Below the pieces are notes generated by a model that searched no databases, was not told the origin of the DNA, and was given only the letters and a program-made list of their open reading frames with translations. 35,139 nucleotides of DNA from Clostridia bacterium. Its GTDB lineage: Bacteria; Bacillota; DSM-521; Neomoorellales; JACIYF01. Positions 1 to 35,139 of this stretch are shown piece after piece (positions within the stretch are counted from its first letter, which is position 1; every line of letters begins with the position of its first letter). The stretch lies in assembly GCA_014360065.1 (NCBI GenBank), contig JACIYF010000016.1:1-35139 (forward strand), given 5' to 3'. The position numbers and the translations under genes were made by a program.

Positions 1-213
1 GCCAACCGTCAGGCTGTGCTCCTATCCAACCAAATAGTAGTCATGGCTCGAAAATCAGAAGAAATGAACCGCAAATTTCCCAACATGAACATTATGCCTA
101 AAAACTTTGAAATAGCGCTGAAGCAAATGGAGGGAAACCTAAGGGGCCTCTATAGCACCGTTCAAACCATTAACAGCTTACTGTCGAAAATGGTACACGA
201 GATCGGTCTTTAA
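1..213 (+). CDS. C-terminal part of a paralog of the next methionine-rich coiled-coil protein (5' end outside window)
   Basis: The reading frame is open from base 1 and stops at TAA 211-213, so only about 70 C-terminal residues are visible and the true start lies outside the window. The visible part contains the segment SEEMNRKFPNMN, closely like DEMNKKFPDMS near the end of the next protein. It then has an amphipathic helix with spaced Leu/Met/Val (LKQMEGNL, SLLSKMVHEIGL). This points to a tandem duplication with the gene at 248. The distance to that gene is 34 bases, so the two are probably co-transcribed. I recognise no catalytic domain. The family and function are unknown to me. Confidence 0.65.
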   Translation, partial: ANRQAVLLSNQIVVMARKSEEMNRKFPNMNIMPKNFEIALKQMEGNLRGLYSTVQTINSLLSKMVHEIGL

Positions 214-247
214 CAAACAAGGTCATTTTTGAAAGGAGGTTGTAACG

Positions 248-1075
248 GTGTTTAAAGGTGTCGTAGAAAGCATTGCCGGGCTGTCACTGGTGGCAAAAGC
301 CGTCCCGGTAATCGGCTTAGTCCTAGCGCTTGGTGCCACTGGCGCTGCCAGCGGAGGCATCAATATGATTGCTACTATGAATAATATGTATGCTACCATG
401 CAAAGCATGGAAGAGAAGATGGGTGCATTGCCCCAGATGAACGAAACCCTAGGAGTGATGACCAAGCACCTGGAGCGAATTGATGAGAACCTGGCAGCTA
501 CTCGAGCTAATACTGAAGAAATGAAAGGCACCATGCAAGCAATGGTTGCCACTCTGGGATCCATGGAAAAAAGCATGAACAGTATGGCTGCCAGCATGAA
601 CACTATGAATGCTAAACTAAGCCAAATGGCTGCCACTGTTAGCGCCATGAACCAGAGCATGGGCGTGCTCAACGAAAAGCTCGGTGCCATGGGCAAGCTG
701 ATGGAAGGCATGACTGGGGAGATGAAGAAGCTGAATGCCCAGATCACAACTATGGTTGCCACTATGGACGGCATGAATGAGACCCTAGGCGGCATGAGCC
801 TAACCATGGGCGAGATGAATAGCAAAATGGCAAACTTGCTAGGGCAGATGGAAGGTATGAACGCCAAAATGGACCAAGTTATCAAGACCTTAGATGAAAT
901 GAACAAGAAATTCCCTGATATGTCATCGACTGGTCCAATCTTTAAGCTAATTCAGCCTGTAACCGGACTGCTAGACCAACTGATGGGGATGTTCAACAAA
1001 GTCAATGCCCAAGCAGCATCGCTGAACAATACTATGAAGTTCCTCCAAAAGCAGAATGCTGGCGCTACCCAATAA
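248..1075 (+). CDS. Methionine-rich coiled-coil protein with N-terminal hydrophobic segment, function unknown
   Basis: 275 residues starting at GTG 248, behind a strong ribosome binding site (AAAGGAGGT, 232-240). Residues about 8-36 are hydrophobic and rich in Gly/Ala (LVAKAVPVIGLVLALGATGA), so this is a likely membrane anchor or signal-like helix. Residues about 40-222 form a long helical region in which Met recurs every 3 or 4 residues (for example MIATMNNMYATMQSMEEKM). This is a heptad pattern with Met at the a/d core positions. I count 39 Met in 275 residues (14 percent). The C-terminal 50 residues are less repetitive (GLLDQLMGMFNKVN). It follows a truncated paralog and is closed by a strong terminator. 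A structural, tethering or sensor-like role can be imagined, but nothing in the sequence assigns a function. Confidence 0.75.
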   Translation: MFKGVVESIAGLSLVAKAVPVIGLVLALGATGAASGGINMIATMNNMYATMQSMEEKMGALPQMNETLGVMTKHLERIDENLAATRANTEEMKGTMQAMVATLGSMEKSMNSMAASMNTMNAKLSQMAATVSAMNQSMGVLNEKLGAMGKLMEGMTGEMKKLNAQITTMVATMDGMNETLGGMSLTMGEMNSKMANLLGQMEGMNAKMDQVIKTLDEMNKKFPDMSSTGPIFKLIQPVTGLLDQLMGMFNKVNAQAASLNNTMKFLQKQNAGATQ

Positions 1076-1092
1076 ATCCTCTTCCCATGCCG

Positions 1093-1121
1093 GGCGCCGG
1101 GGGTAACTCCGGCGCCTTTTT
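1093..1121 (+). terminator. Rho-independent terminator after the Met-rich gene pair
   Basis: A GGCGCCGG/CCGGCGCC stem (1093-1100 with 1109-1116) is extended by a G-U and a G-C pair and closed by a GTAA (GNRA) tetraloop. It is followed by TTTTT at 1117-1121. It lies 18 bases after the stop codon of the preceding gene. Confidence 0.82.
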
Positions 1122-1307
1122 CATTATGTTTGCTCACGAGGGCTTGCTTGCATTTCTAGTTAGCTAGAGCAAGGATTAGCTCACTCCAAGCCGGCAGTCT
1201 AGGAATACCTACAGATTTGGTTTGGGGGCAGGAATTCTTTGAGGGTTAGGCGAAATTTGTCCGTAAAATCGGTGAGGAGCCATAAAATTTGCTGGGGGTA
1301 TTAGGTA

Positions 1308-2360
1308 ATGGCAAGGGAGCGAATTGTATTTAGCCGCGATCGGAAAACGGCGGTTTTTTACGATCCGCGGCTGGGTTTTCAAAGATCGGAAGTCGAATGC
1401 GAAATTAGGAAAGATCCTTTGACTGGTGCGACTAGCCGGATTGCCCATTTGGGCGCAGCTACCCTAGCAAAGCCGGATTTTTCTATTTTTGTGAGCGAGG
1501 ATGCCCAGTTAATGTGTCCATTCTGTCCCCAAAATCTAGATAAGGTAACCCCGAGATTTCCTGATTGGATATGCCCGGAGGGTCGCCTAAGCTACGGGGA
1601 GGCCACTGTTGTTCCCAATCTCCTACCGTATGACGCTCATAGCGCCGTGGTGGTCATGGGGCGGCAGCATTTTGTTGGCTTGGAACAGTTTACGGTAGAG
1701 GTGTTGGTAAACGCCTTTCAGGCTGCAGTACAGTATGCCCGACGGGTCCGTAAAGCCTGCTCAGACCTTCCATATACTTTGCTGGCCTGGAATTACATGC
1801 CTCCTTCAGGGGGTACCCAGGTGCATCCTCACCTGCAAACGTTTGTAACTAGCTATCCTGGAAATCAGTATTGCCAGGAACAAGCTGCTTCTCGGCAATA
1901 CTATGATCACTGGGGATGTAGTTATTGGGCTGATCTGATCCGGACGGAAAAAGAAGCTGGGGAGCGCTACTTAGGCGCAACTGGTGCGGTGGAGTGGCTC
2001 AGCGCCTTTGCACCTATGGGCATGGCCGGGGACATCCTCATTGTCTTTCCCAATAAGTACAGCCTCTTCGACCTGACCAGCGACGATTGGACCGATTTTA
2101 CCCATGGCCTGGTGAGGGCTTTTAAGTACTTTCAAGCAACTTCTGTCTATAGCTTCAACTTGGCTTTTTATCCTGGGACTGAGGGGCAGCAATACTTTTG
2201 GGTCCACGCCCGAATGACACCGCGCTTTCCCCTGCATCCAGTCCTTAATGCTCCGGATGTCAACGTTTTTCAGCTTCTTTACCGAGAGGGGCTGGCCATT
2301 CGCACTCCAGAAGTTTTGGCCAGTGAATTGCGGCCATATTTTCAGGGACAAGATGGGTAA
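1308..2360 (+). CDS. Galactose-1-phosphate uridylyltransferase-like protein (HIT superfamily)
   Basis: 350 residues from ATG 1308, with a G-rich stretch upstream (GGGGG, about 1293-1298). It carries the hallmarks of the GalT branch of the HIT superfamily. There is a CPFC zinc-type knuckle at residues 70-73, and HPHLQ at 173-177, where the second His corresponds to the uridylylated nucleophile of GalT (HPHGQ in Escherichia coli). A second-half block follows (FAPMGMAGDILI, then YSFNLAFYPG and HARMTPRF) that resembles the other GalT fold copy. The known reaction of the family is reversible transfer of a nucleoside monophosphate between a nucleotide sugar and a sugar 1-phosphate. No galK, galE or sugar transport gene is adjacent, so the substrate may differ (for example ADP-sugar phosphorylase-like activity). 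The family call is fairly sure; the substrate is not. Confidence 0.65.
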   Translation: MARERIVFSRDRKTAVFYDPRLGFQRSEVECEIRKDPLTGATSRIAHLGAATLAKPDFSIFVSEDAQLMCPFCPQNLDKVTPRFPDWICPEGRLSYGEATVVPNLLPYDAHSAVVVMGRQHFVGLEQFTVEVLVNAFQAAVQYARRVRKACSDLPYTLLAWNYMPPSGGTQVHPHLQTFVTSYPGNQYCQEQAASRQYYDHWGCSYWADLIRTEKEAGERYLGATGAVEWLSAFAPMGMAGDILIVFPNKYSLFDLTSDDWTDFTHGLVRAFKYFQATSVYSFNLAFYPGTEGQQYFWVHARMTPRFPLHPVLNAPDVNVFQLLYREGLAIRTPEVLASELRPYFQGQDG

Positions 2361-2375
2361 GACAGAAGTCAATGC

Positions 2376-2405
2376 TTGACTTTGCACGCTGGCGCGACCT
2401 ACAAT
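2376..2405 (+). promoter_or_regulatory. Probable sigma-A promoter for moaC-ychF
   Basis: TTGACT (2376-2381), an 18-base spacer, then TACAAT (2400-2405). It sits in the 116-base gap between the GalT-like gene and moaC, 71 bases before the moaC start. Confidence 0.55.
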
Positions 2406-2476
2406 CAAAGAAGCACAGTTACGGGTGTGCAAATCCGAGGCACGCTCAAAGCCTGAACTAGCGGGGGATCGAGCTG

Positions 2477-2974
2477 GTGGCACAACTTAGTCACGTTGAC
2501 GAAAAGGGTCAGGCCCGAATGGTTGATGTAACCAGTAAACCCTCGACTATGCGCGAAGCGATAGCTCGAGGACGAGTGCGAATGCAACCCACAACTCTGG
2601 CCTTAATTGCCGATGGTTCTATCTCTAAGGGGGATGTGTTGGCAACAGCGCGAGTAGCAGGTATTATGGCGGCCAAGCAAGTAGGATCGTTGATTCCCTT
2701 GTGCCATCCCCTCAATCTAACTTCGGTCACAGTTGACTTCGATTTTAACTACGAGAGTAGCGCGGTAGAGATTGAAGCGGTGGCCCGGGTAAACGGGCCT
2801 ACCGGAGTAGAAATGGAGGCTCTGACTGCTGTTAGCGTAGCTGGTCTTACCATTTATGATATGTGCAAAGCAGTAGACAGAGGTATGGTAGTGGGTGATA
2901 TCAGGTTAGTCAAGAAGAGCGGTGGCAAGAGCGGTACTTATGTCAGACCGGGTGAAGATTATAGTAAGGAGTAA
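2477..2974 (+). CDS. moaC: Cyclic pyranopterin monophosphate synthase MoaC
   Basis: 165 residues from GTG 2477 (GGGGG at 2462-2466 upstream). It catalyses the second step of molybdenum cofactor synthesis, converting the cyclic GTP intermediate made by MoaA into cyclic pyranopterin monophosphate. The sequence is colinear with MoaC along its whole length: the opening [18 protein letters not shown], the active-site loop [46 protein letters not shown] with the conserved Glu, Asp and Lys, and the closing KSGGKSGTY. The length is normal for the family. No other moa genes are nearby, so it is an isolated cofactor gene here. It has its own promoter candidate upstream and is followed 9 bases later by ychF. 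Confidence 0.96.
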
Positions 2975-2983
2975 AGGCAAATC

Positions 2984-4075
2984 ATGGCATTATCCTGTGG
3001 CTTAGTAGGACTGCCCACTGTGGGCAAGACCACTTTCTTTAACCTGCTTACTCATGTTGGCGCTGACACAAGCGCTTTTTTTACCGGCAAAACCGATACT
3101 CGAACCGGCGTATGCTTAATACCAGACGCTAGGATTGACTTCTTATCTGAGATTTTTAAACCTAGGAAAACCACTTATGCCCAGCTTCAGGTTGTGGATG
3201 TGCCTGGCCTGATGCGTGGTTCTAGTCAGGGCCAGGGAGTGGGCAACCAGTTTTTAGAGCATGTTCGGGAAGTCGATGCCCTGGTTCACATTGTCCGTGC
3301 TTTTGAGAATCCTAGCGTGCTGCATATTGATGGCAGCGTTGACCCCCTTCGTGACATCCAAACTATAAACGTTGAACTGTTGTTAGCAGATTTGCAGCTG
3401 GTAGAGACCCGTATGGAACGTATTCGCAGTGGCAAACAGAAGAGAGAACAGTTGGCGGAACTCAAGGTTCTAGAAAAGTGCGCTGAAGCTTTTAGCGATG
3501 AGAAGTATTTTCGCGAAGTTGATCTTGGGCCGGAAGAGAAAGCAGCTATAGCCCATTTGCGATTCTTGACCGAAAAGCCGGTAATAATTGTGGTCAACAT
3601 CGACGAGAAACAACTCGATCAAAACTCTTATCCCCAGGCGGAAGGAGTACGTGCTTACGCCGAGCAAGCCGGAATCCCGCTGCTTGAAATATGTGCCCAG
3701 ATAGAAGCCGAGATTAACGCCCTGGATCCACGAGAACAAGAGGAGTTCATGCGTTCTTTAGGTATAAAAGAGGCAGGCATTAAACGGCTTGCCCAATCCA
3801 TGTATTCTCATCTAGGCTTAATCTCCTTCTTGACAGCTGGAGAGGATGAGGTTCGGGCCTGGACCATTCCCAGAGGGACCAATGCCAAAAGGGCGGCCGG
3901 CAAAATCCACTCCGATATGGAGCGCGGGTTTATCCGGGCAGAAGTCGTGGCTTTTGAGGACTTAAAACGCTGTGGGTCCATCGCCCGGGCTCGTGAGCAA
4001 GGTCTGGTGCGCTTGGAGGGCAAGGATTATATCGTTAAGGACGGAGATGTCATTAACTTCCGGTTCAATGTATGA
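2984..4075 (+). CDS. ychF: Obg-like ATPase YchF (OLA1 family)
   Basis: 363 residues from ATG 2984, the usual length for YchF. The P loop is GLPTVGKT at residues 9-16, the G3 motif is DVPGL, and the G4 position reads NIDE instead of NKxD. An acidic final residue in place of Asp-specific guanine recognition is typical of YchF, which prefers ATP over GTP. A helical hairpin (about residues 130-200) interrupts the G domain. The C-terminal TGS domain covers about the last 85 residues (SFLTAGEDEVRAWTIPRGT, then YIVKDGDVINFRFNV). YchF associates with ribosomes and is linked to stress responses. It lies 9 bases after moaC, probably in the same transcript. Confidence 0.95.
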   Translation: MALSCGLVGLPTVGKTTFFNLLTHVGADTSAFFTGKTDTRTGVCLIPDARIDFLSEIFKPRKTTYAQLQVVDVPGLMRGSSQGQGVGNQFLEHVREVDALVHIVRAFENPSVLHIDGSVDPLRDIQTINVELLLADLQLVETRMERIRSGKQKREQLAELKVLEKCAEAFSDEKYFREVDLGPEEKAAIAHLRFLTEKPVIIVVNIDEKQLDQNSYPQAEGVRAYAEQAGIPLLEICAQIEAEINALDPREQEEFMRSLGIKEAGIKRLAQSMYSHLGLISFLTAGEDEVRAWTIPRGTNAKRAAGKIHSDMERGFIRAEVVAFEDLKRCGSIARAREQGLVRLEGKDYIVKDGDVINFRFNV

Positions 4076-4126
4076 GGGTCAAGGTTGTTTTGTCGTTTTT
4101 TGGCTAGACTATTTATGGTGGTGGGA

Positions 4127-4762
4127 ATGAGCCAAAGAAGGGTATCAAGTCGAAGTTTTTGGGGCAGCTCTCGATGGGCTGGGCTGGCAGCAAGCATGGT
4201 CGCCGGAGCCTTTCTTTATTTTGGGTTTCGTCTGTACAGAGCTATGTTTCAGAACCTTGGCCGTAGTGAAAAGCTGGTTAGGATGGGCAAACGAGAAATT
4301 CTCGATTTCTTAAATTATGCCCTGGCGCTAGAGCTTGAGCAGGTTGAGTTTTATCGCGATCAATACCAGGCAGTAATTCATGGACTTGGCGATGAACACT
4401 TGGCTACTGGCATTAAAAGAGCGATGAATATGGAACAAGAGCATGTTTCCAAGATAAAAGAGAAAATTAAAGAAATGGGACATAAACCCACCTCTTTCAC
4501 TCGAATTGCCCCTTTAGTCGGAGAGGTGGCCGGAATGGTGGGTGGACAGCTATCTGCTCTAAATATTCTTAAGGCCAACGTCTGGGTAGAACAAAAGGCG
4601 ATCGATCACTACCTTCGGGTACTTAACCAAGTCGATGACCCGGTGCTGAAAACGTTGCTAATGGAAAATTTGGTCGATGAGGAGTTTCATGCAGCTTGGG
4701 CCCAAGAAAAAATTGAACAGATGCTTCAACCCGATGAAGGTGATAGTTTTTCCGGGCCTTAA
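4127..4762 (+). CDS. Membrane-anchored ferritin-like diiron protein
   Basis: 211 residues from ATG 4127. TTG 4085 or ATG 4115 in the same frame are possible alternatives, and the ribosome binding sites do not decide. Residues about 17-36 form one hydrophobic helix (WAGLAASMVAGAFLYFGF) after a basic start. The rest is a four-helix ferritin-like domain with the expected metal ligands: Glu71/Glu74 in LELEQVEFY, Glu103-x-x-His106 (EQEH), Glu155 (VEQKAIDHY) and Glu185-x-x-His188 (DEEFH). This is the rubrerythrin/bacterioferritin/COQ7-like pattern. It has no C-terminal rubredoxin CxxC pairs. Inferred role: diiron oxidoreductase, peroxide scavenging or iron handling at the membrane. It converges with the MBL-fold gene, with only 3 bases between the stops. 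Confidence 0.75.
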   Translation: MSQRRVSSRSFWGSSRWAGLAASMVAGAFLYFGFRLYRAMFQNLGRSEKLVRMGKREILDFLNYALALELEQVEFYRDQYQAVIHGLGDEHLATGIKRAMNMEQEHVSKIKEKIKEMGHKPTSFTRIAPLVGEVAGMVGGQLSALNILKANVWVEQKAIDHYLRVLNQVDDPVLKTLLMENLVDEEFHAAWAQEKIEQMLQPDEGDSFSGP

Positions 4763-4765
4763 CTC

Positions 4766-5572
4766 CTAATCTAGCCCTAAATCCAAGTCAAAAACTTCCC
4801 CATCGTGTGCCGCCAACACTTGCACTCCTGAGGCCTCACCAATCTCCTTGGCAGCTCGGTCAGGGCCAAATTCAATCAGCTGCCGCCCAAAATGGGTTAG
4901 TAGCACCCTTTTCGGTTTGGGATTCATCTGGTTGAGGACTCGGATAACATCGGGAAGGGCAAGGTGCTTGATCCAACTTGGTTCCGGATGAAGTCTTAGC
5001 ATAGAGATTATCAATATATCCCCACGGTAAAAGGTACTGAGCTCCCGGAAGTACGAGGTATCGGGCACATAGGAGACAATTATATCTTGGGCGACAAAAT
5101 TAAAACCGTAAGTCTCAGCGCTGCCGTGATCATGGGGCATGGATACTTCGATGGTTACGTCACCAACTTGGTAGCGCGAGTATGGGTCTATACCAATTAC
5201 TTCTTTGGCATAGCTGCGAACATACCTAAGGAGGACCGGGTCTTGGGTTAGAGCATCCTTGGGAGCCATAATTACTCCATGGCGATTGAGTCCACCGGCG
5301 GTCATGGCTTCCACCATGGCATTGACATCGCCGCAGTGATCCAAATGTCGGTGGGAAATCAGCACAGCATCAAGCTGGCTAGGGTCGAGGTGGTAAGCGG
5401 TAGCATATACTAAGGCACCTGGCCCCGGATCTAGGCTGATCTGAACGCCATCCAAGCAGACCCATATTCCCCCAGTCTGCAAAAGTTGCTTGGCCATCAC
5501 GATTCGGGCGCCGCCTGTCCCCAGAAAAACCACCCGGTTGCCTATTTTTTGACCCAAGATATCAACCCCCAT
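4766..5572 (-). CDS. Metallo-beta-lactamase-fold hydrolase
   Basis: 268 residues if started at ATG 5572; a TTG at 5602 would add 10 residues, but neither start has a clear ribosome binding site. Strand beta1 is VVFLGTGGARI. The metal motif HxHxDH is present as SHRHLDHCGD, followed by the later ligands in MPHDHG, PDTSY and LLTHFG. This is the set found in the RNase Z/UlaG-like branch of the MBL superfamily, which acts on phosphodiesters, lactones or other ester bonds. No substrate-specific domain is visible. It is divergent from the M48 protease gene across about 96 bases. Confidence 0.82.
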   Translation of the reverse strand: MGVDILGQKIGNRVVFLGTGGARIVMAKQLLQTGGIWVCLDGVQISLDPGPGALVYATAYHLDPSQLDAVLISHRHLDHCGDVNAMVEAMTAGGLNRHGVIMAPKDALTQDPVLLRYVRSYAKEVIGIDPYSRYQVGDVTIEVSMPHDHGSAETYGFNFVAQDIIVSYVPDTSYFRELSTFYRGDILIISMLRLHPEPSWIKHLALPDVIRVLNQMNPKPKRVLLTHFGRQLIEFGPDRAAKEIGEASGVQVLAAHDGEVFDLDLGLD

Positions 5573-5668
5573 CACTGCATCAAGTATAGCAATTAACCGC
5601 AAATATGCGAAGGCAGGAAAAAAGGATTCTGGCCACCTGCGAGGAAAATAGCCCTAGGGTGAGCGCTA

Positions 5669-6826
5669 TTGGCCAAGGCTGAGCCAAAGAAAAGGGAATC
5701 GGCAGCGTACAGCAGCTACTTTGATCCTGTTCGTAGAAAGATGGCGCAGAGGTATAGCCGTGCTGTGTTGGCCGAACGGTTCCTAAACTTGGTTTTGGGG
5801 GCATTGTACTTAGCGGTTTTGTCCATCGGGGGTGGCGGTCAACAGATTTGGAAACTGATAGTGAGCCAGGTTAGCGCCTATTTACAAGTGGGAGTATTCG
5901 TAGCTCTAATGGTTTTAGGCTGGCGGGTCCTTAGCGGCTTGGTTTCGCTGGTAACCACTTACCGCACTGGCTACTCCCTTGGCCTATCTAATCAAGCTTG
6001 GTGGGGGTGGTTACAGGACTGGCTACTGGAATTTATTTTGGAGGTAATTATAAGTTGCTTGGCTGGAGCAGGTTTTCTTTTGCTGGTGACAACTAGGCCG
6101 TTGGATTGGTGGTTTTGGGCTTGGATGGCACTGTCGTTGTTCTCCTTGACAATGGTCCATTTGGGCCCGGTGCTTATCATGCCACTGTTCAACCGGTTTG
6201 AGCCGCTTATGGATCATGAATTGGTGCAGCGGCTGGAACAATTGGTAAAGGCAGCAGGACTGACTAGCCAGGGCATTTATATAATGGACATGAGCCGCAG
6301 GACCAGCGGAGCCAATGCTATGCTAGCGGGGTGGGGCCGAACGCGCCGGATCATCTTAGGCGATAATTTGGTGAACCAATTCAGTCCCCCCGAGGTGGAA
6401 ATCATTTTAGCCCACGAATTAGGGCACCAATACCATGGCCATATTTGGAAAACCTTCTTGTTTGACGCTGTGGGAACTTTGACTGTGGTCATTTTGGCGT
6501 GGTGGTTGTTGCCTAGAGTTCTGCCGATTGCCGGAACAAGCTACCTTTGCGACCCCATAGTCTTACCCTGGGTAGCTTCAGTCTTTGCCTTGGGAAGCTT
6601 GGGTTTGCAGCCGCTTGCCAATGCTCTTTCTCGCTTCTTTGAACGCCAAAGTGATGAGTTTGCCCTGAAGCTTACAGGCAACCCTGAGCTCTTCTGTCAG
6701 GTGATGGCTAGGCTTGGCGATCAAAACCTTGCGTTAATTGACCCGCCGGCGTGGTTAGAGTTTTGGTTCTATAGCCATCCTTCCATAATCAGCCGCATTC
6801 GTTGGGCTAAGCTGCAGGAAAGGTAG
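5669..6826 (+). CDS. M48 family membrane zinc metalloprotease (Ste24/HtpX-like)
   Basis: 385 residues from TTG 5669 (GGGTGAG 5657-5663 upstream). The zinc motif HELGH is at residues 249-253, and the third ligand, Glu325, lies in ERQSDEFA, the E-x-x-(A/S)-D-x-x-A signature of M48A (Ste24-like) proteases. Hydrophobic segments are at about 38-56, 72-95, 118-141, 146-175, 256-278 and 288-310, so this is a multi-pass membrane protein with the active site at the cytoplasmic face, as in CAAX protease Ste24. In bacteria these proteases are thought to serve membrane protein quality control. The length and topology fit M48A better than the shorter HtpX. Substrates cannot be told from the context. Confidence 0.88.
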   Translation: MAKAEPKKRESAAYSSYFDPVRRKMAQRYSRAVLAERFLNLVLGALYLAVLSIGGGGQQIWKLIVSQVSAYLQVGVFVALMVLGWRVLSGLVSLVTTYRTGYSLGLSNQAWWGWLQDWLLEFILEVIISCLAGAGFLLLVTTRPLDWWFWAWMALSLFSLTMVHLGPVLIMPLFNRFEPLMDHELVQRLEQLVKAAGLTSQGIYIMDMSRRTSGANAMLAGWGRTRRIILGDNLVNQFSPPEVEIILAHELGHQYHGHIWKTFLFDAVGTLTVVILAWWLLPRVLPIAGTSYLCDPIVLPWVASVFALGSLGLQPLANALSRFFERQSDEFALKLTGNPELFCQVMARLGDQNLALIDPPAWLEFWFYSHPSIISRIRWAKLQER

Positions 6827-6844
6827 GTCCCAGATAGAAGGTAG

Positions 6845-6873
6845 TTGGCCAAAAACAGCGAATAAGCTATAAG
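6845..6873 (+). promoter_or_regulatory. Probable sigma-A promoter for apt-mtnP
   Basis: TTGGCC (6845-6850), a 17-base spacer, then TATAAG (6868-6873). It lies 48 bases before the apt start, in the gap after the M48 gene. Confidence 0.45.
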
Positions 6874-6920
6874 AGTGCATTCAGATAGCTAGGAAGTGAA
6901 TTTAGGAGGGAGTAGACGCC

Positions 6921-7445
6921 TTGATTAGTGAAGAAGAGCTAAAAGCCAAAATTCGGTCCATTCCAGATTTTCCTGCACCGGGGGTACTGTTTCGGGACAT
7001 AACCACCCTCTTAAAGGACGGGTCTACTTTTTCGGAGGTCATGGATGACTTTGCTTCCCACTATGCGGAGCAAAGGCTTGATGCTGTAGTAGCCGTTGAA
7101 TCGCGAGGTTTCATTTTTGGGGCTCCGCTGGCAGATCGCCTAAGGCTTCCCTTCATTCCAGTCCGCAAACCAGGTAAACTGCCAGCTAAAAAAGCTCGTA
7201 TTGAGTATGAACTGGAATATGGTACTGAGGCACTAGAGATTCACCAGGATGCCATTTACCCTGGGCAGAGGGTATTGATCGTTGACGATCTTTTGGCTAC
7301 GGGAGGAACAATTCTGGCTGCTGCCAAGCTGGTAGAGGAATTCCGTGGTGAAGTCGCAGGTTTAGCATTCCTGATAGAGCTGACCGATCTCAAAGGCAGG
7401 GAGAAACTCCGAAAATATGATGTATTCTCGCTGATTAAGTACTAG
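6921..7445 (+). CDS. apt: Adenine phosphoribosyltransferase
   Basis: 174 residues from TTG 6921, with an excellent ribosome binding site (AGGAGGGAG, about 6905-6913). It makes AMP from adenine and PRPP. Family features run in order: IPDFPAPGVLFRDITTLL at the N terminus, the adenine-pocket segment ESRGFIFGAPLA, the flexible loop RKPGKLPA, and the PRPP-binding motif VLIVDDLLATGGT. The length is normal. The next gene begins about 15 bases later and encodes an enzyme that releases adenine from methylthioadenosine, so the two form a short salvage route back to AMP. Confidence 0.96.
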   Translation: MISEEELKAKIRSIPDFPAPGVLFRDITTLLKDGSTFSEVMDDFASHYAEQRLDAVVAVESRGFIFGAPLADRLRLPFIPVRKPGKLPAKKARIEYELEYGTEALEIHQDAIYPGQRVLIVDDLLATGGTILAAAKLVEEFRGEVAGLAFLIELTDLKGREKLRKYDVFSLIKY

Positions 7446-7459
7446 GTTTGGAGGTGCCC

Positions 7460-8272
7460 ATGGTGGTAGAAAACGAGACCAGAGCTACCATCGGAATCTT
7501 TGGTGGATCTGGGTTTTACCAGCTCATGGAAGGAGCAGAGTCTATCAAGGTGGATACCCCGTACGGTCCGCCTAGCAGCAGGATTACCTTGGTAGAGCTT
7601 GGGGGCAAAAAAGTAGCTTTTCTTCCTAGGCACGGGCGGGACCACAGCCTTCCGCCCCACATGATCAATTACCGGGCTAACCTTTTTGCTATGAAGTCAT
7701 TGGGCGTGGAAAGGGTCATTGGCCCATGCGCCTCGGGCAGCTTACAGCCGCATATCATGCCCGGAGATTTCGTTCTGTGTGACCAGTTTGTAGACCGAAC
7801 CAATGGTCGCAAGGACACGTATTACGATGGTCCCACTACCACCCACATCGGCATGGCGGATCCTTACTGCCAAGAGATGCGGGAGGTTGCTTTGGAAGAG
7901 GCCAAAAAGCTGGGGCTGAGAGTGCATCCGCGCGGAACGGTGGTGGTTATCCAAGGCCCTCGGTTTTCTACCCGGGCCGAAAGCCGTTGGTTTAGCCAGA
8001 TGGGCTGGGAGGTCATCAATATGACTCAGTACCCGGAAGTGGTTTTAGCGCGGGAGCTGGGCATGTGTTACTTGAACATATCTCTAATTACCGATTATGA
8101 TGTTGGGCTGGAAGGTCGCCCTGATATCAAGCCAGTTAGTCAGCAGGAAGTGATTCGGGTATTCCAAGAAAACAACGAGAAGCTACGCCAGTACTTGGAA
8201 GCCATCGTAAGAGCGCTGCCTGAAAAGAGAAAGTGCGAGTGCGCTCGGGCGGTGGAGACAGCCCGGATGTAA
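7460..8272 (+). CDS. mtnP: 5'-methylthioadenosine phosphorylase (MTAP/MTIP family)
   Basis: 270 residues from ATG 7460, chosen over an upstream in-frame TTG at 7448 because GGAGGTG (7450-7456) is correctly spaced from the ATG. It is a PNP-superfamily trimeric phosphorylase. The phosphate-binding start is IGIFGGSGFY, followed by LPRHGRDHSLPPH, ASGSLQPHIMPGD, VVIQGPRFSTRAES, the methylthioribose contact INMTQYPEVVLARE, and the base-specificity motif TDYD. The paired Asp residues match those of human MTAP that select a 6-amino purine, so adenine release is more likely than hypoxanthine release. It follows apt and ends at a strong bidirectional terminator. The C-terminal Cys-rich tail (KCECARAVETARM) is not a recognised domain. 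Confidence 0.88.
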   Translation: MVVENETRATIGIFGGSGFYQLMEGAESIKVDTPYGPPSSRITLVELGGKKVAFLPRHGRDHSLPPHMINYRANLFAMKSLGVERVIGPCASGSLQPHIMPGDFVLCDQFVDRTNGRKDTYYDGPTTTHIGMADPYCQEMREVALEEAKKLGLRVHPRGTVVVIQGPRFSTRAESRWFSQMGWEVINMTQYPEVVLARELGMCYLNISLITDYDVGLEGRPDIKPVSQQEVIRVFQENNEKLRQYLEAIVRALPEKRKCECARAVETARM

Positions 8273-8286
8273 CTGCTGGGTTCTTA

Positions 8287-8316
8287 GAAAACCCCGCTTT
8301 ATAAAGCGGGGTTTTC
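8287..8316. terminator. Bidirectional rho-independent terminator between mtnP and the M42 genes
   Basis: A perfect 30-bp palindrome (GAAAACCCCGCTTTA at 8287-8301 and its exact complement at 8302-8316). It is A-rich on one side and T-rich on the other, so it can work for both converging transcripts. Its right half is also coding sequence: bases from 8299 on encode the last residues (ENPAL) and stop of the minus-strand M42 gene. Confidence 0.85.
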
Positions 8317-9297
8317 CAGTAGGGCCACCAAGAGCTTGACTGCGTTTTCCAGGTCATCTAGATCGATCATTTCGTTGGGCGTATGACCATACCGACAGGG
8401 TAGGGAAAGTACACCAGAAGGTATGCCTTCGCGGGCGATATGGATGGTCCCGGCATCGGTCCCGCCGTGGGTAAGTACTTCTATTTGGTAGGGAATGCTC
8501 CTCATTTCCGCAGTCTCGACCATCAGCCTTTTAATTGCCGGATGGGCCACCAACAACCGGTCCATGACTTTGATGGCTGGTCCCTTGCCTAGCTCTACTG
8601 CCATAGGTGGTTTGCTCTCCGGCGTATCTCCAGTAAGGGTAATGTCTACCGCCAAGGCGACATCGGGATCGATCCCAAAAGCTGCCGTTCTCGCTCCTCT
8701 GGCCCCAACTTCTTCTTGCACAGAAAAGACGAAATAAAGAGCCTTGGGAGTTGACGGCCGCCTCTTGATGGTTTCGATCAGAATGGCACAGCCAGCCCGG
8801 TCGTCAAGGGCCTTGGCCATTAATCGATTACCTAAAACAGCGGGTTGACTGTGAAATACGGCCATATCGCCCACGGCAACTTTGGCTTTGGCATCCTCTC
8901 GATCCTTGGCACCGATATCGATGTAGAGCTTGGAAAGTTGGAGGTTTTTAGGATCTTCTAAAGGCTCAGAGTAAATGGCCCCAATGGTTCCGTTACCAAA
9001 CACAACCTGGCTCCCAAGCAAGATGCTTGGCGATTGCCCACCCACATTGGTAAAGCGTAGAAAGCCATGTTCGTCGATGTAAGTTATCATTAAGGCGATC
9101 TCATCCATGTGGGCAGACATCATTATTTTTCGGCCCTCGCCACGGCGAACCGCAACCAAATTGCCCAGAGGGTCGGTCTTAATCTCGTCAACATAGGCAA
9201 ATATTTCTTGCTCAATAAGTTGGCGTACCAGGTCCTCTCGACCTGAAGCGCCGAAGGTTTGGGAAAGCTGAACTAAAATCTCTTGTAAGTTACTCAT
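8299..9297 (-). CDS. M42 family metallo-aminopeptidase, third gene of the array
   Basis: 332 residues from ATG 9297. M42 enzymes are dinuclear aminopeptidases that usually build dodecameric tetrahedral (TET) particles and trim short peptides. The ligand set is complete: His in SAHMDEIALM, Asp in ALDDRAGC, the catalytic and ligand Glu pair in VQEEVGARGA, Asp in LAVDITLTGDTPE, and His in CRYGHTPNE; THGGTDAG is also conserved. The start overlaps the stop of the upstream M42 gene as ATGA, which shows translational coupling. Its 3' end runs into the palindromic terminator shared with mtnP. Endoglucanase labels sometimes given to this family are unlikely to be right. Confidence 0.92.
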   Translation of the reverse strand: MSNLQEILVQLSQTFGASGREDLVRQLIEQEIFAYVDEIKTDPLGNLVAVRRGEGRKIMMSAHMDEIALMITYIDEHGFLRFTNVGGQSPSILLGSQVVFGNGTIGAIYSEPLEDPKNLQLSKLYIDIGAKDREDAKAKVAVGDMAVFHSQPAVLGNRLMAKALDDRAGCAILIETIKRRPSTPKALYFVFSVQEEVGARGARTAAFGIDPDVALAVDITLTGDTPESKPPMAVELGKGPAIKVMDRLLVAHPAIKRLMVETAEMRSIPYQIEVLTHGGTDAGTIHIAREGIPSGVLSLPCRYGHTPNEMIDLDDLENAVKLLVALLENPAL

Positions 9298-10349
9298 TGT
9301 AGGAGCCCCCTTCTCTCCATATCCCTCAAAAATTCCAGCACTAGTTGGTAGGTATTCTCCATGTCAACTTTATCCAGCAGAGAGGCCGGCGAGTGAATGT
9401 AGCGGGCAGGCACTGACACTACCGCTGCTGGCACTCCAGCCCTGGTCAGGCTTATGGCCCCAGCATCGGTGCCACCGGTGCCTGCCTGCTTGAGCTGGTA
9501 CGGTATATTATTGGCCTCAGCAATGGCAACTAGCCGCTGCCAAAGGCGAGGGGGAGACACTAGGGACCGGTCCATAACAGTTATTACCGGTCCTTGTCCC
9601 AGCGAAGAACAATACTCAGCCTCCTTACTCTCCGGTACATCCGAAGCAGTAGTCACTTCGATAGCCAAAGCTACCTGGGGTTCTATCCGATAGGCTGCTA
9701 CCTGGGCGCCTCGAAGTCCGACTTCTTCTTGAGCAGTAAAAGTATAGTAGACGGGAAGGGACAGGTCGCGGCATTGAACCATCAAATCCAAGAGGATTGC
9801 GCAACCGGCTCGGTCGTCTAAGGCCTTGGCGCGGATCCTCCTTTCCCCCAATTCCGTATAAGAAGTAGCAAATACGACTGCATCTCCGATCTTGACCAGC
9901 TTCTCTGCTTCTTCCTTACTATTGCATCCTAGGTCGATAAATAGGTCCTTGACCTTCAAGGCACGATTCCGTTCTTCTTTTTCCTGAAGATGGATTGGCT
10001 TAGCACCAATTACGCCCGGTATCCGATCCTTACCTACCAAGACTGGTTTGGATACCAAGACCCGGGGATCGATGCCGCCAAGAGGTCGGAATCTCAGCCA
10101 ACCAGAAGCTTCTATGTAGGTAATCATCATTCCAACTTCGTCCATGTGGGCTGATAGCATAACCCTTGGTTTGGTAGCAGAGGGATCAGACTGGTTTCTG
10201 GGGGCAACGATTAAGTTGCCTAAGGCGTCAACGACCATGCCGGAGTTAAATTCTGGCAAGGCCTCAGCGATATACCTGCGAAGAAGCTGGCGTATTTCGC
10301 TCTCATGACCCGAAGGGCCTGAAGCCTCAGCCAATTCTTTTAGAAGCAT
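9294..10349 (-). CDS. M42 family metallo-aminopeptidase, second gene of the array
   Basis: 351 residues from ATG 10349, preceded by GAGGAGC on the minus strand. It is the same family as its two neighbours: SAHMDEVGMM, ALDDRAGC, AQEEVGLRGA, GGTDAGAISL and ARYIHSPASL are all present. At the position where the neighbours have a ligand Asp (LAVDIT, IAIDVC) it reads AIEVTTASDVPE, so a Glu may replace the metal-binding Asp; this could alter metal preference or specificity. It overlaps the upstream gene by 10 bases and the downstream gene by 4, so the three genes form one tightly coupled unit. Confidence 0.92.
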   Translation of the reverse strand: MLLKELAEASGPSGHESEIRQLLRRYIAEALPEFNSGMVVDALGNLIVAPRNQSDPSATKPRVMLSAHMDEVGMMITYIEASGWLRFRPLGGIDPRVLVSKPVLVGKDRIPGVIGAKPIHLQEKEERNRALKVKDLFIDLGCNSKEEAEKLVKIGDAVVFATSYTELGERRIRAKALDDRAGCAILLDLMVQCRDLSLPVYYTFTAQEEVGLRGAQVAAYRIEPQVALAIEVTTASDVPESKEAEYCSSLGQGPVITVMDRSLVSPPRLWQRLVAIAEANNIPYQLKQAGTGGTDAGAISLTRAGVPAAVVSVPARYIHSPASLLDKVDMENTYQLVLEFLRDMERRGLLQ

Positions 10350-11395
10350 ACTAGCTCCTCCTTGTAAGCAGGGGTTACTGTCGCAATAAAGCTCGCCAGT
10401 AGCTGGCCGGTTTTGCGGATATCAGCAAGGGCCAATGTTTCTACCGAGGTGTGCATGTAGCGAAGGGGTATGGATACCAAAGCCGTGGGTACACCAGATT
10501 GAGCCATTTGCAGGGCAAAGGCATCAGTTCCTTCAGGGCTGGGGGAGGGGTCCGGTTGCCATGGGATACCCCGCTCTTCTGCTATCCGCTTGAGCCAAAC
10601 GAAAAGGGCGGGGTGAACGTGGGGGCCAATGCCCAGTGCTGGCCCTTTTCCAAGCTTGGCAGTATCCTCCTCGGGAGCGCCAGGCATGTTACCGTGACAA
10701 ACATCGATGGCGATGGCCAGGTCGGGGTTGATGCGAAAGGAGCTTACGGTGGCGCCTCGGTACCCCAACTCTTCCTGTACCGAAGCTATGGCAAAGACAT
10801 CGGCTTGGTGTTTGATTAAGCTTAATTCCCTCAGGCATTCCAGAATGGCGGCTGTACCGGCCCGGTCATCTAAAGCTTTGCCAGCTACTACACCATTTTG
10901 AAGGGTGAGCAGTTTTCGATCCACAGTTGCCATATCACCTATACGGATTAGTTTCCGAACCTGCTCCTCGGACCGGCCAGTATCAATGAACATATCCTCT
11001 ATCTTCGGAGCTTTCTGTTGTTCATTGCTATCCTGAAGATGGGGCGGCTTGGCGCCAATGACGCCCAATACCGGTTCGGAACCATTAATGACCACTTCTT
11101 GACCAACCAAGGTACGCTGGTCTATGCCTCCCGAAGTAGCAAAGCGCAAAAACCCTCCCTTTTCTATTTTGGTAATTACCAAACCAATTTCGTCGGCGTG
11201 AGCAACCAGCATTATGCGAGGGCGAGGTTCAGTTCCCATGCCGTACTTTATCCCGGTAACGTTGCCTAGCCTATCCGGTTGGCATTCGTCCAAAAATGGC
11301 TGCCAGGCTGCGGCTATCGATAGCGCCACTTCCCCCTCGTAGCCAGATACACCCACAAGCGGTGAAACTAAACGTAGGTAGTCAAGACAATCCAC
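10340..11395 (-). CDS. M42 family metallo-aminopeptidase, first gene of the array
   Basis: 351 residues if started at GTG 11395, which sits 6 bases after GGAGGG (minus strand). An in-frame TTG at 11416 would place that ribosome binding site inside the gene. The active-site set is intact: LVAHADEIGLV, ALDDRAGTA, VQEELGYRGA, IAIDVCHGNMPG and LRYMHTSVE. It begins VDCLDYLRLVSPLVGVSGYEGEV, the usual M42 N-terminal region. It is the first gene of the minus-strand array and is read from an extended -10 promoter about 55 bases upstream, opposite the triple-HTH regulator. Its sequence is clearly diverged from the other two, so the array is an old duplication. Confidence 0.92.
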   Translation of the reverse strand: MDCLDYLRLVSPLVGVSGYEGEVALSIAAAWQPFLDECQPDRLGNVTGIKYGMGTEPRPRIMLVAHADEIGLVITKIEKGGFLRFATSGGIDQRTLVGQEVVINGSEPVLGVIGAKPPHLQDSNEQQKAPKIEDMFIDTGRSEEQVRKLIRIGDMATVDRKLLTLQNGVVAGKALDDRAGTAAILECLRELSLIKHQADVFAIASVQEELGYRGATVSSFRINPDLAIAIDVCHGNMPGAPEEDTAKLGKGPALGIGPHVHPALFVWLKRIAEERGIPWQPDPSPSPEGTDAFALQMAQSGVPTALVSIPLRYMHTSVETLALADIRKTGQLLASFIATVTPAYKEELVCF

Positions 11396-11447
11396 CAAGC
11401 ACCCTCCAGTTTCCAAAATTAGGCTAGCTTAAAGCCCGATACTTTAG

Positions 11448-11456
11448 ATTATACCA
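11448..11456 (-). promoter_or_regulatory. Extended -10 promoter for the M42 array
   Basis: On the minus strand the sequence reads TGGTATAAT, a perfect TATAAT (11453-11448) with an upstream TGn extension. There is no good -35 hexamer at 17 bases, as expected for an extended -10 promoter. It is 53 bases upstream of the GTG start of the first M42 gene. Confidence 0.55.
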
Positions 11457-11497
11457 AAATGAGTTTGCCCCTTTCGGGTATTACCATTCCCAAACAC

Positions 11498-11528
11498 TTG
11501 ACAAACTGCTGGTTTGTTTAATTATACT
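11498..11528 (+). promoter_or_regulatory. Probable sigma-A promoter for the triple-HTH regulator
   Basis: TTGACA (11498-11503), a 19-base spacer, then TATACT (11523-11528). Transcription would start near 11535. That excludes ATG 11534 as the translation start and supports ATG 11570. Confidence 0.55.
11501..11517. promoter_or_regulatory. Palindrome overlapping the -35 region: candidate operator
   Basis: ACAAAC-N5-GTTTGT, a perfect inverted repeat with 6-base arms. It begins inside the -35 hexamer of the regulator promoter and fills the spacer. The size and symmetry suit a dimeric HTH protein, so autoregulation by the adjacent gene is plausible. This is inference only. Confidence 0.4.
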
Positions 11529-11569
11529 ATTGGATGGGAACCAATTTCTCAAATGGGAGCGAAAGAACA

Positions 11570-12373
11570 ATGCTGGTACGCGGAGAGAGGATTCGGAAGT
11601 TCCGTGAAGAAAGAGGTTATTCTCTGGCTGAGTTCGCTAGCAAGGCCAATGTATCGATTTCTTATTTAAGTGAAATCGAAAGAGGTGCTAAAAAACCTTC
11701 TCTTCGCACCTTGGACCGCATTGCCCAGACTCTAAACGTATCCCGGGCCCAGTTGGTCGAACTGGACGGGGACATCAAAGGTATTAGCCTTGGGGACAAG
11801 GTACGCTTACTCAGGGAGGAAAAAAACTGGACTCTCAATCAGCTAGCAGAGAAGGCGGGTATATCCATTTCCTATTTAAGTGAGATTGAGCGGGGAAATG
11901 TTTATCCGGCTGTGCACACAGTCCGCCGCTTAGCAGAAGAGCTGGGTGTTTCACCCTCAGTTTTGGTAGGACAGGGCGGTGCCCTAGGCCACAAGATCCG
12001 GAAGGCACGGGAAGAACAAGGTTTGACCCAGGCAGAGCTGGCCAGGCTGGCGGGGGTATCCGGGGGGCTGATTGGTCAAATTGAGCATGGCAAGGTTCAG
12101 CCTTCCTTGCAAACGGTGGAGAAAATCGCGGGGGTACTGGGTATGTCCCCCTGTTACTTTATTGTGGAAGATGTCGGCCTGGAAGACATGGTTCAAGTCA
12201 TGGGCCCAGGGATGCGGGAAGTGCTGAGCGACCCTAAGGTGCAGTCAGTTCTGCGGCTAATCTGCAACTGCAGTAGTGAGGAGATAAAGTTCATTCTAAA
12301 TTTCATCCAACTGTATAAACGCTCTCACCCGGGCTTTAGCTCCCCAGAAGTAGAGTCGGGGGATATTGAATAA
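11570..12373 (+). CDS. Transcriptional regulator with three tandem XRE-type HTH domains
   Basis: 267 residues from ATG 11570 (GGGAG 11555-11559 upstream). An in-frame ATG at 11534 lies at or before the expected transcription start and is not preferred. It has three complete Cro/C1-type HTH units: residues about 6-60 (IRKFREERGYSLAEFASKAN), 75-130 (VRLLREEKNWTLNQLAEKAG) and 140-195 (IRKAREEQGLTQAELARLAG). The first two share SISYLSEIERG in the recognition region, while the third reads SGGLIGQIEHG. No sugar- or metal-binding cupin domain follows; the last 65 residues are helical (MREVLSDPKVQSVLRLI). It is divergent from the M42 array and upstream of dacF, so either could be a target. Single or double HTH copies are usual, and three is uncommon. 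Confidence 0.88.
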   Translation: MLVRGERIRKFREERGYSLAEFASKANVSISYLSEIERGAKKPSLRTLDRIAQTLNVSRAQLVELDGDIKGISLGDKVRLLREEKNWTLNQLAEKAGISISYLSEIERGNVYPAVHTVRRLAEELGVSPSVLVGQGGALGHKIRKAREEQGLTQAELARLAGVSGGLIGQIEHGKVQPSLQTVEKIAGVLGMSPCYFIVEDVGLEDMVQVMGPGMREVLSDPKVQSVLRLICNCSSEEIKFILNFIQLYKRSHPGFSSPEVESGDIE

Positions 12374-12411
12374 GGGCTGGGTAGCTAAAACCTAACGCTA
12401 GGGGGATTAAT

Positions 12412-13644
12412 TTGCGCGGACTCATCTTACCCATATTTATGGCAATAGTGCTGGCTACGAGCGGTCTGGTTCCGGTGGCAATTGCCCAGAGCCAGTCGCC
12501 TTTGCCTCAACCCCCGCAGGCTCCTTCTATTGTGGGGAAAGCCGGTATTTTGATTGACCAGGTTAGTGGCCAAGTCCTGTGGGCCAAAAACCCCGATCTC
12601 CAATTAGCTCCTGCTAGTACCACCAAGATACTTACCGCCTTGCTTGCCATTGAGAATTGCCGGTTAGAGGATACGGTGGTTGTTAGTCAGAGCGTTGTCG
12701 GCATTGACGGCACTTCGGTGTATCTGAAACCCGGGGAAAAACATAGCCTAAGGGACTTGTTGTACGCTATGCTGCTGAATTCAGCTAATGATGCCGCTGT
12801 GGCTATTGCTGAGCACGTAGCCGGATCGGTGCCGCGTTTTGTGGAGATGATGAACCAGAAAGCTGCCAGCTTAGGCGCAACTCATAGCCATTTCGTTACC
12901 CCCAATGGCCTTCCAGCACCAGGGCACTATACCACCGCCCGTGACTTAGCTACCATAGCCCGAGTAGCAATGCAGAATCCAACTTTTAGGCAAATAGTGG
13001 CAACCAAAACCTATCCCTGGCAAGGGCAAGAGTGGCAGACTACGCTGATTAATACCAACAAGCTTTTGGCTAGTTACTCAGGGTCAACCGGAATCAAGAC
13101 GGGCTACACCAGTGAAGCTGGCCAATGCTTAGTAGGCTCGGCCAGCCGGGGTGGGCGTTCCTACTTGGCGGTAGTGTTGGGAAGCTCTGGAAACAACGTA
13201 TGGTCTGATGTTGCCCGGCTCCTTGATTATGGGTTTAACAACTTTAGCCAGCTGCAACTGGTAAAGGCTGGCGAAATAGTAGGCAGTCTTAAAGTTAATG
13301 GCAAGGAAGTTGCCGTCCAGGCAAAGGATTCGTTGGTTTATTCCAGCCCTGCCGGGCAACTCAACCAGGTTAACTACCGCCTGGTGGTCGATCGCGCTAG
13401 ACTTCCCCTTAAGGCAGGGGATCAATTGGGACATTTAGTGGTGTCCGTCAATGGCCAACAGGTGGGTGTGGTCCCTGCCGTTAGCGCCAGTACAGTTACT
13501 AAGCCGCTGACTTGGACCGACTGGTGGCTCCGCTTGACATATTTGTTGGCTGGTGTGTGGGCTGTCAAGCTGGTATTGACATTTAGAAAGCGAAGGCTGG
13601 TATCTCGCAATTACCCCACTTTGGGCCGGGATTACCTCGGTTAG
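12412..13644 (+). CDS. dacF: D-alanyl-D-alanine carboxypeptidase (DacF-type, class C low-molecular-mass PBP)
   Basis: 410 residues from TTG 12412, with GGGGG (12401-12405) upstream. It removes the terminal D-Ala from peptidoglycan pentapeptides outside the cell. A Sec signal peptide covers residues 1-25 (cleavage near AIA-Q). The three penicillin-binding motifs are present: STTK at 69-72 (nucleophile Ser69), SAN at 124-126 and KTG at 229-231. A PBP5-type C-terminal beta domain follows, then a C-terminal membrane helix at about 372-392 and a basic tail. In spore formers DacF acts in spore cortex synthesis, but vegetative DacA-like enzymes look alike, so the sub-family is less certain than the activity. 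It sits 38 bases after the regulator gene and 103 bases before cheW. Confidence 0.9.
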   Translation: MRGLILPIFMAIVLATSGLVPVAIAQSQSPLPQPPQAPSIVGKAGILIDQVSGQVLWAKNPDLQLAPASTTKILTALLAIENCRLEDTVVVSQSVVGIDGTSVYLKPGEKHSLRDLLYAMLLNSANDAAVAIAEHVAGSVPRFVEMMNQKAASLGATHSHFVTPNGLPAPGHYTTARDLATIARVAMQNPTFRQIVATKTYPWQGQEWQTTLINTNKLLASYSGSTGIKTGYTSEAGQCLVGSASRGGRSYLAVVLGSSGNNVWSDVARLLDYGFNNFSQLQLVKAGEIVGSLKVNGKEVAVQAKDSLVYSSPAGQLNQVNYRLVVDRARLPLKAGDQLGHLVVSVNGQQVGVVPAVSASTVTKPLTWTDWWLRLTYLLAGVWAVKLVLTFRKRRLVSRNYPTLGRDYLG

Positions 13645-13681
13645 AAATTGGCTAGAAGAGAAGATTTTCGAGCTCCAGCTG

Positions 13682-13708
13682 TCAATATCCAAGAAAGGAT
13701 TCCGATGA
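13682..13708 (+). promoter_or_regulatory. Weak sigma-28-like promoter before cheW
   Basis: TCAA (13682-13685), a 15-base spacer, then TCCGATGA (13701-13708), compared with the consensus TAAA-N15-GCCGATAA. Three bases differ, so this is a candidate only. Its position in the only gap upstream of the chemotaxis block supports it. Confidence 0.3.
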
Positions 13709-13747
13709 AAGTAATATGGAGCAAGTCTGGTTGAGGAGGTTTCAACT

Positions 13748-14284
13748 TTGGATATGGCACTGGAGGAGCAGCTAGTAGTCTTTCAGCTGGCTGGGGAGAC
13801 CTACGGAGTCAACATTAGCTCTGTACACGAAATTATTCGTATGCAAGAAATTACCAAGGTGCCTCGCACTCCCGATTTCGTGGAAGGGGTAATCAATCTT
13901 CGTGGGCGGATTATTCCTGTGATCGATCTGCGCAAACGGTTTAACCTGCCACTGCAGGAGAAAACTCAATCATCAAGGATTATAGTTATTGAGATGGATA
14001 GCGTAACTGTAGGCATGATTGTGGATTCGGTTTCGGAGGTCATTCGACTGCCTTTAGACCAGATTGAGCCTGCGCCTCCTATGGTCGGTGGCGTGGATGC
14101 TGCCTACCTGCGCGGCGTGGGCAAGAGGGAAAAAGGCCTGATTGTGCTTCTCGATTTAAACCAGGTACTTAAAAGGGAAGAAAAGGCTGAGCTCAAAGAT
14201 AGCGCTAACCAAGCTATGCTTCAAAATGAGGCTGAAACAAAAAAGGGCGAAGCGCCGGCCCAAGCGGCTAAGGCCAGTCTTTAA
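13748..14284 (+). CDS. cheW: Chemotaxis coupling protein CheW
   Basis: 178 residues from TTG 13748, 6 bases after GAGGAGGT (13734-13741). CheW links chemoreceptors to the kinase CheA in the polar array. The full CheW domain spans residues about 8-145: QLVVFQLAGETYGVNI, the VPRTPDFVEGVINLRGRIIPVIDLRKRF core, and GMIVDSVSEVIRL. The last 30 residues are Ala/Glu/Lys-rich and probably disordered. It is the first gene of the chemotaxis block, with cheA starting about 12 bases downstream. Confidence 0.95.
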   Translation: MDMALEEQLVVFQLAGETYGVNISSVHEIIRMQEITKVPRTPDFVEGVINLRGRIIPVIDLRKRFNLPLQEKTQSSRIIVIEMDSVTVGMIVDSVSEVIRLPLDQIEPAPPMVGGVDAAYLRGVGKREKGLIVLLDLNQVLKREEKAELKDSANQAMLQNEAETKKGEAPAQAAKASL

Positions 14285-14296
14285 GAGGTGGCAAAA

Positions 14297-16327
14297 GTGG
14301 CAGGTCCCGATATGTCAGAGTATACGCAAGTGTTCTTAGAGGAAGCAGAGGAGCTCCTCGAGTCCCTAGACCAGGAACTGGTGCGGTTGGAGCAAGAGAA
14401 AACCAACCGTGCCTTGCTTAACGATATTTTCCGAGTAGCTCATACTCTCAAGGGATCTTCAGCCTCCATGGGGTTTGATAGCATCGCAGAGCTTACCCAT
14501 GAAATGGAGAGTCTGCTGGACAAAATCCGCCAGGGAAACGGTGAAGTTACTAGCGAGCTGATCGACGTCCTTTTGCAGAGCTTGGATGCCTTGAGGTCGC
14601 TGGTAGATGAAGTAGCTGGTAGGCCTGCGCAGCCGGTTGAAGTTAAGGCCCTGGTGGACAGGTTACAGTCCTTTTCCGCTTCAGATCACAAAAAAGGCGT
14701 CCCTTCTAATTCGCCAGGAGCTCATGAGCAGAGTATAGAAGACACTAGCTTGACCGATAGCGAACAATCGGTGATTAGGGCGGCTCAGGAAAAGGGATTT
14801 TACACCTACAAAATCACAGTGCGCCTGGATAGTGGATGCCAGATGAAGTCAGTTCGAGCCTATCTGGTTTTTAATCGCCTAGAAAAGATGGGGGAAATCA
14901 TCAAGGCTGTACCTCCTGTTGAGGACATCGAAGCTGAGAAGTTCGACCGGGTATTCCTTTTTTACCTTGTCACCCAAGCCGATCAGCGAGAAGTTGAAGA
15001 AGCCTTGGATACCATTGCCGAACTTGAAAGCGTCTGGGTTGAGAAAGTCGGTGCCGATGTTAAGGTCCGTACCGGTGCTGCCGAAACCGAAGAAGCGTTG
15101 CCGCACGAGTACCGGTTCTTGCAAACCGTAAGAGTAGACGTGGGACGGCTTGACAACCTCATGAACTTGGTCGGCGAGTTGGTGATTGACCGCACTCGGG
15201 TGGAAGAAATAGGTAGCCAGGTCCGGGTTCGTTTGGGGAATGATCCAGTCGTGGATGCCCTAGAAGAAGTATCGACTCACCTTGGTCGGCTCACTGGGGA
15301 ATTGCAAGAGGAGATTATGAAGGCCCGGATGCTGCCTATCGACCAAGTTTTTAGCCGCTTTCCTCGAATGGTGAGAGACCTAGCCCGGCGAGCTCAAAAG
15401 GAAATTAACTTTATCATTGAAGGTCGGGAGACAGAGTTAGATCGCTCGGTTATTGAAGAGATCAGCGATCCGTTAATCCACTTATTGCGCAATGCGGTCG
15501 ACCATGGCATTGAGGATCGACAGGAGAGGATTCGGCTGGGAAAGGATCCGGTTGGTACTATCGCTGTCAGGGCCTTCCACTATGAAAACCAAATCATCAT
15601 AACCGTAGAAGACGATGGTCAAGGCATGGATCCCGAGGTTCTCAGGAGAAGAGCGGTGGAAAAGGGCCTAATTACCGAAGAGCAAGCTTCTCGGCTCAAT
15701 ACGGCCGAGTGCCTCAACTTGATTTTCTTGCCGGGGTTCTCCACTTCCAAGGAGGTAACCGACATTTCGGGCCGGGGGGTTGGCATGGACATAGTGCGCG
15801 ACCGGGTGGAGAAGATAAACGGCACCGTTGATATAAGCACAAAGGTGGGGAAAGGAACCAAGTTTACAATTCGTTTGCCTCTAACATTGGCCATCAACCG
15901 TTCTCTCATGGTCAAGCACCAGGGCGTCATTTATGCATTTCCTCTGGTGAATGTAATGGAGACCATTCGGATATCACCTGAAGAGATTAAGACTGTTCAC
16001 GGACGCCAAGTTATACTGCTGCGCGGGAGCGTATTACCACTATGCAATCTGAATCAGATTTATGGTGGGCACCATTTGTCTACCGTATTTAAGACAGATA
16101 AAGGCGAAGCCGATTCCGGACTATCGGTAGTGGTGGTGGGTGCATCTGATAAGCGGGTAGGAATAGTGGTGGACGAACTACTGGGAGAACAGGAAATCGT
16201 CATTAAGTCTCTAGGAGACTTTTTGGGGCGGATACCAGGTATTGCCGGGGCTACTATCCTCGGTAACGGTAGTATCTCCTTGATTCTGGACGTTCGAGGT
16301 TTTGTCGAGCAGGCGGGTCTTAATTGA
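14297..16327 (+). CDS. cheA: Chemotaxis histidine kinase CheA
   Basis: 676 residues from GTG 14297, chosen because AGAGGTGG (14285-14292) is well spaced from it; GTG 14288 lies inside that site. Domains in order are the HPt domain with phospho-acceptor His49 in AHTLKGSS, a CheY/CheB-binding P2-like domain (about 165-250), the dimerisation helices (VGELVIDRTRVEE), the ATPase with N box HLLRNAVDHGIE and G boxes DDGQGMDPE and GRGVGMDIV, and the C-terminal CheW-like regulatory domain (LAINRSLMVKHQGVIYAFP). It phosphorylates CheY and CheB in response to receptors. Its stop overlaps the cheB start. No cheY, cheR, cheC or cheD lies in this window. Confidence 0.96.
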   Translation: MAGPDMSEYTQVFLEEAEELLESLDQELVRLEQEKTNRALLNDIFRVAHTLKGSSASMGFDSIAELTHEMESLLDKIRQGNGEVTSELIDVLLQSLDALRSLVDEVAGRPAQPVEVKALVDRLQSFSASDHKKGVPSNSPGAHEQSIEDTSLTDSEQSVIRAAQEKGFYTYKITVRLDSGCQMKSVRAYLVFNRLEKMGEIIKAVPPVEDIEAEKFDRVFLFYLVTQADQREVEEALDTIAELESVWVEKVGADVKVRTGAAETEEALPHEYRFLQTVRVDVGRLDNLMNLVGELVIDRTRVEEIGSQVRVRLGNDPVVDALEEVSTHLGRLTGELQEEIMKARMLPIDQVFSRFPRMVRDLARRAQKEINFIIEGRETELDRSVIEEISDPLIHLLRNAVDHGIEDRQERIRLGKDPVGTIAVRAFHYENQIIITVEDDGQGMDPEVLRRRAVEKGLITEEQASRLNTAECLNLIFLPGFSTSKEVTDISGRGVGMDIVRDRVEKINGTVDISTKVGKGTKFTIRLPLTLAINRSLMVKHQGVIYAFPLVNVMETIRISPEEIKTVHGRQVILLRGSVLPLCNLNQIYGGHHLSTVFKTDKGEADSGLSVVVVGASDKRVGIVVDELLGEQEIVIKSLGDFLGRIPGIAGATILGNGSISLILDVRGFVEQAGLN

Positions 16328-17397
16328 GGGATAACCCAATCCGAGTATTAGTAGTTGACGATTCTGCTTTCATGCGGCAGGTTTTGACCAGAATCTTGGA
16401 ATCCAGCCCCGAAATTCGAGTGGTAGGGCAGGCTCGCAACGGAGCAGAGGCACTGGAGCTAGTTTCAAAGCTCAATCCCGATGTAGTTACGCTGGACATT
16501 GAAATGCCGGTCCTTGACGGAATCTCGGCGTTGCGGGAAATCATGAGCCGGTTTCCAAGGCCGGTTATCGCGCTCAGTGCGCTTACCACCGATGGTGCCC
16601 AAACCACCGTAAGGGCGCTCGAAGAAGGGGCAGTAGATTTTGTTCCCAAACCTACCCGAGATGGCAATTTCGACCTCCTAAGGCAACAAGTTCTGTCTAA
16701 AGTCATTGCTGCCTCCAAGGTGCCCACAACTAAGCTGGCGGTATACAAGAAGTGGTTAAAGCCAGCAAGTAACCGAGCGGGTAATGAAGGCAAGGTGATG
16801 GATCGGGCCAACCAAGCCGAGATAGTTGCGATTGGCAGTTCAACTGGGGGGCCAGCAGCTTTAAGCCAGATACTACCTTACCTGCCAGGCAGTTTGCCGG
16901 CAGCTTTGGTGATAGTTCAGCATATGCCCGTTGGCTTCACCAAGGCGTTAGCGGCGCGCCTTAACGATCTCAGCCAGCTACAAGTTGAGGAAGCCAGCTC
17001 TGGGCAAGCCGTTGAAGCTGGCACAGCATTAGTGGCACCGGCTGGCAAACAGATGCAGTTGACAGCAAGGGGGGGAAAGGTGAGGGTGCAGCTAGGCGAA
17101 GCAACTCCGGTCCCAACTCTCTTTAAACCATCGGTGGACGTGCTTATGCTGTCAGTAGCGCAAATATACGGGTCAAGAAGCATGGGGGTAATTCTCACCG
17201 GCATGGGCTCTGACGGCGTTAGAGGCCTAAAGGCAATCAAGGAAAGCAAAGGATTTACTATTGCCCAGGACGAATCCAGCTGCATCGTCTTCGGTATGCC
17301 GAAGGCGGCAATAGAGGCACAAGCGGTGGACAAAGTAGTGCCTCTTTCGGAGATCAAAGATGAAATCATATCCCATGTAGGGCAACAACAGCCGTAG
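16324..17397 (+). CDS. cheB: Chemotaxis response regulator protein-glutamate methylesterase CheB
   Basis: 357 residues from TTG 16324, overlapping the cheA stop as TTGA. The receiver domain (1-120) has the acidic pair DD, the phospho-acceptor Asp58 in VVTLDIEMPVLDG, and the Lys in VPKPT. After a linker comes the methylesterase domain with the catalytic triad Ser173 (GSSTGG), His200 (QHMP) and Asp297 (GMGSDGV). It demethylates and deamidates receptors when phosphorylated by CheA, giving adaptation. The domain order and length are canonical. Confidence 0.96.
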   Translation: MRDNPIRVLVVDDSAFMRQVLTRILESSPEIRVVGQARNGAEALELVSKLNPDVVTLDIEMPVLDGISALREIMSRFPRPVIALSALTTDGAQTTVRALEEGAVDFVPKPTRDGNFDLLRQQVLSKVIAASKVPTTKLAVYKKWLKPASNRAGNEGKVMDRANQAEIVAIGSSTGGPAALSQILPYLPGSLPAALVIVQHMPVGFTKALAARLNDLSQLQVEEASSGQAVEAGTALVAPAGKQMQLTARGGKVRVQLGEATPVPTLFKPSVDVLMLSVAQIYGSRSMGVILTGMGSDGVRGLKAIKESKGFTIAQDESSCIVFGMPKAAIEAQAVDKVVPLSEIKDEIISHVGQQQP

Positions 17398-17414
17398 GAT
17401 GGTTAGCCTCAAGT

Positions 17415-17789
17415 TTGTTCTCTCAGTTGTCGATAAAGGGTATGGTGTTAATAGGGCAGGTGACCGAGGCGTTGAAGATAGAAAAGGGTATAGATATAGA
17501 GCATATTTTAAAGACCTACGTTTTAATAACCTCCCAAGATACCAGGGTAGGAGGGGAACATCACCAACCCCTTACTGGCCATGGCGACAAAGTAACATTA
17601 TCCCGCTCCGCTAAGGAGCTGCAGGCAGTGTTGGCTTGTTTGAACCAGGTGCCTGATGCTCGTATGGATAGGGTCAAAGAACTAGAGGAAAGGGTTCAGT
17701 CTGGCGATTACCAGGTGGACAGCCTTAAAATTGCGGAGAGTTTGCTTGCGGAGATGCGGGAACAAGCCGAAATGGCTAAAAAGAGGTGA
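17415..17789 (+). CDS. flgM: Negative regulator of flagellin synthesis FlgM (anti-sigma-28)
   Basis: 124 residues if started at TTG 17415; ATG 17442 or GTG 17445 in the same frame are alternatives, and no start has a convincing ribosome binding site. The C-terminal 65 residues carry the FlgM domain: DKVTLSRSAKELQAVLACL, then DRVKELEERVQSGDYQVDSLKIAESLL. This is the helical part that clamps sigma-28 (FliA/SigD) until the hook is finished and FlgM is exported. The N-terminal 55 residues do not match the usual short FlgM leader. It is 17 bases after cheB and overlaps or abuts flgN, the common order in clostridia. Confidence 0.82.
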   Translation: MFSQLSIKGMVLIGQVTEALKIEKGIDIEHILKTYVLITSQDTRVGGEHHQPLTGHGDKVTLSRSAKELQAVLACLNQVPDARMDRVKELEERVQSGDYQVDSLKIAESLLAEMREQAEMAKKR

Positions 17790-17794
17790 AGGGC

Positions 17795-18295
17795 ATGCAG
17801 CGTTGCCCGAACTTGTTTTCTTCGCTCAAGGAGATTCTGGTCCAGCAGAACGATGTTACCGAAAAATTGTTCAGGCTAGGCGAGAAACAACTTAACTGCA
17901 TCCGGCATGGTGACTTAGAAGCTTTAAACCTGACCGTCAACGAGCAGGAACAGTTGGCCCGGGAGCTTGACCGACTCGAACAGCAGCGCTTAAAGGTGCA
18001 ACGCCAGCTTGAGCAAGCATTAGACCTCGGCCGCGATTGCAGCCTAAGCCAAATTGCCGCCCAAGCTGGAGAATTGCAATCGGAACTGCTGGAGCTAGGA
18101 AGAATCCTCAGATCCAGCTATACAAAGCTTCGAGACATCAACCGGCTCAATCACTTGCTAATAAAAGATTGCCTAGGGTTTCTTGCCGAGGCCACTACGC
18201 GCCTCAATCTCAATGAAGCTAGGATGGTCTATACTTCCTCTGGGGAAGTGGCGTATGAGACCAAAGGCAGCATCGGCATTAATGAACTTCGCTAG
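17795..18295 (+). CDS. flgN: Flagellar export chaperone FlgN
   Basis: 166 residues from ATG 17795, with GAGGTG (17783-17788) as ribosome binding site. GTG 17786 overlaps the flgM stop but lies in that site. It is a mostly helical protein with long coiled-coil stretches (EQEQLARELDRLEQQRLKVQRQLEQAL), typical of the FlgN family of cytoplasmic chaperones that hold the hook-filament junction proteins FlgK and FlgL for export. Sequence conservation in this family is low, and the call rests mainly on its place between flgM and flgK and on length and helical character. Confidence 0.82.
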   Translation: MQRCPNLFSSLKEILVQQNDVTEKLFRLGEKQLNCIRHGDLEALNLTVNEQEQLARELDRLEQQRLKVQRQLEQALDLGRDCSLSQIAAQAGELQSELLELGRILRSSYTKLRDINRLNHLLIKDCLGFLAEATTRLNLNEARMVYTSSGEVAYETKGSIGINELR

Positions 18296-18306
18296 GAGGC
18301 ATGGCA

Positions 18307-19749
18307 GTGTCGGGGACATTTCTAGGGTTCTATACTTCAGTCAAGGGAATGCAAGCCCAGCAAAAAGCAGTGGAGACTGCCTCCCATAATGTGGCTAATG
18401 CCAATACTCCTGGCTTCAGCCGGCAACGGGTTCAGCTGGTGGCCTCTCCAGCCTACCCGGAACCAGGTGTGGGGCAGGTGGGGACTGGCGTCGATATAGC
18501 CTCTATTGCCCGCATTCGTGACACCTTTCTTGATGGCCAGATTCGCAAGGAGATCACTTCTTTGGGGCGCTGGGAGGTTCAGCGCGATAATCTCAGGCAA
18601 ATCGAGGTGATCCTCCCTGAGCCGTCGGACACTGGATTAAGCCAGCTCCTGGCTGCGTTCTGGGATAGCTGGCAGGAGCTCTCCAAGCGGCCGGAGAGTC
18701 CGCCTGTGCGAACCACAGTTGTGGAAACTGGCCTTGCCCTTACCGAAGGAATTCGGCATGCTGCGCAACAATTGGACCAGCTGCACACTGATTTAGATAA
18801 CATAGTTGGCATTAAGGTTACAGAAATTAATTCGTTAGCCCGGCAGATCGCTGATCTCAACAACCAGATCGTGAAAGTGAAAAGGATGGGCGATGAGCCC
18901 AATGATCTAATGGATCGGCGAGACCGGTTACTGGATGATTTAGCGCAAGTGGTGGATTTCCAGGCCCGGGAGCAGGAAAACGGAGCCATCAATATTAGCA
19001 TTGGCGGGCACCCACTGGTTCAAGGCTCGGTGACCAGGGAATTAGAAACCGATCGCAACGGCACTAGCCTAATGGTTAAATGGAAAGACGACGGGCAGTG
19101 GGCAGTTATTAGCGGCGGAGAGTTGTTTGGTGCCATCGACGTCCGCGACCGCTTGCTAAAAGGATACCAAGATCAGCTGGATATCCTGGCCCGAGGCCTA
19201 AGGGATATAGTAAATGAGCAACACAAGCAAGGCTGGAATTTAGAAGGAGAGACGGGAATCTCCTTTTTCAAAGGTACTGGAGCCAGAGACATAGACGTGG
19301 AACAGAACATCCGTGATGATGTCATGAAGATAGCAGCGTCTAGCGAAAATACTAAGGATACTAGCGGCGCCATCAACCCCGGGAATGGGGATAATGCGCT
19401 GGCGATAGCGCAGCTTCGAAATCAAGATCTCGAACGAGTGCTAGATAGCGAAGGACATTATACGTTGAAGGAAGTAGACGAAAGCGAATCGGGAATGCGG
19501 CTGGACGAATGGTATGCCAACATCATTTCCCAGCTGGGCGTGGCCAGCCAGGAGGCCATCCGTATGGTGGACAACCAAAACGCCCTGGTCAGCCAGCTGA
19601 AGCAGCGCCAGGAGGCCATATCGGGAGTGTCCATCGACGAAGAAGTAGCTTCTCTGCTCCAGTACCAGCATGCCTACAACGCCTGCGCCAAGGCTTTAAC
19701 CATCCTGGACGGAATGCTGGATACTCTGATCAACCGGACGGGATCCTAG
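18307..19749 (+). CDS. flgK: Flagellar hook-associated protein 1 FlgK
   Basis: 480 residues from GTG 18307, 7 bases after AGGAGG (18294-18299). ATG 18301 is only one base from that site, and the residues after the GTG (SGTFLGFYTSVKGMQAQQ) match the usual FlgK N terminus. FlgK is the first junction protein between hook and filament. The N-terminal rod/hook motif is HNVANANTPGFSRQRV, a central D2/D3 region follows, and the C-terminal half closes with the heptad SIDEEVASLLQYQHAYNACAKALTILDGML, the standard flagellar axial C terminus. The length is at the short end for the family. Confidence 0.95.
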   Translation: MSGTFLGFYTSVKGMQAQQKAVETASHNVANANTPGFSRQRVQLVASPAYPEPGVGQVGTGVDIASIARIRDTFLDGQIRKEITSLGRWEVQRDNLRQIEVILPEPSDTGLSQLLAAFWDSWQELSKRPESPPVRTTVVETGLALTEGIRHAAQQLDQLHTDLDNIVGIKVTEINSLARQIADLNNQIVKVKRMGDEPNDLMDRRDRLLDDLAQVVDFQAREQENGAINISIGGHPLVQGSVTRELETDRNGTSLMVKWKDDGQWAVISGGELFGAIDVRDRLLKGYQDQLDILARGLRDIVNEQHKQGWNLEGETGISFFKGTGARDIDVEQNIRDDVMKIAASSENTKDTSGAINPGNGDNALAIAQLRNQDLERVLDSEGHYTLKEVDESESGMRLDEWYANIISQLGVASQEAIRMVDNQNALVSQLKQRQEAISGVSIDEEVASLLQYQHAYNACAKALTILDGMLDTLINRTGS

Positions 19750-19787
19750 TGGAGCAACGAAACCCTGAGGCTAGCGGAGGTGCGCCA

Positions 19788-20699
19788 ATGCGAGTCACAA
19801 ACAACATGTTAGTCGGGACAGTCTTAAATAACCTGAACCGGAACCTAGAGCAACTAAATAAGCTTCAGAATCAAATGTCCAGCGGAAAAGTTATATCCTC
19901 TCCTTCAGATAACCCGGTGGGAGCAGTGCGGGTGATGGGTCTTCGCGCTACTATAAAACAACAAGAGCAGTACGCCAACAACATGCGCGACATTAAGGCT
20001 TGGTTGGATACCTCCGAGGCTGCTTTTGGCAGGGCAACGGATATCTTTCAGCGAGCTCGGGAACTGGCCGTATACGGTGCCAGCGGGAGCCTAGCCCCTG
20101 AGGACAAGGCTGCTATGGCTGAGGAGGTCGACCAGTTAATCAACGAGTTGCTCCAGGTGGCCAACAGCAACTTCGAAGGAAGATATATATTTGGTGGCCA
20201 TTACACCCGGGAGACGCCGTTTTCGCGAAGTAGTAAACCGGATGGATCGGAAATAGTGGTCTATGCCGGAGATGATGGCCAGCTTCAATGGGAAATATCT
20301 CCCGGGGTGAAAGTGGCTGCCAATGTATCCGGCCAAGAGGCGTTCGGGGTGGATCCTAGCACTAAGGAAAGTAAAACTTTTCAAGTTCTAATCGATCTAA
20401 AGAAAGCCCTTCAGGATCCTAACGATAACCCGGGAGACAGCATAAAGTCCATTGACGAGGAGATTGATCATTTGCTTTCCATCCGGGCTTCGCTAGGGGC
20501 CAGGAGTCAGCGGATGGAAATGGGGCTAGATCGGGTAAGCAGCGACAACATTAATCTTACCAGCATTCAATCCCAGCTGGAGGATGTGGATATAGCCGAG
20601 GCAGCCATGAACTACGCTATGCAGGAGTATGTTTACCGAGCGGCTTTGGCAACTGGGGCTAGGACCATGCAGCCCTCGCTTTTGGACTTCTTGCGCTAA
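19788..20699 (+). CDS. flgL: Flagellar hook-associated protein 3 FlgL
   Basis: 303 residues from ATG 19788, preceded by CGGAGGTG (19775-19782). The frame is open further 5' (to 19509), but that part lies in another frame over flgK and is not coding. FlgL is the second junction protein and a relative of flagellin: the N-terminal helix is MRVTNNMLVGTVLNNLNRNLEQLNKLQNQMSSG-like and the C-terminal helix is DVDIAEAAMNYAMQEYVYRA. The family-typical start MRVTN confirms the chosen ATG. It follows flgK by 38 bases and is co-transcribed with it. Confidence 0.95.
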   Translation: MRVTNNMLVGTVLNNLNRNLEQLNKLQNQMSSGKVISSPSDNPVGAVRVMGLRATIKQQEQYANNMRDIKAWLDTSEAAFGRATDIFQRARELAVYGASGSLAPEDKAAMAEEVDQLINELLQVANSNFEGRYIFGGHYTRETPFSRSSKPDGSEIVVYAGDDGQLQWEISPGVKVAANVSGQEAFGVDPSTKESKTFQVLIDLKKALQDPNDNPGDSIKSIDEEIDHLLSIRASLGARSQRMEMGLDRVSSDNINLTSIQSQLEDVDIAEAAMNYAMQEYVYRAALATGARTMQPSLLDFLR

Positions 20700-20759
20700 C
20701 TGTGAAAATGGGATGTAACCTAGTTGTGGGGAGTGGGGATGGCGAGGTGAACTATAGCC

Positions 20760-21221
20760 ATGGTGGTTGAAACTGCCAAATTCGGGAGAGTAGTGGTGCC
20801 GGATGGCGAGGTCATTTATTTTGAGTCTGGGCTTATTGGCTTCGAAGACCAGAAGGAATTCTTTTTGTACCCGGTTCTAGAGAATCCAGCCTTCCAGTGG
20901 CTGCAATCCAAAAGTGACCCATCGTTGGCAATTTTATTGGTAGATCCTTTTGTCTTCTGCCCTGGGTATGAAGTAATCCTCTCCGACTCGCTCTTGGAAG
21001 AGCTGGCGATCAAGAGTCAGGAAGACGTAGTCGTATTTACTACCATCAGCTTTCCCGATGGCGATGCATGGAACGCAACTACCAACCTGCTGGGGCCAAT
21101 AGTTATCAATAACTCAAGTCGAAAGGGCAAGCAGATAGTCCTTGATGGCACTACCTATTCCACCCGACACCGCTTATTTCCTCATGGCCGGCCTGCTCTG
21201 AGCGAAGAGGCCTGTGGTTAG
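20760..21221 (+). CDS. fliW: Flagellar assembly factor FliW
   Basis: 153 residues from ATG 20760 (GAGGTG about 12 bases upstream, a slightly long spacing). FliW binds flagellin and, when free, binds CsrA and relieves CsrA repression of flagellin translation. Conserved family segments are FGRVVVPDGEVIYFESGLIGFEDQKEFFL, WLQSKSDPSLAILLVDPF and NLLGPIVINNSSRKGKQIVLD, covering the whole protein. It is followed 9 bases later by its partner csrA, the standard pair in Firmicutes. The flagellin gene itself is not in this window. Confidence 0.96.
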   Translation: MVVETAKFGRVVVPDGEVIYFESGLIGFEDQKEFFLYPVLENPAFQWLQSKSDPSLAILLVDPFVFCPGYEVILSDSLLEELAIKSQEDVVVFTTISFPDGDAWNATTNLLGPIVINNSSRKGKQIVLDGTTYSTRHRLFPHGRPALSEEACG

Positions 21222-21230
21222 GAGATAGTC

Positions 21231-21500
21231 ATGTTAGTCCTGGCTCGCAAGGTTAATCAGACTTTAGTTATAGGGGACAATATTACTATAACTATACTGG
21301 GCATCGAGCCGGATCAAGTTAAGCTTGGCATTAGTGCTCCTCCCCATGTATCCATCCACCGATTGGAGGTTTATGAAGCGATAAAGGCGGCCAACATTTC
21401 GGCTTCCAAGGCTGAGGTGGCAATGGCGGAGGAACTGGGCAAGTGGGCCAAAAAAGGTCGCAATGCCATTGGTGGACGCCTGGACAAGAAAGATACTTAA
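21231..21500 (+). CDS. csrA: Carbon storage/translational regulator CsrA
   Basis: 89 residues from ATG 21231 (TAGGAGA upstream). The RNA-binding dimer core is complete: [44 protein letters not shown] with the conserved Arg. The C-terminal helix is longer than in enterobacterial CsrA (61 residues) and ends in a basic tail, as in Firmicutes CsrA, where the extended helix is the FliW contact. It binds GGA-containing hairpins in mRNA leaders and blocks translation, classically of the flagellin mRNA. The gene is coupled to fliW. Confidence 0.96.
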
Positions 21501-21522
21501 AACGCTTGGAAGGTGATGGGTC

Positions 21523-22173
21523 TTGCAGCAGGATGTACTAGAAAGAATCATTAAGGGCCGACGTTCTATCCGCAGGTGGGAAGACCGAGAGGTAGCTGAT
21601 GAGATGCTCCTTAAGGCCATTGAGTTGGCTACTTGGGCTCCCAATGGCGGGAACTTTCAGGGGTGGCGCTTTTACGTTATAAAGAATCGGGAAGTTATTG
21701 GCGCCGTTGCTGATGCTGTGCAACGAACCGTGGATACCATGGCTTCTTGGCCTGAAGCCCAACAAATTGGTGCCAATGTGGAGCCATGGCGTCAGCTGGC
21801 CGGCTTTTTCCGCACAGCTCCCGTCGCCATTGCTGTTTGTTGTACCCGTTACCATTCCCTAGCCGATCGGTTGGTGGAGGCTCGCGGCTCATCCGATCCC
21901 CTAGCGGTGAAGATCCAACATGGGCGTGCTATTGCCAACAGCCGGATTCAGTCGATTGGAGCTGCCATCGCCTTAATGTTGTTGGCACTTCATGAGATGG
22001 GTTTGGGCGCGGTGTGGATGACTGGCCCGGCCCAGGCGAAGGAGGAGATTGAAGAGCTGCTAAAGATTCCTCCGGAGTACGATTTCGTGGCTTTGGTTCC
22101 AGTGGGTTATCCTGCCGAGCAGCCTACTTCGTCTCGCCGGCCGGTACAAGAAGTGGTGGAGTTTATCAGATAG
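21523..22173 (+). CDS. Nitroreductase-family FMN-dependent oxidoreductase
   Basis: 216 residues from TTG 21523, with GGAAGGTGATG (21509-21519) upstream. Family motifs are the opening RRSIRRWEDREV with the phosphate-binding Arg residues, ELATWAPNGGNFQGWRFYVI (FMN contact), and the C-terminal ALHEMGLGAVWMTGP. These enzymes are dimeric flavoproteins that reduce nitro compounds, quinones, enones or other small electrophiles with NAD(P)H. The central part contains RYHSLADRLVEARGSSDPLAVKIQHGRAIANSRIQS in place of the usual linker. The gene sits 22 bases after csrA and before the flaG promoter, inside a motility cluster where it has no obvious role. Confidence 0.88.
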   Translation: MQQDVLERIIKGRRSIRRWEDREVADEMLLKAIELATWAPNGGNFQGWRFYVIKNREVIGAVADAVQRTVDTMASWPEAQQIGANVEPWRQLAGFFRTAPVAIAVCCTRYHSLADRLVEARGSSDPLAVKIQHGRAIANSRIQSIGAAIALMLLALHEMGLGAVWMTGPAQAKEEIEELLKIPPEYDFVALVPVGYPAEQPTSSRRPVQEVVEFIR

Positions 22174-22210
22174 TGAAGCAGGCTTACGGTTGGGGCTCAT
22201 TTATCGGGGT

Positions 22211-22238
22211 TAAAGTTCTTCTTCCGGTTGGCCGATAA
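22211..22238 (+). promoter_or_regulatory. Sigma-28 (SigD/FliA) promoter of flaG-fliD-fliS
   Basis: TAAAGTTC (22211-22218), 12 bases, then GCCGATAA (22231-22238), against the consensus TAAAGTTT-N11-GCCGATAA. The -10 element is a full match and the -35 element differs at one base. It is 37 bases before the flaG start, in a 101-base gap. Confidence 0.8.
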
Positions 22239-22274
22239 CCTTAAACGTAAACCAAACGCAGGGGTGAAAACTAA

Positions 22275-22622
22275 ATGCAAGTGCAAGGTGTTGACCCTTT
22301 GATCTTGGGACAAGTCCAAGAACGCGACCGCAAGCTAGCCGTCAAAGAGGCTGAAAGGTTTCCTATCATCGGCGGCCAACCGGAAAAAAGCTCTGGACAA
22401 AGCCTAGATCTGGAAAAGGTAGCCAACAAGCTGAACAAGGCCACCGAGGCTTTTGATATCAGTATCCGCTTTCAGATCGATCGGGAAAGCGGCGAAGTTT
22501 ACGTTTTGGTAATCGATAAAAACGAAGGCAAAATAATTCGCCGCATTCCTCCCGAAGATATGGTGAGGATGGCAACACAGCTTCAGTACGCCATTGGCTT
22601 GCTGGTGAACGAGTTAGTTTGA
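22275..22622 (+). CDS. flaG: FlaG family flagellar protein
   Basis: 115 residues from ATG 22275, with AGGGGTGAAAAC upstream. The FlaG domain is in the C-terminal half: IRFQIDRESGEVYVLVIDKNEGKIIRRIPPEDMVRM, containing the characteristic V-x-V-x-D and I-R-x-I-P-P motifs. The N-terminal half is polar and variable. FlaG is found next to fliD and is thought to influence filament length and assembly; its mechanism is not settled. It is the first gene behind a strong sigma-28 promoter, so it is a late gene. Its stop overlaps the region of the fliD start. Confidence 0.93.
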   Translation: MQVQGVDPLILGQVQERDRKLAVKEAERFPIIGGQPEKSSGQSLDLEKVANKLNKATEAFDISIRFQIDRESGEVYVLVIDKNEGKIIRRIPPEDMVRMATQLQYAIGLLVNELV

Positions 22623-22636
22623 TGGGGGGCAGGCAA

Positions 22637-24058
22637 ATGGGATCGATAACCATAACCGGTCTAGCGTCGGGCATAGATACGGATAGCATAATCCAACAGC
22701 TAATGGATATCGAACGCATCCCCTTAACTAGGCTGCAGACGCGTCAAAGCACCATTACTGCCGAAAAAAGCGCTTGGCAGGACATATACTCCCGTCTCTC
22801 TGATCTTAAGAACAAATTGTTTGACTTGACGCTATCATCTACCTTCACCAGCCTTACAGCGGCTTCCAGCGATCCAGATATACTCACGGCCCAAGCCAGT
22901 GGCGACGCCGCTGTTGGGTCATACGAGATCACAGTTCAGGCATTGGCCAAAGCGGAGGTAGTGCAATCCAAAACCCTCAGCGAAATAAACCCTCAGTTAA
23001 AAGACCTCGATGATGCCCTTAACCTCAGTGGTAACATCATGATTAACAACGACAGCGAATCAGTAATTGATGTTAGGCTAGAAGATAGCCTGGTCTCCAT
23101 TAGAAACAAAATCAACAGTCTTAAAAACGCCAACGTGAGAGCAGACATAATAGACAACCGCTTGGTCCTGACTTCATTGAAGACAGGTAAAACTGAAGGT
23201 GCCATTACGTTAGGGGGCGACACTTCCGGGCAGCAGGTTCTGCTGCAGTTGGGACTAATAAAAACAGATCCGAACAACCCCGCTACCGTTGTTAACAATA
23301 CAGTAGTGTTTCCTGAAAATGCTTCCTTTATAGTCAACGGTATTACGATTGAAAGATCGAGCAACACCGTCACCGATGTTATCCCGGGAGTAACCTTGAA
23401 CTTAGTAGGAGCAGACGGGAACCGAACGGTCACCCTGACAATTGCCTATAATACTCAGAAAGCCAAGGATGCCATCAAGGCCTTTGTCGACCAGTACAAC
23501 TCGGTCATGAGCTTAATTGCCGGCAAAATGGGTGACAAAGGCGAGCTACAGGGCGACCTTGCTTTGATGGACATAAAGCAAAATCTGTGGTCCAAAGTGA
23601 CCGATCGCTTTGCGGCTGCTAGCGGAGGTTATAGCTGTCTGCCTCAGATCGGTATCAGTACTAGCGATAGCTCCTCTAGCCTACTCTTTGACAGCGCCGG
23701 CAAGCTCTCCATCAGTGATGCTAAGCTTTCCGAAGCCTTGCAGGATCCTGATAAGGTGTGTGCTCTTTTTCGCACCGATGATGGGAAAGGCCTGGCCCAG
23801 GTCTTGTCTGGATACCTTGACTCCTTGCTCCGTAGCGGCGATGGGCTGATTCCAGCCAAGCAAGATGGGTTGGACCGCATCTTAAAAGACATGGCCGATC
23901 AATCCCAAAGGCTTGAGGATAGACTGACCCAGGTTGAGCAGCGGTATCGGCAGCAGTTTTTGGCCCTGGAGCGGGCGCTGGCAACACTACAGAGTCAGGG
24001 TAACTGGCTAGCCGGGCAGATTGCCAGGATGACCGCTCAGACGCCGAGTGGGGTGTAA
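22637..24058 (+). CDS. fliD: Flagellar filament cap protein FliD
   Basis: 473 residues from ATG 22637 behind GGGGGG (22624-22629). Earlier in-frame starts at 22619/22622 lie in or before that site, and the residues after 22637 (GSITITGLASGIDTDSIIQQLM) match the usual FliD N terminus. The N-terminal domain (to about 110) and the C-terminal domain (about 270-473, with LDRILKDMADQSQRLEDRLTQVEQRYRQQFLALERAL) are both well conserved. The middle D2-D3 part is moderate in size. FliD forms the oligomeric cap under which flagellin folds. It is exported with FliS/FliT-type chaperones encoded downstream. Confidence 0.95.
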   Translation: MGSITITGLASGIDTDSIIQQLMDIERIPLTRLQTRQSTITAEKSAWQDIYSRLSDLKNKLFDLTLSSTFTSLTAASSDPDILTAQASGDAAVGSYEITVQALAKAEVVQSKTLSEINPQLKDLDDALNLSGNIMINNDSESVIDVRLEDSLVSIRNKINSLKNANVRADIIDNRLVLTSLKTGKTEGAITLGGDTSGQQVLLQLGLIKTDPNNPATVVNNTVVFPENASFIVNGITIERSSNTVTDVIPGVTLNLVGADGNRTVTLTIAYNTQKAKDAIKAFVDQYNSVMSLIAGKMGDKGELQGDLALMDIKQNLWSKVTDRFAAASGGYSCLPQIGISTSDSSSSLLFDSAGKLSISDAKLSEALQDPDKVCALFRTDDGKGLAQVLSGYLDSLLRSGDGLIPAKQDGLDRILKDMADQSQRLEDRLTQVEQRYRQQFLALERALATLQSQGNWLAGQIARMTAQTPSGV

Positions 24059-24060
24059 AC

Positions 24061-24483
24061 ATGCAAGACAATTATGCTTCCAAAGCTCTCGGTGCTTATC
24101 AAGAGAACCAAGTGCAAACTCTCTCTCAGGAGAAGCTGGTGCTGATGCTTTATGATGGCTTGTTGCGCTTTCTGGGCCAAGCCCAAGAGGCTCTCAAGCT
24201 TAATCGCTTGGATCAAGTCAATTCAAGTCTGTGCCGGGCCGAGGACATTGTATTAGAGCTCATAATGGGATTAGACTACAGTGCGGGCCCCATAGCTGGC
24301 AGTCTGGGTAGCCTTTATGATTTTATGTACAGAGAGCTGTTAAGGGCCAACCTCAAAAAAGATCCTCAGGCCATCGGAGGGGTTCAACGTCTGGTTGCAG
24401 AACTGCGGGACGCTTGGATGCAGGCTATTAGGGTATATCGCAGTGGCAACTATACTCGAGGCGGGATAGAAACCCATGGATAG
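24061..24483 (+). CDS. fliS: Flagellar export chaperone FliS
   Basis: 140 residues from ATG 24061, 2 bases after the fliD stop, with GGGGTG inside the fliD end as ribosome binding site. It is the flagellin-specific export chaperone, a small four-helix bundle. Characteristic segments are YASKALGAYQENQVQTLSQEKLVLMLYDGLLRFLGQAQEAL and the C-terminal DFMYRELLRANLKKDP. It overlaps the next gene by 8 bases. Confidence 0.95.
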   Translation: MQDNYASKALGAYQENQVQTLSQEKLVLMLYDGLLRFLGQAQEALKLNRLDQVNSSLCRAEDIVLELIMGLDYSAGPIAGSLGSLYDFMYRELLRANLKKDPQAIGGVQRLVAELRDAWMQAIRVYRSGNYTRGGIETHG

Positions 24484-24817
24484 TCACGACCTCCAGCGCC
24501 GAATTGAGGAGTTGCTGACAAGACAAGGCCAAATCATAGCCGAGGGTCGTTATGAGGACATTTGCCAGACCGAAAAGGAATTCCTAGACTGGGGTAAGCA
24601 GATAGAATTAGGCGCTGGAGACGGAGCCATCTCTACAGGCGAGTTGGTGGAACTGTTGCAGAAAGCTCTGGAAAGAAATCTGATACTTCAGAGGGAGATT
24701 AAGGATTTGCAGCTGGATGCGGTTAAACTCTTGACCACACTCCGTACTGCCAAAAGTGACCACTGGCTAAGCAAGCCAACTGTTGGTTGTGGGCGGCTAA
24801 TTAACCGATTGTGCTGA
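24476..24817 (+). CDS. FliT-like small helical protein, probable flagellar export chaperone
   Basis: 113 residues from ATG 24476, overlapping the end of fliS. It is helical throughout, with heptad-like Leu/Ile spacing (LQRRIEELLTRQGQIIAEGRYEDICQTEKEFLDW, then LLQKALERNLILQREIKDLQLDAVKLL). I find no sequence motif that identifies a family, but its position directly after fliD-fliS and its size fit FliT, the FliD chaperone. Two unpaired Cys lie in the basic tail. It is the last gene of its transcript, followed by a terminator 52 bases later. Confidence 0.6.
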   Translation: MDSHDLQRRIEELLTRQGQIIAEGRYEDICQTEKEFLDWGKQIELGAGDGAISTGELVELLQKALERNLILQREIKDLQLDAVKLLTTLRTAKSDHWLSKPTVGCGRLINRLC

Positions 24818-24868
24818 GGTGCTTTTAAGAATTAAGAAAATCCAAGGCCACGGGCTATCTTTATTGTG

Positions 24869-24899
24869 AGCGACCTAATAGGTCGCTTTTCGGTTTTTT
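24869..24899 (+). terminator. Rho-independent terminator after the fliT-like gene
   Basis: AGCGACCT-AAT-AGGTCGCT (24869-24887), an 8-bp perfect stem with a 3-base loop. It is followed by TTT, CGG and TTTTTT (24888-24899). Confidence 0.83.
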
Positions 24900-24908
24900 A
24901 ATAAATTT

Positions 24909-24948
24909 TTTGTCGAAAAAAGTTTTGTCCTAGCAGGATTTTGTCAAA
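24909..24948. promoter_or_regulatory. Cluster of Spo0A-box-like sequences
   Basis: Compared with the Spo0A (0A) box TTTGTCRAA: TTTGTCGAA at 24909-24917 and TTTGTCAAA at 24940-24948 match at every position, and TTTGTCCTA at 24924-24932 matches 7 of 9. The starts are 15 and 16 bases apart, so the two perfect boxes are 31 bases apart, close to three helical turns. They lie about 80-120 bases upstream of the putative -10 of the flgB leader. Binding is inferred from the consensus only. Confidence 0.5.
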
Positions 24949-25064
24949 ACATGTGGAAACAAATACCTAGCCATGGAAAGAAATAACTATGGGAAGAAAA
25001 AGATAGCACAGGGGGAAAATTTTAGTACAATATATATCCTGGTTCTCATTGGCTTTCTGTGATC

Positions 25065-25087
25065 AAAGGATAAACAAAAGGATAAAC
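25065..25087 (+). repeat. 11-base direct repeat AAAGGATAAAC, two copies
   Basis: Exact copies at 25065-25075 and 25077-25087, separated by one base (period 12). They are placed between the -10-like element and the riboswitch. They would be in the 5' leader if transcription starts near 25037. Function unknown. Confidence 0.6.
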
Positions 25088-25108
25088 GGAATATCGGTTT
25101 CCGATTCC
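25088..25108 (+). other. Leader hairpin overlapping riboswitch P1
   Basis: ATCGG-TTT-CCGAT (25093-25105), with a GGA/TCC extension across a 2-base bulge (25088-25090 with 25106-25108). The 3' arm is also the 5' strand of riboswitch helix P1, so the two structures exclude each other. Confidence 0.5.
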
Positions 25109-25199
25109 ATAAAAGGCAATCTTCTCGAAAGAGAAAGAGCGCAAAGCCAAGGGTCTAAGGCTTCCTTGGGAAGCTATGATGGCTAGGCTGCTGGAATCG
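25102..25199 (+). promoter_or_regulatory. Cyclic-di-GMP-I riboswitch (GEMM-I class) in the flgB operon leader
   Basis: P1 is CGATTCCA (25102-25109) with TGGAATCG (25192-25199), 8 perfect pairs. The next helix is built from GGC (25115-25117) and GCC (25146-25148) around a hairpin with GAAA tetraloop (CTCGAAAGAG, 25124-25133), followed by the class hallmark GCGCAAAGCC (25139-25148). The third helix begins GGGTCTAAGG and contains TCTAAG...CTATGATGG (25154-25181), which resembles the tetraloop receptor that docks the GAAA loop. These elements are in the order and spacing of the c-di-GMP-I aptamer. The element precedes an intrinsic terminator and flgB, as in Clostridioides difficile, where c-di-GMP turns off the flgB operon. 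Confidence 0.9.
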
Positions 25200-25227
25200 C
25201 AGGTGATGGTTTTTTAACCGTTTCTTA

Positions 25228-25267
25228 GCAAGCCTGCCCGGCGCCTTGGCTGGGCAGGTTGCTTTTT
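25228..25267 (+). terminator. Intrinsic terminator of the riboswitch expression platform
   Basis: GCAAGCCTGCCC (25228-25239, with one bulged G) pairs with GGGCAGGTTGC (25252-25262), followed by TTTTT (25263-25267). It lies 42 bases before the flgB start. The 5' arm (AGCAAGCCT, 25227-25235) can alternatively pair with AGGCTGCT (25185-25192) in the aptamer, giving an antiterminator when the aptamer is unfolded. Confidence 0.87.
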
Positions 25268-25308
25268 AAAGGCACTATAGAATATCGTACTGCAAGGGGT
25301 GAAGGAAT

Positions 25309-25713
25309 ATGCTGGATACAACCACCATGGTAGCGTTGGTCAAAAATCTGGATGGGGCTGCTGCCCGCCAACGGGCTATTGCCAGCAATGTGGCTAACAT
25401 TGATACCCCGAACTATAAGCGATTAGTTGTACAGTTCGAAGATCAATTGCGAAAAGCTCTCATGGATAAGGGAGAACTGGCTCTGTGGACGACTCATCCC
25501 GGCCATATTAGCAATCTGCCCGAATTGGGGCAGATATCTCCCAAGGTAGTGCGGGACGAGAGCACTGCGATGCGAACCGATGGCAACAATGTTGACATTG
25601 AGCAAGAGATGATAGAGCTAGCTGCCAACACGCTCAATTACCAAATATCCTCGCAACAGCTAAACACCCGGCTGGCAATGCTTCGGTATGCCATCAATGA
25701 GGGGAGGCGATAG
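25309..25713 (+). CDS. flgB: Flagellar basal-body rod protein FlgB
   Basis: 134 residues from ATG 25309, with GGGGTGAAGGA upstream. FlgB is a proximal rod subunit. The N-terminal rod motif is ARQRAIASNVANIDTPNYKR (family SNxANxxTPxYK), and the C-terminal part has NNVDIEQEMIELAANTLNYQISSQQLNTRLAMLRYAI, also conserved. The length is normal. It is the first gene of the basal-body/hook operon and therefore the direct target of the riboswitch terminator. Confidence 0.96.
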   Translation: MLDTTTMVALVKNLDGAAARQRAIASNVANIDTPNYKRLVVQFEDQLRKALMDKGELALWTTHPGHISNLPELGQISPKVVRDESTAMRTDGNNVDIEQEMIELAANTLNYQISSQQLNTRLAMLRYAINEGRR

Positions 25714-25715
25714 GT

Positions 25716-26153
25716 TTGGCATGGTTCCAGGCTTTATCCATCAGCGGGTCGGGGCTGACCGCCCAGCGTCTGCGTTTGGATTTGATTTCTAGTAACCTAG
25801 CCAATATGGAGAGCACCAGGGGTGCCTATGGCGGTTACTATCGCCGGAAATTGCCGGTCTTTAGCGAATGCTTAGCCCAATCTTTGGACCCGTATGCCTG
25901 GGGTACCCAGGAGGCATTGGGCAGCGGAGTGCGGGTAGTGGCCGTAGTCGAGGACCCATCCCCACCCCGGTTGGTATACAATCCTTCGCATCCGGACGCA
26001 CGGCCTGACGGTTACGTTGCTTATCCCAACATCAACGTGGCCGATGAAATGGTTGATATGCTTACAGCGGCACGTTCATACGAGGCCAACGTAACTGCTT
26101 TTAATGCCGGCAAGAACATTATCCTCAAGGCCCTGGAGATCGGCCGAGGCTAA
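25716..26153 (+). CDS. flgC: Flagellar basal-body rod protein FlgC
   Basis: 145 residues from TTG 25716, 2 bases after flgB, with GGGGAGGCGATAGG (within the flgB end) as ribosome binding site. It is a rod protein with the shared axial motif SISGSGLTAQRLRLDLISSNLANMESTRGAYGGYYRRK. The C-terminal segment YPNINVADEMVDMLTAARSYEANVTAFNAGKNIILKALEIG is the standard FlgC end. The length is normal. Confidence 0.96.
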   Translation: MAWFQALSISGSGLTAQRLRLDLISSNLANMESTRGAYGGYYRRKLPVFSECLAQSLDPYAWGTQEALGSGVRVVAVVEDPSPPRLVYNPSHPDARPDGYVAYPNINVADEMVDMLTAARSYEANVTAFNAGKNIILKALEIGRG

Positions 26154-26166
26154 GGAGGCTTTTGCT

Positions 26167-26490
26167 ATGACCATTGCCAATTTGACGGCTATTGGCCCAG
26201 TTAGCAACTTGGTTTCTCCGCAAGGGGTGGCAAATCCACAAAACCAGCAGAGCCAACAAGGCTCTGCACCCCAATCATTTTTGACGGCGCTAAAGGACGC
26301 GTGGAATCAAGTGAACTACTTGCAGGAACAAGCTGATCAGGTAACTCAGGCCTATTTGGCGGGTCAAATCCAGGATGTGCATCAGGTGATGATTGCTACT
26401 GAAGAGGCCAATTTGGCGTTGCAACTGACGGTACAAATCCGTAACAAGATAATTGAGGCCTATCAAGAGGTTTCCCGGATGCAAATCTAG
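26167..26490 (+). CDS. fliE: Flagellar hook-basal body complex protein FliE
   Basis: 107 residues from ATG 26167, behind AAGGAGGC (26152-26159). The frame is open to 26104, but that part lies over the end of flgC. FliE joins the MS ring to the rod and is the first axial protein exported. The conserved C-terminal half reads QSFLTALKDAWNQVNYLQEQADQ, then DVHQVMIATEEANLALQLTVQIRNKIIEAYQEVSRMQI, ending at the usual place. The N-terminal third is Gln/Ser-rich and variable. Confidence 0.95.
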   Translation: MTIANLTAIGPVSNLVSPQGVANPQNQQSQQGSAPQSFLTALKDAWNQVNYLQEQADQVTQAYLAGQIQDVHQVMIATEEANLALQLTVQIRNKIIEAYQEVSRMQI

Positions 26491-26511
26491 GTCGCCAAAG
26501 GAAGGTCACAG

Positions 26512-28077
26512 ATGAATCTTAACGGACTCCTTATTCGCTTCAACCGTTGGTGGACGAACCTTAGTCCAACCAAAAAAATCGTATACCCGGCACTATTGGG
26601 AGTAGCGCTGGTTGCTATAGTTGTTGGCACCCAAAGGCTGACGCGGGTAGAATATGCTCCCCTATTCGGCAATTTGGATCCTCAAAGCGCCAGTGCGATT
26701 GTGGAAAAGCTGAAACAAGATAAGGTTCCGTATCAGCTGGCAGACAACGGCGCCACCATAATGGTGCCAAAGGATCAGGTATACGACCTCAGGCTGCAAA
26801 TGGCCGGTAGCGGTTTGGTAGCTGGAGGCGGAGGCAAGGGATTTGAGTTATTTGACCAGAATCAACTGGGATTGTCCGATTTTCAGCAACAAGTGGATTA
26901 CCAGAGAGCTTTACAGGTGGAGCTCCAACGAACCATTGGGTGGATGGATCAGGTGGACCAGGCCCGGGTGCATATTACCATGGCGCAACCGAGCCTTTAC
27001 AGCCAACAGGAAAAGCCTGCCCAAGCGGTAGTCAGCTTGCGGCTTAAGCCGATGGCCAAGCTCAGCCCTGAGCAAGTTAAGTCTATTGTTTACTTGGTTT
27101 CTGGCGCGGTGGACAATTTACCGCCAGAGAACGTTAAAGTAATTGATACCAGAGGCGAAGTGCTGAGCGACTTGATCCTAGCAGACCTGTCTAGCTCTTC
27201 AAGTTCTCCTTCCACTGGAGTTCAGCAGGAGTTAAAGCGTAACTTCGAACGCGACTTAGAAAAACGGATCACTCAAGTCTTGGACCAAGTCTTAGGGCCC
27301 AACAAAGCAGCGGTAATGGTTAGCGCCAATTTAGATTTTAGTCAACACGAAGTTACGCGGATTGAGTACGGCCCCAACAACGTATTACGTAGCGAACAGG
27401 TTATCCAGGAACAGACCACCGGCGCTGGCCCGACGGGAGGAATTCCTGGCACGCCATCCAATGTTGGCAATTATCCTATTCCCCAGACTGGTGGGCAGCA
27501 AGGTAGCAATCGGTCGCAAACTACCAGAAACTATGAGGTGACGCAAAACCAAGACCGGATAGTGTATGCGCCAGGTCGGTTACAGAACCTTTCAGCTTCA
27601 GTGGTGCTAGATGGGGCATTGCCGCCACAGACCATAAGCCAGGTGCAAAACCTGGTGGCAGCAGCTATTGGTTTTCAGCAGGCCAGGGGAGATCAGATTA
27701 ATGTCACCAGCATCCCGTTCGACCGAAGCTGGGAGCAGCAACAGCAGCAGGAAATGCAGCAAGCTGCTCAGGACGAGGCTCGTCGACAGGCCCTTAAACG
27801 ATACATCACCTTGGGAGCCATAGGGCTGGTAGCATTGCTGCTTGTAGTTGGCACCCTGATCTGGCTCAGGCGGCGTTCACAGGCGGTACCTGAGTTGGCA
27901 GGGGCAGAGCTTGCGGGCGTACCTGTGGCAGCCACAGGTGACGTAGCCCCCATAGAGTTGGCTCCGGAACAGCAAAAAGAGCGAGACCGGCAGGAGAAGG
28001 TGCGGGAGAGTATACGCAAGCAACCTGATCAGGCGGCGCAATTGTTGCGGACTTGGGTAGCTGAGGACCGGACGTAG
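26512..28077 (+). CDS. fliF: Flagellar MS-ring protein FliF
   Basis: 521 residues from ATG 26512. It forms the MS ring in the cytoplasmic membrane. The first membrane helix is at about residues 23-40 (IVYPALLGVALVAIVVGT). The ring-building motifs RBM1-RBM3 include VEYAPLFGNLDPQSASAIVEKL, the FELFDQNQLGLSDFQQQVDYQRALQVELQRTI core, and ARVHITMAQPSLYSQQEKPAQAVV. The second helix is at about 431-453 (LGAIGLVALLLVVGTLIWL). The C-terminal tail (to 521) ends SIRKQPDQAAQLLRTWVAED, the FliG-binding peptide. A Gly/Gln/Asn-rich loop (about 305-345) lies between the ring motifs, and a Gln-rich stretch precedes the second helix. Confidence 0.96.
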   Translation: MNLNGLLIRFNRWWTNLSPTKKIVYPALLGVALVAIVVGTQRLTRVEYAPLFGNLDPQSASAIVEKLKQDKVPYQLADNGATIMVPKDQVYDLRLQMAGSGLVAGGGGKGFELFDQNQLGLSDFQQQVDYQRALQVELQRTIGWMDQVDQARVHITMAQPSLYSQQEKPAQAVVSLRLKPMAKLSPEQVKSIVYLVSGAVDNLPPENVKVIDTRGEVLSDLILADLSSSSSSPSTGVQQELKRNFERDLEKRITQVLDQVLGPNKAAVMVSANLDFSQHEVTRIEYGPNNVLRSEQVIQEQTTGAGPTGGIPGTPSNVGNYPIPQTGGQQGSNRSQTTRNYEVTQNQDRIVYAPGRLQNLSASVVLDGALPPQTISQVQNLVAAAIGFQQARGDQINVTSIPFDRSWEQQQQQEMQQAAQDEARRQALKRYITLGAIGLVALLLVVGTLIWLRRRSQAVPELAGAELAGVPVAATGDVAPIELAPEQQKERDRQEKVRESIRKQPDQAAQLLRTWVAEDRT

Positions 28078-28088
28078 GGGTGGGATCG

Positions 28089-29099
28089 TTGGCAAAAGGG
28101 AAGGAACTTACTGGTTTAGAAAAAGCGGCCATATTCCTTATCACTATTGGTCCGGAGCTGTCGTCCCTAATACTCCGCGAGCTCTCCCAAGAAGAAATTG
28201 AGCGCATTAGCCAGCAAATTGCCAATACCAGCAAGGTTGATCCGGCGGTTCAGATAGAGGTGCTAGAAGAGTTCCTTCAGCTGAGTCAGGCGCAGCAATA
28301 CATCATCCGCGGAGGTATCGAGTACGCTCGGGAGGTGCTGGAAAGGAGCCTGGGGCCGACCAAGGCAGCAGAGATTATCCGGCGATTAACCGAAAGCTCG
28401 CGCATCAGGCCTTTTGGCTTAGTCAGAAAGACCGATCCCAAGCAGCTAGTTAACTTCATTAGCAATGAGCATCCTCAAACCATTGCCTTGATCCTGTCGT
28501 ATTTGGAGCCAGAACAGGCAGCAGTAGTTTTGAGTTCGCTTCCTCAGGAGGAACAGACTGAAATTGCCAAAAGGATTGCCATCATGGAGCGGACTTCGCC
28601 GGAGGTCGTTAGAGAAGTGGAAATCATCCTGGAACGTAAACTATCTTCATTGGTCAGCCAGGATTTTACCATAACTGGCGGCGTCAAGACCTTGGTGGAC
28701 ATACTTAACCGAGTTGACCGGGGCACTGAAAAGACCATTTTAGAGGCGCTAGAGCAGGAAGACCAGGAGCTAGCGGAAGAGATTCGGAAGCGGATGTTTG
28801 TCTTTGAGGACGTGGTTACCCTGGAGGACAGCGCTATTCGCCGCGTCTTGCGGGAGGTAGATACCAAAGATCTGGCTTATGCCCTTAAAGGTTCAAGCGA
28901 GGAAGTTCAGAAGCGTATTTTCAAGAATCTGTCCAAACGAGCTGTGGAAATGTTGCAAGAAGATATGGAGCTGTTAGGACCGGTACGTTTGCGAGACGTG
29001 GAGGAAGCCCAACAAAAAATTGTCCAGGTTATTCGCCGGCTGGATGAGACCGGGGAGATAATCATCTCGCGGGGTGGAGAAGATGCCATTGTCTTCTAG
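28089..29099 (+). CDS. fliG: Flagellar motor switch protein FliG
   Basis: 336 residues from TTG 28089, whose ribosome binding site (GGGGTGGGA, 28077-28085) contains the alternative GTG 28080. The resulting start MAKGKELTGLEKAAIFL matches the family. FliG is the rotor protein that contacts the stator. The N-terminal FliF-binding domain, the middle domain with the EHPQTIALILSYL motif, and the C-terminal torque domain with VFEDVVTLEDSAIRRVLREVDTKDLAYALKGSSEEVQKRIFKNLSKRA are all complete. Charged residues in the torque helix are present. The length is normal. The 3' end overlaps fliH. Confidence 0.96.
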   Translation: MAKGKELTGLEKAAIFLITIGPELSSLILRELSQEEIERISQQIANTSKVDPAVQIEVLEEFLQLSQAQQYIIRGGIEYAREVLERSLGPTKAAEIIRRLTESSRIRPFGLVRKTDPKQLVNFISNEHPQTIALILSYLEPEQAAVVLSSLPQEEQTEIAKRIAIMERTSPEVVREVEIILERKLSSLVSQDFTITGGVKTLVDILNRVDRGTEKTILEALEQEDQELAEEIRKRMFVFEDVVTLEDSAIRRVLREVDTKDLAYALKGSSEEVQKRIFKNLSKRAVEMLQEDMELLGPVRLRDVEEAQQKIVQVIRRLDETGEIIISRGGEDAIVF

Positions 29100-29805
29100 G
29101 GTGATTAAGCATGTGCCGGTTGACCCCGGGCGATTTCGAGAAATCTGCTTTACGCAAAGGCTTCAGGTGCAAGTTAATCACCCCGAGGCGTGCCCCAGTA
29201 ATACACTTGTTTCATCAGAAGCAGCCCGGGAAGAAGCTCAAGCCCTAATAAAGCAGGCAAAAGCTGAATCCGAGGCGCTGGTAGCTGCCGCCCAGCATGA
29301 AGCCCAGAGCATTAGAGCAGCAGCTGAGAAGGAGGGTTATCAAGCTGGGTACCAGGAGGGGCTTAGCCGTGGTTTGGAAGGTGCAAAACACGCCCGAACC
29401 CAGGCTGTAAAGGTCCTCAAGGAAGCACGGAAGCTAAAAAACAAAATAGTACTTGAGAGCGAGCAAGAGATCGTCCGCTTGGCCTTGCACATGGCGGAGA
29501 AGATTATTCGCAAAAGCGTGGAGCTCGATCCAGCTATCGTCGTATCCATCGCCCAAGAAGCGTTACGAAGACTTTGCGAAAACCAAGATTACATTATCTT
29601 TGCTCACCCATCAGACGCCGAGCTGATTCGGGAGAAGAAAGACGAACTCATGGCCAACCTGGACCACAGAGCTACCCTTCGTATCCTTCCGGATGAGAGC
29701 ATAGAGAAGGGCGGCTGCCGGGTGGTTACCGAGGATGGAGAACTAGTTGCAACTATAAATAGCCAGCTGCAAGAGTTGAAACGCTTATTGGCTGGTGATG
29801 ACTGA
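29083..29805 (+). CDS. fliH: Flagellar assembly protein FliH (export ATPase regulator)
   Basis: 240 residues from ATG 29083; GTG 29074 and TTG 29089 are alternatives, and all overlap the end of fliG. FliH binds FliI and docks it at the export gate. The middle part is a long Ala/Glu-rich helix with GxxxG-type repeats (EGYQAGYQEGLSRGLEGAKHA), typical of FliH. The C-terminal domain is AEKIIRKSVELDPAIVVSIAQEALRRL, then a stator-like fold shared with V-type ATPase subunit E. Its stop overlaps the fliI start (TGATG). Confidence 0.93.
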   Translation: MPLSSRVIKHVPVDPGRFREICFTQRLQVQVNHPEACPSNTLVSSEAAREEAQALIKQAKAESEALVAAAQHEAQSIRAAAEKEGYQAGYQEGLSRGLEGAKHARTQAVKVLKEARKLKNKIVLESEQEIVRLALHMAEKIIRKSVELDPAIVVSIAQEALRRLCENQDYIIFAHPSDAELIREKKDELMANLDHRATLRILPDESIEKGGCRVVTEDGELVATINSQLQELKRLLAGDD

Positions 29806-31142
29806 TGTACGTTAACCTAGATTTTCAAAATTACCACCGGCAAATTGACGAATCTGACCTGTTAAGGGCCGTGGGTAAGGTTACCGAGGTAGTCGGCTTA
29901 ACAGTGGAAGTGGCAGGGATAACGGCTTCGGTTGGGGAGATCTGCTTGATCCATGTGCCCGGGAACGCTCACCCCGTTCAAGCAGAAGTAGTTGGTTTTC
30001 GGGCCCGACATACCTTGGTTATGCCCCTAGGTGAACTGGGGGGAATCGCCCCTGGCTGTCCAGTGGTGCCAACTAGAATGCCACACCGCGTCATTGTAGG
30101 TTCGGCAGTTCTGGGTCGGGTGCTGGACGGCTTGGGCCAACCTATCGATGGACAGGGAATTCCTCTGCGAGGACAGTGGTATAAAGTGAACAATTCACCT
30201 CCGGGCCCCTTGCAGCGGAGGCGGATTACGGAACCTTTGGAAACGGGAATCAAGTGCATAGACACGCTTTTAACCTGTGGTCAGGGGCAGAGAATAGGTA
30301 TTTTTTCTGGCAGCGGGGTTGGAAAAAGTACCCTCCTGGGAATGATAGCGCGCCACAGCAGCGCAGATGTTAATGTAATTGCCCTGGTTGGGGAGCGAGG
30401 CCGAGAGGTATTGGACTTCATTGAAAAAGATTTAGGCCCCAAAGGTTTGGAACGGTCGGTAGTGGTAGTAGCTACCTCCGACCAGCCAGCATTAGTTCGA
30501 ATCAAGTCGGCTTTGGTAGCAACTACCTTGGCCGAGTACTTCCGGGATCAGGGCATGACGGTAATGTTAATGATGGATTCAATCACCCGTTTTGCGATGG
30601 CAATGCGAGAGGTAGGGCTAGCGATTGGTGAACCACCGGCTACCAGGGGTTATCCACCCTCGGTATTTGCCGGCATGGCCCGGTTGCTGGAGCGTTCCGG
30701 AACCTCGCTAACCGGTTCCATCACTGGGCTTTACACGGTGTTAGTGGACGGGGATGACATGAATGAGCCCATAGCAGACGCTGTTCGTGGCATTTTGGAC
30801 GGTCACATCGTCCTCTCACGGGAACTGGCCTCTCGCAACCACTTTCCGGCAATTGATGTCTTGCAAAGCGTAAGCCGGTTGATGCCGGAACTGGTCTCTG
30901 AGTCTCATAAAAACTTGGCAGCTAAGGTTAGAGATATTCTGGCCACATATCGTGAGTCTGAGGACTTGATTAATATTGGTGCCTACAAGGCTGGGTCCAA
31001 CCCGCGCATCGACGAGGCCATAAGATTGCACGGGCCCATAGAGAGCTTTCTCCGGCAGGGGATCGAAGAAGTCTTTCGCCTTGGAGATAGCGTTGCTGCC
31101 TTAGAAGCAATACTGGGGCAGGGAGGAGCGGGGGATGCGTAG
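29805..31142 (+). CDS. fliI: Flagellum-specific ATPase FliI
   Basis: 445 residues from ATG 29805, overlapping the fliH stop. It is the hexameric ATPase of the flagellar type III export system. The N-terminal beta barrel is at about 15-95. Walker A is SGSGVGKSTLLG near residues 169-180, and ALVGERGREVLDFIEKDLG and Walker B VMLMMDSITRFAMAMREVGLA follow. GEPPATRGYPPSVFAGMARLLERSG is the F1-like signature loop. The length is normal. It lies between fliH and fliJ, its two partners. Confidence 0.97.
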   Translation: MYVNLDFQNYHRQIDESDLLRAVGKVTEVVGLTVEVAGITASVGEICLIHVPGNAHPVQAEVVGFRARHTLVMPLGELGGIAPGCPVVPTRMPHRVIVGSAVLGRVLDGLGQPIDGQGIPLRGQWYKVNNSPPGPLQRRRITEPLETGIKCIDTLLTCGQGQRIGIFSGSGVGKSTLLGMIARHSSADVNVIALVGERGREVLDFIEKDLGPKGLERSVVVVATSDQPALVRIKSALVATTLAEYFRDQGMTVMLMMDSITRFAMAMREVGLAIGEPPATRGYPPSVFAGMARLLERSGTSLTGSITGLYTVLVDGDDMNEPIADAVRGILDGHIVLSRELASRNHFPAIDVLQSVSRLMPELVSESHKNLAAKVRDILATYRESEDLINIGAYKAGSNPRIDEAIRLHGPIESFLRQGIEEVFRLGDSVAALEAILGQGGAGDA

Positions 31143-31596
31143 ATTTGTATTCGGCTTAGAGAAGGTGTTGGATTATCGCCAAGCCATAGAAAAAGCAGAA
31201 AAGGCTCATCTGGGAGAAGCAGAACGATACCTGGAAAGGGAACGGGAGGTCCTGGCAGCTTGGTGCCAACGCTGGGAAAAGGAGTTGGAGGTAACACCGG
31301 CAGGGACAATCGATATTGGCCAGTGGCAACACCGGGATCAGTACTTGGGTTATGTGGATATGAGAATGGAAACGCAGAAGCAAGTAGTTGGACAGGCTGA
31401 GAACCAGGTAGAAGCCCAGCGGCAGAAGGTTATAGCTGCAATGCAGGAACGGGAAGTGGTAAGCAAGTTAAAGGATAGAAAGCGCAGGCAGTATATCCAG
31501 GAAAGTCTGCGGCAGGATCAAAAGGTGCTAGATGAGGCGGCCAGTAGTAGGTTCTTGCTCAAAAAGCGAACCAAAGGTGCAGGCCAGGTGCTGTAA
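31135..31596 (+). CDS. fliJ: Flagellar export protein FliJ
   Basis: 153 residues from ATG 31135, overlapping the fliI stop by 8 bases, with GGAGGAGCGGGGG upstream. FliJ is a coiled-coil stalk protein that sits in the FliI hexamer and contacts the export gate. The N terminus RRFVFGLEKVLDYRQAIEKAEKAHLGEAERYLERE is characteristic (F-x-L-x-x-V-L-x-x-R), and the rest is highly charged helix with no globular domain. The length is normal. Confidence 0.93.
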   Translation: MRRFVFGLEKVLDYRQAIEKAEKAHLGEAERYLEREREVLAAWCQRWEKELEVTPAGTIDIGQWQHRDQYLGYVDMRMETQKQVVGQAENQVEAQRQKVIAAMQEREVVSKLKDRKRRQYIQESLRQDQKVLDEAASSRFLLKKRTKGAGQVL

Positions 31597-31647
31597 TTGG
31601 GATAGGCCAAGGCTTAAGGAATCAGGAGCTGAAAGGAGGTGATGAAT

Positions 31648-32922
31648 ATGATCGGGGTTGTGACTGGAGAAGCCTTGCCGGCAGCTGGACAGGCAAACAC
31701 CAAGGTCAACCAGGAGAATCTCCCAGCTCTAGCCGAGGCGGGCTTTGTAGAAATGTTGTTGTCGCTTCTGGCCGACCCGTTGGTGCTGGCTCGGCCAACT
31801 CCAAGAGATTCGCAGAGTCTGATCGAAACAGGGCTCGGGCATCCGGAGATGATAAGCAACATGCCAGAGTATCCGTTACCAGGCGGTAATGCTGGCTTGA
31901 GTTTGGACCATGGAGCTCAGGCTATAAGCAACCACTCAGCCGAGATGGCGGTGCTCCAGGGAACTGAGGGGAAGGACCCAACAGTTATCACCGGCCCGAA
32001 AGGTCAGGTGGTGCTGGCGGATACTGTAGTGCCTGGTGGTACTGCTGCATCCACCGTCCAAGGGACTGAGCCGATAATATCTGGTCGGTTGGCATTGTCT
32101 CCGGGAGTGCTCGGCTCAGAGGGCGTTGAGGAAAAGGGGTTGCTGGGAAGGCTTCAGGCGAAAGCGGAGAAAGGAGAACATGGTCAGCGAGCCATTAGCG
32201 CTAGACCTGGAAAAGCTGAAGTAGCTTCTTGGGAAGGACCTAAACCTCAAGTGGGGATGAACCTGGTTTCTCGCTCGGAACCCGCCTTTGGTATGAGAAT
32301 GGCGGCCACTTTGGATTCTGAAAATGTGCCCGGCGAGATCCTGATTAGGCACCTACAGGCGGAAGCTTCCGGGGGGGAGGTAGCGATGGCAAAAAAGAAC
32401 CAATCGCTGCCCGCTCCACCGAACGGTGCTGTAGGTGAGCAAGTGGTGGTGTGGTCTCAAAACCGTCTGGACTTTCCCCAGGTGATGACGGCCGCACCTG
32501 AAAGGCTGCTCCAAGAAGTCCTGGTCTATGCTCGGCCTGAGTCGACCAAGGCTAGGCTCAAGTTAGAGACTGATGGGCTTGGGGAAATCCGGGCTAACTT
32601 GGTGTGGAAAGCAGGGCAATTGGATGCGAGCTTCCAGGTAAGTCACCAGCAGGCGGCCCACTTTTTGCAGCAAGGCTTCGGGGAGCTGCGAGATAGATTG
32701 GCCAGCCAGCAGGTGCCGGTAGGTGAATTGATGGTGACGGTAGAGGATGGACAGCAAAACCATAGTTTCCAGCACACCCACCAGCAGGGACAGGAGGTGC
32801 TGAAGCAAGAGGTAGGCGCGGTCACCAGGGTTGGAGGCAGTTACAGTACTGCCCAAGCTGGAGGTAGAACAGCTGGCCCAGCTGAGGAGTTAGGTTGTCG
32901 AGATGTAAACCTGTTAGTGTAG
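31648..32922 (+). CDS. fliK: Flagellar hook-length control protein FliK
   Basis: 424 residues from ATG 31648, 7 bases after the near-perfect site GAAAGGAGGT (31631-31640). FliK measures the hook and triggers the export switch to filament proteins. The N-terminal two thirds are low in conservation, polar and probably extended (the ruler part). The FliK C-terminal domain lies at about residues 285-375: LKLETDGLGEIRANLVWKAGQLDASFQVS, then LRDRLASQQVPVGELMVTVE. A Gln/His-rich segment follows. It is in the usual place between fliJ and flgD. Sequence identity outside the C-terminal domain cannot be judged. Confidence 0.9.
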   Translation: MIGVVTGEALPAAGQANTKVNQENLPALAEAGFVEMLLSLLADPLVLARPTPRDSQSLIETGLGHPEMISNMPEYPLPGGNAGLSLDHGAQAISNHSAEMAVLQGTEGKDPTVITGPKGQVVLADTVVPGGTAASTVQGTEPIISGRLALSPGVLGSEGVEEKGLLGRLQAKAEKGEHGQRAISARPGKAEVASWEGPKPQVGMNLVSRSEPAFGMRMAATLDSENVPGEILIRHLQAEASGGEVAMAKKNQSLPAPPNGAVGEQVVVWSQNRLDFPQVMTAAPERLLQEVLVYARPESTKARLKLETDGLGEIRANLVWKAGQLDASFQVSHQQAAHFLQQGFGELRDRLASQQVPVGELMVTVEDGQQNHSFQHTHQQGQEVLKQEVGAVTRVGGSYSTAQAGGRTAGPAEELGCRDVNLLV

Positions 32923-32952
32923 CAATTACGATATCGACGAGGGGGAAGGAAC

Positions 32953-33393
32953 TTGAGTCCAGTAGGAGCTATCAATTCGTCTAATCCACAGGTTGCGGCA
33001 GCCACTAGTTTGGCTAGCACGAATGTTAGTCTTAATGGGCTGACCAAGAACACGTTCTTGCAAATGCTGGCCGCTCAGATTCGCTATCAGGACCCAATGG
33101 CTCCTATCGATAACAGCACCTTAGTGAGCCAAATGGCGCAATTGGCCACTATGGAGGTTCTCCAGAACTTATCTGAGCAGGTCAGCCGCTTTGAGCAGTA
33201 TGAGAAGGTGATGTTGAGCGCGACTCTGATCGGGAAACAGGTGTCGGTGCGCGACCACGATGGCAGGAGCATTGAGGGGGCAGTGGAGGGTATTTCCTTT
33301 GAGAAGGGCCAAGTCTGGGTAAAACTGGGCGATTCTAGCTACCCGGTGGAATCGGTGGAAACGGTTTGGTCCCACGGTGGTGAAACTAAATGA
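32953..33393 (+). CDS. flgD: Flagellar hook capping/assembly protein FlgD
   Basis: 146 residues from TTG 32953, with GGGGGAAGGAAC directly upstream. FlgD is the scaffold at the tip of the growing hook. The conserved N-terminal part is KNTFLQMLAAQIRYQDPMAPIDNSTLVSQMAQLATMEVLQNL. A short C-terminal SH3-like region follows (LIGKQVSVRDHDGRSIEGAVEGISFEKGQVWVKLGD). It lacks the larger tudor/FnIII insert of proteobacterial FlgD, as is common in clostridia. Its last bases overlap the start of the next gene. Confidence 0.95.
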   Translation: MSPVGAINSSNPQVAAATSLASTNVSLNGLTKNTFLQMLAAQIRYQDPMAPIDNSTLVSQMAQLATMEVLQNLSEQVSRFEQYEKVMLSATLIGKQVSVRDHDGRSIEGAVEGISFEKGQVWVKLGDSSYPVESVETVWSHGGETK

Positions 33394-33773
33394 GCGAAGG
33401 TGTTTCTTTAACCACGGGTGTCAAGGGGCCTAGCCCAGGTGGACCAGGAAGTGCCTTGGGCCAAGTTCGAGGGGCGGTAAAGTTTGACCAGGTGCTGGAG
33501 CAGGCCCAACGAGAAATGCGACTGCCACGGTTTTCGGCCCACGCCCTGGCTAGGTTGGAGCAGCGCCAGATTCACTTGACTGCCAAGCAAGTGGACGAGA
33601 TTGGTAGGGCTATGGCTCGAGCTCGAGAAAAAGGAGCGCGCCAATCCCTGCTACTTTATGGGGATCTGGCTATGGTAGCCAGCATCGGCAACAACACCAT
33701 AGTTACCGCTCTGAATGGCGCGGAAATGAAGGAGCGAGTTTTTACCAACATCGACAGCGCGGTAATCATTTGA
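33390..33773 (+). CDS. Flagellar operon protein of the TIGR02530 type
   Basis: 127 residues from ATG 33390, overlapping flgD by 4 bases (ATGA). It resembles the small protein commonly found between flgD and flgE in Firmicutes: FDQVLEQAQREMRLPRFSAHALARLEQRQIHLTAKQVDEIGRAMARAREKGARQSLLL, then a conserved ending VASIGNNTIVTALNGAEMKERVFTNIDSAVII. The molecular role of this family is not known to me; the position suggests hook assembly. No membrane segment or metal motif is visible. Confidence 0.85.
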   Translation: MSEGVSLTTGVKGPSPGGPGSALGQVRGAVKFDQVLEQAQREMRLPRFSAHALARLEQRQIHLTAKQVDEIGRAMARAREKGARQSLLLYGDLAMVASIGNNTIVTALNGAEMKERVFTNIDSAVII

Positions 33774-33789
33774 CGCCGCGGATAAGTTA

Positions 33790-33838
33790 GGGCCGGTCCG
33801 CCAGGGGGCCCACAGCCGCGGAGCGACGGAAGCGGCTG
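33790..33838 (+). other. GC-rich double hairpin in the leader of flgE
   Basis: Two consecutive stem-loops: GGGCC (33790-33794) with GGCCC (33807-33811), then CAGCCGC (33813-33819) with GCGGCTG (33832-33838). The loop of the second contains two GGA triplets. The element is far more GC-rich than its surroundings and ends 8 bases before the flgE ribosome binding site. An 8-base direct repeat GCCGCGGA (33775 and 33815) is also present. Confidence 0.5.
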
Positions 33839-33859
33839 AGAGCATAAGGAGGGAACATC

Positions 33860-35098
33860 ATGCTTAGATCCCTGTTTGCGGCAGTTTCAGGTATGCAAAA
33901 CATGCAAACCAAAATTGACGTTATTGGTAACAACATAGCTAACGTCAATACCACCGGATTTAAATACGCCCGGGTAAAGTTTCAGGACATGTTGAGTCAG
34001 ACCTTGCGCGGTGCTTCTGCGCCCCAGCAGGGCCGGGGCGGCATCAATCCTTCCCAGGTAGGCCTGGGGATGGTTCTGGGCTCTATCGACAACATCCATA
34101 CCCAAGGTAGCTTGCAACCTACCGGGCGCCCAGAGGACCTGGCTATCCAAGGGAATGGCTTTTTTGTGGTTAGCGATGGTTCGAGGGTTTTCTATACTCG
34201 CGACGGATCTTTCTCCCGGGGAAGCGATGGAGACTTGGTTAATGCTGCTACCGGCATGAAAGTACTAGGCTGGACTGCGGCTTCAGACGGAACCATCGAC
34301 CCTACTGGACCTGTCGGTCCCATCAATATTCCCTTGGGCGAGAAAACCATAGCCAAGGCAACGGAGAATATAGTCTTTATGTATAACCTGGACGCAAACG
34401 CTGCAGTTAACGATACCCATTCAGTGTCAGTGGATGTTTATGATAGCCTCGGGGTCCGGCACACGCTTACATTCACCTTTAAGAAAGGAACGAACCCCAA
34501 CGAATGGACTTGGGATGTGACAGGAGGAACTGATGCTGGTACAATCGACAAGCCAACGGACACTACCCTCAAGTTTAACATGGATGGATCACTGGAATCG
34601 CCAACTACCCCCCCGGAAATTAAGTTTACCCCTACCAACCCTAATGCTGCCGAAGTAAGTATCAAATTAAACTTTCGCGCTGTTACCCAGCTGGCGGCCC
34701 CTAGTACCCTGGATTATAAATATCAGGATGGATTTCCTCCTGGGGAGCTGGAGGGGTTTACCATTGGCTCGGACGGAGTGATAAGCGGGACTTACTCCAA
34801 TGGGCTGGTCAGGAACTTAGGTCAGATTGCCCTGGCGGCTTTTGGTAACCCCGAAGGTTTGCTCAAAGCCGGGGACAACTTGTACCAGATAACCAGCAAT
34901 TCGGGCGAACCCCGGATAGGGACTCCAGGCACCCAGGGGCGAGGAACGATCCAGACGGCTACCTTGGAGATGTCCAACGTAGATCTGGCCCGGGAACTGA
35001 CGGAGATGATCATTACCAGTCGGGCGTTCCAAGCTAATTCCCGGGTGGTGACTACTTCCGACGAGATCTTGCAGGAGCTGATTAACTTGAAACGTTAG
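33860..35098 (+). CDS. flgE: Flagellar hook protein FlgE
   Basis: 412 residues from ATG 33860, behind AAGGAGGGA (33846-33854). It is the major hook subunit. The N-terminal axial motif is LRSLFAAVSGMQNMQTKIDVIGNNIANVNTTGFKYARVKFQDM. The D1 part includes RPEDLAIQGNGFFVV, the central part has the flagellar basal-body D2-type region (VDVYDSLGVRHTLTFTF), and the C-terminal helix is SNVDLARELTEMIITSRAFQANSRVVTTSDEILQELINLKR. The length is close to the family norm. FlgF and FlgG share the ends but are shorter (about 250-270), so FlgE is the better call, also by position after flgD. Confidence 0.95.
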   Translation: MLRSLFAAVSGMQNMQTKIDVIGNNIANVNTTGFKYARVKFQDMLSQTLRGASAPQQGRGGINPSQVGLGMVLGSIDNIHTQGSLQPTGRPEDLAIQGNGFFVVSDGSRVFYTRDGSFSRGSDGDLVNAATGMKVLGWTAASDGTIDPTGPVGPINIPLGEKTIAKATENIVFMYNLDANAAVNDTHSVSVDVYDSLGVRHTLTFTFKKGTNPNEWTWDVTGGTDAGTIDKPTDTTLKFNMDGSLESPTTPPEIKFTPTNPNAAEVSIKLNFRAVTQLAAPSTLDYKYQDGFPPGELEGFTIGSDGVISGTYSNGLVRNLGQIALAAFGNPEGLLKAGDNLYQITSNSGEPRIGTPGTQGRGTIQTATLEMSNVDLARELTEMIITSRAFQANSRVVTTSDEILQELINLKR

Positions 35099-35111
35099 GC
35101 GTGAGGCGGCG

Positions 35112-35139
35112 CCAGCCTCAAGCCTTGGCTTGAGGCTGG
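35112..35139 (+). terminator. Strong stem-loop after flgE, cut by the window edge
   Basis: CCAGCCTCAAGCC (35112-35124) pairs perfectly with GGCTTGAGGCTGG (35127-35139), a 13-bp stem ending exactly at the last base of the window, 13 bases after the flgE stop. Whether a T run follows cannot be seen, so this may be a terminator or an intra-operon attenuator or processing site. Confidence 0.5.

Follow-up and report, generated by a model that had tools for sequence, protein, structure and literature searches.

The flgB locus and its leader

The window, i.e. the whole stretch of 35,139 nucleotides analyzed here, ends in a run of flagellar genes that starts with flgB and is preceded by a leader containing an RNA aptamer and an intrinsic terminator (Table 1). 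The source genome is available as a draft of 242 contigs with 99% completeness. The earlier note had placed a basal-body and hook operon, flgB to flgE, under the control of this leader. With respect to gene content this description holds; as the gene run reaches the contig end, however, flgB to flgE is only the visible part of the operon. Elsewhere in the window, three consecutive M42 aminopeptidase genes (8299-11416, minus strand), a gene for a protein made up almost entirely of three Cro/C1-type helix-turn-helix domains in tandem (11534-12370, plus strand) and a nitroreductase gene located between csrA and flaG in the late flagellar cluster (21523-22173, plus strand) were noted. A viral-contig scan with FliG yielded a single contig.

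Table 1. Features of the flgB leader and operon in window positions
Feature	Position	Strand	Basis or remark
Candidate imperfect sigma-H-type element GCAGGATTT-N11-GTGGAAACA	24933-24961	+	Two mismatches in the -10 part; proposed from aligned upstream regions
Putative sigma-H-type promoter, exact RNAGGAWWW-N12-RNNGAATWW match	25065-25094	+	Predicted start at about 25101, at P1
P1 5' strand CGATTCCA	25102-25109	+	8 bp with 25192-25199
c-di-GMP-I aptamer (P2, P3, GAAA loop)	25105-25195	+	RF01051, 62.3 bits; residue mapping
P3 5' strand AGCCAAGG	25145-25152	+	Alternative partner 25244-25251 (outer antiterminator helix)
P3 3' strand end, ligand contact and P1 start AGGCUGCU	25185-25192	+	Alternative partner 25227-25235
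P1 3' strand TGGAATCG	25192-25199	+	8 bp with 25102-25109
Intrinsic terminator hairpin, followed by TTTT (to 25267)	25227-25263	+	-28.3 kcal/mol, z -4.2
Terminator loop and start of 3' arm CCUUGGCU	25244-25251	+	Complementary to 25145-25152
flgB, first operon gene	25309-25713	+	Ribosome site at about 25295-25306
flgC, fliE, fliF, fliG, fliH, fliI, fliJ, fliK, flgD, Flagellar_put, flgE	25716-35098	+	Rest of the visible operon

The aptamer and its ligand pocket

As a check of its GEMM-I assignment the earlier note had proposed a covariance search with the Rfam c-di-GMP-I model. This search returned RF01051 with an E value of 4.8e-10 and a score well above the gathering score of 35 bits, as the sole Rfam match in the 35-kb window, and at the level of the covariance model confirms a class I c-di-GMP aptamer upstream of flgB. 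The P1-P2-P3 three-way junction is present, and the 8-bp P1, which reaches just beyond the model bounds, as well as the GAAA tetraloop (25127-25130) lie where they had been drawn before. A receptor-like segment is present as well, as assessed by sequence similarity to the RF01051 model only.

In class I aptamers the key residues are G14, G21, C46, A47 and C92 (PMC9049102). Vc2 numbering was transferred to the window via the G21-C46 pair, and the mapping was checked against PMC9049102 and PMC9262584. The ligand-contact residues are kept, with G20 corresponding to G25115, A47 to A25143 and C92 to C25191. The reading of C25191 as C92 agrees with the C. difficile riboswitch Cd1, where the ligand partner is the first of two Cs (PMC9262584). 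A natural C92U specificity variant at U25192 was considered and ruled out, as U25192 corresponds to C93, its partner being A25109 (G14). In most relatives this innermost P1 pair, G14-C93, is a G-C pair; the A-U pair of the window is, in the aligned sequences, a two-sided change that preserves P1.

The source genome contains seven GGDEF matches and eight HD_5 (HD-GYP type) matches, making c-di-GMP metabolism plausible from its gene content; a search of the same genome for EAL gave no match. In one GGDEF protein (L163, C62:12800-15200) the GHxxGD motif reads GHFVAN, with N replacing D; the same position is Ser in cGAMP-making Hypr enzymes. An A at position 20 marks cGAMP-sensing GEMM-Ib riboswitches. 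It is present in the flgB-leader aptamers of L033 (1155-1243), L058 (2319-2397) and L100 (2264-2339).

Terminator and antiterminator

The terminator consists of the arms AGCAAGCCTGCCC (25227-25239) and GGGCAGGTTGCT (25252-25263) followed by TTTT, and its fold is far more stable than the shuffle mean of -16.6 kcal/mol. It ends 42 bases ahead of the flgB start, at the distance reported before. The antiterminator pairing of 25185-25192 with 25227-25235, which had been drawn with one bulged base, exists in this form, the bulged base being A25230. Unconstrained folding furthermore revealed a second helix of 8 perfect pairs between the P3 5' strand and the terminator loop with the start of the 3' arm, which encloses the first antiterminator helix.

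The contribution of this outer helix is apparent from the computed energies. For an RNA starting at 25101 and ending at 25243, the first antiterminator helix alone gives -44.8 kcal/mol as compared to -47.8 kcal/mol for the aptamer and is at least 3 kcal/mol worse, while with an RNA starting at 25085 it is about 2 kcal/mol better than the aptamer. Thus, the pairing proposed in the earlier note stands, but its sufficiency does not: by itself it is usually not enough in the energy model, and it is with the outer helix that the antiterminator can compete with the aptamer. With both helices and a transcript end at 25251, the antiterminator reaches -66.3 versus -54.3 kcal/mol for the aptamer (5' end 25085) or -56.5 versus -49.3 kcal/mol (5' end 25101), and is therefore ahead by 7 to 12 kcal/mol. 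With the outer helix included, the unliganded RNA of this model prefers the antiterminator immediately before the terminator closes. In the full-length RNA the combination of aptamer and terminator is preferred (-74.9 versus -71.4 kcal/mol for the 5' end 25085 and -72.0 versus -63.6 kcal/mol for the 5' end 25101), so that the preference for the antiterminator lasts for only about 10 nt of elongation. Since the full-length equilibrium prefers the terminator even without ligand, switching would have to be kinetic, and since folding lags synthesis in the polymerase exit channel, the switching positions given here are approximate.

How readily an equally good antiterminator would arise by chance was estimated by replacing the terminator. 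With other hairpins of the source genome, sampled as 400 kb of stretches, an anti-aptamer fold as strong as the native one was obtained in 0/72, 2/72 and 1/72 cases for the 5' ends 25085, 25101 and 24971, respectively; with permuted versions of the terminator itself the corresponding numbers were 2/200, 14/400 and 13/200. In this model the chance would thus be about 0-6.5%, varying with the assumed transcript 5' end. When the terminators of 15 flgB leaders from the order were exchanged between their aptamers, native pairings were stronger than swapped ones and none of 5000 permutations was as good, although kinship and common base composition may inflate this result. With -14.8 versus a mean of -6.0, the hairpin of the window itself came first among the 15. 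A search of 399 genomes of the phylum yielded no relative near enough to follow covariation in the window antiterminator at single bases, nearly all matches comprising the aptamer core only.

Candidate promoters

Two candidate promoters precede the aptamer, and both would give transcripts containing the whole aptamer (Table 1). The proximal one fits the sigma-H-type consensus RNAGGAWWW-N12-RNNGAATWW without mismatch; exact matches to it occurred 7 times in the 435 kb sampled as compared to 0-1 times in Markov nulls. The distal, imperfect element is closer than the proximal one to the element of the relatives, which sits roughly 32-44 nt ahead of the aptamer in most of them. The sigma-H consensus with a variable spacer, RNAGGAWWW-N10-12-RNNGAATWW, was detected 35-41 nt before the aptamer in 12 of 17 relatives, or in 15 of 17 under relaxed rules. 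The conservation of a similar motif ahead of the flgB aptamer in most relatives suggests that early flagellar genes of the order are under sigma-H control. Among the proteins of the source genome is one matching spore_sigH (375.6 bits, cut-off 294.8). A literature search for sigma-H control of flagellar genes retrieved nothing relevant.

A sigma-D-like promoter overlapping P1 (TAAA at 25083, CCGATT at 25101) was rejected because its spacing is too short, and the search for a sigma-A promoter upstream of the aptamer gave no good match. A hairpin at 25088-25108 may serve as an anti-P1 element, provided that the RNA begins upstream of about 25088; a transcript from the 25065 promoter would lack it.

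Conservation of the flgB riboswitch

Only one c-di-GMP-I riboswitch was found in the source genome, the relatives in the order mostly carrying several. Of the 19 other genomes of the order with a flgB match, 18 have a c-di-GMP-I element immediately upstream of this gene, as compared to a c-di-GMP-I element or variant, some of them in tandem, at only 6 of 40 more distant flgB loci. Together with the single copy in the source genome, this distribution makes the flgB position look like an old, retained riboswitch site of the order. The expression platform appears to have diverged more than the aptamer, as several leaders of genus g3 build their antiterminator with the P1 5' side, e.g. CCGGGCGTC with GACGCCCGG in L047 (9 perfect pairs). 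In the gap between terminator and flgB, many genus-g3 relatives (within L034-L048) contain paired palindromes such as GGACTTTAGTCC and a conserved stretch such as TAAAGTGGTAACTGTTGGAGAA, which are candidate operators or an internal promoter.

Proposed mechanism and alternative explanations

We consider it highly probable, on the basis of the modelled folds, that the leader is a class I c-di-GMP riboswitch acting as a transcription-termination OFF switch for the flgB operon. At low c-di-GMP the nascent RNA would give up the aptamer fold, the P3 3' strand would pair with the terminator 5' arm, and the P3 5' strand, now free, with the terminator loop and the start of the 3' arm, so that the polymerase would read through and the basal body and hook genes would be expressed. 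Binding of c-di-GMP would lock P1 and the two P3 strands; the terminator would form (25227-25267) and transcription would halt. For this, the ligand would have to keep the aptamer intact through roughly ten nucleotides of elongation. We infer the OFF direction because a bound aptamer would block both alternative helices and leave the terminator free: aptamer and terminator are compatible, antiterminator and aptamer mutually exclusive. The prediction of the earlier note that high c-di-GMP silences the operon is therefore supported in its direction by the energy model.

The most serious alternative, which we nevertheless regard as improbable, is that a genuine, c-di-GMP-binding aptamer simply lies next to a constitutive attenuator or is part of a broken switch, termination then hardly depending on the ligand. 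Some class I riboswitches of C. difficile are indeed non-functional (PMC6366702), the terminator far outweighs the antiterminator in the full-length RNA, and for one assumed 5' end the chance of such an antiterminator is as high as 6.5%. Against this stand the two nested alternative helices, the advantage of own over swapped terminators across the leaders and the fact that flgB has kept the aptamer across the order despite differing terminators. An ON switch, in which the ligand-bound aptamer promotes read-through, has a precedent in the class I member Bc2 of B. thuringiensis (PMC6366702). Here, however, the sole terminator-blocking fold that was found destroys the aptamer, and since the aptamer (25102-25199) and the terminator do not overlap, the bound aptamer could not block the terminator, leaving an ON switch very unlikely.

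Equally slight is the probability of translational control, by which the ligand would alter how accessible the flgB ribosome site is. A terminator ending so close to flgB could in principle bring this site within reach of leader folding, but a strong terminator is present, and enforcing the aptamer leaves the predicted accessibility of the site unchanged (0.60 unpaired, as compared to 0.58 without it). As to the ligand, recognition of another cyclic dinucleotide, 3',3'-cGAMP, in the manner of GEMM-Ib riboswitches would fit the Asn for Asp replacement in L163, but the Asp is retained in the other six GGDEF matches, the specificity position 20 is G (G25115) and not A, and C92 is C. We therefore give cGAMP very little credence. 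Within the preferred reading of a c-di-GMP-dependent OFF switch, a more specific picture can be put forward tentatively, and with rather less than even confidence. It is that of a two-strand clamp, in which one P3 strand is used a second time to bind the terminator 5' arm and the other to bind the loop and 3' arm, in an RNA that perhaps starts within 1-2 bases of P1 from a sigma-H-type promoter; in the order, the platforms would turn over while aptamer and position stay. If this holds, expression of the flagellar operon would respond to both sigma-H and the level of c-di-GMP, and c-di-GMP, motility and sporulation-phase transcription might be linked through sigma-H.

Comparison with known systems

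Cd1 (Cdi1_3), located before flgB in C. difficile, is a proven OFF termination switch (PMC6366702, PMC3649979), whose antiterminator is formed by the aptamer 3' strand and terminator strands (PMC9262584). The window leader shares with it the aptamer class, the target operon and, as predicted by folding, the terminator-based OFF architecture and an antiterminator that combines the aptamer 3' strand with strands of the terminator. The likeness to the C. difficile flgB leader with switching elements of its own, as put forward in the earlier note, is thus borne out, the differences lying in the details of the platform. In Cd1, 496 bp separate the promoter from flgB and termination yields an RNA of about 160 nt, whereas the window terminator lies 42 bases before flgB. 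Cd1 is without a canonical P1 beside the pocket, in contrast to the 8-bp P1 found here. A further, possible difference is that in the window the P3 5' strand would also capture the terminator loop.

The flgB leaders of the order (L033-L051) likewise have an aptamer of this family directly before flgB, in most cases a sigma-H-type motif upstream, and antitermination potential. They differ in that several genus-g3 leaders use the P1 5' side for the antiterminator in place of the P3 strands used in the window, and in that their terminators are mostly shorter. Naturally occurring combinations of one aptamer with several expression platforms, all at the same gene, can be compared within the order. 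Variant or tandem aptamers of the same clan, also in flgB context, occur in L059, L070 and L100, whereas the window has a single plain class I aptamer; tandem c-di-GMP-I/c-di-GMP-I-GGC arrangements before flgB were seen in L059 (Symbiobacterium, 2079-2371) and L100 (a Peptococcaceae MAG, 1805-2339).

Overall, a Cd1-like architecture was known already, and it is the platform detail that is new. The case is well explained and unsurprising and its interest is mainly comparative. The proven connection of flgB and c-di-GMP in C. difficile would be extended to another clostridial order, where the element is nearly universal at flgB.
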